NCBI GenBank assembly: GCA_021234155.1 | Contig: JAJEKV010000052.1 | Span: 8,355,358-8,419,357 of the forward strand | DNA: 64,000 bases | Source of the DNA: Isoetes taiwanensis | Taxonomy: Eukaryota; Streptophyta; Lycopodiopsida; Isoetales; Isoetaceae | Direction: 5' to 3' | In this document: positions 1 to 64,000 of the stretch, piece by piece | How the letters are laid out: each line of letters begins with the position of its first letter | Position numbering within the stretch: the stretch's first letter is position 1 | The notes under the pieces: generated by a model | What the model was told of the DNA's origin: nothing | Seen by the model: only the letters and a program-made list of their open reading frames with translations | Databases searched by the model: none | Translations under genes and position numbers: made by a program

Positions 1-606
1 AAGAAAGCATTTGGAGCATTGGTTTTGAGATCCGTAAGGTTGTAAACAGGAAGGGTAGTGGGAAACGTGGGGAAAAGGATATTCCTGGGTAGGCGCAAAG
101 GAGACGTGTGGATAGCCGTGCCCACCCGGGGGAGATGATGGTTGTGAAGGAAGAGGCGTATGGCCTGAAGAATGATGGATGTAGGCATGTTCGGGGGGTA
201 TGAAAGTACGGTTGAGAAGGTTGAGCCCGATAAGGCTCTCGAGATAGTGATGAGGGGACCGAGGTTGTGAGTAATGTTTGCACGCTTGGGGCGGGAACCG
301 GGACGAGACAGACACGAGGGGTGGGTGGCGCTGACCGAGCCCTAGACCCAAGATGGCCTCCCTCTATGTCATAAGCAGATCCATACATGTCGCGAATCAG
401 GTTCGACGCCGATGGCGCCCAAGCGAGATGCCGTCTCGAGAAAGGAGTTCTTCGGGCGTGAAATTACGGACGCACATGGCTACAGAAGAAAGTAAGATGG
501 AATCAGACCCGGCGGCGGCGCATGTTGTTTGGGGTCCGGGTTCGGGAACTCCCGGAAGACACCCTCCGTGGAGGACCCGTGGATCTAACAGAGAGTCCGG
601 GGACTA
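1..606 (-). pseudogene. Ty3/Gypsy gag, 5' part, second copy (window-edge, broken)
   Basis: On the minus strand, just downstream of the LTR at 607-1111, the sequence matches the start of the gag gene at 4293-5969. The counterpart of its first residues (FTPDELL) reads FTPEELL here, followed by recognisable Arg-rich and Pro-rich stretches. In-frame stops and frame changes break it, so it is not a working gag. It runs off the left edge of the window. It shows that a second member of the same Gypsy family lies next to the first, in the same orientation. Confidence 0.7.
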
Positions 607-1111
607 TGTCACGCGGGATTTGCAAGAAGAGAAGAAGAAGAAGAAAACGAGTAACAAATGAGAGAGAAAAATGATAAGCTTCCTTGATATCAATGATGAA
701 CATACATGAGCTCGCTAATAGAGAGAAAAATCAAGGAGACAAGACTCAAAACTCATCTAAAAACTCATGTGCTAGCTCTACTCATATATATAGTACAATG
801 GCCTTGGGCCCAATATAGACACTGGATCGATCTTGCCGACTCACGGAAGGAGGCCCGATTTGGCAGGAATGTTGGCGGTGCCTCTTGAAGTGCCTAGAAT
901 CACGCCGACATCGACGCTGGTGGTGACGGGTCGTCACTTGTCCGAGCGGCGCCTCTTGTTCGACCCGCCAGTGCTTTGATTGCGTGGGTCTGGCCGCTTG
1001 GTCTTCTGCGGAGCCTTTGATGGCTGACCCGTGGCTGACTGAGGATCCTTGAGCTTGACCTGGTCCGTTGTATGCATGAATAGTCCTGTACCAGGAGGCA
1101 CAGGACTAACA
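607..1111 (-). repeat. LTR of Ty3/Gypsy element, copy 1
   Basis: This 505-bp segment is homologous along its length to 6080-6588. On the minus strand it opens with TGTTAGTCCTGT and closes with GTGACA, giving the usual TG...CA ends. A TATATATA stretch lies inside. In both copies a gag start follows on the minus strand, so each serves as a 5' LTR. The two copies differ at many positions, so they are not the matched LTR pair of one recent insertion. Confidence 0.75.
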
Positions 1112-1173
1112 GCAGTAAGACATATATATTTGATAGGATTTTGAATTTTAATATCACAGATTTAATTGCATAG

Positions 1174-2160
1174 TTTTTTTTTAATTGAAGGCTAAGTATA
1201 TTTAAATCCGTATAGTAAAAATTTTTTTAGAGATAACCTTTAGGAAAGGGTAGGTTAGAGACCCTGAAAATATCGAACTATCCAAAAACAGAATAAAACT
1301 TAAAAAGTCTTGGCAGTTCAAGAAAGTATGATAGCTGGTAGCACAAGGTGATCAGATATCCTCCGAAAACCGTCTCTTCTTAGGCTCCCTTTTAGAGTGA
1401 TCCTTTCTTCCCATCCCCTTATTGGCTACAATGAATAGGCAATAGGGGCATTTGTAGAGATGAGCCTTTCCAGGATTAAATCTGTCCTTTTTGTCTTTGG
1501 CGGTACACAGGATATATCTCTTTTCATCGAAGTAGGATGTGCAGGCGCAATTACAGTGGCAATCTTCTCCATGATCATTGGGAACTTCAACTCCAAACTG
1601 AGCAAGCCACAGTGCATTTGCATGGAGATTCATTCTCTTCCAATTCAGCCTTTTGAACATGATTAAGGTATTACCTGCAGGCAGAAGAGAACCAAAATTA
1701 GAAATACAATTCAGCATAGATTCTGATCTCCATAAACCTCCAACACCCAATTTATGTCATATTGGGTTTGTTTAATTATGGCCTTAGGCCAGATGATTTT
1801 CTCCTTGAAGATCAAGGTGTTCCTTCCCTTCCACATCCTCCATAGGAGAATGTACCTTCTCCATTCGACTGGATTATTAGAGAAAAAGAGCTCGATAGCA
1901 TGCATTTGGGATAAGCCTGGAATATTTAGCTCAGTTTCTGCTAATTCTAGGATCCATTCTGCCCATAAGCAGTTCTTAAACAAATGTTCTTCATCTTCCT
2001 GACCCTGCAAACATCTAACACATATGTCAGAGTTAGACATGTTGAGCCTCCATCTCTTTTTGTTAGTAGCAAGAGCTCTGTGCCAGAGTTGCCACATGAA
2101 TGCCTTTATTTTAGGGTGAATTGGACTCCTCCACATAAAGGTCAAATTCCTGTAGACTCT
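1174..2160 (-). mobile_element. L1-type LINE, 3' fragment with reverse-transcriptase zinc-binding domain
   Basis: Minus-strand frames at 1711-2145 and 1352-1750 overlap and form the C-terminal part of a plant LINE ORF2. The first holds the zinc-binding region that follows the reverse transcriptase: HPKIKAFMWQLWHRAL, then a CxxC pair (CVRC), then EDEEHLFKNC. The second adds a Cys/His-rich tail (CHCNCACTSYF, then CPYC) and a basic end (KREPKKRRF). A run of nine T at 1174-1182 reads as a short poly(A) on the minus strand and probably marks the 3' end. The reverse transcriptase core and endonuclease are absent: 5' truncated. The frame change between the two parts indicates decay. Confidence 0.7.
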
Positions 2161-2174
2161 GTCAGGATCAATAT

Positions 2175-2514
2175 TGTTGGAATATAAATATGCTGACTAA
2201 GCATAATATGCTGAAACAGCAGTGGTTCAGCACTTAGCACACAGAAGGTGCTGAAATGTACAGAAGGCAGCACTTTGTCAGCACTGAGCACCGACCCTAA
2301 ATCAGTGCCGTAATTAGTGGGCGGTGGTTAAACGGTAGACTACTATTCTTAGTCTCACCAGTTGTATATATTGATTGTACGTTATGTACTATGCGGTGCT
2401 CAGAAGTAGAGATTGTATTTCCCATTGCTTTTCTCAATAGAGTTGTTCTTGTCTTCTATTCTATCTCTTGAGTCGATCTTGCGGGTTTGTGCTGGTTTTG
2501 CACTAGTTCTATCA
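2175..2514 (+). repeat. 5' LTR of Ty1/Copia element
   Basis: The 340-bp segment starts TGTTGGAATATAAATATG and ends in ATCA. It is followed directly by TGGTATCAGACGC, which matches the usual Copia primer-binding site complementary to initiator tRNA-Met apart from one substitution. The gag reading frame begins about 320 bp downstream, as expected for a 5' LTR. Confidence 0.8.
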
Positions 2515-2836
2515 TGGTATCAGACGCTTTCTTGAGGGAAGAATAGAGCAAGCTATTGGAGAAGCATCCAAATTGGATTGGCCATCGTTCTTTGGCTGAG
2601 ATTTGGTGGTGGAAACTCTCATTTGCAGTATTGGAGAAGATTCTTGCTTTTTGGCCTGGAGGAAATGTTTTGGGAGAGTGATTCGGATTTTCCAGCAAGT
2701 TCTGGTGTGAGATTCGAGTTTTCCAAGACCTTTTTGGCAACAAAATTCAAGATTCAACTTTTCTAGTGGGTGCTTTGTTTGGTGAGGAATTTGTTTTCTC
2801 AACCATCTTTTTGGCTGCTGAAAGCAGGAGAAATTC

Positions 2837-3340
2837 ATGGATCCATTCAAGTTCTCACAGAATGCAAAGCTCACTAATAATAATTACCATGCTTGGAAGA
2901 CGTTTATGGTGAATTATTTGATATTTAGTGACATGGGAGCGGTGTTTGATGAAGACTTTATCAGCACCAAGTCAGCAGATGCTGGCAGGATAAACCAGAA
3001 AGCTTGTGCTCTTGTCAAAATGTTGGCTGAAGAGACAATTGGTCATGAAATCAACCATTTTACTGAGTTTAAGGAGATGTGGTCTCATTTGGAGAAGTCT
3101 CTTGATAGCAAGGGTATGGCTACCCAAATGCTGATCCAGAATAAAATGAGACATGCCCAACTAGGTGACTTCAAATCTGTCACAGCATACCTTACTCAGA
3201 TGAAGCAATGGCGCTTGGATTACATGGCTGCTGGTGGAGTGCTGTCTGAACAACAGCTGATTCAAGATATCTTGGTTGGTCTTCCTCCTTCGTATGGTAT
3301 TATCTCTTCGAAGATCGATACAAGCAGAAGATTGATATAG
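2837..3340 (+). pseudogene. Ty1/Copia gag, truncated
   Basis: The frame starts MDPFKFSQNAKLTNNNYHAW, the typical opening of a plant Copia gag (UBN2-type domain) with the conserved Asn-Tyr-x-x-Trp. It continues through the helical region with MKQWRLDYMAAGG and ILVGLPPSY. It stays open for about 160 residues and then stops where minus-strand Gypsy protease sequence takes over (about 3310-3330). No zinc knuckle, protease, integrase or reverse transcriptase follows, so only the LTR, primer site and N-terminal gag remain. The start is supported by the primer-binding site upstream. Confidence 0.8.
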
Positions 3341-4125
3341 CCAAAGTACAAAGGTCGTCCAACCAGCATTTCATAATCACCAGGATCTTCTCCAGCTTTC
3401 CAAACCCCGAATTCCAAGGGGAATTTGAGATCACCAATGGTGATATGGAGAAGAGGAGTAACACCTTGAGGGCGCGTGATATGGCCATTGGCCAACTTGA
3501 TGTCATAAGGGGCACGGTACAACTGTTTGATGCCCAATTGCTTTCGGAGCTTATCAGTAATAAGATTGACGGCACTACCACCATCAATTTGGACATGATT
3601 GACTTGCTGATTGCCCACCGTGGCGTGCACCGTGGGTGTTGAGGTCACAACAGCTCCAACCAGAACCGTGGGAAGAGGTAACTGATCTTTGAGAGCCGGA
3701 CAGAGTTTCAAAATGGTGGCCAGGCTCAAAGGAATCTTGATTTTGGCAAGTTCTTCCTGAAGTTCCAAAGGGACATGAGAAAAGGGGTCCGCAGGATCCA
3801 ATGGAGCCGGAGTTTGTGGTAAAGAAGCGGAGACTTCTTTGAGAAGCTCTACCTCAGCAGCAATATTTGGATACGGCTGAGAGCGGGCGTTAGTGGATGA
3901 TGACGGTGCTGCCTGACGCTGCTGAGCTCTAGTGGTGGCATGAACATTTGCCAAGGTGCGACCTTCCGCAGCCTGCATGAGTTTCAGAATACTTTGTCTC
4001 ACTTTAGGCATGACGTGAGGCATGAGTTTGTCAAGATCAGGTGCGAAGTGAACCTTTTTATCATCTTCATGAGGGACTGTGTCCACAACAAAAGCGGGTT
4101 GCGTGTCATGAGGAAGGATGGTCAA
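3320..4125 (-). pseudogene. Ty3/Gypsy retropepsin region (protease), truncated
   Basis: The minus-strand frame carries a retropepsin-like core: the catalytic motif appears as DGGSAVNLI, followed by KLANGHITRPQGV and the flap and C-terminal part GDYEMLVGRP. This order (gag then protease on the same strand, in a different frame) is that of plant Ty3/Gypsy elements. It breaks off against the Copia fragment near 3320, so reverse transcriptase and integrase are missing. The upstream 130 residues are charged linker without a recognised domain. The first in-frame codon near 4125 is not ATG, so a separate start is unlikely; it was probably read as a fusion or by frameshift from gag. Confidence 0.75.
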
Positions 4126-4292
4126 AGGGCGTGAAGCCCGTGTGTGACGTGAGACAAGACCAACCCAATTGGACTGTTGGACTGGAGGGTTGAGAGCCTG
4201 ATAAATCTCCTCTTGAGCTTGTTGATCCAGAGGATTGGAGGTAGATGCTGCTTGTTGAGGGCGCTATTGTTGAGGCGGCCGAGGGGGCTTTC

Positions 4293-5969
4293 TCAAAACA
4301 GGACGAGGGCCTTGTTTCCCATTTGCCACCCATAGTTGATAAGCCGTGAGGCGGACTGAAGCAGGCTGAGTGGAGCCTGGAAGTTGGACTTGAACTTGAG
4401 GAAGTTGAGGACACGCCGTGGTGGTGTGACCCCATTCATGACAATGATAGCCTTTGAAGGATCAAAGGGAGGACGGTTGCCTTGTCCCCGTGGCTGCTGA
4501 GATTGCTGCATTTGTTGATACTGCTGAGGTTGTTGAGGTTGATATTGCTGAGGCTGATATGACTGTGGTTGTTGAGGCGTGTTCTGGACTTGAAAGACCA
4601 TTTTATTCCGGAAAGGTGTAGGATGAGAGCGAGTGCATTCCTCGGTGGCATGATTGCACATATTGCACCTTTTATAGTGAGGAGGTCCATTGGAGGAGTT
4701 GCATTCATTTGCCGGATGACCTTGATATTTACAAATATTACACCAGATCTGTGAGCGTTGGGGATTTGTTTGCTGAGGCTGAACAGAGTTCTCTGGAACC
4801 ATGACGGGGGGCATGAAAGGGAGTTCCGTGAGAGCAACACCTCGAGAAGAAACATTGACCGAGTGATTGACCAATTCAATGGCCTGCTCCAGAGACTTTG
4901 GACGCAGGTATTCTGTCATGAGTCGAATGGCAGGAGGAAGGCCCTGCAGAAACCAGACGAGGATCTGGCTTTGCGTGGGGTACTCCTGGAGTTTACTGAC
5001 GAGAATGTGAAGACGGTCCACAAAATCCCTGGCTGACTCCGTGGGCTCTTGCTGAAGGTCATTGAGTTGCTTGAGAAGAAGTTGATCATCATCGGTGGTG
5101 CCATAATGAGAAAGGAATGCTGTTTTTATTTCATGCCAACTTTGTTTCCAGTGACTTTTGTTGGTCATCAACCACTGATGAGGGGCGCCTCTGAGCGTGG
5201 TGGAAAAGATGTGAAACTTAAGTTGTGGTTGCGCATGACCATTCAGAATAGCCAAGGCTTCGAATTCCTCCATATGGGCTTGAGCACTCTGATCCAGAGG
5301 TTTGCCTTTAGTGTTGCCAAAAGTTGGATAAGTCAGTTTCAGATTATAAGTGGGAGATGAAGGCGGGACTGACGCATAGACAGGTGGATGCGGTGGAGGA
5401 TATGCGGAAGCATAGAGAGGTGGAACAGTCTGGGGCTGAGAGTCTGGGGGTGGGACTGAAAAAACGTGTGGTCCCGCAAAAGCAGCATCTGGTGGAGAGG
5501 GGCCTTGAGCCTCCTCATTAGGCTTGAGATCAGTGACTTGATACACAGGAAAAGCGTGCTGAAAGGATGGTGAATGGGGAAACTCATGAACGTGGGAAGG
5601 GCCAAAGGACACTTGAGGATAGCCCATCCCAGCAGGAGGTGAAGAAGGTTGTGACGGCTGAGGGGTGTGGCATGAAGGGATATGGATATAGGTGCTGTCA
5701 GGAGTCTGGAAATAGTGAGGCGTGGGCTGAACAGGGGTATGCTGGGGAGATTGAGGTTGAGAACAATGTCTACACACAGGGGGAGACCCTGGTCGAGAAT
5801 GAGCACGAGGGGTAGGAGGTGCCGACTGAGCTCTGGAACGGACACAACCCCCCTCAATGTCATAAGCAGTATCATACATATCCCGAACAGCCTCGCGTCG
5901 TTGATGGCGCTCCAGGCGAGCCGCCGTTTGGCAAAGGAGTTCGTCAGGAGTGAAACCTCGAGCCGACAT
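4293..5969 (-). CDS. Ty3/Gypsy retrotransposon gag polyprotein
   Basis: A 558-residue open frame starts MSARGFTPDELL, about 110 bp after the LTR at 6080-6588. Residues 1-210 are Pro/Ser/Gln-rich. Residues about 220-380 form a retrotransposon gag domain (YPTFGNTKGKPLDQSAQAH, then GAPHQWLMTNK, then ARDFVDRLHILVSKLQEYP). Two Cys/His knuckles follow (CNICKYQGHPANEC, spacing CxxCx4Hx4C, and a second CNMC...H...EEC), then a glutamine-rich tail. It would form the nucleocapsid of the element. The frame is uninterrupted, in contrast to the copy at the window edge, but the element lacks pol, so it cannot move alone. Confidence 0.85.
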   Translation of the reverse strand: MSARGFTPDELLCQTAARLERHQRREAVRDMYDTAYDIEGGCVRSRAQSAPPTPRAHSRPGSPPVCRHCSQPQSPQHTPVQPTPHYFQTPDSTYIHIPSCHTPQPSQPSSPPAGMGYPQVSFGPSHVHEFPHSPSFQHAFPVYQVTDLKPNEEAQGPSPPDAAFAGPHVFSVPPPDSQPQTVPPLYASAYPPPHPPVYASVPPSSPTYNLKLTYPTFGNTKGKPLDQSAQAHMEEFEALAILNGHAQPQLKFHIFSTTLRGAPHQWLMTNKSHWKQSWHEIKTAFLSHYGTTDDDQLLLKQLNDLQQEPTESARDFVDRLHILVSKLQEYPTQSQILVWFLQGLPPAIRLMTEYLRPKSLEQAIELVNHSVNVSSRGVALTELPFMPPVMVPENSVQPQQTNPQRSQIWCNICKYQGHPANECNSSNGPPHYKRCNMCNHATEECTRSHPTPFRNKMVFQVQNTPQQPQSYQPQQYQPQQPQQYQQMQQSQQPRGQGNRPPFDPSKAIIVMNGVTPPRRVLNFLKFKSNFQAPLSLLQSASRLINYGWQMGNKALVLF

Positions 5970-6079
5970 GATGGAAGAAAGATCAGACCTGGCAGCGGCG
6001 ACAGTGTTTGAGGTCTAGGTTCGGGAACTCCTGCAAGACAGCCCTCTGTGAGGATCTAATAGGAGAATCCGGGGAGCTA

Positions 6080-6588
6080 TGTCACGCGGGATTTGCAAAA
6101 AGAACAGGGGGAAGAGAACAGAAAGCAAAAAGAGAACAATGTGATCACAATAATGAGAACAACTTCCTTGATGTCAATGAAGATACATGAGCTCTCGCAA
6201 TCGAGAGAAAACTGAAGTGAGACAAGACTCAAAACTCATCTAAAAACTCACGTGCAAGCTCTATTCATATATATAGTACAATGGCCTTTGGCCCAATATA
6301 GACACTCTGACTGATTTCGGTGCCGACTCCTGGAAGGAGGCCTGATTTGCAGGGATGCTGGCGGTGCCTCTTGAAATGCCTGAAATCACGCTGACGCTGA
6401 CGCAGGCGGTGGGCCGTCACTTGTCTGAGCGCCTCCTCTTGACGGCAGGCGTGGCCTTTGACTGCGTGGTCTGCTTGGTCTTCTGCTGAGCCTTTGACGA
6501 CTGACCTGTGCCTGGCTGTGGATCCTTGGCCTTGACTTGGTCCGTCGTATGCATGAATAGTCCTGTACCAGCACGTACAGGACTAACA
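6080..6588 (-). repeat. LTR of Ty3/Gypsy element, copy 2
   Basis: The 509-bp LTR is the counterpart of 607-1111. Read on the minus strand it begins TGTTAGTCCTGTACG and ends with GTGACA. Shared blocks include a tract with AAACTCATCTAAAAACTCA and a TATATATAGTACAATGGCC segment. It precedes the gag frame that starts near 5969 on the same strand and so is the 5' LTR. No clear primer-binding site was identified behind it. Confidence 0.75.
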
Positions 6589-7428
6589 ATGGATATAGGT
6601 ATGCCCTATTCTGAGATGCCTTCGATGGATTTCGATGGCGTAGGGCATCGGGTGCTCCATTAGGGGCCAAAAGGGAGCCCTATTTGAAGCCCTATAGCTC
6701 TCCAACAACCGCTCCAAACAGGTCCATTTTTGAGGCATCGGAAAGAGCCATATTTGATGCATCCAATGAGCCATTCATGGCTGTGTTCTGAGCATAGAAA
6801 GCCCTTCATCGATCCAATCTTCCTTAAGTGAGCCAAAGGTGGGCACCCTCCCCTATAAATATCGTTACGTGCTTGATCCTCCTCTTCATCTGCATCACCA
6901 GAACTCTGGGGCAAATCACCATCAGTTTGGATCTTTAACAGGGTTTGGATCTTTACTCCTTCAACAATTGAGCCATCTGCAACGACCTCGATTAGCAGCA
7001 GCTACTTACACTAGAGGCCAGAGGCGATGCTAGAAGAAGGGAATTTTGCATATGGCATACACGTAGGATACACCTGTCGTATACGTGTATAGGCTAGAAT
7101 TGCACAAAATCGTGCACCTATGGTTATGGTTAGGCAACCCTGCTAAACATAAATATACACTATGTCCCATGTGGCGGGGTTTCCACTCAAGACCGTTGGA
7201 TAAAGGGGCTAAAGAACGGACGGTTAAATGAGTTTGATCCGGCGGATCACAATAGAAATGTGGGCACACGGCTGCTGGCCACAGCTCTGGGAACTGGATC
7301 TGTTATCGGATCTGCTAAACAAATCGAATGAACACAAATAGTATCCTGGCATGGCACAACAGCCATGGCCGGGATGATCCCTCCCGTTTCTCTGCCGGAC
7401 CTTCTCATACGTTTTACATAGCCAAAGC
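6589..7428. other. Upstream region of the carrier gene
   Basis: No coding signal was found here. A TATAAAT box lies at 6854-6860 inside CCCTATAAATATCG; it could serve a promoter but is about 570 bp from the ATG at 7429. Short imperfect repeats (GAGCCCTATTTGAAGCCCTAT and similar) occur at 6670-6770. Confidence 0.4.
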
Positions 7429-9661
7429 ATGGCTTCTTCATCCATGGCCCAAACTCCTCGCCAAAGGAACAAGAGGCGGGTTTTTGTCGCTGATTTCTTT
7501 ATGGGTGGCTGTGCTGCTGCTGTTTCCAAATCCGCCGCGGCTCCAATTGAAAGGGTTAAATTGTTGGTGCAGAATCAAAGTGAACTTTTGAAGGTTGGCC
7601 GCCTTAACACTCCTTACAAGGGCATCGGCGACTGCTTCAAAAGGATTTGGTGCGAAGAGGGGCTCCTTGCATTCTGGCGTGGTAACCTTACCAACGTTAT
7701 ACGCTATTTTCCAACTCAGGTATGTATTCTCCAATGTAATTTGAGGATTTCTATTGCTGAATCAATAATAGTGGCATTCATAGGGCACAGATGTTCCATT
7801 TTCTGTTCATAAAATTTCAGTAAATTGAAATTCAGCTTCTCAGCTGGGGAAAAAAATTTCGTTCAATGGGGTTAGCTCTTAATTATGAAAGCAAGCAAAC
7901 CAAATAACTATGAAATGTCTGACTGTTGATTTAGTATGGTCCCCAGTAATAATTATCATCAATGGTCTTCATTTCTCACAGTGTTTCCTCCATTGTACCC
8001 ATGGTATGATATCAGACACTGACATTTACAGCATGCCTACTGCTAGACCTCAATTTTTTATTAGCCAGTGTCCATCCTTAGCTGGCTTCTTTATTTCTAA
8101 AGCAGCATATAATTCATACTTTTTGTTTGCCTGGAAACTTATATGGCTTGGCATAAGTTGTGCAAGTGACTTCTGAAGAAGGTGAGATCTCGATATGGAT
8201 ATGAAGAGATTTGCTCTTTTTCTTTTCCTTCAGAAAATCTGGAGTTGATTGATTCCAGTTGAAGAGAAAGAGTATATGTGATAATTGCAATACAAAAAAG
8301 AAAGAGAAACTGATACCTTTAATCTTAACATCTTTTAGAGCGGTTGGCTTCAACATGGAACCACTATGGTGAAGTGGAAATTAGACTTCCATTAGTGCAG
8401 TACAATATGTCATATATCTGCACTATAGCAGCAAGCAAGGAACCTATTACTTCCAAGTGCAGTAGGATGTTGTGTCTCAAAACCCTTCAAACTTCTCCAT
8501 AGTGATGTCTACAGACCACTTCTGCATGAACGCTAGGAAATGATTCAGATAATTGCTGCATTATGATCGAATGGGATGTCTTTTTGAGTTTGATGTTCTA
8601 TTGCACACCAGCTTTCGCCTGAATATCTGTTTGATTGAGTTTTTAACTCAATATAGTTGTGTATGTTAGTGTGGACATGTATCTTTCCAGCTGTGGCAAT
8701 GTCTACTTGAACTCAATGCTTAAGCTTTGCCTATTGAACCTTGCTTGTTTATTTTTGTTTATTAAACCATATGTCTGCAAGACTGATAGAGTATTTTCAT
8801 GGAACTTTACAGGCCTTTAATTTTGCATTCAAGGACTTTTTCAGAGACTTAGTAGGCTTCCGGCAGGAAAAGGATGGGTATTGGAAATGTTTTGCTGGTA
8901 ATCTTGTGTCAGGAGGAGCTGCTGGTGCTGTCTCTTCCTTTCTTGTGTATTCCTTGGACTATGCTAGAACACGCTTATCTAATGATACACGGCAAGTGAA
9001 CGATCTTAGTCAACGTCAATTCAAAGGCATCCTTGATGTATACAGGAAGACCTTGTCATCAGATGGAGTTATTGGTCTGTACAGGGGTTTTGGTCCATCT
9101 GTTGTGGGAATTGTGGTCTACCGAAGCCTTTATTTTGGCTTATACGATTCTGTGAAGCCAGTTGTTCTTGTTGGCCCATTCGAGGTAATTCTTTTTTCCA
9201 CAGCACTTTGCTTAACATATGTTGAAGCATTGATGTATTTCCCCTTGTCAACTTTGCGATATTGGCATAACACAATTGGTTTGCAATATTATTATTGTGA
9301 ATCTTTACTGCAAAATCTCTTAAGTCTAGAATTAAAAACCTTTTTTGCTGTCTACTTCATCTAGGGAAGCTTCCTTGCGAGTTTTATGGTTGGCTGGTCA
9401 GTTACTACCGTCTCAGGTCTTATTGCTTATCCATTTGACACAGTTCGTAGAAGAATGATGATGACTTCTGGTAACACAACAAAATATGCTGGAGGCATGG
9501 ATGCTTTTAAACAAATTATAACTACTGAAGGACCGAGAGCATTTTTTAAGGGTGCAGGTGCAAATGTATTGCTAGGAATGGCTGGTGCTGGTGTTCTGTC
9601 AGGTTATGATCAGCTTCAAATTCTTTTTTTAAGCAAGACTCAGATCCCAAACAGGCTGTGA
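7429..9661 (+). CDS. ER-ANT1: Endoplasmic reticulum-type ADP/ATP carrier (adenine nucleotide transporter)
   Basis: Three exons: 7429-7719, 8813-9184 and 9365-9661, with GT-AG introns in phase 0, giving 319 residues. This is a mitochondrial-carrier-family protein with three two-helix repeats. Exon 1 carries the signature [16 protein letters not shown], the exon 1/2 junction restores [14 protein letters not shown], exon 2 has SLDYARTRL and exon 3 has [12 protein letters not shown], the RRRMMM hallmark of ADP/ATP carriers. The protein starts directly at the first repeat ([17 protein letters not shown]), without the long N-terminal extension of plant mitochondrial AACs. Together with [14 protein letters not shown] near the C-terminus, this points to the plant ER-ANT1 branch, which exchanges ATP and ADP across the ER membrane. 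Membrane location and subtype are inferred from family knowledge. A possible polyadenylation signal AATAAA lies about 45 bp after the stop. All splice sites and frames are intact. Confidence 0.9.
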
Positions 9662-9706
9662 GATGTGCCAGCCCTTTCATATGTATATTTGTCTTTGTCT
9701 TGTTAA

Positions 9707-10019
9707 TAAAGATTCATGCACTTTGTGTAAAGAACCTTAGTGCTCAGCATTTAGAATTTCCAGACCAAAAATTTGGATCCTGCGATAAATTAGCCAATCA
9801 GACATTGAAATACACTCAAAACTATCTCCGCCCAATTTGGGTTGGACCAATTTTGCACTAAACATTTTTTTCTTAGGCACCGGCATCCGGCTAACACACT
9901 CTAGCAATTCAAAGGAACCAGTCAAAGTTAATTACATGCATGAAAAGGCATAGTTCTATTTTCCTTTTAGGGTTCTTAGTGTTGTCTTCCACCTGCAAAG
10001 CTGTGAAATCATTATATGC
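9707..10019. other. 3' flank of the carrier gene, no gene seen
   Basis: AT-rich sequence without coding signal between the carrier's probable polyadenylation region and the inverted-repeat element at 10020. Confidence 0.5.
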
Positions 10020-10483
10020 ACCAATATAAAGCATTACATCCAAACACATTTGATTAAACTCCCCCCTAAAACCTTCTTTTGTTTAGTGCATAGTCGTACA
10101 AGGGGTGCCTTCGGGCATTGAGAGCTATTAGATGGGCATATTCACGAGTTATGCCTCATTGATCTTTGTTTGTAAGGTATGTCCTTGAAATTGGGGAATG
10201 TTATATATCAACGAGATACTATATTGTTTAAAGCAAAATGTACTTAATGGTGCTAGTTTTGTACGTGTATTGTAAACTTAGAGGGTATAACATGATTAGC
10301 GAGATATTATAAGGTTTAAAGTAAATTTACTTAGCAGTGCTAGTTTGATACATGTATTGTACATTTGGAGGGGTTGCTGCTCTCGCTGCCCTACGTCACC
10401 CCTCGTGTGTATATGCGCCCAAACAAAAGGGAGTTTTAGGGGAGTTTAATTAAATGTGTTCGGATGTAATGATTTATATTGGT
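10020..10483. mobile_element. MITE-like element with about 105-bp terminal inverted repeats
   Basis: The outer 65 bp (10020-10084) is the near-perfect reverse complement of 10421-10483: ACCAATATAAAGCATTACAT on the left faces ATGATTTATATTGGT on the right. Weaker inverted identity continues inward to about 10126 and 10379 (AAGGGGTG, GGGCA and GAGAGC blocks pair). The 464-bp unit has no coding capacity. Its interior holds two copies of an about 87-bp sequence (10198-10284 and 10285-10371). No clear target-site duplication could be picked out, so the superfamily is unknown. Confidence 0.7.
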
Positions 10484-11639
10484 AAAGAAAGGAATTGGCA
10501 CATTCGGAACCTTTTAGACGTGTTGTATGAAAATACAAATGTTAGAAACAAGAAGAGCAATTGACAATAATGCAATAAAACAAGGAGGAAATGTAAATAT
10601 TTTAGAAAGAAATGTAAAATTTTAGAAAGAAATGTAAATATTGTGGAAAAGGTACTCTTCAATATGTAAAATATACAAATTAAATATTTACTGGCTATTA
10701 GAGTAATAAAATATAACTTGCAGTAGGCAGGCTTGGGGCAAACGGTTGTGCAAGTTAAGGGGCAATGAATGGGAAGAAGTGAAGGGAACATGGGGAAAAA
10801 GGAAAAATAGCAGGAAGAAAAGAAAGACGAAATATGGTATGCAACATATGCATGACACCCAAAATCTTTAAGTGTCTGAACTTACTTCTTTTTCACAACT
10901 ACACGAGTCAATATATATTTAAATGATTGGCCAGCCAAATAAGATAACAGATGATCATAACTAAGAATGAATGGTAGTGGCTGAAAATATAGCTTTCCTC
11001 AACAGCTTAGACATCTAGCATTCAAAGCTCAACATCGAAAAGGAGATAAAACTTTCATCACAAAAATTGTTTGATATATCGATTCCCCTAATAAATCTTC
11101 TTTCTCTGCTCTCATCGATGCCTTACTATTCTTGCGCAACCAATATCTAGGTTTTAGGTTTTAGTAATAGCTCCAATATCGAGCATTATAGACTGCCAGT
11201 ATCTCTGCATATGCTACAACATGGACTAATCGATTTATAAGGTAATTGCCTTCTAAGTATCCAAAGTTAAGGGTATGGTCAATTCCAGCACCTCCATGAT
11301 GAAGTCAAGTATTATTTCTGTCTCTCAAACTTTCAGCTCCCTATAAAATATGCAATCCACCATCAACAATGGCTACCACAATTTCCAAGTACATTCACTT
11401 GAAGAACAGGATCTGAACAGCTGAGGAAAAGTGCCAGTTTGTGTCATTGTGCTAGAGCAAGAACATGTCATTAGAAGATCTCCAGGCCTCCAGGTTGTGT
11501 GAACTGAAATGTTAGGAAGTTAGGCTCCCGCTATCTCAGTGTTGCTCGTCCAAGTACCTTGGAAGACACGAATTAAATTCAAAAAAGATGTTCCTTTTAA
11601 CTGGTTGTTGCAAACATACATGCTATAGTCATCAACGCC
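10484..11639. other. AT-rich intergenic stretch, nothing recognised
   Basis: No coding signal, RNA gene or obvious repeat was seen. Confidence 0.5.
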
Positions 11640-14581
11640 TTTGGAAGGGAGTTGGTTCAACTCTGTCAGGTCTATGACATGGTAGTGTGCAATGGTATGA
11701 TCAGATGGCCGCAATCATGGGGTTTTACTTGCAAGAGCGATAGACATGATGGTGGAGCTAGCGTGGTAGACTATCTCCTTGCTCCAGTGGTAGGACTTGA
11801 CATGATCAGCGAGCTCTCAATTGGCACACGAATACGAGATGAGGAGGCTTTGTCGGACCACTATCCACTTTATGTCACTTTGGATTGGGAGCACTCAGTA
11901 GCCACAATCACAGAGTAGAAACCATCAGGGGTTGAGATACACCCCCGACTACCGAAAGCAAGCAGAATATGAGTCTGTGTTGGAACGTGAACTGCATGGG
12001 ATTGATGCCCTTTGCACGTTACATGATAGGTGGGAGTGGCTTGTAAATGCCTTACTCACAGCAGCTAGTGCATGCTTTGCAGCGAGGGATCGCTCGCGAA
12101 TGGACAATGTGCAGTTCCCTCAGAATCCCTGGTTTGACGCTGAGTGCAAGGCTCTAAAGACCCAACTGCGCCTCGTCTCAGATCCACAGCTGCGGCAACA
12201 GGCCATTCAGGACTATAGAGCATTTTTGAAATCCAAAAAGCATGCGTACATTGCAGACCATCAGCAGCGCATGTTTGATTTGTTGATGACCGAGCCGAAA
12301 GCCTTCTGGCATAGGGTGTTGTACAAGAGGCATCAACCACCCGGCAATATTACTATAGACCAGTGGATGCATCGCTTGGAGGAGTTGTATGATCCCCGGG
12401 GAGCAGCACCGGAGTTCCGTGATCGTAGGAGAAATGCTGCACCTCACGGAGGAAGACATCCAACGGGGGCCTTAGACACCGGGCTAATGGCAAGCGAAGG
12501 ACTTGCGGGGACTTCAAGTCGAAGTTATTGAAATGGGGTGGGCCAGCTTTGCTAGGGCCTCGACAACGATCATTAACCAGGCCATAAGGGAGGGGCCCTG
12601 GGAGTGGATGGTTAGCAAGGTCACCCCAATTCATAAGACAGGTAATAAGGATGATTCGGCGAACTACCGCATGATCATGGTGAGCCCATTACTCGCAAAG
12701 CTTTTAGCAGGTGTGGTGGAGAAGAAGTTAACTCAGTGGGCTGAGGAAGCTGGAGGCGTCTGATTGGCAGCGGGGGTTTAAGCCCGCCCTCCCTGTCGAC
12801 CATATATTCACTCTCGTAATCCTTATGGAAGCTACTACTTAATGCTTGGCGTGACTGCATCTTTTTGTTTCGTAGATTTCAAGATGGCATATGATACGGT
12901 CCCTCGGGACCTGTTGTGGCAGCATTTGTAGGCGTTGCATTTGTAGGACTTACAAAATGTCATCTATAGACTCTATGATGGGATATACGCTGCATTGCCT
13001 GCATCAGATCAGCGAGTTGCTAGCACCATAGGGGTTAAACAGGGATGTCCGTTATCTCCAACACTCTTTGGTCTCTACAATTGACAAGTTGGAGACCTGG
13101 ATGCAAGAACATGGGGGCGGTGGCCCGCAGCTACCAGAGGCATACAGTATAAGGCAATTGCTCTTTGCAGACGATGTAGACTTGCTATCCCATACAGCCA
13201 GGAGTATGCAGCGGCATTTGGACGCTCTTAGTGGGTTCTGTGACACAACAGGAATGACGGTGAACATGCAGAAAACTAAGCCCCTTGCAGTCCTCTCCTC
13301 GCAGCATGATATCCCAGATCTCTATTACAGAGGACAGAAGGTGGATGTTGTAAGGACCTTCAAGTATCTGGGAATCGACTTTTGCGCTAGCATGTTATGG
13401 GATGACTGTGTGGAAAGACGGTCGGGTCAGCGGGATGGAAAGCCCCTGTATGCTATGCGAGAATAGCCGCTTTCTGAGAATAGACCTATGTGATTGGGCA
13501 CGTAGAGCACACCTGCTCGAGCACACTCGTTGAACCAAATTATTGTATGGGGTAGAGGTCTGGGGTCCAGCAATTAGCAAGAACACCTGGGATAAGCTAG
13601 AGAGGGTGCAAAAGGCCTTCTTAACATAGAGCCTAGGTATCAAGGACACGGTGCCTTATCAGATTTTGCTATATGAGACTGGGTTACGTCCCCCCGCAAC
13701 ATTCTATCTTATGCAGACATCTTGCATATTTCCACAAGGTCACCAGCATGGATGTACAACGTCTTCCCCCGAGGGCTTTGTTATTGGCACAAGAGCCACA
13801 ACGACTGAAGAGGGTATGGCAGGAGCACTGTCAGGGGTGGTTCGCAACGTGTACTATAGACTACCAGCAGATTGTGGCTATGCCTGATGCCCAGGGACAG
13901 GCTGCACACCTGAATGAGCACTTTGCCACCACTCTGTGGGATGCAGCTACTCGTGCAAAGCCTAAAACAGAGCACTACCACACGCAAGTTAATTCAACAC
14001 TGGAACATGGCCCACACCAGTACTTGAAAGCGCATGTATCTCTGAAGAAACGGAGAGCTATTGCCTCCGTGAGACGGGATCCCATCATCTCAGAATTGAA
14101 ATAGGTCGTTGGACTACAGATGGAGGGCAGAGAATCCCCCGGCATGAGAGAATATGCGGTGTTGTTGCCATGCGCGACGGTAGAGGATGAGCACCATGCT
14201 CTGCAAGAGTGTCCAGCATATAAGCATATCCGAGCAACACATGCTGATCTTAGATGCTCTGCGGCACCGCTACATCAATTGCTGGCATCGCCAATGGTTG
14301 CACGTCTCGCATCCTACATTTTGCAAGTCTCTACCGTTAGAGAATCCTTACAGGACAAGGGATCTGAGAGCCTACTACCAGGGTTTTTCCTCCCATGTGG
14401 GAGTTTTTTCATCCCAGTAGTAGGGACACATTGTATAGTAGCATTTGTCTTTTTGATGTGGTTTTATCTGCTTTGTGTACTGCATGTACCGTCTCATAGG
14501 TCAAGTTTGGCCTCCGCGGACGTTAAAATATACTTCCTTCCTTCCTTCCTTCCTTCCTTCCTTCCTTCCTTCCTTCCTTCC
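11640..14581 (+). mobile_element. Non-LTR retrotransposon (LINE), endonuclease C-terminus through reverse transcriptase to 3' end
   Basis: Plus-strand frames give, in order: the C-terminal part of an apurinic-endonuclease-like domain (VVCNGMIRWPQ, SVVDYLL, then the catalytic SDHYPLYV) at 11652-11918; a linker at 11932-12480; and reverse-transcriptase blocks (VTPIHKTGNKDDSANYR at 12615-12670; FKMAYDTVPRDLLW near 12880; QGCPLSPTLFGL near 13040; the active-site box LLFADDVDLLSHT near 13160; then FKYLGIDF near 13360). A downstream domain follows at 13651-14104, then a short Cys/His tail with EDEHHALQECPAY. Frameshifts and stops separate the pieces, so it is dead. It ends in a TTCC tandem repeat, not poly(A). 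Confidence 0.85.
14532..14581 (+). repeat. (TTCC)n microsatellite at LINE 3' end
   Basis: About twelve TTCC units follow directly on CGGACGTTAAAATATAC, the terminal motif that other LINE copies in this window also share. It is best read as the 3' tail of the LINE. Confidence 0.85.
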
Positions 14582-14794
14582 TCTTGGCTCGAGGATCTCA
14601 CATGGAGCAAGGGTAGTGGCAACTCTGGGAAGATGGTGTCAAAGACCTCTTCTCCCATGCAAGATGTCTTGAAGCATTGTATTATTTTATTTTCTTGAAT
14701 AAAGTCGTGCACTTATTTTCCACATCTTTTCCATTTTTCCATTTTCTACCTTTTCTATTTTCCACATTTCCCTTCTCAAATTTTCGTTATAAAA

Positions 14795-15310
14795 TTTTCG
14801 TCCATTGAAATCTCCTAACAAGAGCACATGCCCTTGCTAGCGATATTGCTCTATGTCATCATACAGATCTCTATAAGGCATTTGTACATCCGTGTCTGCC
14901 TCCTGGACCTGGTAGAACTTAGAGGCTGCATGGGGTATATAACAGCATGCAATAAACAATGGACGATGCTGAGGCTCCAGTACTCTCACCCATAGGTAGC
15001 GGTTAAGTCTGTCATCCTTGTGGAGCGAGACCGTGGCTGCTATAGCATCTTTGAAGTAGCATGCCACCCCCTCCATATCCTCGCTTGCCATGGCGCGCAT
15101 TAGCGAGCGAGAAGCACTGGTATCCCGGGATGTCCGGCAGCTGATGCCCACGATATTCCCATGTCTCTTGCAAGAAGATGATGTCCATACCTGTAGCGAT
15201 CCCAACAAAGCCGCTGCCCTTCTTCCAGGGGAATCCCCTACAGTTCCATAATACAAGTCGGAGACACTATCCCTATGCTGCCTGTGGCGGTTGTCCTGCA
15301 TCAGCTCCCG
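14795..15310 (-). pseudogene. LINE endonuclease N-terminal fragment (inverted relative to the LINE at 11640)
   Basis: On the minus strand the sequence reads VLWNCRGFPWKKG, then IIFLQETWEYRGHQLP, then GYGG, and after a one-base frame change GVACYFKDAIAATVSLHKDD, PLFIACCYIPHAASKFY and finally LLLGDFNGR. These are the N-terminal motifs of the apurinic-endonuclease-like domain of a LINE (WNCRG, QETW, GDFN). The plus-strand LINE at 11640 begins just after this part of the same domain, so the two fragments are nearly complementary in coverage but point in opposite directions. Homology stops near 14795. Confidence 0.75.
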
Positions 15311-17070
15311 AGGAGGTTGCAGGTGCCGTTCCAGGTTGCTGCTCCAATCACTTCAAAAGGGCCTTCCCATAAACCCTCAAATTTGGCAGCTACATCCTCC
15401 CTTGCTTTGTTCCACTTAAGCACCAATTTTCCAGTTTTGAGAGTACCTTGAAGCTTGTGGGCAGCCTTGAAAGCTGCTATATCTTTAGCTTCTATGTCTA
15501 GCTTTCTTGATAAGAATTGCATTTTTGGCCTCAAAGCTATGCTCTTCTAGCTGCAATAATCTCACACATCTTTCTTTTAGTGCATCCTTCGTTTCCAAAT
15601 TAATTTGACATGCCAATCTAAGAGAGGGTAATTCAAGCTCAATGGGAACAATAGACTCAATACCATATACAAAGGCTAAAGGGTGTGTGCTTGGTAGATG
15701 CCTTGATGATGCTCCTATATGCCCATAAGGCATCATGCAACTTGATATGCCAATCTCTTTTTGAGACACTGATGGTTTTCTTAAGAATTGACTTGAGAAC
15801 TTTGTTGGTGGACTCAGCTTGGCAATTACCTTGAGGATAGAAGGCTGAGCTCTTGGTGTATTTGACTTTGAGGTTAGATAGCAATGTGCCTATGGCTTTG
15901 TTCATAAATTGGGATCCTCTATCAGATATAAGCTTGAATGGGATTCCATTTTCATGGAGAAACCTTGCAGTAGTAAAAGCATTAGCTTCCCTAAGTGGGG
16001 CTGCCTCAGCCCATTTTGTGAAATAATCAGTAGTTACAAGAATGAATTAATGTTGAGCTGATGAAGGAGGATCTATAGGACCTATAAAATCAAGTCCCCA
16101 CACTTGAAATGGGCCTAGAGAAGTAATAACAGTGAGAGAAGCTGGCTGCAACACTCTTTTGCCAAAGATTTGACATTTATGACAACACTTTATTACACCA
16201 TAGCAATCTTCAAAGAGAGTAGGCCAGAAATACCCTGATCTCAAAATCTTCTTGGATGTTGTATCAGTATCTTTAGGCACCTCATTATACTCCAAGTACC
16301 TCCTAATACCATATTGCCAATCCATTTCCTTCTCATGCAAAGCAATAAGGTTAGTAGACAAAGTACAATCATTTTCATCCAATCCCTCTTGATCTTCATA
16401 TTCAAATAAAGCATTGGAAAGATAGGAACTTGGACTATTAACAAGATTGGCTACTCTCACACTAATATCCTAGGTTTGAACTTTGCAAGTCCACCTACAT
16501 AGTTTAGCTTTTGGCTGATTTTTTGCAAAGAGAAGAGACATGAGGTTCTACTTCATGAACACTTGTATGTGGCTACTCTGCAAGAGATTTATCATGAACA
16601 TAAGGGCTGCTGCACTCTTCTCCAGCCTTGAGTACCTAAGCTCAGTTTCAGACCACATTTTGCTTGCAAAGGAGACAATTCTATCATCTTGCAGCAATGC
16701 CAAACCTATGGCCTTTTTGGTAACACTAATGTAGGCTTGGAAAGGTTTTTAAGGTCTAGAGGTTTTAGCAAAGTAGATTGGCATATGGCATCTATGATTC
16801 TCTCAAAGGCCTCTTGACAAGTTTCATTCCAATCTACTAGCATGTGCTTGCTTTCATTCTTTGTAAACTTCCCTACCTTTGTGAGGCTGGAAATAGGGTT
16901 GATAGTATGCGAAAAGTGAGAAACATACATTCTTAGGAAGCTGGTCATACCTAGGAAGCTTTTGACTTGCTTGAGAGTTCTTGGAGGAGCAAGCTTTTTC
17001 AAGGCCTCTACCTTGTTTGCAGCTACTTGAATGCCTTTGGTGGAGACCTCATGACACAACCAAAAAGGAG
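15300..17070 (-). pseudogene. Ty3/Gypsy pol relic: RT end, RNase H, integrase
   Basis: Reading the minus strand from 17070: the end of reverse transcriptase (GIQVAANKVEALKKLAPP, KSFLGMTSFLRMYVSHF), RNase H (IVSFASKMWSETELRYSRLE, FAKNQPKAKLCRWT), the integrase zinc finger (H...CHKC), the integrase core start (GLDFIGPID), the catalytic Glu region (YPQGNCQAESTNKVLKS) and the integrase C-terminal part (WEGPFEVIGA). Stops and frame changes break it into at least four frames. The order is that of Ty3/Gypsy (RT, RNase H, integrase). No gag, protease or LTR is attached. It abuts the LINE endonuclease fragment at about 15300. Confidence 0.85.
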
Positions 17071-17730
17071 ATAAAGGGAAAGTAGTAAAGATTTTTTATA
17101 GGTACAAGGGCAGAAAGACGCAGTAATGCACTGTATGTCACGATCTTTCTTGGCTAATGAGGGGGGAAATGGAAAAACATAAACTGTGTTTATATGTACA
17201 AGGGCAAAAAGACACAGCCAGTTTTACTCTAGATGACTCTCGATGGAGATATTACAAGCAAGCCCCAAGCCCATAAGAACAAATCTTAAATTTTGGAGCT
17301 AGCTTGGGTGAAACAAGTATAACTATGTCCCATATAACTTTTTCTTTACAATTGCATTTTGCATAAATTTTATAATGTCAGATTTGTGGAAGCTGTGCAT
17401 TCATGATTAATATTGTTAATACGTGCATTTGTATCAGCAAGTTGCAATGCTAGTGATGATGATTCAACTCTTGAAAAGGAGAAGGTAAGCTGAGAGAGAG
17501 AGAGACATGCCAATAAGTTGTTAAGCATGAAACCAATATTGCCTGTGAGATATGTCGCTCCTCCAAATATAGCAAACTGTGGCTATCAATCTCAACATTG
17601 CTAGACAATAAAGTCTAATGGACTCTCTCAAATTCTAGACAACGGTATTGTTGTTTTAAGCTCTAAATGGATGAAACATTAGAAAATGATTTTAGATTCC
17701 GGAATTCCTTATAAATACATGTCATTAGCA
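17071..17730. other. No gene seen; short repeated segment
   Basis: A short motif (TACAAGGGCAGAAAGACGCAG) at 17102 recurs at 17199 in slightly changed form. Nothing coding was recognised. Confidence 0.4.
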
Positions 17731-18010
17731 TTATCTATTCAAGCACTCAAAAGCTAACCTTCCAATCGCTAGATTCTTCCACTTGAAGCAAGCACTCAAC
17801 ATTGTCTTTCGTATTGTTATATTGGGTTGGAACGACTTGCTTTTCATAATTGCCACTGCATCAGCAAGGCAATTTGCCTGATCATGAAAATCAATGATAA
17901 AAACATAATGATCAATAGTAGGAGATACTAAATAGCGCAAATACCTACGTTGAAAATAATACTTTCTCTTCTCAATGATACCAGCATAACAGCATACATA
18001 AATAGCAGAG
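17731..18010 (-). pseudogene. PPR protein C-terminal fragment (E-domain region), relic
   Basis: The minus-strand frame reads YYFQRRYLRYLVSPTIDHY, then FIIDFHDQANCLADAVAIM, then PNITIRKTMLSACFKWKNL and GRLAFECLNR. This matches the typical end of PLS-class pentatricopeptide proteins (the usual forms being PTIDHYxCMVDLLGRAGxLxEA and WxxLLxACRxHxNxExG). It has lost both sides and several conserved residues, so it is a relic of a host organellar RNA-editing or processing factor gene, or a processed copy of one. Confidence 0.7.
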
Positions 18011-18976
18011 AGAAAAATACCCATTAAATGGAACATCTGTTCTCACCATCCGTCATGCTCCCACAGTTACGATAGAAGCCAACCTGAGATTTTGCAATGC
18101 CTGATTACTTTGGAGTCCAAATTGACAACTTTAAAATAGGATTTTTCTTCCAAGTCCTAAGATTGCTAAACTATTGCATGCCCTTAGGACAACAACATAA
18201 AAACAAGCATCTATATAAGTCCTCATATGTATCTACCAATATATTTGCTGCAACTATCTCCAATTCATATCTATTTTTGACAAGTTGAGAGTAGACGGCC
18301 ATAGCCTTCCCGAGGTAGTTTATTCACATGCATACCCTGAACTCACATGCTCTCTTCCTTTTCTATATGAAGGGCACATGCTTTCAGTACAACAACGTTT
18401 GTTTCAGCATCAGAAAGAAAACACCTTCATTTTGCATTTGGGCGAATATCAATTTTTATCATCCTTGACAACTGTGGTATATTTGAGAGAGTCAATTTGG
18501 GTTTCTTAATGGCTGGACATATGCATGGAGATGTGGATATATTATATAGTCACGTATTGAAACAACAGATTGTGACAAATCTACCGAGGTTAATGGAACT
18601 TTTTGCTCAATGCACTTCTCCACCTCCTATATGATTGCTCACACAAGAAATGCCTGATTGGAAGGGCTTTGTAGAGGATTATGTATTGGATCTTGAGGGC
18701 CATTCTAGATCTTACAATTCACATTCTATGTCAAGGAAGGTATTCCAAAATTTCAATGGAAGATGAGAGCTTCAGATGATTGTTGAAGACCTCTTGAAGG
18801 ATCGAAAATTTTGAAAAGGAATGAGAATGACCGAAGTTATCGAAGATACCCAATGGCCAATCAAAAGCACTGAAGCCATACTCTGAAGTGGAGCATTGGA
18901 GAGGACAAGGGATGATATCAATGACTACATCAAGCATTGGAATATGATGGCATAAATAGTGCACTAATAGATTATT
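18011..18976. other. No gene seen
   Basis: AT-rich sequence between the PPR relic and the LINE tail, with no supported reading frame. Confidence 0.4.
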
Positions 18977-19616
18977 GGAAGGAAGGAAGGAAGGAAGGTT
19001 CTTTTATCGTCCGTGGAGGCCAATCGGTCTTGGGACCCAAATTACACGAGTGCAGCAAGCCCGTTGCTACCCGGATTAAAAAACCCCCTTACGAAGGAAA
19101 AACCGTCGCAGCAACAAGCCTGCTGGCAGCTGTACAAATATACATATACACATAAATTCCCGGCACCTCAGGTAGGCGCGCGGGGACAGAGGTGAGTCTG
19201 GATATCCAAAACCTCTTGGAGGTAGGAGCCAAGGGATCGAACTGACGGCGTACTGAGTAGCTCGTGCAGTGGTAGACCAGGTCGCACCAAGAGGGCGTAG
19301 CGAGCCCGAATCTGACTATAGGTTGGACAGCTCTGGAAGGCATGGCTTTCATCCTCAACAACTCCCAGTGGGCAACACCGACGAAGCCTGTCCTGGCGCG
19401 ACTCTCCAATCCACCGACCCGTCTCAAGCCGAAGATGGTGGGCCCCTGTTCGAATGGACGCGATGATCCTGTGCTTCTTCATGGGCAACTGAGAACGCAG
19501 GTAGAGCTGTGGGCCTCGAACCAGGGTGGGGTTTATGTGCTATTTGTAGTGTGCCATCTTTACCTGTTCCAGCGCATTGTGGTCCCAGAGCTTCCCCAGG
19601 GGCATCAGTTGCTAGG
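18977..19616 (-). mobile_element. LINE 3' fragment, same family as 52262-58476
   Basis: Minus-strand frames at 19168-19488 and 19089-19427 contain the LINE C-terminal domain (HRIIASIRTGAHHLRLETGR, then VEDESHAFQSCPTYSQIRA). The sequence aligns with 52400-53070, including the non-coding end (GGGACCCAA, CGATTGGCC in the plus-strand view). It ends on the minus strand in a short CTTCC repeat (plus-strand GGAAGG units at 18977-18997). It is 5' truncated near 19616. Confidence 0.75.
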
Positions 19617-19659
19617 GGAAATGGATACGTCTTGTGATGAACTCAAAGGTGGTTGGCTA

Positions 19660-19930
19660 CCTAAAGTTAGATGGAAGAGCTGGTAGAAGCAGATGTTATT
19701 GATGATGATATTAGTAGCATACGTAAGTCAATGGCACCTCCCCCTATTGATAAACATTATGTTCGCCCAAAAAAAAGATGGACCTAAATATCTTGGCATG
19801 GAGAGTTATAATCCAAAGACAGATTTAACTTGTCATCAAAGCGTCCTTGTAAAACTAGAGGATATGGAGACCTTTCCTATATGGATGGAATACATCATAT
19901 CAGAAAGTGAAGGTATAGAATGTTGACCCG
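19660..19930 (+). pseudogene. Relic of an unrecognised element-like protein (same domain as 41220-41712)
   Basis: The plus strand reads MEELVEADVIDDDISSIRKS, PPIDKHYVRPKKRW and, after a frame change in an A run, KYLGMESYNPKTDL, then VLVKLEDMETFPIWMEYIIS. The same pattern of residues (HYV, KY, YxPKxDL, then a V-rich strand, an acidic turn and PIW) occurs on the minus strand at 41220-41712. I do not recognise the family. Two dispersed decayed copies suggest a transposable-element protein. Confidence 0.45.
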
Positions 19931-22844
19931 GCATTTTATAGCTATTGCTACTTGAATTGAGGTATGATTCACGAAAAGGTAGAGAATAATGGTGTATGAG
20001 GACGCAGATCCATGAAGTACGGATTATAAAATTACGCATACATTGCATTTTGTAAGAAGATTGATGTTCCTAGGCATGCAGTATAGATGCAAGGGTATGC
20101 CCGAGTAAGATGACCACGTAGCCACGTGGATATGCTTATCATGCTAGCAGAAGGTGCAACCATTTGAAAGCTATAAGGTATGTTGGAGCTTTGGTGAAGC
20201 TATACTATGAAGGAAAGTTGACCTCCAACTAAAGATACATTAGGGAGGCAAGTAATGTACCCACACGACAAGTGGGAGACAAGAGGAGCTTGAAGTTGTT
20301 GTACACAACGTTTCAAATATAGAGAATTTGAAGGGACACTTTGATTAGCCCAAAGTCTGGCATATGAACAAAATAGGTGCCCAATGAACATGTCACCAGG
20401 GAGAATGTGATCTGGACTTGATATCGTGTGTGTATCGCACGGAGTATCTCCGCATTGGTATATGCGTACTAGGACCATTTTATGTTAAAACATAACAAGA
20501 AAGAGATAGGATGTATAATAGAACTTTTAATTCACAGTCCAGATGAATACGGAAATAATGAAGATAGGAGTTTCTATAGTAGAAGTTAAACATGTCTACT
20601 AGGAACCTAGGGTGGCATCTGCCTCTATGGAATTTGTGACTAGAGCTTGAGGATAAAGGCAACTAAGATTAGAGAGTCTAAAAAGCGTGGTGTCAAAACC
20701 CCAATATGTATATGGTACAAGATAAATGAGTTGAGGAAATACATTTGCGGCAAGTGTGAACATAGCTAGGTGGCTATGTCAAAGAATCACTATGACTCTA
20801 GACTTAGGGTTGTCTTTCACATGTTACTATATCACATAGTTACACGATAGGGATTGTGGATGTTGGAAGGATTTAGTAGTATCAAATACTACACTAGTGA
20901 GGATATCAAGGATGTCGATTGTGACATCCAGATGTATGTCATATTAGAAGATAGCAGAATATTCGTACAAGGCGAGTGAAATATTGCTTAACAAGGTTTA
21001 AAGAATAAGCATAATGATATGCTTATATACGAAGATATTGGGTTAAGTATGATCCACCAGAGATAAGCATTCAAGTTATCCCAATGGTTGGAGTTGACCA
21101 TCTTAGGTACATGGTACTAAAGGATATGAAAAGAGTTTAAATCAGAGAAGATAGCCAGAGTAAGTCTAGCATATACAGTGAGGTTACATTCAAGAACATC
21201 CCGAGAATGGTTGGAACGGTGTTGGAATAACAGATAATGAGAGGTTAACTACTCAAAGGTTCTAGATACCAATGAATTAATTCAACGTTATAAGTTGAGA
21301 GTATCTATTGGGTTTGGGTATAACAGGATGTATGAAATATCCCGTCGAATGATGGGAAAGAGAAAGATGACTACTTTGCCGATCATCTCCTTAGGCTGAC
21401 CGACAAAAGGGCAATATATAAGAATTGGAAGTTTCAATGAAAGTCCAAATGAGGTGCATAGATTAGAAGGGGTGAGATTATATGGACTAATAGTCCATAT
21501 ATCTTAAGAGTTACCCTACTCAGGGGGAGCAATTGTAGATACTGATCATGAAGTAGAAGCTGGAGGATCCCTTGCCTTGAGGTATAGACCTCTTATAGAT
21601 TATGGCTTTAAGACTAGGTTCGAACATAGGGGTTTTTCTATTAAGAGATCAAGAGGTTTTAATGCCTCCGTTTCATTATGAGGGAGCCAAAGACGGCAAC
21701 ATTTGAACCCGATCAAAAGCTGAAGTTGACATGATAACTTAAGAAAAAAAGTTGATTGTGACAAAGCATGGTTGATCTTAGAAACACGAAGGATATTTAG
21801 CTGAATGAGCCTTTAAATAAACTCTGCAACTGGGGTAGCAACCTTTGGAATTATGGCATAATCCCGTGTGGGGACCATAAGGCATTCAAGGAATAGTTGA
21901 AATACCTAGGGACCCTATTAAAATGTAGGCAGCATATACCGTTCCAACATAGAGTTAGCTACTGTCCATTTGGCAAGTCTATGGGTCAGCCACAACATAA
22001 AGGTATATAGGCAATGGGTTTTGTTTCAAGGAACTACCAAGGTTACACTTTAGCCAAGTTAGAGCGGAGCTCTAGCATTGTGGGATGAAGATATATGATT
22101 ATTATGTGCATACTATGTACACATACGATAAACATCTTGGAGAGGTAATCTAAGTGGTGACACGGGGAGAGAAAGATGAGTGTACCCCAAAGTTACCGAT
22201 GAGGGGTCTAGAGATATGTTCAGAATGTGCAAACGACCGTCAATCTATTGCATTCTAAGGTATGATGTTGTAGTTGTCACTTGAAATAAATGTCAATGGC
22301 CCATAGAATAAAGCTCGAGGTAATGGGGTTGAATAGTACAATAGTAGAATTCCAGGATGGGTAGGGAATAGCAGTTACCTGCTAGAAGCTCGAACGTTTC
22401 TTGCATAGACACCTAAGATTAGATCTCTGATCCATATCCGGGTTAGGCAGAGGTGACCCCCATGGGTTAGATGGAAGTGTAAGTTAGAACATATAGGGCT
22501 CGAACATTGATACAAGTCTTGGTTATATCAAACGTAGGTAATTTAGGAAGGATCACAAGATGCAAGGCAAGCACCCTGATGACTCTACGTAATTTACGAT
22601 TCTTATGAAGGCTCACTCGTTACTTACACCATAACTATGGCTTAGGATGAGGATGCCAAGTCATTTGGGATACCACAATAATGGCATAACGTCATGACAG
22701 AGAAATGTAATGACTAACATTTCTAGGGTGTATAACAACGTTGAATCATAACCCTCAATGATATGAGGGTTAACGCGGGGAGGTTGGAAGCAACCTTGGA
22801 CATAAATTGTTATATCATATGGTATATAATAACAGTTTAGAAGC
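19931..22844. other. 2.9-kb stretch without a recognised gene
   Basis: All frames are full of stops and no known motif was found. It lies between the relic at 19660 and the chromovirus LTR and may be decayed retrotransposon interior, but nothing supports a specific family. Confidence 0.4.
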
Positions 22845-24356
22845 TGTGACGTCCCCTACTTCTTCTACGATGGTCCTATATTAGAAGGCAGAGTTCATCC
22901 CCCTGGCAGCCTAGATGACAGGGGCCACTCACCTGACACCAATCCTTTAGCAATGGATCGATGAGGAAGAATGGATGGGTCATTTGTCCCGTCTTCCCTC
23001 GGGACCATCCTAGCTGCGGAAGCATGAGTAAACATAAGCAAATAAAATCAAATGTAAATAGAGCCACCTCGAAGGATGACTATACCATAGCATACATGTA
23101 TAAACACATCAATAATATCATCATCACATGGGGGATCCTACCCAAGGCTCAGACTCCAGGGTATGGATTGACGGCTTGGGTCTCCAGAAGTCATTGCAGA
23201 CAGAGTTCATAAGAATGGACTGGACTGGCATAGGAACATGGCTATTGGGTAGTCCGCTCCATCTGCCCCTCCCGTGCACATTTTACAGAGTAGGTTGAAG
23301 AGTCTAGGGACTGGACCGTAGCCTGCCGGGTACGTAGCCAAAGGGGCTACTGCTGGGTTGCATCTCCCCAGTCCCGATGAGGCAGGAGGAGAGTCACCCC
23401 CCTCCAGAGGCATGCATGCCCATCACAGGCGGCTAGAGGGCCACTGCCCGTATTCAACTTGAACCTTATTGAAGGTGACACATCACCCAAGAGGTGTCAT
23501 GCCTTGCTCACACGCAGTGGAAAACCATTAAGCCTAGTCCGCTAAGCTCCCTGGTAGGCTTTACACACCAGAGGAATCAATCAGTGATGGGACAAGTCCC
23601 CCTTATTCCACCGGTCTAGCCCCGCCACTCACAACCAGGCGGGCTCTTGTACACAAGCCACATTAATTAGGAATTAATGAGGTTATCTAGAATCATCTGC
23701 TACTGAAGTTTTCAGGGCCTCTACCCCCTTCCCACATATATCGAAGAGCATAGAATGGAACAACATCATCATAAAAGAACTGAGATACTGAATAATATCT
23801 AATCTATCTATCTAAACATACATGGTTAGGTTCATTCGTTACGGCTGGTGATCTTAAGATCTACAAGGCTGCTTAGATTGATCTAACATACTATCCTAGC
23901 TCTTTGTCGGGCTAAGAGTCATCTTTGCACAACAAAATCGCAGATTACATGATCCTTGGCTTGCTCCAGCTCCCCGAATCGTATCCATGCCTTCGTTCTT
24001 GCTGAAGACAGCTGCTCTTGAGAGAACTGTTGTGCAAATGCGGCTCGACGGTATCTTGCAATGCAGAATAGCAGCTTGGCTTGGCCGGAATGGCTCAGGG
24101 AAGCCAAAATGCGAAAATGGAAAAGGTTTAGGGTTTCCCCTTTTGTTCCTTTTACATGAACTTTTAGGTTTAGGTTAGAAGGGACCAATGGGCTTTGCCA
24201 CTTGGCAAAGGGGTTTAATTGCATATGCCTAATATACATGTGCAACATACGAGGTTGCCCCCTAGGCGCAAATCTTTACGGCTCTCAAGTACTTGTCATG
24301 GTGACATGTACGTGTGACGTGGGTATCCAGATCGTATATTATGCTGGAACGTCACA
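22845..24356 (-). repeat. 3' LTR of a Ty3/Gypsy chromovirus
   Basis: The 1,512-bp segment has palindromic ends (TGTGACGT at 22845 and ACGTCACA ending at 24356). On the minus strand it is preceded directly by a purine-rich tract (AAGGTGGGGAGAT), the expected polypurine tract, so this is the 3' LTR of a minus-strand element. Blocks are shared with 49930-51232, for example CTCCCCAGTCCCGATGAGGCAG. Confidence 0.8.
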
Positions 24357-25049
24357 ATCTCCCCACCTTGAATTGATGTTATCCTCAGTATCACGTGTCT
24401 CTCCTCCTTGGAAACCTGCATGAACCCTGCAACATATTCCATGCATACAATTTTACAACACAATTACCCCAAGATAATATTTAAGTTTAAATTTCATAAT
24501 CACATCCTTGTTCGATAACATACTATAATAAGGTGATCTCTCACCCTCTTACTTTATCATCTATTATTCACAAAATTTTATGGTTTGCACCATTATCATT
24601 AACATAGTTCTAAAATTCTCTAATTAAGGTTCCATTTGGTCTCCTTGCAACACATTATGACAAAACATGTGTTGCAAGTCTTCCAGTGCAACCCTCTTGC
24701 TGCTAGACCCTGCTATTGGCCTGCAGGTCCAACACTACGTTAGTATATATTTAATTATTATAAAGTTAGTTATTAGGGAACCACCCATTAATTACAATTT
24801 ATATGGATGCAAGACTAATCTCCCGACATATGAAGATGATGTTTCTTCCATCTTGGCCGTGGAGACAGCGCCCTATCGCCTAAGATGATCACTCATGCCT
24901 ACACCTTTAGTCGCCTTTGGCGTGAAGGATGGCGTCCTTCCCGTAGCACACATTTACTAGAGGTGCTTTCCAATCAATGCATGCCTAAATGACCTCTTAT
25001 CTCTCAAGTTCGTCTACTTCTGTGGCAACGGAAGTAGACATCTTAATCT
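24357..25049 (-). other. 3' untranslated part of the chromovirus
   Basis: Between the chromodomain remnant and the polypurine tract. No reading frame of note. Confidence 0.5.
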
Positions 25050-26600
25050 ACCTCACACTCACTTATCGGTTTGGTGTCGACTACTTCAGTAACGAGATGA
25101 CCCTTGCATTGCTCCATGAATTGGGGGTACTGCTTCTCCAAATCTGATTGTAGTACCCACGTAGCATCTTCCACAGGCAAGTGCGTCTATTTCACTAGGT
25201 ATTGGAGAAATTGTGATCTTCTTGTCTTCTTATAGGACCTGTCAAGAAGAACCTCTGGGACAATTTCAAGCTGGTCGTCCGTCATCTCCAGTAATTCTGT
25301 TGTCTCCAATACTTCCTTTAGATTAGGAGTGTGCCTCTTCAGGAGACTTATATAAAAGACCCTATAGATTTTGAGATGTGCTGGCAGATCCAACTTGTAG
25401 AATTGGTTACCTACTCTTTTGGTTATCCTGAGCGGCCCAGCCCATCTTGGAGCAAGTTTCTTGCAATTGCCGATGCGGAGCTTCGCTTGCTTGACCTTGA
25501 TCTTCAGCCATACGTTGTCCCCAACTTAGAACTCTCTTACTGTTCTGTGCTTATCGGCTACACTCTTCTGTCGGCTTCTTGCTGCTAGAAGATATCCTCT
25601 CACTTCTTCCACTAGCTGCTGCATATCAGATAACATCTGTTGAGAGACTTCAACCTTGGACACTAGATTGTGCCACGTATCTGGTGTCAAGCATTGATAC
25701 CCATAATTGATCATGAAGGGGGACATCTGGGAAGATTCTTGTTTGGTGCTATTATAGGCAACTCCATCAAGTGAATCCCACTTAGATTGCTTGTTCCAGA
25801 CATAGTCTCTCAACATATCTTCTATGATTCGATTCGTGCGCTCCGTCTACCCATCCCTCTGAGGATGATACGCCGTACTCATGGAGAGTTTCGTCTGAAT
25901 CGTGATGAACAAGTTTTGCCAAAATACGCTCATGAACTTTGAATCTCTATCCGAGATTATTTCTCTCGATATCCCGTGGAGTCTAAAGATCTCTTTGGTG
26001 AACAATACGACGATATCTAACGCCGTGTCTGTGGTCCTGCACGCCACAAAATGTGCCATCTTTGACAATTTGTCCACTACTACCATCAAGTCATCTTTGC
26101 CCCTTATGGTTCTCGGGAACCCTGCAATAAGGTCCATGCTTATTACCTCCCATTTCGCATTCGGCACAGGCAATGGCTCTAATGCTCCAGGAATTTGAAG
26201 TTTTTCTGTTCGTCTGCTGACATAACTGAATGTACTTGGCTATCTGCTTTTTCATGCCGGGCCAGAAGCATCTACTTCTGATCTTAAGATAGGTTGCCTT
26301 CCTTCTTAAAATGCTTGAAGGTTTCCCTCTCTTTGTCCATTCTTGCCTCCTTAGAAAGGCTTGCCCATGCTTCCTTGAAGTCTCGGTCCGTTGGCAACAT
26401 TTCTTCTATCTTCTTGCCAAACATACGGGTGAGTTTTGATATGGCATTGCAATGGACTCTCGTCATCAAGGGGTGCCTTGAGAGCGCATCCGCAACCACA
26501 TTGAGCTTGCCTGGCTTGTACGTGATGATAAAGTCATACCCCTTCAGGAACTCCATCAATCTTCTTTGTCTCAAATGGAACAACACATGCATGTCTCCTA
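25050..26600 (-). pseudogene. Chromovirus pol 3' half: RNase H end, integrase, chromodomain
   Basis: Minus-strand frames give the end of RNase H (RLMEFLKGYDFIITYKPGKL, VADALSRH), the integrase zinc-binding part (CFWPGMKKQI), the integrase core (WEVISMDLIAGFP, VDKLSKMAHFVACR, ISDRDSKFMSVFW, AYHPQRDG), the integrase C-terminal module (SQMSPFMINYG, LKIYRVFYISLLKRH) and a chromodomain tail (QYLVK, then HLPVEDATWVLQSDLEKQYP). Integrase chromodomains guide chromoviruses to marked chromatin. Several stops and frameshifts interrupt it. RT, protease, gag and the 5' LTR are missing, as homology ends near 26600-26650. Confidence 0.85.
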
Positions 26601-26787
26601 AACTGGTTGGATGTTAAAGAGTCCCTATTTGCAAAAGCAAGGCATTGTGATCACAAAAAACGTCTGATTACCTTTGATTCTGGTGTCCACACAACACACA
26701 ACGCACAATACACAACACACACCTGATATGCATGTACACATTGTGTATCAAGGGAGAAGATATGCATATATGCATTGTGTATTAGGG

Positions 26788-27407
<620 letters not shown>

Positions 27408-27875
27408 TTTTTTTTTTGAAGAACTGTGTCATCAATATATTAAAAGAATGGTAATGTTACAAAGCAAGTGAGGAGGAAGGAGAACTGCCCCAAAGAGACA
27501 GCGATACCTCGACACTCCACAACAAACTCACAGAAAAACTGCAACTCTACTGCTGTACAAACCGACCATCACCATCTACAACACCCAAGAAGTCCCGCCA
27601 AATGGCAAACTTCCGCTCTACTACTCCCGGGAACACCAGAAAGCTCTGAAATAGCTTGTACCTGAGTCGAGGAATCAGAGAGGCTGCAGGCTACTGAATC
27701 CCCTGAAAGATCCACAACCGCCGCCGCTTCCAAATCAACCACACCAACCAAGCCACGCACAGATGCAAGGCTTGCTGCCGCAAGATCGGCCAAGCACCAG
27801 GATACACATGAATGCTTACTGATATTTCCAAACATAATTTATCTCTTATAAATTCCTCCCCTTTTCGATGCATAA
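27408..27875 (-). mobile_element. L1-type LINE 3' end with poly(A)
   Basis: A run of ten T at about 27408-27417 is a minus-strand poly(A). Upstream on that strand is the typical C-terminal region of a plant LINE ORF2: LRQQALHLCVAWLVWLIWKR, where WxxWKxR is the usual motif after the zinc-binding domain. The element is 5' truncated near 27875, where the palindrome begins. Confidence 0.6.
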
Positions 27876-27881
27876 TTTCTT

Positions 27882-28361
27882 AGTTGTCCGAAAGAGGAAA
27901 ATGATGGGGAAATAAAGTAAAAAGGAAATGGGAATGGGATAAAGGAAAGAGAAAGGGAAAAGAAAAGGGAGGAAAGGGGAAAAGGGCACGTGGAAAAGGG
28001 AAAGAGAAAAGAAAAAGGAGGAACGGGAAAAAGGGCACGCGGAAAAGGAAAGTGGAAAAGGGCACGGGAAAAAGAGAAAAAGGGAAAGGGTGAGGAAAAT
28101 GATGGGGAAATAAAGTCCTTCCTTTTTCGCATTCTCTTTCCCTTTAACCCTTTCCCTTTTTCTCTTTTTCCCGTGCCCTTTTCCCCTTTCCTTTTCCGCG
28201 TGCCCTTTTTCCTGTTCCTCCTTTTTCTTTTCTCTTTCCCTTTTCCACGTGCCATTTTCCCCTTTCCTCCCTTTTCTTTTCCCTTTCTCTTTCCTTTATC
28301 CCATTCCCATTTCCTTTTTACTTTATTTCCCCATCATTTTCCTCTTTCCCTTCGGACACTT
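27882..28361. repeat. Long purine/pyrimidine palindrome (hairpin with about 205-bp arms)
   Basis: The left arm 27882-28091 (G/A-rich, starting AGTTGTCCGAAAGAGG) is the reverse complement of the right arm 28147-28361 (C/T-rich, ending CTTCGGACACTT), with few mismatches. The 55-bp spacer repeats the beginning of the left arm (GAGGAAAATGATGGGGAAAT). The repeated sub-motif GGGCACG occurs three times in the left arm. All long frames here are compositional artefacts. Confidence 0.9.
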
Positions 28362-30369
28362 ATGCTCTACATCGCAATACTCAGTAGCCACCTCTTCTAA
28401 GCCAATTAACTGCGAGTGTATTGTCCGGGGGATTCGCACAGAAGACCCGTATAAACCAAGTGAGTGTCTAGAAGGGGATTTTTTCTCAATGTTTCCGTAC
28501 GTATACTAGGGGTTTAAATCCGAATGTATTTTCTCCATGGAAGGGGTGTTTTTCCAACACTTTCATGTACGTATATAGGGGTGTTTCTTCTCACCTTAAG
28601 CACGCAGGTGGCATATGCTCATATAATAAAGGTGAATATCACGGGGTGTATTGAACATGAGCTAGTTTGGCACCTCTTGGAAAAGGGGTGGTCTTTTGAC
28701 CACGAAACTCGGTTTCCAGGGTAACTCAAAATTTGGAGTCCATTGGCAGAGCCAAATCATAGTTCCGGAGTGGGGAATCGCCCGTTTGTTAACAGGACCT
28801 TCGGGAGTTGTCCATCTCTAGCCCAACCCCTTCCCTCTACATCATGATGTAGAGCAAGGTCGAATCTGACTAGGATGTGGCCTCCAAAACGTAAACCCTG
28901 TGAATTACTATTTTCTTGAAGGGTTTTTGTTTAGTCTTTTGTATTTGGGACATGGCCAGAAGATGCAGTTGAGAATGCAAAGTAGCAGGAACTGATGGAA
29001 TGGAGTTTGGATCTATCCTCCTCCCGATATGGTAATGCTTTTGCAGTAGTAAGACATTGTTTTGGATCATTCTGGATGGCCAATGACCTGAACCCCATTT
29101 TTCAATTGCCATGGCTATGCATGCATTTCTAGAGATGATGCACTGAGTTATCCATGAAAACAACCATGTTTTGGCCTTTGAAACAAAAAACCCATGAGTT
29201 GTTAGGTTCTTGAGGGGTTCACATTTTAGGGGCCGAGTTTTGGTCTTTTGCACTTGGAACGTGGGCGAGAAAACACAAAAGCAACAGGAACTGACGAAAA
29301 TGAGTTTGGATCTATCCTCCTTCTATTATGGCGATTAAAAGTCAAGAGTCATCCCCTTTTGCACTAGTAAGATGTTGTTTGGGATCGTTCTACTTAGAGT
29401 TGACTTTGATAGACGTTAGACTAGGTCTTATGTTGAATTGAGAATAGAAGCATTAGGATTGCTAGAATGAAGATAAATGATTATAGAGAAGTAAAGCTTG
29501 TTCATTACTACGGAATTGTTATTACCTGACTGGAGCATAAGGCTTGATCCTGGTGGCTAGACATGACATCAGTTTGTTGCTAGACGAAGTTCTATGAGAA
29601 GGAGGTTCATCTCCATCAAACTTTTCCTGCATGTACTTCCAATCATTCTAGTCAAAGTGGAAAACAAATTGCAAATTCATTCCATCCCCACCGAAATGTA
29701 GAAAAATTGCTTCTTCTAGTTGACCTTGACTAGACAGCCATCTTGATGCATTCATTCTTGAGAAAGGCGGCATGTGGTTTCAATGAAGTAGTAGCGGCAG
29801 CTTAGAGCAGAGCCAATGCTGTGTCTTTTTTCCTACAAACTCTTTTGCATGTATTGTTGTGCTCAGGTGCAAGCAATCATATTAGTAGCACATAAATTGT
29901 GAGTATGCCCAAATTAGATGCTGATGAACATATAGCCAATACATGAACACTTGATGAGATGCACATAGTTTGGAGTGCTCAGATAACTAGGGATATATAC
30001 ACATATATGGATGCACAATTCAACCATTTGATGTTGCATTTATCAACAAAATGCTCCATTTTCATTCTGTTTTCTAATTTCAACCTCCTAGAAATCAATT
30101 CCTAAGGCTCAAATAGAAATTACCTACTTCCTTTTTTAATGACAATATTTTGTCATTCTCGGTTGAGAAAGTTTGAAGTATTCTAAACAATTTATTTGAG
30201 TGGCATCCTCTAGCGCCAACTTCTCAAAGAAAGTGTTTGATGCAAATGTCATATTACTAATAGATAAATAGGGAGTATGCCCAAATTGAAAGCTAAATCA
30301 GATCATATATTCTTGCAAATGTGCAGCTCAAAGATGTTGTCCACCTTCTTGCAAAGCAATTTTGTTTGC
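28362..30369. other. No gene seen; about 300-bp diverged tandem duplication
   Basis: Segments near 28915-29070 and 29205-29395 are copies of each other (shared: GAGTTTGGATCTATCCTCCT, AGTAAGA(C/T)(A/G)TTGTTT). No convincing frame. Confidence 0.5.
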
Positions 30370-30870
30370 ACTTGCTAGAAGCTAGAGTCACTTTGTAAGG
30401 AAGGCCAACTAAAGGAAGCTATACATGTCTTTGAGAATCTTAAATTGGAAGGTCAGATATGCCATAAAGCTTATGTTGTTCTTCTCTATGCTTATATCAA
30501 ATTGAAGGCCCTTTCAAAAGGAACACAAGTCCATAACCACTTTAGGCTATGTTGAGTGAAATTTGAATAAAAATACCATGTACTTTAAATGTGGGAGCAT
30601 CGAAGATGCCAGACAAGCATGTAATAAGATGGTTGATATAGATTTGTATTCATGGACTGCATTGGTCCCAAGCAGTGTGAAATCTGCAAAAAAGGGGGAA
30701 GCAATTACAAATTTTGACCATATACAATAAAATGAAATGGAACGTGATCGTGTTCCATTCCTAAGTATATTGAATGCATGTTAGGCTTAAAACAGACAGA
30801 AACATTGCATGCTCGATTATTAATGAAGATGTGGCTTGCCTTTGGCCCGAATAATGTTTTAAGCATTCCG
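30370..30870 (+). pseudogene. PPR protein fragment, relic
   Basis: The plus strand, read through frame breaks, gives LCKEGQLKEAIHVFENL, YVVLLYAYIKLKALSKGTQVH, MYFKCGSIEDARQACNKM, YSWTALVPS and RVPFLSILNAC. These are the spaced elements of PLS-class pentatricopeptide repeats (for example YxxLLxACxxLKALxxGKQVH, MYxKCGSIEDARxVFDKM, SWTA, LSILNAC). Stops and indels make it clearly dead. It is a different part of the family from the relic at 17731-18010 and on the opposite strand. Confidence 0.75.
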
Positions 30871-32792
30871 ATTTCTCAAAAATATTGCCCGTGTGGTGTG
30901 CCCTCCTTCGTGTCCAATCTTCTAACAACTTCATGGGAATACTTGCTATACACTTCGATAGAGTTTTGAATATATAATAGGATATGCTCTTGGCGAACGA
31001 CCAAGATTTAGCCATTAGACATGCATTGTAAGCGGGGTTAAGTCCTAGATAATTAAATGCATAAAACTCACATCGAACCTGACACTAAGAGGGCGGAGGA
31101 GACCATGAAACTCTATTGATAAGAAAAGGGTCAGAACTGATTTTAAAGATGCAGATTAGGTTTCTAGAAACTTCTTCTAAATGCATAGTTTTTGCCTTCT
31201 ATCTCAAATGCAACCATCGTGCAAAGCTATAAACTTCTTCCCCTAGGAACATGCTTCCGTTTTGTCTTTACGGTAAGCTTTAGAATTGTTGTATAGATTC
31301 TCTAGTAGGTAGTGATCTCGAAATGATCCAAAAGCATAAAAACACATGGGATGCCTGCATGCTTGTCAATCCCTAGAATCACGATCCCATGGCTCGGATC
31401 AGTGATGTTTCCTAGAACTATTTATTTTGGCAAGTATGCAGTGACCCTACCACAATGCACTGTTCACTTTAAAATTCATATAAAATCAAAGGTTCAATTA
31501 TCAGTCAAATCCTTCTTACATGTTAATATGTACCAGTCGTGTTACATGTAAAAAATACATAAAAATCTATTGGTCCCTGTTTTTATGATTTTTTTTCACT
31601 ATTTTTGTATTTTTCTTCACGAGCTAGAGAGTAAGAAACAAAAAATTGCACCTCGATCCGATGTCTGAGAAGGGAGATAGGGTTGCTTGAACATGGCAGA
31701 GTTAAAACTATTGCTTGTCTTCTGTGAATAAATATTGGTTTCCAAAAAGTTGTTCCCAAATAAAATCTCTAACTTTTGTAGGGAAATGAATTTTGACCTA
31801 AAATTTTAAATATAAGCAGTAGACAACTTGCTTTATCTAAAACAAATGTCCATTGGCCTTGATGATGAAGTTTTAATTTTCTTTTATTTATTTCATTTAC
31901 AGGTGACTGATAACTTATGTCTATATAGGAGTGAAATGATTCAAAGTCATCCTTCAAAAAATCATTATTATGAAAGGTTACCATGATATGGAATCATTCA
32001 AAAAAAAAAAACATAAAAAAAACATAGCGTTTGTTCTCAAGAAATCAAGAAATGTTTGTATATCTGAGACAATTACTGGTCCAGCTTCTTTTTAAAATTA
32101 AAGACTCCCTCATATTAATCGATTTCAATTTCAATTGCGGGATATAAACACCTCATGAGCTACTCTATTCATTAAAAATAATCAATGCTCATGATCTTGA
32201 GGTTTAGAGTAAACATTCTTATGTCCATTCCAAGTTATCTATTAGATTACGCATTACATGGATTTTATAAACCTATGCATTGAATGGTGAACTCAAAACT
32301 TGTATTTTCAAACTTCTCAAGTTATGGAAGCAATGCAAAAGAATGAAAAACAAATATAGAAAGCTATAACTATGAAAAATAAAGGTAGATTGCTAAGTCT
32401 GCTGGTCCACATGACTTAGATCATTCAAAAAGCCAGAACATCCTCATCTTAATTAGTTTTAAACTCACCTTAAGAATATATAAATCTCATATATAGTATT
32501 CTATTTGAAAAAATTAGTTGCTTGCTAGAATTGCATTATTTAATGGTAATGTTGAAGCACAAGCAAACTGAACCTATATGAATCTCCACTCACCCTTCTA
32601 AAAATCATGTTAGAGAATGTAGAAAATCACCATATCATTGTATAAGTGACAGATGAACAATAAATAGAATTGATAATTACTTGTATACCCAATTCGTCTA
32701 ATTGTGGACCATAATGGTCTATGCCCATTTATATTCAAGTCTTACATATAGTAGTATGTTATTTTTAACATCAAATTCCATTTCTAAGCCTA
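30871..32792. other. 1.9-kb AT-rich stretch, nothing recognised
   Basis: Many stops in all frames and no repeats of note. Confidence 0.5.
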
Positions 32793-33090
32793 CTGAGGAT
32801 GCAAATGGCACCATGGCGGCGCCATTTGCATCCTCAGCATGCATTTGATATAGCAGACCAAATGTATGCTAGTGAATGCAAATGGCGCCATTTGCATTCC
32901 TCAACATGCATTTGGTGAAGCAGACCATGCTAAGGATGCACGCCATTTGCATCCTCAATATGCATCAGACAAATATATATTCAAGAAACTAGTGCTATTT
33001 GACTAGGAAAACTCAAAAATCAGGTGTGCGGTATAACCCCAAATGGCACCTTGAGGGTGCAAATGGTGCCATGGCACCCATTTGCAACTG
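32793..33090. repeat. Cluster of palindromes built on ATGCAAATGGC
   Basis: A hairpin with perfect 17-bp arms (32793-32809 and 32821-32837, CTGAGGATGCAAATGGC) is followed by a perfect 26-bp palindrome at 32874-32899 (centre AATGGCGCCATT). The sequence GCCATTTGCATCCTCA recurs at about 57-66-bp intervals to 32960. A further near-palindrome of the same core lies at 33058-33086. Confidence 0.75.
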
Positions 33091-33149
33091 CATCCCATTC
33101 TGCTCCTGTATTTGCTGTAAAGATCATTGCTTGGTCAGCTATCATGCTA

Positions 33150-34070
33150 ATCCCTTTGGGATCTTTGGTAATCCTTGGTGGCATCTTAGGTGCAGTCATG
33201 GAAACATGCATGGCTTTGCTGCTGCTACTGCCAGAATATGATTTTTCAAAATAAGCAGCCCTATTAGCAGAGTTTTTCTCTTTTAAGAATGATACTGGCC
33301 TGATCATTTTTTTTTCTATATCAGCCATTTCATTGTTCCCGAATGCCACCTTCAGGTCTTTTGTAGGATTGTTTGTATGTGCAATAGTCATATTGATCAA
33401 ATTCTTGCGTACCTCAAAATTTGCAGTGCTTCGAGCAATCTGCAATTCATTACATACAGCTTCAGTCACTAAAAAGCACAGCCAGCTGATCTGCAACAAA
33501 AGGATAGCAGAGCATCGACACAACAGCCAGGCAAATGCATTCCGACATAGAGCTCCAATCACAGTCTGTCATAAATCTGCCTACACATGGTTGCAAAAGA
33601 ATTAGATGCTGTGCTGCCCAGCCTGGAATAATGAACCCCTGTTTCTGTTTCTTTGTGCGCTCTTCAAAACCCTACAGAAGAACGCCTTTCAGCTGCTCAG
33701 ATGCAACCCACAGAAACGGATGCTTGCTCACCTCCAATCCCACTGCAATTTCTTTAACGTCATCATCTGCCAAATTAATCCCAAACGAACAGATTAACAG
33801 GACAGATGAGGGCTTCTGTCCATCCATCCATTCCTTGCAAAGTGAATCGCTGTAGACCACACTCTGATCCAAATAACTAGATGGCAGTAGCGGACCAATG
33901 GCGAGCACACACAGAGTCCGATTCAAATCTGCTCGAAGACTCTCCATGGCCCTTTGCTCAAGGGCGTCTGATGTGTTCACCAAAACCCCTTCAGCTTCCT
34001 GCAAATCCTCCCGCCAGTTATGCTGCTGGATCTGCCCATTTTCGCTCAGAGAGAGTGCCTGAAATGGAGC
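33150..34070 (-). pseudogene. UDP-glycosyltransferase (family 1) pseudogene
   Basis: The minus-strand frame at 33672-34004 reads EAEGVLVNTSDALEQRA, AIGPLLPSSYLDQ, KEWMDGQKPSSVLLICSFG and AVGLEVSKHPFLWVASEQL, the central part of a plant UGT. After a stop it continues as GFEERTKKQKQGFIIPGWAA and MTDCDWSSMSECICL, a decayed PSPG box in which the usual HCGWNS is DCDWSS, then MLCYPFVADQLAV. A poorly conserved C-terminal part follows (ANRAAYFEKSYSGSSSSK). The catalytic N-terminal half is not seen. Loss of the HCGWN motif plus stops means it is inactive. Confidence 0.75.
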
Positions 34071-34591
34071 TTCTGGCTGAAATGTGCTTGTGCTTTTTGT
34101 GCTTGTGGCAGGGTGCTAGGTATTACAAGAACTCGTCATTTTACCTGAAGATGTCGCCAAGATATCCAGATCTTCCGCAGAAAATGATGCCCCACTGTTG
34201 CATGTACCTTTAGCCGATGAATCTGCAAGGAAAACATGTTAGGACGCATGCATTTCAAGAAAATCATGCCAAAATCGACAGATAATCATGAAACATTCAG
34301 ATTACAAAAAGTAATCATGCTAAACCTGTGATGAAGCTGTCAGAAAATGCTGAATCAAGACCAAGGATGCAAGCGCCAGTGAAAATCACAAAATCGAGGC
34401 ACCAGCGCCAAAACTCTGCAAAAAGGAAGCAACACACAAAACAGTACTGGAGCAAGCCAAAAAGTGAGCAAGGAAGGCAAGCGGCTAACGGACCGCCATC
34501 GCCGACCTCGCCAAGCTCGCCGGAAATGTTAAGGCTGAGGTCCGAAATGTTTGCCCATACGTGTGAAATGTGGCCTACCCCTAACATTTTG
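34071..34591. other. No gene seen
   Basis: Sequence upstream (minus strand) of the glycosyltransferase relic. Open frames exist on both strands but show no family features. Confidence 0.4.
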
Positions 34592-34975
34592 AGGGGAAAT
34601 GTTCGGTGGCAGGGCATTACACGGGGTGCGGCCACTGGCTCTGGCTCGCCCTAACGGGCTCGCCAGGTGGCCTTACCCCGCGTAATGCCCTGCCACCGAA
34701 CATTACCCCTAACTTAAAAAGGATTGGGTTGCTTATGCTTAAGGTATTATGGCATAAGCACATTCAAATGTGGGCCAGTATATTTCTACCCTTTTTGTAC
34801 GATGCATTACTTAAGGGGCTCGCCAGGTGGCCTTACCCCATGTAATGCCCTGCCACCGAACATTACCCCTAACTTAAAAAGGACTGGGTTGCTTAAGGTA
34901 CTATGGCATATCATTCATTCTCATTCAAATGTGGGCCAGCATATTTCTACCCTTTTTGTACGATGCATTACTTAA
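34592..34975. repeat. Hairpin and 160-bp tandem duplication
   Basis: 34592-34636 and 34665-34710 are 45-bp inverted repeats (AATGTTCGGTGGCAGGGCAT on the left arm). The right arm lies at the start of a 160-bp unit present twice in tandem, at 34656-34815 and 34816-34975, each ending GTACGATGCATTACTTAA. The loop contains GGCTCGCCCTAACGGGCTCG, itself foldable. Confidence 0.85.
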
Positions 34976-35603
34976 TTGATCTCAGTGGATGATAGAATTC
35001 AATTCAATTCATTTTACTCTTAAAGGGCATCATTATCCACCTGTTGCTAAGAGGTCAACCTAAGGGAGTGCTCCACTTGGACATTAGGAATTGTGTTTTG
35101 GTCAAAGTTAGATAGTCATCCATTAGAACATCCATCATTACAGTCTTCTAGTTTTAAACAAGAAGAAAATGATTTATTAAGTTTGTTAATTTCGGTATGG
35201 CAAATTAAGGTAGATGATTCTTTCAATTTTAGAACCATTAAACACTAAAACTTAATACATGTGTGTAATGAAAAGCCGAGTATGTTCTTAATTTACTAAC
35301 AATAAAATGCACGGCATTCATGGCATGCATGAAATTTGAGCTCGAGACCGCCACTATTGCACTTGCTTCGCCAGAACCTACAGATCCTACCCTGCAAAGC
35401 AATAGTGCATTTGGTGACTCTCTAACTCACTTAGAGATTGGCTAATTGTAAGGTTATAAGATGTTTTATAAGGTTAGTGTAAGGTTACACACAACAATTA
35501 AGAGAAAGCGGATCACTTAATAATGGTAGCACAATTATGCCACATTTGTTAAAGAACATAGAATGTTATAGACAATCGATTAAAAATTGCATGAAGCAAA
35601 AGG
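34976..35603. other. AT-rich 3' flank of the MYB gene
   Basis: No coding signal was found here. Further MYB exons cannot be excluded, because the reading frame ends inside a good splice donor at 35604-35607. Confidence 0.4.
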
Positions 35604-38185
35604 TTACCTGTGAGCCAAGGCAATTCTCCCAGTAGTAGGCCATTGCGCCCTTGTGTGAGAGCAAATCTCCTTGAGCTTGAGGGTAGTATCTTCCTCATCA
35701 ATAACAACATATTCAATTCCCTTTATCCTTTGAGCATCAAAGCCAATATGGGGAACTGTGATTGCATAAGAACCAACTTCTTGGGCAGAGCCATTTTTCA
35801 CCTTTGAAACATAGTGTGATGTGTCAAATAACTTGGGGACAGAAACCAGCTCAATAAGGTCCATTTCTTGGCACTGGTTCTTCACATAAGAGCCTGCTTC
35901 AAGGGACCATGCTTTGGCCTGCAAGATGGCATCCAGTTTGAAGAAGTCAGGAGGAGAGCTGCTGCATTCATGCAGCATGGAAGAAAGATCAACTACACTG
36001 TCAGAGCATTTAGATGATGATAGAAGGTAATCTTCCATAGCATCAACTGTAATAAAACTGTCAAGGTGAGGCACCTGCCAGGTATGGCTATGGCTAGGCA
36101 CAATATTATCAACTTCATTCTTTGCCATGGATTGAGTGTCAAGATTTTGAAAAGAACATGCTTCAGAAATAAACCTTTCATCAGCAGATTGAGAGGTGTA
36201 TAAATGTGTGGAAGTGCGAAAAGGATCGAAAGGCGGCGCGATCTTGGCGCCTTTTCTAGTGTCTGGGGTTGGATCAGGATCATGGTGAGGAATGAGGATG
36301 CCTGCAGAATTTTGGCATTCTTGAAAACCATTAACACAGCCTTCACACTGGCATGCAGCCAAGGCAGGAGGAGAGCAGCCCTCTTCAAGCATAAAACCAT
36401 ACTGCTTAACATCACAGAAACCATCCCTTGCCCTGCTCCAATTTTCTGCCAACCCTAAACCGGATCTGCCACCAAAATTCCACCCACAATTTTCATAATC
36501 CAATGAACAGCCACCACCTTGGAACCCTAAATCAGAACTGCTGCTTTCATCCTGGCAGCAGGCCATTTTCTTAAGCAGCTTATCCACCTCTGTTTTGCTC
36601 ATATCAGATTCTAGCTCTTTGGCCACATTTTGCAGCGCCAAATTCCAGTTAGAATTTGAGCCTGAATCAGAATTTGGATCCGGAGTATTGGGTATGGTGG
36701 ATTGGCGAAGCTTTTTGCTTGATTTACTTACAGTATGAGGGTAGAGCTTTTGTATGTAATCTCTGAGGATAGTAGGCCGCCGGACTTCTTCCAAGTTTTG
36801 GGATGATCCGTCTGTGGCTTTTCTGTGCTTCCGGCGAAGGTCCTTCCTTCTCATTGTAGCATTCCAATGATTTTTTATAGCATTTTCAGTCCGGCCGGGA
36901 ATCAGCTTTGCAATATCTGCCCATTTATTTCCGAGTCTGCGATGGGCCGAAACTAGAAGCCGTTCTTCGTCTTCCTTCCAGATATCACGCTGCACAAAAT
37001 CGACCAAATTCACCTTGTCAGTAGGCTAGAATAATCTTAAAATCCAATTCAGATTTATCACACAGCAGAATGGATTCACTGAATTTTTTGAAACAGCAAG
37101 GATGCTGGAGCAGAGAAATTTAATTTCAAGAGTAAAACCTTGATATCTGGCTTGAGATGATTGTGCCATCGTTCCCGGCATTGTTTTCCGATCCGGCCAG
37201 GAAGATAAGTAGCTATAAGAGACCATTTTTGGCAGCCATGCTTGGCGACCAGCTCCATCAGATACCTGCGAGAAATCCAAAATATATCGATCAGACAATC
37301 CAAACAAAATTAATTCCTTTCGCAGATCATAAATTCTGCCTTTGGCCAGACAACCAAAATCAAATTTACTGGCTGCAAGCGAACCTGTCTTCTTCGGGAG
37401 TCCACTGGCCCTTTGTGATATTGGGCCGTTTGGAAATCGATTTGGAAGCTCGTTTCATCATGCATTTGCCGCTGTTAGTGAAATCCCGATCGAAATTAAA
37501 CAGCCCACATCCTGGATTTTGATTATTTTTATTCGATAGCGACGTTGGCCCCATTTCTAGCTTTCCCATAATAGAGCTGTCGCTGTTTTTATCCATTTCA
37601 TTCCCTTGAATCTGCAGCTGCTGCCTGTATTTGTGATTTTCTTCAATCTGCAGATCCAACACCTTCGATTTTTGTGATTGGGTCATGCAAATCAGACCGT
37701 TTACCTCATCCATGAATTCGCCATTTTCCCATCCTTCTATTTCTTCATCATAAATCGATTCTACAGCATTATCATTCATTGTTTCGTCTGAAAATTCCTG
37801 GCCGCCGCTGTTGCTCAGCCCCAGAATGTCCTTGAGTTCATCCACTCCCTTCTGATCCATTTTGTTGAAGCTTGGCGACGCGGGTTTCCATAGCTGACCT
37901 TGTTTGAATTCTTCCTCCAGCGAATTCCTGAAGCTCGAAAACATCTCTGGTTTTGTTTCGCAAAACTTGGGTAATATGTCATTAAAATCGAAACGAGTCG
38001 GATTCAAAACCGCGCCAAATCTGAAAGACAACTACAGATCAACCACCGGATCAGTCTGTGCATTACTGGATGTGCAAACGGAAAAAAAAAAATTAAAAAA
38101 AATGAGACAGAATAGTTAGGATCATACAGGTCCAGAGGGCGAGCCGTGAGGCATTCCTGCTGGAAAATATATTCCAGCTCCAGAT
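35604..38185 (-). CDS. R2R3-MYB transcription factor (MYB98/MYB115/MYB118/MYB119-like clade)
   Basis: Minus-strand exons: possible 5' exon 38128-38185; 37385-38020 (acidic N-terminal region, ending GQWTPEEDR); 37139-37265 (rest of R2: [40 protein letters not shown]); 35604-36990 (R3: [40 protein letters not shown], then a long C-terminal region). Junctions are GT-AG and restore frame. R2 and R3 have all expected Trp/Ile positions. The sequence GQWTPEED and the R3 [16 protein letters not shown] are typical of the clade that includes female-gametophyte and embryo regulators of flowering plants. DNA binding and nuclear location are inferred from family. The first in-frame ATG in the main exon is near 37944; an upstream exon may add residues. 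The stop at 35604 overlaps a CAG/GTAACC donor. Confidence 0.85.
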
Positions 38186-38700
38186 CTACAAAGAGAACGA
38201 TATTTCGATGCCGATTTGCATACAATTATTTATATGAGAAAATAATCCAGAAACTGCAATGACGAGAAGAAGACCTGAAGAAAAATTTGAGAAGGAAAAA
38301 TGATGCGAGAAGGGAAAAAGGAATGGGGTTTTTTCTAAGCTCTTTCCGGTGGAAAAAACAGGCACGGCACGAGAAGAGGAGTTTAAGGCAAAGCATCTTA
38401 CCCACTACCCGGATTGAAGCGATGATCAGATTAGAGAAATTTCGGGATTGCTTCTGGGCCCTGTAAGATTCCTGCCTTAAAAGCGAGCTATATTCTTCAA
38501 GTTTGAGCGCAAATTTGTCGATTAGCAAAGGTCTAAGCCGGATTTGGCTATGGAGGACATTTTCGCCCAAATCTCGCAGCTTCTGTCCGAGCCCAAATCA
38601 AAACAAAACAAAAAAGAAACCCAAAAAATACACACTCTACCGCATCCGAAGCACGCAATTCCTTCTGCTGGAAGGTGAAGCGGCACCCATTTCTCAACTC
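38186..38700. other. Probable 5' untranslated and upstream region of the MYB gene
   Basis: Contains a short minus-strand ATG frame near 38562 that ends after 12 codons, possibly an upstream ORF. No TATA box could be assigned with confidence. Confidence 0.35.
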
Positions 38701-38730
38701 CGGCGGCCCTTGTCGGACCTGCCACTTGGC

Positions 38731-38932
38731 TGATAACGGGTCTCGCAATTCCCCTATTTGGTGATAACGGGGTTTGCGTTCTTGCGGCGTGGTGATAACG
38801 GGTCCATATAACTACTTCCAAGTGGCTGATATCAGACCCCTTGTTCCCACCACATTCTGAAATATCCAATGGGATGGTGATAACGGGTCCCACGATTCTT
38901 ATAGCGCGGGACGTTGCGGTGATAACGGGTTC
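38731..38932. promoter_or_regulatory. Five repeats of TGATAACGGG upstream of the MYB gene
   Basis: Near-identical motifs TGATAACGGG(T/G) start at 38731, 38762, 38793, 38878 and 38920, all in the same orientation, most followed by TC or TCC. Intervals are 31, 31, 85 and 42 bp. They lie 0.5-0.9 kb upstream of the minus-strand MYB exons. They could be promoter elements or a degenerate tandem repeat; the sequence alone does not decide. Confidence 0.5.
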
Positions 38933-39237
38933 CGATATCGCTGAAGATTGTGATCTGGGGATTATATAACACAGCCGTTACATTTTTTTTTCTTTTCTTT
39001 TTTTTAACTATCATTTCTTCCCGCACACTTGGCTGATAATTTTTACAACTACGAGGTCTTTACTAACCTTCGCGCTGTTACAATTAATTTTTTTATTCAG
39101 TTAATGTGAAATATTTTTCTTGACAAAGCCTAGATGCAAATATCACATGCATATACGTGATCTCTCACACCACTAGGGCCCTTGTTCGTGTTTGTGTTCG
39201 TGTTCGTGTTCGTTACACGACAAGACAAACATTGTGA

Positions 39238-39505
39238 ATGCAGACAACCTATGCGAAGCTCATGCCTATAGAGCCAGAAATCTCAAACTGAACTATCTGA
39301 TCCCTCACACCACTACATTTCCCATGGCCTTCCGCCACCTTTGCCTCCCGCATTCGTCAGACCACATACAACCTATGCGAATGCAGCCAACCTATGCGTC
39401 GCGCATGCCTATAGAGACCGAAATCTCAAACTGAACTATGCGATCCCTCACACCACTACAACTCCCATGGCCTTCTGCCACCTTTGCCTCCCTCATCCCT
39501 CACAT
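39238..39505. repeat. About 140-bp tandem duplication
   Basis: Two copies, about 39238-39365 and 39382-39505, share GCCTATAGAG, ATCTCAAACTGAACTAT, ATCCCTCACACCACTACA and CCCATGGCCTTC. No conserved frame between copies. Confidence 0.7.
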
Positions 39506-39575
39506 GACAAACAACCTTATCGGACTCTTGTATGGAAAGGGAGAGTGCTTTTTTTTTGCTTATCATTACTAGAAC

Positions 39576-39704
39576 AGTACTGATAATTAATTATCAGTAC
39601 TCCTCCAGTACTGATAACTAATTATCAGTACTCCTCCAGTAATTATCAGTACTGATAACTAATTATCAGTACTCCTCCAGTACTGATAACTAATTATCAG
39701 TACT
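39576..39704. repeat. Array of four 26-bp palindromes
   Basis: Palindromes at 39576-39601, 39607-39632, 39648-39673 and 39679-39704 each read AGTACTGATAA to a central TTA/CTA and back to TTATCAGTACT. They are separated by CCTCC, giving a 31-bp period with one 10-bp irregularity. The first is a perfect palindrome; the others differ at one central position. Confidence 0.9.
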
Positions 39705-39714
39705 TAATTAGCAG

Positions 39715-39890
39715 CCCGATAAGGCGGTTATCGGGTCGTCGCTTCTGATGTCACCTTTGATAACCGCCTCGGCCCTAACGGGCCTCGGCAGTTATCAAAC
39801 ACGTACAGACTCGGCCCTAACGGGCCTCGTCTGACGTGTCCAAAATGCGTGGCCTCGGACGTACAACCTCGGTCACGCATTTTTGGTTAT
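39715..39890. repeat. Row of hairpins with a CGGCCCTAACGGGCC core
   Basis: Three successive stem-loops: GGCGGTTATC (39723-39732) with GATAACCGCC (39759-39768); ACGTACAGACTCGGCC (39801-39816) with GGGCCTCGTCTGACGT (39822-39837); AAAATGCGTG (39842-39851) with CACGCATTTT (39874-39883). The sequence CGGCCCTAACGGGCCTCG occurs twice as a small stem. Confidence 0.75.
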
Positions 39891-39910
39891 CAGCCTTAGC
39901 TAGACCGATA

Positions 39911-41219
39911 ACCTTACCTTAGCAGTGATTTCTGCAGTTGAAAATAGAGTTACCTTAGACATACTGTCGTGATAGAATCACAACCCTTGGAGATACTGCG
40001 GGATGGAATCCCCAACCATTAAAATCACGCCACAACAACATATCCATGTGCCCCATCTGTGTCAACCTCCACGACTACATCACGCTCTTCTCACCTCATC
40101 CATCTCGTGACTCCCCCATCTAGCATGCCTATAAAATCTAGCTTCCAACACTGCATACACTGACCATTTTGGTTTCCTGCATGTCTATTCAATTAAGGAT
40201 GCTTATCATGCACTTCACATACCTACTGAGAATTCGTAAGTTCAAGCTTTGCTCCATCTAGCCCGTGCATCTTGTCCACTCGTCCTATTTTCTATTCAGC
40301 ATAGGTCACATTATCCTTCAACTTGATCTTTAGAAGGAAGATTTTCTATTCCTTTCTAGGACTCTAGGGAGCCCTTATAGGACACAAGAAAATCGTATTA
40401 CAAATATATTATATATTTTAATTGTGGTTCCCACAAACCTTATGTTTATTATTTAGGGCCCACAACTCAACCTATCAACTTGATAAAAACAAAGTTCCAC
40501 TAAACGACAAAGGTCCTACATAGGACAAGAAATTCTTATTAAACATTGTTAATACTCTACATAGAACTTTGTTGTAGCCATTTAATATTTACAACCACCC
40601 TTTTATAATTTTATATCTACGGGAAATTTATCGCGGTGGCCAATACCGCCTTGAACATTTTTTTTCTTCGACTCAGTGGAAAGGCCACTCTGTGTATAAG
40701 ATACTCGGTGCAAAAGTTATCAAGTGTTGAAGATACCGAATAGAAGAAAGAAAAATAGTTTATCATGTTGTTTCCACATGCATGCGTCAGAATAAATGTC
40801 CGCAGTGAGCACATATCCTCTACCGTAATAAGAATCTACTTCAACAAATCGGTCAAAACACAATCTTTCTAAGTGAACCACGATTCCGTTATTTTGAAAT
40901 TATTCCATCATTTTGAAATTTATAAATAATGACAACCCCAATTTCAACAATGTGGAATTGCATGTAAATACTTTTTATTATCAGCCTTAATTCTAACATG
41001 TCTCAAATTACAAGTTAACACTTAGTTAATCACAAGCCAGTATTCCACATAGTCAAGCAGATGTAACTCAACACATTTATACTCATCGACAATGAGAGTA
41101 AGATACCCATACACTGAAAGTAAGATTACAATGAAAGCACGAATACAATGAAAAGTAAGATGCACAGAAAATAGGACTACAATGAAAGTAGGATTCACAT
41201 CATAAGATACTCATGGACT
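39911..41219. other. 1.3-kb stretch, nothing recognised
   Basis: Mostly AT-rich; no supported gene. Confidence 0.4.
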
Positions 41220-41712
41220 CTCGTACTTTATTTTGCTTGTTCAGCTATTTTCTCTAGTGACTTTAGAAGTTTATCCTTCACAGAGATTGGAATCTTCATG
41301 TACCCCTTTCTCGGATCCACCTTGCCCTTTCTGGGGTTCCATGACATCAACACGGATTTTATTTCCATCCATTGGGGCGAATCACTTGCATCATACTTCC
41401 ATTGCTATTAAAACAATCTTTGTAGCGCTTTTTTTCAGTAATGACTCCTTTTTCACTTACTGGACGCCAAGACGCCACATACATCTTGTTTCTGTTAGGG
41501 TTATTAGCTTCTCTACAAATGCTTGAGATGGTATACCCTAACCAAATAGGATAAGTATCTTCATCTGATGGCCTGACGATCAAATATTAGCCATCCTTCA
41601 AATCCATCTTAGGATCATATGGAGCAAGTTCATAATACTTGGGACGCTCCCTTCTATGTCCAACATAGTGCTCTTTTTCCTCTTCCACCTCCTCTTCAGA
41701 CTCCTCTATCAT
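41220..41712 (-). pseudogene. C-terminal relic of an unrecognised element-like protein
   Basis: The minus strand reads MIEESEEEVEEEKEHYVGHR, RPKYYELAPYDPKMDLKDG, then a stop, YLIVRPSDEDTYPIWLGY, MYVASWRPVSEKG, MMQVIRPNGW and, after a frame change, YMKIPISVKDKLLKSLEKIA and a stop near 41220. The domain recurs, decayed, on the plus strand at 19660-19930. The pattern (acidic stretch, then a small beta-rich module with PIWLG and a WRP) loosely recalls BAH-like readers, but I do not identify it. Confidence 0.45.
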
Positions 41713-42119
41713 CAGGTGGATCAGCCGTTGATCAGAGCAACAAGGCTGGCAACTCTAAGCCACTATTGATATTATTGCAAGCATAACAGTGTTTGTCCTT
41801 CAGTTCAACACGAAGTTATGAAGCTGTATTGAAGAAATGGAGACTTCCACAAAGTCATCACCAATAGCTTGTAATATTGTCTATTTGGATTCAAGCTTAT
41901 GACATGACTGAGATAGTAAATGAACCCAAGAGCCCTAGCATTGCAGAAACATTGTCAGCATCATGTCCTGCTCGTTTGTCATCCGACGCTTTCGTGATGA
42001 TGGCTACAGTTCGACCTGATCATGGCTTGGGCGTTGCGGAATCGCCTCCAGTTGCAGGGCTTGCATTGACGTGGATGCCTAACATTGCGTACCGATTGTG
42101 TGTTGTTACGTCCTAGTGT

Positions 42120-42310
42120 CCATAGGTGTGGTGACTGCATCCGTTCTTGTGTCATGTGTATGGAATGTGGTGTGTGGGGCTGTTGTCGTGTGATGTGGAT
42201 GGGATGTGGTGGTTGTATCTGCTTTTATGTGGTGCTCTGTTTGTGACTGCTCCTGTGTGGTGGATTGTGTGGTGGTGGTTGCTGTCGATAGACTGGTGTG
42301 GGGGTGCGGG
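42120..42310. repeat. TG/GTG-rich low-complexity tract
   Basis: Imperfect repetition of TGTGGTG, TGTGTGG and TGGATGGGATGTGG. Open frames here are artefacts of composition. Confidence 0.6.
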
Positions 42311-42329
42311 CCAAGGGGTAGCTGGCTTT

Positions 42330-42700
42330 GTTTTGCACTCATCAATCTTCTTGTGTTTTTTATCACTGTGTTTGGGCAGTCACGGCCCCAAAAACCTATC
42401 CGTAAAAGAATATATCTCATATTCAGCCACTTCTTCCAGAACTTGACATGTGAAGGGAAGCGAAAGATGATCTCTAGCTATGGCTTGATTAAATTTTCGG
42501 TAGTCAATGAAGTCATGAGTTTGTCATGTTGCTTGAGGACAATAGCAAAGGGGCTTTCCTATTCGAAATGGTTGACTTCATATATTAGACCAGCTACCAA
42601 GAGTTTAACTCTCTCTTGTCAATATCATCTGCAAAGTCTACTGGACAAGTCATTCCTGTTGACGCAATAAACGTCTCCACAATTTTGATAATATAGTTGT
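42330..42700 (-). pseudogene. Ty3/Gypsy reverse-transcriptase fragment
   Basis: The minus strand reads SPFAIVLKQHDK, then across frame breaks DYRKFNQAIARDHLSLPF and QVLEEVAEYEIYSFTDRF. This is the start of the Gypsy reverse-transcriptase palm (usually CVDYRxLNxxTxxDxFPLPxxDxxLExxAG). It is short and broken. Confidence 0.65.
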
Positions 42701-43824
42701 GCATTATGTAACCCAGAACAATCTTCCTGACATCATTATCATCAATCTTCCGCAAAGCCATCATTTAGAACTGATTTATGAAACATCAAAGAAAGGGACT
42801 GGCAGGAACACATAATGCTAGGAAACCACATGATGATCTTGTTTTGGAACATAAGAATTGAAAGAGGAGCAAAGTACCTGGTCTTAAGGGTCATGTGTGC
42901 AGTCAAATCTCTAGAAGAATACTTCTGTCAAGGGCTGAAGAAGCGGACTCCCCCTGAAAGGCATCCTTGAGTAGATGGTAAAGCAAAGTTAAACTTCCTG
43001 CAACAATCATACCATTGCTCAAATGTACTGTTCGCAAAGCATCTCTTGTATTGTTGATTTTATTCATGCATAAAAAGGGTTGAGTGTACGAAGAAAGCGT
43101 GTTAAAAGGTCTTCAATTATTGAAGCTTGAAATCACAAATGAACGGAACAGACCACAAAGACTCGAAAACCGAGGATTTTTACAGGCCGATCTCTTTAGA
43201 GCCTTGCATTAGATCTCTCTATCGTACACTTGGATAATCAAAATTAATCTGCTTTGATTGGCTTCCTGTGTCTTTTGCACCAGACACTAATTTCTCATGA
43301 TCTGCAACTTGTATCACAACTTCAGAATTCAAAGATCTTATTTAGTGTAAGCTTCACACTAATTTACTGGCCATTTTCTATTAGTTGGGCATTTCTGATT
43401 CATAAGCAAGACACTATTGCTCGCTCCTGGTATCTTCAAAATCAGTAGACATGTATGCCGTTACATTACATTGTGCTATCATGTCAGTGTATGGAAGCTA
43501 CTTCAGCATCTAACCCTGTCAATGTCTGTTCTTTTGACCACTTCGGTGACCTGCTTTTCCTCATGACATGCTTGCCTCTCTAGCAATAGTAAGAGCAGTT
43601 GTTTGTCGTCCATGAAGTACAATTCTGATCGGGATAGTTGTTATTGAGTTCAACCTGTATTCCTGCTTGCTCTCTCAAATGTTAGTAATATGATATATGT
43701 AGATTGCCGCAAGGTTTTTACAGTATTTGACAAAGGAGGTCCTGCATTCTCCTACATAACCACATAATATACTGCATAAGTATTTTAGTAATTCTATGGA
43801 ATTTAGATGGCCTATACATACCTG
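42701..43824. other. No gene recognised
   Basis: Open frames are short and without family features. It could hold introns or 3' sequence of the gene whose exons are seen at 43825-44760. Confidence 0.35.
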
Positions 43825-44760
43825 TTCAGATTTTAACTGCTCCAGGGTGTAACCTTCCTCTGTTGCAGATTTAATCAACTGCAAAATATTAACCTCATAA
43901 TTTGCTCTAATATGGTTCTAGAATATTTGATTCACATAGACTTCCTCCCAGGTACACTCCCTTAACATTACTACTGGCCTGATCAACAAATGCATCTATG
44001 GCATCTTCTTCTTTCAGCCCACTCTTGTCATTACTTGCACTTCCATCAACCTGTACAAATGTCAAAGATTGTAAAAAAGTGGTTGAGATTTTCCTACAAA
44101 GAGAACTGTGTGCCTTTGAAAGTGTTCTATAAACGTACCTCACCCAAGAAAAACGAACCCTGGTTTCCTATATCCAAATCAGATACCAAATACTTAAAAC
44201 AGTTTTCTTACAGGCATTACCAATAGTACGTTATATAGGAGACCAATCATGCCTCATCCAACATCATGCTCTTCAAATTATTATCGGTCATGACTGCATA
44301 TGCTCCTGATAAAGCTCCATCTGCCAATATAAGATGTAATTGGAGCTCCATCATTGAAATCCCTTGACTCCGAGCTTGCTTGCACACAGAACAAAATTCA
44401 TCTGTTGCAACCTAAATCCCAACATTTTTACTAATAAGAAGTAGGCACATAATTTAGTCTGTGGCCAATTATCTACCTCAAATGGTTTTCCCAAGCCTTC
44501 AATCCTGCATTGAATAAAAGCATGTTTTAGTCTGTAAGCCAATCCCATGCGAGTTAGCATTTCTTTTACTCAATTTGTCGAGCCCATTAGTCTGCGATGA
44601 CAACTTCGTTGACTTCATTTCATCAGACTCCAGTGCCTCTGCCATACATCTCACTTCAGATGACAATTCGTCTACAACTCTGGCTAGGTTTAACAAGGAT
44701 TTCTCAACTGCCAATAGGGACTTTCTGATTTGCTCATTGGTGGTTTCCTTTTAGACGGAC
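43825..44760 (-). CDS. Exons of an unrecognised multi-exon gene
   Basis: On the minus strand several short frames are bounded by good splice sites: a coiled-coil-like exon (RKSLLAVEKSLLNLARVVDE, CMAEALESDEMKS) near 44570-44760; a 28-base exon IEGLGKPFE near 44480-44510; VATDEFCSVCKQARSQGISM and LHLILADGALSGAYAVMTDN at about 44250-44410; VDGSASNDKSGLKEEDAIDA at about 43920-44050; and a 57-base exon LIKSATEEGYTLEQLKSEQ at 43825-43881 between TTTTGCAG and CAG/GTATGT. One junction (after MMLDE) lacks a GT donor. I do not recognise the protein. It may be a host gene or an element-derived gene. The coiled-coil exon has a frame change just upstream, so it may be decaying. Confidence 0.45.
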
Positions 44761-45109
44761 TCTGCACATCTGATGCATCTTCTCCAAGACAACAATTCAC
44801 AGCCTTTTTCCGCCCTTGCACATGATCGCCCAAAATAGTTTCATAATGAACCCTAGCAATGCAAAGCATAGAAACAGAATACGGCCGTATTCACTGTAGA
44901 ATACGGCGAATACGCCATTAAAAAAACCGTATTTGCGAAATACATACGCCGTAAGGGAAGTCTAAAACAGAATACGCCCGTATTCCTGAGAATACGGGCC
45001 CAAATACGGCCGTATTCAGTGTTTAACGGAAAAAATTCAACGTAATGGGGCTTCTTTTTGTTTTCTTATAACCTCTCTGTTGTTTCGGCGGCGCCCGACC
45101 TTCTTTTGG

Positions 45110-45312
45110 AGTATTCTGTTTCTGTGCAAATAAGGCAGCGTCGACGAGTACCCCTGGATTGAACCGATTGGCGAGGATAAGGTTAGGGGTCCCAAAAAAT
45201 GTATTCTTTCCTGTTACTGCACAGATTTGAAATAGGCATACATGATCAGAGCCCATTAAAAGTCGTCCAAGGCCACAGCAATGACAGCATCCTCTATCAG
45301 TAACCTTAAAAC
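45110..45312 (-). pseudogene. GDSL esterase/lipase last-exon fragment captured in the hAT element
   Basis: The minus strand shows a 3' splice site (TTTCCCTGCAG) followed by GFKVTDRGCC, GLGRL, SDHVCLFQ and NLILANRF. This is the end of plant GDSL lipases, which usually read GFxVTDRGCCGxGR, CLPFxxPC, then YVFWDAFHPTEAANxIxANRxFNG. The block carrying the catalytic Asp-x-x-His (DAFHPTEAAN) has been lost by deletion. The retained splice acceptor shows DNA-level, not RNA-level, capture. Confidence 0.7.
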
Positions 45313-45523
45313 CTGCAGGGAAACAAACCCAGTTCATATAAAAATTTCTTTTCCTTGCTTAAATTTCTTAGCCCATCTAAACCTGTAAGCCTGTAAACCA
45401 ATACAGAACTTATTGCTGACTGATAGTGTGTAACTTTTAGATCTAGAGTACAAATTCATTTCCTTCCGGTTCTATCTGCAACAGAGATTGAGGAGTAGAT
45501 TATACATTAATGCTTTGTTGCAG

Positions 45524-45773
45524 GAATATGTTTCAACTGTCGCAGGACGTGATTTTCCAGTAACAGGTGTGCAGTGGCATCCTGATTCCTGAGGTATGTG
45601 AATTTGCTATTAAAATTCTTCCTCTTCGCATGTAGCAGCCTATGGATTCAATGGCATTGGGTTATCTTCTCAAATGATGATTCATTTGCAGAAAAATGCA
45701 TTTGGATGGGGTTTGAATTCCATTCCACATAGTGCTGATGCAATTCAAGTTACTCAAAGTGTGGCAAACTTCT
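45524..45773 (+). pseudogene. Gamma-glutamyl hydrolase fragment (two exons and an intron) captured in the hAT element
   Basis: Exon 45524-45593 follows TTTGTTGCAG and reads EYVSTVAGRDFPVTGVQWHP; it ends at GAG/GTATGTG. Exon 45692-45773 follows TTCATTTGCAG and reads KNAFGWGLNSIPHSADAIQV then TQSVANF and a stop. These are the C-terminal motifs of plant gamma-glutamyl hydrolase (peptidase family C26), which trims folate polyglutamates in the vacuole; the His of QWHP is the usual catalytic His. A 7-base duplication at the end of the first exon shifts the frame. Upstream exons with the catalytic Cys are absent. Sequence then passes directly into transposase coding sequence. Confidence 0.85.
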
Positions 45774-46517
45774 AATAAGAGGAGGTTTGACTACCAAACT
45801 CCAGCATACTATTTGGATCCCGAATATCAAGGAGGTCCTCCCTTTAGAAATGGCACTGTTCAGGCTTATTGGGATAATTATCTTTTTCAACTTGCTCCTA
45901 GGGATGATGTGAGGAGACAGGTGAAAAGTCAAGCCCTTCTTTTTCATAGAAAAGAAGGGAGATCTTCATTTCCTGATGCACAAAAAGATAAGTTTAGAGT
46001 AAGTTCTGGTACTTGGTGGTACGAAAATTGTTATGATATGCCACAATTGCAGGATATTGCACAGAAATTATTGTGTCAGTGTGCTAGCTCTTCCTCGCTT
46101 GAGAGGTTATTTAGTACATTTGAGCATGTGACAGATGGGAAAAGGGGCATTAGAATGTTGCCAGAAAGATCGAGTGCTCTTGTATTTGTTGCACATAATT
46201 TGAAACTTCGTAATGAGAACAGAGCTGCAGCAAGCGTCCTTCCTGAAATGTACGTTGGCTTGGGCAAGAAAGCTAGCATTCCAGAGCCAGAACAATTGCT
46301 AACATGGGGCACTGATGGAGATGATGATTATGATGATGGCGTTGAAACAATTGAGCATGCTGAAGGAAATTTGGAAGTGGGAAGCACTAGTGGATCTTTG
46401 GAGGAAGTAGGGAATGTTGGTAGTGGTTCTTGGTATGGTGAAGTTCATGGGGAGGATCATGATTATAGCCCTACTGCTGATGTTGAATTTGTTCCATCCT
46501 CTCTCTACCCAGAGTGA
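45774..46517 (+). CDS. hAT transposase, C-terminal part with dimerisation domain
   Basis: An open frame reads NKRRFDYQTPAYYLDPEYQG, then WDNYLFQLAPRDDVRRQ, SSGTWWYENCYDMPQLQDIA, CASSSSLERLFSTFEHV and SSALVFVAHNLKLRNE, the last parts being the hAT C-terminal dimerisation region. A long acidic, Gly/Ser-rich tail follows (DGDDDYDDGVETIEHAEGN). The open frame extends back to 45732, but 45732-45773 is hydrolase exon read out of frame. The catalytic N-terminal region is missing, so it is a remnant, yet the frame is intact for about 245 codons. Confidence 0.8.
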   Translation, partial: NKRRFDYQTPAYYLDPEYQGGPPFRNGTVQAYWDNYLFQLAPRDDVRRQVKSQALLFHRKEGRSSFPDAQKDKFRVSSGTWWYENCYDMPQLQDIAQKLLCQCASSSSLERLFSTFEHVTDGKRGIRMLPERSSALVFVAHNLKLRNENRAAASVLPEMYVGLGKKASIPEPEQLLTWGTDGDDDYDDGVETIEHAEGNLEVGSTSGSLEEVGNVGSGSWYGEVHGEDHDYSPTADVEFVPSSLYPE

Positions 46518-46916
46518 CAGTATCATATCCTTTCTATGTTGGTTTATTATATCTTATCTACATATAAACTATGGTGATGTAACGTAACAAAACTTTTGAG
46601 TTACTTTTATGTTTTATAATATGATAAACTTGACTTTTAAATTTTGAGTTACTTTTATGTTTTAATATGATAAATTTTACTTTTATGTTTTCTTCCCTTA
46701 ATGTTGTTATTATTGCAATAGAAGAATTTACAGTTTTCATATTTAAAAAATAGAGATTAAGCTGAAAAGATCAAGTACAAATATGATATTTTATGGAATA
46801 TTCTAAGAGAATATTCCGTATTCTCCGTATGCGTATTTCACGTATTCGTATTCCGTATTCATTTTTGAATCCCCGTATTCATTTCCGTATGCGTATTATG
46901 TCACTGTGATGCAAAG

Positions 46917-48192
46917 GTTTTTGAATTGAAATGACCATTTTGAAAGACCATGCCGCCTCCTTTAGCCTGCAAAAAGATCCAGTCTTTGAAGGAAGAAAAA
47001 TGGAAGGAAACAGAAGCAAGGAAGAAAAGAGAGGAACACATTGGCAAACTGTGGCACGAATAATACGTTGAAGCCCCAGGGTACAGAAGCATTAGCTGTG
47101 ACGTTGCAATTACTTTAAAGCTTAAGATGGTAGGTCTTGATACTTGCACCAGTTTGCAAAGCGAACTCTCTCCCATGGATGCTTGTATATGTGCTCTTGC
47201 TTCAATCCTTGAAATATTCTTAGTTAATGGATTGATTGAAACAGAGATTTGACTTACCTGATTCCTTCCTACACCAATTTGGCGACCCACAACCATAATA
47301 AACCTACGATTAGCCAGTGTCTTGATTGCAAGAAAGTTATAACCAAGCATCCAAGCATGCTCTTACACGATATGAAGAGCAGAGATGGGCCTCGCACAGC
47401 AACAAGAGTGACCGGAAGATTTGATGGCAATAGCAAAGACGGGCCTCGCTCAGCAACAGGAGTGACCACCAGTTTAAGGGCAATGGCAAGTTTGGAGCAG
47501 TTTCCAGGATATTCTAGGCATATACCAGCATATGCTCAGAATATGCTAAAAAACCACTTGAGCGACGGTTTGCCCCCATAGGGGCAACCCAAAAAATGAA
47601 CTGAATTATGGTATCTTCACTTTGGGTAAGTATAGTAGTTTTCAATGATGGAAACGTATGTGCTTGATGATTCTCAAGCAAATTCTTCATAAGATCTTTT
47701 ATTTTATGTATGTTATATAAAAATAGTTGCAACATGTATGTTTTAAACCACCTTCTCAAATTTCTTCTTTTCCCCGACATCTTTGTCATAAATTATATTC
47801 CCTCATCTTCTTATGTTCATGCAAAAATGCAGCAACCCGATGCAAAAAGCCTACATAAGCTAACAAAAACTTTAGCTAATCTGATGATCAAGACAAATCT
47901 GCTTAGTGAAGGAAGGAGAACTGATGTGTACAAGCATTTAGAGGTCGTTCCAGAAAGCATGCAGGCATTGGTGCTTTATACCAAGGATTATTATGGTTTA
48001 TAATATGCTTTGACAATTGCTTCTGTGTAAATGTTAATCAAGCCTGTAGTTCTCGTTGAGGAGGGCTGGGTAGCCTGCAGAGTTTCACAATAATAAGATC
48101 GTTAAAACAGATTCATACTTCTTAATTGCATTTGTTCTTTGAAGTCATTTTATCCTTATTTGCCCTTTTCTAGATTACATTCAAATAAGATG
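46917..48192. other. Flank of the hAT element, possible isolated exons
   Basis: On the minus strand IKTLANRRFIMVVGRQIGVG ends at a good donor (CAG/GTAAGTC, near 47258), and a splice acceptor (CTTTTTGCAG) occurs near 46972. On the plus strand 47830-48003 reads QPDAKSLHKLTKTLANLMIK and RTDVYKHLEVVPESMQALVL after an ATGCAG acceptor, with a stop at 48001. I recognise neither. A 54-bp tandem duplication lies at 47383-47490 (GGGCCTCGC(A/T)CAGCAACA). Confidence 0.35.
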
Positions 48193-48468
48193 TCAACAAT
48201 CTAAAGTTAGATGGGCCAAAGCAATCAAATAGTTGTATACGTCATGAGTGCGAGAGTTATGTAAAGATGTTTCACATGTCTGGACCAGCATGGAATTCTG
48301 GGGGTTCAATGCTTGAGTAGTTGCTTTCTCGGGTGCTCCAGTACTAGCGGCTGGTCCCAAAGTTCCACCATCTCCTCCAGCTAGTCGTAGAGTTCCTCCA
48401 CCTCCACCAGCATCAACAAGTAGTTTATGAGGGTATTCAGCATCACCTGCTGTTTTCAAACCAGCCAT
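48193..48468 (-). other. Possible exon: MAGLKTAGDAEY, Gly-rich
   Basis: A true ATG at 48468 on the minus strand opens an 91-codon frame starting MAGLKTAGDAEYPHKLLVDA, followed by a Gly-rich run. It has no stop-rich neighbours and could be a first exon, but no family was recognised. Confidence 0.3.
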
Positions 48469-48856
48469 GAGTGCAGTATCTAACTAAACCAACTGAGGAA
48501 ATGCCTTAACATCAGGTACCCTTTGTCATCTTTGGCAACGTTGCAACGTTTTTTATTATATACCAAGATTATGAGCAAATGCATGTTGCACAGGTCTGAC
48601 AACTGACAAAGGTCAGAGACAATTTAAAAGCTAAGAATAAGCCAGATAAATAAGGGAGGCATAGTTCCATCTGGACAAGCTGCTGAGACACGTATGCTTA
48701 TGGCTGCTTGCCTGATCTGCAACAAATAATTTCCCTGTTTAGCAGCATTAGGAAAAGTTAACACCAGGTAAATTATATCAGCCATAATAGGATCCAATTT
48801 TGGTGCTTCAAATCTGCTGGCTTGTCCAAAGCTCTGAGTTTAAGGTTGGCATTTAA

Positions 48857-49102
48857 TCGTCACACGTGTAGCATGTATGGCAAAGAGGTTGGCATCGCCG
48901 AAGAGGGCAACGAGGTAATCCTCCATGGCCTCCTGCAATGCGAGGATGGCGTGGGTCTGGAATTGTAAGTCGGTCTTGAACTGTGCAATTTTTTGGACTA
49001 GCCGCTGGAAGGGCAGCTTCCGTAACAGAGCTCTGTCGACTTTTGATACTTCCTAATCTCTCATAAGGCAACTGTTCCCGGCCTAAACCTGTGGGGTTTC
49101 CT
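48857..49102 (-). pseudogene. Histone H3-like fragment (pseudogene)
   Basis: The minus strand, allowing one stop and one frameshift, reads KPHRFRPGTVAL, stop, [11 protein letters not shown], then [40 protein letters not shown] and [18 protein letters not shown]. This is the histone-fold part of H3 from about residue 37 to 119, in order and almost gap-free. The residue that would be Arg in VALREIRK is TGA. The H3 N-terminal tail with its modified lysines is not seen, since upstream reads Pro-rich sequence, and the last 16 residues are missing. Loop 1 is not lengthened, which argues for canonical H3 over centromeric H3, although AMEDYLV and the odd tail leave that open. Confidence 0.8.
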
Positions 49103-49243
49103 TGGACGAGGTGGAGGAACAAGGGGAAGAGTCTTGCTCCCAGTGGCCCGGTGCCAGGCCCACTGGACTAGGATCTCGCGGCGAGTATCCCCCTGACCCC
49201 ACCTAATGCTTGGAGCTGTGTCTTATACTTAGGACCCAACCGA

Positions 49244-49929
49244 TTAGGGTTGGTTTCTTCCGCCTCTGCTGAATGGTGGGGTTGGTAGGCTCTTCAATGT
49301 CCTTCTTTGCTTGCTCTTCTTCCAACCGTGTTGCCTCCCGTTTGACATGGCGCTCCCATAACTGGCGTACCTCAGTCCTTCTCTAGATCTCTGCAATGTA
49401 TCTGTCAGGATGGGTCTCCATGCCAGGTTCAACGGGTTGCAGGTCTTCTGGATGAGGGGTGTCGGTATATCTTCCCAGATGAAACTTTGGCTCTCCTCAT
49501 CGTAATAATACAGGAGCAAGGTGAAAGAGCACCCTTGTGTTATAACTCTTCCTCTCCCGAAGTAAATATATTGTTGCCCTCGGACAACTAGGTCTCCACT
49601 TGCAACCTACCATGCGTCCTCATCTTGGGCCATGGCCATGATTTTTGTAGCTTCAAGGCGAGCATCTTTCGCAGCGGCGTCTGGGCCCAAGAGTTAATAC
49701 TTGGTCATCCTGCTCCACAAGAGTGTACCTCTCGCCTTCAGCGTTGAGTTTCAGCAGGAACTACTCTGTGAGATGGAATATGGAATAAGGGATCCGGTCT
49801 CCTTCCATGAACCTCTGAACCAACTGTTTAAGGAGGAGCTCGATCTTGGCGCGGCCATCCGCGTCATCGTAGAAAGGCCCTCCATCTACCTCGGGCCACC
49901 ATGGATGGCCAAATGCCCGTGGGAAGGAC
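49244..49929 (-). pseudogene. Broken reading frame next to the chromovirus-like LTR, unrecognised
   Basis: On the minus strand, across stops, one reads VDGGPFYDDADGRAKIELLL, FLLKLNAEGERYTLVEQDDQ, DARLEATKIMAMAQDEDAW, LLYYYDEESQSFIWEDIPTP and ATRLEEEQAKKDIEEPTNP. The charged, coiled-coil style might be element-derived, but no motif is decisive. Confidence 0.35.
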
Positions 49930-51232
49930 ACGGAGGTGTCATTTGTCCCATGCCCTCCATGGAAAGCCAAGCGTAAATACAAGTTAGCACCTAGCACACA
50001 ATACATAAAATAATATATCACCGCGAAGGGTGGCCCACCCATCAGTAGTACATCACCTCATAACAGATACAATGACAAATGCATCAAATAAAGGATCTAA
50101 TTTCGGGGCTCGGACTCCATGGTGTCAATTGACTGGCAAACCCTCCGGATAACAACAGACAAAATCATGGCAATGGTGTTAGCTGGCATAGAACAATGGC
50201 TAGGGTAGTCCACTCCATCCGCCCCTCCTGTGCACACTTTGCAGATAGGCTGAATCATGCTATGGCATGGTTATGGCCTTTCGGGGATGCAATCTCATGG
50301 AGTCACCCTATGAGACTACATCGGGTTACATCTCCCCAGTCCCGATGAGGCAGGGAGGAAATGAATTCATTCTTGGAGCACAATGGTTCTCATGGATGGC
50401 TAGAGGATCGTACCACCACTGGTGAACATGCATCCGTACCCGACTTTAACCCCCAAAGGCTACACCGAGCCCAGGACGTCCCTATAGGCATGTATCCTGC
50501 GACCTAGAGGGTGTCGGACCCATACCCAGCCCCAACGCGAGGACCGACTTTAAGCCTAGCACATTATAGGAATCTTGTAGTCAAACTAGGCAAGATTCCA
50601 CCTCCATTTCACCATCATGCCCGTTATTTGATGCTGAACTTCATTATAGCATCTATAGCCTGGTGGGCTCTTGTGCGCAAGCCAAATTTAATGGGATCTA
50701 AGGGGTTCTGGCTAGGAGCATCTCGACTGTCTAGATGGCCTTTAGGTCTCTACCACCCCTTAACCCATACAACACAGGAGGAATAGAAAGAGAACTATCA
50801 CAGAACATCCATCCATCTATAATATCAAATTGAACATAAAATAAAGACTAATCAAACAACTACTCATAAATAATCCTATGACTGTCTAAGAGTCCAAGCT
50901 ATCTACGTACTAACTGAATCTCTGGTTCTCTAGTCTTCTGGCTGGAACAAAGGTGAACAACAGCTCCTCCTCCACCAATCTCCCCCCAAATTTGAATTGA
51001 GGCAGAATAGGGGATGGCGCCCCAATTTGCCACCCCAAAATGGCAAGTTGCCTCCTGGCTAATTGAACTGGGCCATGTGGCACTGTCTAATTGGCCTACC
51101 TTGCTAATTACTACTCTTAATTAGCCTATTTAGGTTAAGTTAGTTGCAATAGATTAGTCTCTAATGGTCCAGATACATTGGTGATGTTCCACGTATTGAT
51201 ACATATACCATATAATTATGTGGAACGTCACA
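49930..51232 (-). repeat. LTR of a second chromovirus-like element
   Basis: The end near 51232 reads AACGTCACA, then CTCCCCCTAATGAATTG, which on the minus strand is a polypurine tract followed by TGTGACGTTCC, as in the LTR at 22845-24356. Shared internal blocks include GTCATTTGTCCC, CCGCCCCTCC(C/T)GTGCACA and CTCCCCAGTCCCGATGAGGCAGG. The other end is not sharply defined (about 49800-49930). Divergence from the first LTR is high: a related family, not the same element. Confidence 0.6.
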
Positions 51233-51479
51233 CTCCCCCTAATGAATTGCCCCTTAACGGCGGCAATCAGAGAGAGAGGGAGGGAGGGAGGGAGAGAGAG
51301 GAAAGAAAATGAAATGAAGTTTGATAATTACATCTGTGAGACCGCCAGGTCTATAACATCCTCTGATAATAATGCATTAGTCTCTCCTACCTCTAACTCG
51401 TCTACTTTTAAGATTCTTAAAACATCGTTCCTACGCTTTAAAACATCAATGATACATCTCCCAATAACGTGATCCTGGA

Positions 51480-51730
51480 AAATCAAAGAAAGCCATCAAC
51501 GTGTCAGCACATACATTATATTTCTCTCGAATATCTCTGTAAGCATAGCAATGTCGAAGTACATGTTCCTCATCTTCAAGTATCCCTGCCTCATATATCT
51601 TACACAATCTATGCTCGTGAGGAACGTCATTTTACCTGCCTACTTCAACACCAAGCCTATGTGAGCTCAGCCTCATCCTGTAGATGGCATGCCTATGCTT
51701 CGTGGAAATTCCCTCTGCCAAATACTTTAT
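51480..51730 (-). pseudogene. LINE C-terminal zinc-binding fragment
   Basis: The minus strand reads HRHAIYRMRLSSHRLGVEVG, stop, NDVPHEHRLCKIYEAGILED, EEHVLRHCYAYRDIREKY. This has the form of the C-terminal module of non-LTR reverse transcriptases (xRLSxHxLxxExGR, LC, EDExHxLxxCxxYxxIRxKY) and resembles the LINE end at 18977-19488. Confidence 0.6.
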
Positions 51731-52238
51731 CGCATGTAATGTAGGATTAATATGGGTTCTATAAAACTCCTTTTTTACTGCCCCATCTCTTCATATCCTC
51801 TGAAGAATATTCATTTTGACCCATGTGCAGATGTATCAGAGGCAACAAAACTCTAGATCTGACCAAAATGCTAATATTACTTCCTCTCTGAATTCATTAA
51901 GCATACATTTCTTTGTCCAAAATTGAACTCATTTTGGAACTTCAAATCTAACTAAGCCTATAAATATTCTTGATTTTCTTATGCATGATGACCCTTATGA
52001 AAATACCATTTGTCTGCTCTTTGGAATATCCAAAATGTAGAAACAGGTGCTCCTACGATCATCATGGTTTTTCAAATATGTTGATTAAGATGCACTTTAA
52101 ATATGACCTGGAAGTAATGTTACCTCTCACGAGCATCGATAATATATATGATGATCATTGGGACACTATTGTTACATTTTCTGGATATTATGATTTGTTT
52201 TGATTACATTGTGAATATGATTTTTCTAGTTCTAATTT
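51731..52238. other. No gene seen
   Basis: AT-rich flank of the large LINE insertion. Confidence 0.5.
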
Positions 52239-52261
52239 TTTGATGCTATATCTGGATAAAT
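52239..52261 (+). repeat. Target-site duplication of the large LINE, left copy
   Basis: Identical over 23 bases to 58477-58499; contains GATGCTATATCTGGATAAAT. Confidence 0.9.
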
Positions 52262-52415
52262 AGAATAGAATAGAATAGATAAGATAAATATAAAGATAAA
52301 GATAAAGATAAAGATGAAAAAGATTTTATCGTCCGCAGAAACCCATTCGGGTTATGGGACCCAATACAGAAGAAGGGGCGTAAGCCTAAATTGGGGGAGG
52401 AAGGAAGGAAGGAAG
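52262..52415 (-). repeat. Duplicated LINE 3' tail with two different microsatellites
   Basis: Two copies of an about 50-bp terminal sequence occur (plus-strand TTTTATCGTCCGCAGAAACC at 52324 and TTTTATCGCCCACGGAGACC at 52419, both followed by TATGGGACCCAATACA). In element orientation the inner copy ends in CTTCC repeats (plus-strand GGAAGG at 52398-52414). The outer copy ends in TTTATC and TATTC repeats, which abut the target duplication. Confidence 0.85.
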
Positions 52416-53499
52416 GTACTTTTATCGCCCACGGAGACCAATCGGCCTATGGGACCCAATACAAAAAAACGCAGAAGCGGATTCTTGCCGGATTAAAAAC
52501 CCCGCCCGAAGGGTTTTCGAGGGAAAACCGTGGCAAAGAATCGGCCCGGCCGATAAACCGTGCTAATCATATAAAATGCAGAAACATCCCAATATATACA
52601 AGCCATGCACCACCCCAGTAGTGCCTAGTCACGGACAACAAAGCGGGGCAAATGTGACCTCGCAGGTCCAAGTACCTCCCGGATGTATGACCCCGTGGCA
52701 CGCATCGACGGTGTGTTCATCGGCAAATGCAAGGGCACGTCCCGCCTATTAAGGGGCGATCCGCCCGGGACTGACCGAACTTGGGCAACTCACGGAAAGT
52801 GTGAGACTCATCCTCAATGGCACCCGCTTGACAAAGACCGACAGAGCCCGTCCGGCGGGGCTCCCCAATCCACCGCCTGCCTCGGCGCGAAGATGGTGGG
52901 CACTGTATGCGAATGGAGGCAATGAGTCTCGCTTTTTGAGGGGTACCGGGAACGCAGGTAGAGCTGTGGGCCCCGCTAACACGGGGTTGATGTGCTCCTT
53001 GTAATGGGCCATTTTGACCGCTTTAGAGCAATGGGGTCCCGTGAGCTTGCCAAGGAAACAAGCATCTAGGTACTCCCGCTAGCTATCACGATCGGTCGCC
53101 GCGCCCGGTATGCGCATCGCGACGCTCCATCCGGGCGTTCATCTGGCGAACCTCTCTCTTACCCCTCCAACAGGCCCTAAGCAGCATGCGGACTCATGGC
53201 CACAAAGTAAGCTGTGTGTCGGAGCCGAAAGCATCACCCATAGTAACCACTTTTCGAAAATAGACGATGTGTCTATCAAGGGCCCCGTGAAGTGGCAAGA
53301 ATCCATTTCCCGCAGCGAGAATCGATAGGGGACTGAAGGTTTCACCCCAAGTGCCCGTGCCAAAAATGCCTTCTCGCACCTGCTCCAAGTCATTCCTGTG
53401 TCGCCAAAGAGACGACCGGGCCCCAAACCTCACCCCCTACGAAGGACAGTTCGACCCGGTGCCCGGAACAGATGTGACCGATGGCCCCAATCATATAGC

Positions 53500-54950
53500 T
53501 CGCCGGGTGACTGCTGTTACGCATGGCATAAAGCGCTTTCGCCTGCTGTCACCCAAGCGGATAGACGCCTCCCCAGCAGCAGGAGGGGAACTCCACCCCT
53601 AGGTACTTGTAGGTGGGCGTGGACGCCCACAGCCGCCCCCGATATGTGAGTGCAGGAGGCATGGGGTGACGGAAGAGGATATGAGAACCACCCGGTCTTG
53701 GCCGATTGACGCAAGCATGTCTCAGAGTCCCGACAAAATGTGTCTAGGGCATCCGTGTGAGACCAGAGATAGCTTCGGGGTGTGGGCCAAGAGGCCAACA
53801 TCGCCCAGAGATAGATGAGCCGGCGGATGACCGGTGCAAAAGCCGTGATGCCATCCCCCCATGCTCGCGAAGCCGTGGCTCTAACTGATCAATGTAGAGG
53901 CCAAAAGTGTTGGCGTAGAGGGGGGCAACCCCGCCGACCCGATACTACCGGTGAATGCTTGGCCCGGCCACGATCCCCGCCAAAACAACTCTCATGCAAC
54001 TCAGATATGGCATTCTCGCGACAAAAGCTGGAGCCCCAGGTTGACGCAGTCTCAGCCCACGCTTTTTCGGGGTCAGATCAAAAGCCTTTTGCGAAGTCCA
54101 CAAAGCAAAGCAATACAAGTCCAAAGATGATTCCTACCGTCTTCAATCGCGCCCGCAGCCGTAAAGATATGGTCAATCGCTGAGTGGCGGGTCGAAAAGC
54201 CCGCCTCGTGTGAGGGCTCGCGACATCCGGCGCCCGCCCCAGCCGGGTCAATCGCTGCTCGAGAATGCCACCAACGGTTTGGCAAACACCGAATCGACCA
54301 TGATCGTCAGTAATTGGCCGGACAAAGGTGGGTCGCCCGCCTTTGTGAATGGGAACAACCCCGCTTGTGGTCCATTGTCTGGGAAACCATCCCGCAATGC
54401 TCGTTGAAACGTGGTAGTGAGGACCGCAGCACAAAGCGGGGCCGCCTCGCCCACTTGAGTAACTTCGGCCCGCATACCATCGAGGTCACCGCCTTCCCAT
54501 TAGCTAGCCGCTGCAGGCCCTCCTCAACATCCTCGGCCCACGAGAACCAATGGGGGGCCATCCTGTGGGGGTATGGGCGACGCTGTCCCCCGGCGGGTCA
54601 TAGAGCCGGGCCAAGTATCGCTCCCACGCCTGTGTGATGTCCCCAGAGGGCTGGGCTGGCCTTCAAGCACTCGGCTACAAAAGGTTCGAGGATGAGTGTC
54701 CAAAGAGCCGAACATCTCCCCGATGTTAGTAAGGTACCGCCTTTGTGTCCTTCCGGCAGATGGGCGCAGATGTAATGGTGGTGGCCTGCAAGCGGCACCG
54801 GATCCAGAATGTGACGCGAGCTGCCGCTATGCTTTTTTACACCGAGATCAAACCATCGGTTACGCTGAATGTTGCTGACCCGAGCGGCGACGCGGGGGTC
54901 CGCCAAAGCACTCGGCCCGTCCGCGTGATCCCGTAATAGCGGGGTCACCG
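53500..54950 (-). pseudogene. Reverse transcriptase region of the large LINE
   Basis: Minus-strand frames, with shifts, give EDVEEGLQRLANGKA, RALRDGFP, VVPIHKGG, TIMVDSVFAKPL, GGILEQRLTRL, SAIDHIF and LLAHTPKLSLVSH. This is the order of a non-LTR reverse transcriptase fingers and palm. Where the YADD/FADD active-site box should stand (near 53800) the sequence is LSLGD or LWAM depending on frame, so the catalytic aspartates are not intact. Confidence 0.75.
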
Positions 54951-54959
54951 GTCCGTCAC

Positions 54960-55920
54960 GCTTCTAGTGTGGAGGTCCGTAATTACGGGAGGGCGCCCAT
55001 GAGCATCTGGCACAGTCCCCTCGCCGCCATAATCGAAGTCTCAACCGAGGACGGCGAGGGGCTGGTATAGTGGGGTTCCGGCGGCTCGCCAAACCAGGTC
55101 CAAATAAAGTGGGAGGTGATCCGAAGTCGACCTCCTCATCCCGACCGGGTTCTGCGGCCCACCCTAAACGATCGATGAGATGCATATCTTGCGCAACTAC
55201 AAGCACATAGTCCACCACACTAGACCCTCCCCCGATTGTCCCGCTCGCATGTGCACTTATGGTGAATCGGGCCACCGCGGAAAGGCCATTGCAAATTATC
55301 AAGTCAAAAATGCCACATAGCAGAGCAACTGCGTCGCCAAAGCGAAAGTGACCGGCCGTCATCCAACCAGCGTGGGCGGCGCTACTTTCAAGGGCGAAGG
55401 CAGGACATCGTCGGGCCGAGGGGGTCAAGTCGCATGGGCTGCTCTACTCCCGTCCCGTGCATTGAAATCTCCAAGAAGGACGACCCTACCCAACGGGCCG
55501 ATGCCGGGCCAGATGTCATCATATAGATCGACATACGGGTCCATCCTATCCGCAGACGGGGTGGTGGCGATAGAAGGTGCCGTCAAGCGTGAGGGAAATA
55601 ACAGCGCCGAAAAAAGAGGGTTGCCACCGGTATTATGCACACGAACCCGTGGTACCCAGGTTGTGTTCAATTCGTCTTTCCGAGGGTAACCGAATGTGCC
55701 AAGGTTGTCCGGGTAGTAGCAAGCCACTCCCCCATGACCGCGCTTGGCCCCGTGCATGTGTATTGAAGACCGAGAAATGTTGGTAACCCGCAAATCGTAG
55801 CTCAGGCTCAAAGATGCTCCCATGTCTCCATGAGGAAGATGAGATCCATACCGGCCGCCACTGAAAGTTCAGATCGCCCCCTTCTCGCCAAGGGAAGCCT
55901 CGACAATTCCATGAGACCAC
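54960..55920 (-). pseudogene. Endonuclease region of the large LINE
   Basis: The minus-strand frames read VSWNCRGFPWREGG, HMHGAKRGHGGVACYYPDNL, VDLYDDIWPGIGPLGRVVLL, GDFNARDGSRAA, then LLCGIFDLIICNGLS, SVVDYVLVVAQDMHLIDRLG. These are the WNCRG, GGVACYY, GDFNAR and VVDY elements of an apurinic-endonuclease-like domain, and they match the fragments at 14795-15310 and 11640-11918. The final SDH block has decayed. Frameshifts split it. Confidence 0.8.
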
Positions 55921-55929
55921 CCGGGAGGC

Positions 55930-57790
55930 ACAATTCCTATTTGTCGCCAGGGGATGGCGCGCGCAACCGAGTCATGGGGAGGACGGGAAGCAAGAGGCCG
56001 AGGGAGAAGTAGATGGAGCGGAGGCAAAGATGTGGTGAGAGGGTGGGCCGCGAGGGAGCAGGAGTAGGAGCAGGAGAAGGGGGGCCGGGTAGTAGAAGCG
56101 AAGCGAGGGCCGCATGCAGCCGCGGGTTGGGGCTGCGGGTTCGCGCAAAGCAGTAGCGTGTCGCCGGAAAATGTGCATCCCGCCGAACCAATCTGCGGCA
56201 CCCCTGTTGGCGAATGCCTCTGACCCCGACAAGCTCCCGTGCGTGCCTCGTTGCACGGGTGTGAGGTCCCGGTCCACGCATGAGGATGTCCCCTTCAACA
56301 TCCGCCTGGCGCAATATGGCATCACGCACTGCATCCGCAACCGTGAATATGACAATGCGGTCCACGGCGAGGCCGAAAGCCCCATGCCGCTGCTCGAGAA
56401 ATGTGAATCGCCCCGGGAATGTCATCCGTCGAGAATGTGTGTTCGGATGTGGTGGGCGAACTCTCCCCGGCCGTTACGGCATGCCTCAACTACCAGATTG
56501 TGGCCTCTCCGCCTGCGCTCCCGGAGTTCTCGCGCCTGCTGGGTCCAAGGTGGGCGGGGCCGGGTCTGTCTTGGGGGGTGATGGTGGTGGTGGCCGGGAT
56601 GGGCGTGGAGTGGCCGAGAGCCGGGCAAGAAGGCGGGGCGTGGCCGCCGGTGTGGGAGGCCGTGGCGGGATAGCGGCCTCGAGCCGCGCTTCGCCCGCGG
56701 AAGTCGGGAGGACAGCTTGCAGAGCCGCCGCCGCTTGGCCATCTCCCTCACCAAGACCGCACTGACTATGAACCCCTGTGAGGGGAGACCCCGCTCGTGG
56801 ACGGGATCTGGTTGCCCGCGAACCCCGGAGCTCCGTGCTCGAGTAGCGAGAGCTGCTCGAGCCCCAAAGACACGGGCGCCGAGGGCCGGGCTTGCTGCTC
56901 CGATCTTACTCAAGATCCTAAAGCGGTTCCGGGCCGTCGCAAGAGCCCCAGGCTCCCCGATGCCATGGTGGTGGTCGCCTCTACCGACCGAAGCCGGTGA
57001 TAAATACGCGGACCATCGCCTCCCGCATTGGCGCCTCCCTCTCCCGTGTCATGGTGTCGAGTGATGAACACAGAGTCTAGGCGGGCCCGCATGTCGACCT
57101 CTGCACGGCCTGCTCGCTTCAAAAGTGTGCAAGGCCAAGGCCATCTTCCACATGCGGCGTCGCGGGTCTCCAAGCCGTGATACGGTTCTTTCGACCCGAT
57201 TTGCCTTTTGAGCACATGGGATCGAGGGACTCCATCTCCACCGCCATGCAGCCGCCCAAAGGGCACCGTTAGCCTCACACGAAAGCACCGTTAGCCTCCA
57301 TTCCCCGCTTTGGCGTGGCTCCAATTCTGCCGGAGGCAGGAGTTCCTATGTGGTGCGAGCAATTAATCCCTTCGGCCGGCCGGGCCTCGCCGAGGGGCCT
57401 TAGCCTTAGCCCGAGCCTCCTTCTTCATGGAGGATGACTCTCCCCCTGTCCATGATGGCTGATCGGGACCGTTTTGCGGGCGGGCCCTCGCCTTTGGTTT
57501 CCCTGGCCGCCCCATCTTCGTGGCCATGACTCCCAAAGTTTGAGGGGTCTCGGCTGCGGAAAGGGTGCCTAGAATTGAATTTGGGGACTCAAGAACGCTG
57601 GGCAGAGCACCTTTTGGGTTAGTCAACGGAAACCCTAAGTGGTGGGCGGGGGTGCTCTGTGTGTTTCTAGCGAGCCCAAAGAACACCAGGGTAGGGGTGC
57701 CCACCACCTTTGACTTTGACTTTGACCTACCGCCACCGCTTCTCATAGGTCTTTCCAAAGCTTTGTATAACACGACACCATTTAACATGC
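55930..57790 (-). pseudogene. ORF1-like region of the large LINE
   Basis: Overlapping minus-strand open frames occupy this GC-rich stretch. One contains FPGRFTFLEQRHGAFGLAVD, TVADAVRDAILRQADVEGD, possibly an RNA-binding fold, followed by Pro/Ser-rich sequence. Another at 57363-57788 is Lys/Arg-rich (GKPKARARP, KKEARAKAKAPRR). Position upstream of the endonuclease suggests the ORF1 nucleic-acid-binding protein. Domain identity is inferred from position and charge, not from a firm motif. Confidence 0.45.
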
Positions 57791-58140
57791 CATCGCTCTA
57801 ATCCACGCTCGCTTCTCATAGATTAGAATAGAACTTCACTCACAATTATTGCAGCCAACTCTGGCCAGGTGTGGGGGTTTTGAGGGCTCCAAAGTCCGAG
57901 GGTCTCTCGGGTCTGCCTCAAGGGTGCTTAGAATCCAGGTTTGGGGGCTCCTGAAAAGGCGGGTGGAGCGCCTTTTGGGGGTTTGGGGGTTTTGGGTCTA
58001 GAGAGAGATTGTAAACCCTAGAGAGAGAAAGCCAGAAAGGGGCAAATCAAGGGGGTCTATGCAAGGGGAGTGAGGGCGCTAGAGAGAGGGAGCTGGGCGC
58101 TGTGGGGGCGCTAGAGAGAGGGAGCTGGGCGCAGGGGCGT
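57530..58140. repeat. Internal repeats in the LINE 5' region
   Basis: A segment at about 57537-57620 (GTGCCTAGAATTGAATTTGGGG, CACCTTTTGGG) recurs at about 57900-57985 (GTGCTTAGAATCCAGGTTTGGG, GCCTTTTGGG). GGCGCTAGAGAGAGGGAGCT occurs twice in tandem near 58075 and 58105. Confidence 0.65.
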
Positions 58141-58476
58141 GGGACGAGGGAGCCAGGGCAAAGGCCCATCACAGAAACATTATAAACAATAGAATACAAG
58201 CAAGACAAAAAAACAATGACAAAGTACGTAAGAACATAGCAAAAGCAGACTCGAGCCGGGCAGAAGCGACTAGACGTATCCCCTGGTGCGATTAGGCGTA
58301 ACCTAACCAGGGGTTCTGAGGCCACTGATCAAGAATAAGTGTGCCACCTCCCCGATAGACTGCCCATTTTCTTTGGAGCCTCGCCTCTCGAACCTTACAT
58401 AACTCATCACGCCGCCGAGTTAATTGAACTGGGGAGAGGTCTTCCTGGACCGAAAAGGGGGTGCCCTTGAGGTGAC

Positions 58477-58499
58477 TTTGATGCTATATCTGGATAAAT
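58477..58499 (+). repeat. Target-site duplication of the large LINE, right copy
   Basis: Identical to 52239-52261. Confidence 0.9.
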
Positions 58500-58799
58500 G
58501 CAAATATAGGCTTGATACATCCTTTGATCACCATCAAGCAGCCCTATAACAAGAGCAACCCTATGCAATAGGAATTGACATGTGAGTCTAACTTGAGGCG
58601 GCCATTAGAGAGAGGCAAATTTCACTACAAAGGACTTTCCAGAGAGTGAACTAGTGTGGGCTAAGAATTTTGGCAAGTGCATATAGCAAATGTTTAGACT
58701 TTTCTGGTTCCTCATTAACAATCATACACATATATCAATAGTTTGAATTTTACAGAGAATGCTATAACATAGGGGGTAGAAGAATATCTTGATTCAAGG

Positions 58800-60060
58800 G
58801 CATGAATATTAATATCCTGACCCTAGTTTGCCACATCATTTAAAGTGCCACATCATCAAACCCTAGATTGTGTGTGCCACATCATCAAAACCTAGATTGT
58901 GCCACGTAGCATTTTGTATTGCCATGTCATCAACCCCTAGATTATGCGTGCCACATCATGAAACTATAGATTGTGCATCGTGGCATTTTTAATGCCACGT
59001 CCTCGAACCTTTGATGTTACCATGTATGTCATGCATCAAACCCTAGATTGCCATGCCATTTAAAGTGCCACATCATCAAACCCTAGATTGTAAGTTATTT
59101 TGTATATCAAACCCTAAACCCTAGATTGCCATGTCATCAAACCCTAGATCGTGCGTGCCACATCATTAAACCCTAGATTGACGCGCTATTTTAGTGCCAC
59201 GTCATTGAACCCTAGAATTTATCATGTATGCATGCATCAAACCCTAGATTGCCACGTCATTTAAAGTGACATGTCATCAAACCCTAGATCGTGCATACCA
59301 TATTATCAAACCTTAGGTTGTCTGATATGGCATTTTGAGTGCCACGTCATCAAACCCTAGATTGTGCATGCCACATCATCAAACTCTAGATTATGCCTTG
59401 TGGCATTTAGTATTGCCACATTGTTTAAAGTGTCATGCGATCAGACCCTAGATTGTGCATGCCACATTATCAAACCCTAGATTGTGCCATGTGGCATTTT
59501 TAGTGCCACGTCATCAAACCCTAGAATTTATCATGTATGCATGCATCAAACTCTAGATTGCCACATCATATAAAGTGACATATTACCAAACTCTAGATTG
59601 TGCATGCCACATCATCAACTCTAGATTATGCCACGTGGTGCTTCTTATTGCCACATTATTTAAAGTGTCATGTGATCACACCTCTAGATTGTACATGCCA
59701 CATCATCAAACCCTAGATTTTGTGTGCCACATTATCAAACCCTAGATTGTAAATGCCACATGATCAAACTCTAGATTATACGACGTGGCATTTTTAGTAT
59801 CAAGTCATCAAACCCTAGATTGTGCCACGTGGCATTTTGTATTGCCACGTCATCAAACACTACCACATCACCAAACTCTAAATTGTGCCATGTGGCTTTT
59901 ACAATCTAGAGTTTGATGATATGGCACATATAATCTGGGGTTTGATGACATGGGACTTTAAATGAAGTTATGGTGTATGTATGTCATAGATTACCGCCTC
60001 ATTTAAAATGTAGATTGCACGTGCCACCTTAGCAAACCTTATATTGTGCCATGTGGCCTT
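58800..60060. repeat. Minisatellite with telomere-like core AAACCCTAGATT
   Basis: More than 25 degenerate copies of a short unit combining GCCACATCATC or GCCACGT(G/C)(G/A)(C/T) with AAACCCTAGATTGTGC, at intervals of about 25-50 bp, mostly in one orientation. Inverted copies occur at 59895-59945. AAACCCT is the plant telomere heptamer, here embedded in a longer unit and never in pure tandem. Confidence 0.85.
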
Positions 60061-60367
60061 AAGCTACAAAACTTGAAACACAACTTAGGGCTCATTCCCA
60101 TTAACGTCCGAACTGATTTTCCTAACTCAGCCACGTCAGCAAATTAAGGGCGGCAATTTTTTTTCGACCATCTACCATTCTCATTGAACCTAAAATTTAA
60201 TTTCGCCACATCAGCAAAGGGAAGGCGGAAAGCAACGTTCCCATTGCAATCCGATTTGCTTTGCTCCGAATTATTTCCGGTGAAAGGCGCCTGGGTTCTG
60301 CAGTATCTCATCCCTGCTACACCCGAAGCTAGGTATTGCAATTGCTTCACAGGTTAGTTTTCCAGAA

Positions 60368-60577
60368 ATGGATGCAGCCAAGCTTATGTTGATTGCAATT
60401 TTATTGAAGGCCATGACAATAGCTTTAAACATTTTAGAAAGTTTGACTGAGCTTCAAGAAGAAGAGGATACAGAGAATGAGTTTGTGATTGGAAACCAAC
60501 AAATTATGGATTATGATGAGTCTGAAGAATTTTCTGATTCAATGTCTTCCATCCTATTCTTATCAATGATATCATGA
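60368..60577 (+). pseudogene. Possible N-terminal stub of Harbinger transposase (ORF2)
   Basis: The 69-codon frame starts MDAAKLMLIAILLKAMTIAL, then acidic LQEEEDTENEFVIGN. Its place just inside the left inverted repeat, divergent from ORF1, is where the transposase gene of these elements begins. It stops before any catalytic motif. Assignment rests mainly on position. Confidence 0.4.
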
Positions 60578-60678
60578 TATCAACTCCCGTTGCATATTCA
60601 TTTTTTCAGCATGCAAATCCTTCTGCATGCTCTCTTGCCTTGACCTCCACTCTATCCTAGTGTCCTCGCTTTTCTGCA

Positions 60679-61660
60679 TTAAGTTAATCCACCCATCCAC
60701 ACCACGAGGTATCCTTCCTCTTTTTTTACCCGAGCTATGTTCTGGTTGCACATACTCCCATCACCGTCGGTAGGACTCTCGTTGTTAACATCTTCTTCTT
60801 CGTGAGTGATCTCTGGTTCATTTCCTTCAAAATTGAAGCATACAAAATGAATTAAGCAAAAACAATCAAAGCTGAAAGCTAAAAAACATAAAACAGAAAC
60901 TAACCTGACGGTGTAGTGAATGTTGCTGGAATAGACGACTCTGAAACTAAACCGCTCGGATTTACAGCGGTTTTCATGCCATACCATCGATCCATAGCTT
61001 CATAAACATCGGAGTAGAAGTTTATTGGCAAATTGCAATCCTTGCGCTCAGGATTTGCCATCTGCTAATAACTATTTCTACCACTTGGAATTTGCCTTTC
61101 ATAGTCATTGATCTTCTTGAAGTCTGCCGCCAAAGATTCCCACTTGCTCATGCATGCCTTGGCTGACCTGCGCACGTTATTCTTCCAACAATACTCTTCT
61201 ATGTCATTCCATCTAACTTCTTTCTTCTTCATCTTCTCTCTGCCCCCACCAAATAGACGAAGTTCATCATCTTCTTTCTTGGCGGCTTGTAGAACCAATA
61301 ATTCATCAGCTGTCCAATGTGTGCTAGCATATTGCCTTACAGTGGGAATGGCAGACACGGGATTTGAAGCATGGTGACTAACACCAAATGCAGCAGTAGG
61401 CATGTCATGGCATCCCATGCCTTGAGTTTCATGCACAATTTCATCTTCAGACTCATCTAGCATCCTACTGAATGAGTTCTGTGCAATCATAATTTAAGCA
61501 TTTTAGCAATTTCAGTAACTATACAGACAATGGAAATCGAAAATTATGTGAAATTAAATTGCAAATGTAAACATCACCTGGTGAAACTGTTCATATGGAT
61601 CATGTTGCTGTTGTGCTGCAAAAAAATTAAAAGCAGACCCAGCACCGTTGCTTCCTCTCA
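60679..61660 (-). pseudogene. Myb/trihelix-like ORF1 protein of the PIF/Harbinger element
   Basis: Exons on the minus strand: about 61578-61660 (MRGSNGAGSAFNFFAAQQQH, donor CAG/GTGATG), about 60905-61483 and about 60679-60835. The second exon starts NSFSRMLDESEDE and contains the trihelix (HWTADELLVLQAAKKEDDEL, then VRWNDIEEYCWKNN, CMSKWESLAADFKKINDYER). A TAG stands where a Trp codon is expected after GRNSY; beyond it the frame continues QMANPERKDCNLPINFYSDV. The last exon (NEPEITHEEEDVNNESPTDG) has a frameshift at an A run. Harbinger ORF1 proteins bind DNA and carry the transposase to the element. This copy is disabled. Confidence 0.7.
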
Positions 61661-62003
61661 TGGCTCAAGAAAAGGGTTTCGGCTATTCTCTGCTTGTCTC
61701 CGGAAGGAAAGAAACTAAAGAAATGGTGGAAATTGCCATCTACAATGACAAATTTGATGGCGCCAAATTCTGTTGCTACTGGAGTCATGGGGTGGGGTTA
61801 CAGGCAGATCAAACCTGCCAGATCTACACAAAACGACAAACCCGGTTCCGAAATGGGAAACATAGAAGTGTTCGATGACTTCTGGAAAAAGGGAAGGTAA
61901 CCCGGCCACGTCAACCAAATTCAAAAAAAAAAAAAAAAAGCAATAGGAACGTAACTTCTACAACCGGGTTCGCCACATGGCAACTAATGGGGATGGGGCC
62001 TTA

Positions 62004-62476
62004 GTTGAATTTGAAAACAAAATTCACCACGAAAAGTAGGCAATTTTTAGACTGGTTTTAGATGTCAAATCCTAATAATAATTTATGTGAGTCATGTATG
62101 GAGGGGAGTTCCCATCTCAAATTACCAACACAATTTCTCTAATGTCCTTTTTAGTTTAATGCATTGAGTTCAAAATTTTCCATCATAATCTTCCCAAAGC
62201 GGATCCATCTTACAATGGTAAAATGACCTTGTTCACGTGTGTGCTCTTATTAAGTTGCACTTCAACCTTGACCCCAAATTTGTTCATGCCCTTCTAAAGT
62301 GCTTCAAAAAATAGACATTTGTTTTCCTGGAGAGCTTTGGATTATCCTCTGCATAACTATTGCATAGTGGGCCTCCACTGTGTTTCAATTCTTCCAAACA
62401 AAAAATTCTTTAAATACAGGACAAAAGATTCCCTTGCTTATATATTGTACAATAAAATACAAATAATCCCAGCCAA
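62004..62476. other. 3' flank of the SNF2 gene
   Basis: No coding signal. It probably includes the 3' untranslated region of the minus-strand SNF2 gene. Confidence 0.5.
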
Positions 62477-64000
62477 CTATAGGACTTCTTTTACCCTTGG
62501 CCTTTTCGAGTCGCAGTGCTCATTATGCTCATCAATAGGTTGTTTACTTTCTTGATTTTCAGTAGCTGGAGATGCATCATATGATAGGGCTAAATTACGT
62601 GCAATTGGGTTGCAAGGCCGCAGAAAAGGTTTCAAATTGGTCTGCTGCAAAAATGGCTTCACTGGGCTCTGGTGATGTGCAGGAGGGGATGCCACATGCA
62701 ATGCAGCATCTCTACCATCCAGTACCTGAATGATAAGTTACACCATATGAGGAATGAAACGGAGGAGAAACGAAAAAAGTGAAAGGGCAAACCTGGCCCA
62801 GATTTTCGAGTTTATGATGAACTGCATCCCTGTACGAGCCAAATTTAATCAATCAGAAACCATAATTACTGTGCTTTCGTGTCATATGGAGAGCAAGCAC
62901 ATACCAAATAATGTCATCAATAGTGCCACAGGCATGAAGATAATAGACATTGACAGATGACACCTGCGTAGATAGTTTGACAATAAAGACAAATTAATCA
63001 TGCTGAATGATGTGGTAAACAAAGCCAATATTGCCTTTTTCCAAAATCTTTCAAAAGAGCAACAGCAAAAACATTTCTGCCAAACCTGCCCAATACGGTG
63101 TGCTCGGTCCTCTGCCTGAACAAGGTCTCCTGGCGTCCAAGACATTTCTGCAAATATGACTGTGCTTGCAGCGGTCAAGGTGAGACCTAGCCCAGCAGCT
63201 CTTATTCCAAGCTGCAAAAAGACAACATGCTATCAACAGTTGCATATCAAACATCAAAACAGCACACATTCTACACAAAGAGGCACAAGCAGCATCATCT
63301 TTGAGATTCCGGACTTATTCTGCAGAACCTTGGGAGGAAACCCATTCTTTCTTCATATATCATATGATGCTGCAAGGACTCCAGCAGGACAAATGCTGCT
63401 GCAGAGCGGCATCCTGGAAAGATGTCTTTGGAGCCTGAGAATGAAGGGGCTTCTTGCCAGCACTTGGGGTTTTGGCCATGGTACATCCTGTGCAGCAATA
63501 TCTATGGCCGTGCCATTCAAAACAAAAGAAAAAGAAAAAGAAAAAAAAAAGGCATAATGACTGATGCAACAAAGCATCGACATGGTAGAAATTTATTCGC
63601 TTCACTTACCAATGCAGCTCGCACACTCTCATTTTCTTGGAAGGACGACACTAAATTCTGCCGCTGCGGGGCTGGCGTACTCCCATCAATTCGGATGTAT
63701 TTTGTTTTCCGTTTCTATATGAACAAGAAGCAGCGTCAACCTTATGTTGCCATGATACATAAGTTAACCACACAATGTATTAGAGAGCAACCTACCACAA
63801 AAAGGTCCTGAATTGCATCCATCATTAGCTGATGATGTGCAAACACGAGAAACTTGCAATCTGCCTGCAAAATATAGTCTCTGCAGTTTAACAACAGCTA
63901 AAACTAGCACATACAGGCAGTTCCTTGCAAAAAAATGATAACTATCAATCCAGGACCAGAAATTTTGTTTAGCCACTGACAGCATTCATCATTCAGAGAG
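62477..64000 (-). CDS. SMARCAL1: SMARCAL1-type SNF2 annealing helicase, C-terminal exons (partial)
   Basis: Six minus-strand exons with GT-AG junctions that keep frame: 63796-63864 ([20 protein letters not shown]), 63610-63714 ([18 protein letters not shown]), 63086-63211 ([20 protein letters not shown], then [11 protein letters not shown]), 62905-62963 ([20 protein letters not shown]), 62793-62829 ([12 protein letters not shown]) and 62477-62725 (final exon of 82 residues). They form the second RecA lobe of an SNF2 ATPase with motifs IV-VI; RAHRIGQ carries the arginine finger. [17 protein letters not shown] and the IDDIIW/LENLGQ tail match SMARCAL1 (plant CHR18) and related ZRANB3. Such enzymes remodel stalled replication forks. 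The N-terminal HARP domain and first ATPase lobe lie beyond the window, so SMARCAL1 versus ZRANB3 is not proved. Confidence 0.85.

Follow-up and report, generated by a model that had tools for sequence, protein, structure and literature searches.

A non-autonomous hAT element in Isoetes taiwanensis carrying exons of a gamma-glutamyl hydrolase gene and, probably, a head-to-head piece of a GDSL lipase gene

Introduction

Capture of host gene fragments by hAT transposons is documented in maize. Du et al. in 2011 described two Ds2 and nine Ds-l4 elements with gene fragments and treated such cases as rare for hAT elements (PMC3260210), and Gisby and Catoni in 2022 reported maize Pack-hATs, which are hAT-ended elements with host gene pieces (PMC8903248). 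An earlier sequence-only reading of the DNA studied here held that Pack-type capture is less well described for hAT than for Mutator, Helitron and CACTA elements, which is a fair statement given these maize cases (Ds2 and Ds-l4, PMC3260210; Pack-hATs, PMC8903248). Three of the described maize elements come close to the present one. Ds2-22 (Ac/Ds, hAT; PMC3260210) has terminal inverted repeats, an 8-bp duplication and two exons plus the intron of a hydrolase gene, a fragment that its authors judged to have been copied from genomic DNA. The compound element Ds-l4-483 of the same report combines a short hAT unit with inverted ends on one side, a foreign middle, and a further hAT end with an outer duplication. 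Finally, Ds-l3 (PMC3260210) is a decaying hAT derivative with transposase gene fragments. As to mechanism, a 2026 review (PMC13317346) presents a neighbouring-element model and says that fragments which are not linked may arise by a mechanism still to be discovered, in a main text that does not contain the word hAT.

Here, we describe a 2,042-bp non-autonomous hAT element at positions 44867–46908 of the window, by which we mean the whole 64-kb stretch of DNA that was analysed. It is an element of a known kind and not a new kind of element, and it offers a well-preserved case of a hAT gene capture, an event that the 2011 work presents as rare in the superfamily (PMC3260210). It differs from Ds2-22 in family and host, in holding what are probably pieces of two genes where one gene fragment is reported for Ds2-22, and in its long open transposase tail. 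Compared with Ds-l4-483, its left unit lacks a separate duplication and its right part is a transposase tail instead of a truncated copy of the left unit, whereas in comparison with Ds-l3, host gene pieces occupy the place of the missing transposase sequence (PMC3260210). Under the rule given in PMC8903248, by which a BLAST match of more than 250 bp to a transposase files an element as autonomous or derived from an autonomous one, the present element with its 744-bp tail would probably be filed in that class; its transposase match above cut-off is PF05699 only, which covers 68 residues of the tail. In our literature search, no hAT element came to light that holds parts of both a gamma-glutamyl hydrolase (GGH) and a GDSL lipase gene, which is no claim of absence from print, and there was no title on hAT capture in ferns among the matches listed.

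Element ends and transposase remnant

The element is flanked by an exact 8-bp repeat, ATGCAAAG, at 44859–44866 and 46909–46916, which fits nTnnnnAn, the target-site consensus given for Hermes (PMC2803484). Between the two copies lie the left terminal inverted repeat CATAGAAACAGAATACG (44867–44883, plus strand) and the right one CACAGTGACATAATACG (46892–46908, minus strand), which, when the right end is compared with the left as its reverse complement, agree at 13 of 17 positions, a similarity that is not significant without the duplication. Indeed, ends of 13/17 prove nothing by themselves (the left end is matched equally well at 20361, 33639 and 63703 of the window); their combination with other features does. 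Among 2000 first-order Markov sequences based on the 4.1-kb region, 5 had an 8-bp repeat next to ends matching at 13/17 or better, and none of 2000 did when the repeat had also to fit nTnnnnAn. At a looser cut of 11/17, an 8-bp repeat and matching ends were present in 52 of 300 random regions. With up to three mismatches allowed, the terminus pattern had 14 matches in the window against 7.6 expected, of which only the two outer ends (no mismatch) and the one at 45110 (one mismatch) were used.

The subterminal regions hold repeated motifs. Of 16 copies of CGTATTC on the two strands of the 64-kb window, 13 fall within the element, where eight CGTATTC/GAATACG motifs form a left array (44877–45017, in the left 151 bp) and five form a right array (46817–46880, in the right 92 bp), with none between. 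Since these motifs cluster near both ends, the two ends look like those of one family. Several hAT transposons are known to require sequence far inside their terminal inverted repeats (PMC10368747). No second copy of the element was found in the window by blastn.

The right part of the element (45774–46517, plus strand) stays open for 247 codons up to a stop and encodes the C-terminal part of a hAT transposase. It contains the hAT dimerisation domain (Dimer_Tnp_hAT, PF05699; about 45999–46202, plus strand), found in Pfam with E=2.7e-9 and 37.1 bits against a cut-off of 21.4, and its openness over 744 bp was reached by none of 2000 shuffled sequences of equal composition. Hermes was matched weakly (E=0.47) across the same part as PF05699, and no relative at E<=0.001 was found in the protein collection (289 candidates). 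Pfam showed no domain for a catalytic RNase H-like core or a BED finger in the six open frames scanned within the element, as is expected of a non-autonomous derivative. The short open stretch GSVDEYPWIEPIGEDKVR (45134–45185, plus strand) has no Pfam match and might, at a guess, be the start of the old transposase, in the BED-finger region of hAT proteins.

The sequence-only reading had proposed a single hAT element bounded by an 8-bp duplication at 44867–46908. These coordinates proved exact, and the duplication, the ends, the subterminal motifs and PF05699 all bear out the proposal. Our analysis goes beyond that reading in describing the subterminal repeats and, as set out below, an internal inverted terminus, the head-to-head geometry of the cargo and the frame breaks within it.

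Captured gene pieces

Immediately to the left of the transposase tail, and on the same strand, lies a piece of a GGH gene. It consists of exon A (EYVSTVAGRDFPVTGVQWHPE, 45524–45593), whose 3' end carries a near-tandem insertion of 7 bp, a 98-bp intron running from GTATGT to TTGCAG (45594–45691), and exon B (KNAFGWGLNSIPHSADAIQVTQSVANF, 45692–45772), which is cut by the junction with the transposase. Without the 7-bp insertion, exon A measures 63 nt, which make 21 codons in phase 0. For searches in PDB and Pfam the exons were joined and the insertion was left out. This query matched four distinct GGH sequences in PDB with E from 6e-11 to 2.2e-7, and the six further PDB matches listed, with E from 0.2 to 0.89, are unrelated proteins. 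In Pfam it reached GATase (E=0.045) and Peptidase_C26 (E=0.13), both below cut-off, and the exon frames scanned singly had no Pfam match. Because the GT-AG intron is retained, the GGH piece was copied from DNA or from unspliced RNA. The two GGH exons and their intron on the plus strand had already been recognised from the letters of the DNA, as had their direct joining to transposase sequence; both claims hold, and the junction given as "near 45773" falls between 45772 and 45774. The GGH codons run directly into a TAA, and the transposase is read in a different frame, which rules out a read-through GGH-transposase fusion protein. Splicing around this junction might occur, as might a chimeric or antisense RNA.

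On the minus strand, 45186–45312 very probably represents part of the terminal exon of a GDSL lipase/esterase gene, as judged from motifs of these plant proteins. Translated, one frame gives FKVTDRGCC-HCC-GLGRL and the following frame CMPISNLCSNRKEYIFWDP, which we take for blocks from the C-terminal region of plant GDSL lipases, correctly ordered and spaced. The piece is preceded, at 45313 on the minus strand, by a splice acceptor ending in CTGCAG (..TTTCCCTGCAG), and both a near-duplication of 9 bp and a frame change occur within it. A deletion of one base ahead of the FWD motif was considered for this change and ruled out by three-frame translation, which puts it further upstream. Searches with GDSL pieces of 39 to 111 aa, short and broken as the stretch is, yielded nothing relevant in Pfam or PDB, neither PF00657 nor a solved relative. 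Only phosphoglucomutase appeared in PDB (E 4.6 to 5.2), the protein collection held no candidate for the stretch, and the motif strings were not found in the literature search among the matches listed. The presumed GDSL terminal exon, postulated earlier on the minus strand, has a splice acceptor, and its identity found no confirmation in Pfam, PDB or the protein collection.

The arrangement of the two pieces bears on how they were acquired. The GDSL piece runs left from 45312 and the GGH piece runs right from 45524, head to head and intron to intron; the 211 bp between them (45313–45523), with CTGCAG (minus strand) and TTGCAG (plus strand) at the edges, hold their upstream introns facing each other, the junction of the two introns lying somewhere within this interval. 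If the GDSL identity is accepted, a single contiguous capture therefore cannot explain both pieces. An intact chromosome segment would look otherwise, and at least two copying or joining steps are therefore required besides the hAT junctions near 45185 and 45773. On the same assumption about the GDSL piece, we infer at least three new junctions, for which template switching is better suited than the excision of one chromosomal piece. Host coding sequence between terminal inverted repeats, which together with the exclusion of singletons belongs to the Pack-TYPE definition of PMC8903248, is established here by search for the GGH exons and made probable by motifs for the GDSL piece. As far as can be read from the DNA, this cargo is passive, with the GGH frame and the presumed GDSL frame both broken.

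Both exons carry a small insertion. In the GGH exon it takes the form ATCCTGA/TTCCTGAG, readable as ATCCTGA (G lost) followed by (A to T)TCCTGAG, where the first base of the second copy is the complement, and the 8-mer that it implies, ATCCTGAG, fits nTnnnnAn. In the presumed GDSL exon, the 9-bp insertion reads ATGCTGT-CAT-TGCTGTG, and its implied 8-mer ATGCTGTG fits only half of that consensus. Exact 6-mers repeated at these spacings are common, at 52 and 57 places in the window, and slippage yields similar near-tandem products. That both insertions, of about 8 bp, are hAT excision scars, and that the cargo was copied from gene sites which a hAT element had entered and left, is in our view unlikely. 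If true, this reading would tie gene capture directly to excision breaks.

Origin of the element

Starting from the observed ends, target duplication, transposase tail and GGH exons with their intron, we consider the probable origin of the locus to be DNA-level capture of filler sequence, from GGH and probably also GDSL genes, in an internally deleted non-autonomous hAT element. In an autonomous hAT parent, the N-terminal and catalytic part of the transposase gene would have been deleted, and copies of DNA from two or more genes would have closed the gap. One source would be a GGH gene, contributing two exons, the intron between them and part of the preceding intron; the other would most likely be a GDSL lipase gene, contributing its last exon and part of the preceding intron. 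The filling may have occurred when a double-strand gap, left by a deletion or an interrupted excision, was repaired by a strand that switched to unrelated templates, and the element would afterwards have moved to its present site as one unit with transposase made elsewhere. The sequence-only reading had also proposed capture at the DNA level. This finds support in the intron-bearing genomic copy of GGH joined to the transposase, while the GDSL part on the other strand is only probable. That a hAT family in this plant captured genes repeatedly, as that reading went on to infer, is no more than a possibility.

An additional participant is suggested by an inverted copy of the left terminus inside the element (45110–45126, minus strand; inverted-repeat pair I4), which matches at 15 of 17 positions, a level reached by none of 1000 random Markov interiors. 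Together with 44867, this copy bounds a 260-bp unit, and a second short hAT copy may thus have taken part. A compound or neighbouring-element origin explains the internal terminus no less well than simple gap repair does. In such a compound (macro)transposon, a complete short hAT copy (44867–45126) would have lain near a 5'-truncated hAT copy carrying the transposase tail, and the outer ends would have moved together, carrying the already scrambled DNA between them. The inverted terminus is the strongest evidence for two hAT copies, and there are parallels in maize Ds-l4-483, which comprises a complete Ds-l4, foreign sequence, a truncated copy and an outer duplication (PMC3260210), and in the neighbouring-element model that exists for Pack-CACTA (PMC13317346). 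However, no target duplication follows 45126, where the DNA reads CAAATAAG against ATGCAAAG; the CGTATTC motifs of the 260-bp unit are confined to its left 151 bp, with none beside its right end; and the captured DNA is already a head-to-head mosaic, so that a separate joining step would still be required. We therefore regard a compound origin as doubtful, though it is the most credible of the alternatives. A simple 260-bp hAT unit (44867–45126) as the whole story is ruled out by the missing duplication at 45127. As a separate observation, TGCAAA, which lies in the target duplication (44860–44865), recurs at 45125–45130, formed by the TG of the terminus and a following CAAA, possibly by chance.

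Helitrons and Pack-MULEs, too, typically carry fragments of several genes together. An alternative is that the GDSL and GGH pieces were joined earlier in another mobile element (e.g. a Helitron or MULE) or by an unrelated rearrangement, and that the hAT element took up the finished mosaic in one step. Against this, no convincing inverted ends were seen inside 45127–45773 among the listed pairs (25 of 46), of which I8 alone (19 nt, 74%) lies entirely within this interval. This is a weak argument, and Helitron ends are not detectable in this way; on balance, we hold such a prior mosaic to be very improbable. Least credible of all, to the point of being nearly negligible, is the view that no true element exists and that an 8-bp repeat flanks unrelated pseudogene debris by chance, a reading that can draw on the frequency of repeats with 11/17 ends in random regions and on the three stray 13/17 matches of the left end, but that is opposed by the rarity of repeats with 13/17 ends, which vanish once nTnnnnAn is added, by the subterminal motifs clustered near both ends and by the hAT domain (PF05699) inside the element.

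Filler capture in a deleted hAT element hence remains our preferred explanation. Once sister elements and parent genes can be compared with it, three of its features, namely the head-to-head order of the cargo, the internal terminus and the scar-like insertions, would be useful for separating gap-repair capture from compound-element capture.

Insertion site and neighbourhood

If the 8-bp site is kept once and the flanks are put together, the minus strand has two frames out of three that stay open across it (..NGHFNSKTFALLGFIMKLFW.. and ..SFQFKNLCIARVHYETILGD..), of which one or neither may be coding, and the insertion may have struck degenerate coding sequence. The flanking stretches 44690–44890, 44499–44750 and 46901–47362 (minus strand) had no Pfam match above cut-off. 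The left flank at 44499–44890 (minus strand) looks coding-like with a frame change, with only sub-threshold Pfam matches for 44499–44750 and none for 44690–44890.

Further away in the window, an open frame at 61065–61493 (minus strand) contains a Myb/SANT-like DNA-binding domain (PF13837, E=3.7e-10). Inspection of the open reading frame list by eye indicated retrotransposon-like frames at 3262–6014, 15485–17095 and 25187–26239 (minus strand), and the frames at 35604–38031 (minus strand) resemble, again by eye, an R2R3 MYB transcription factor gene.
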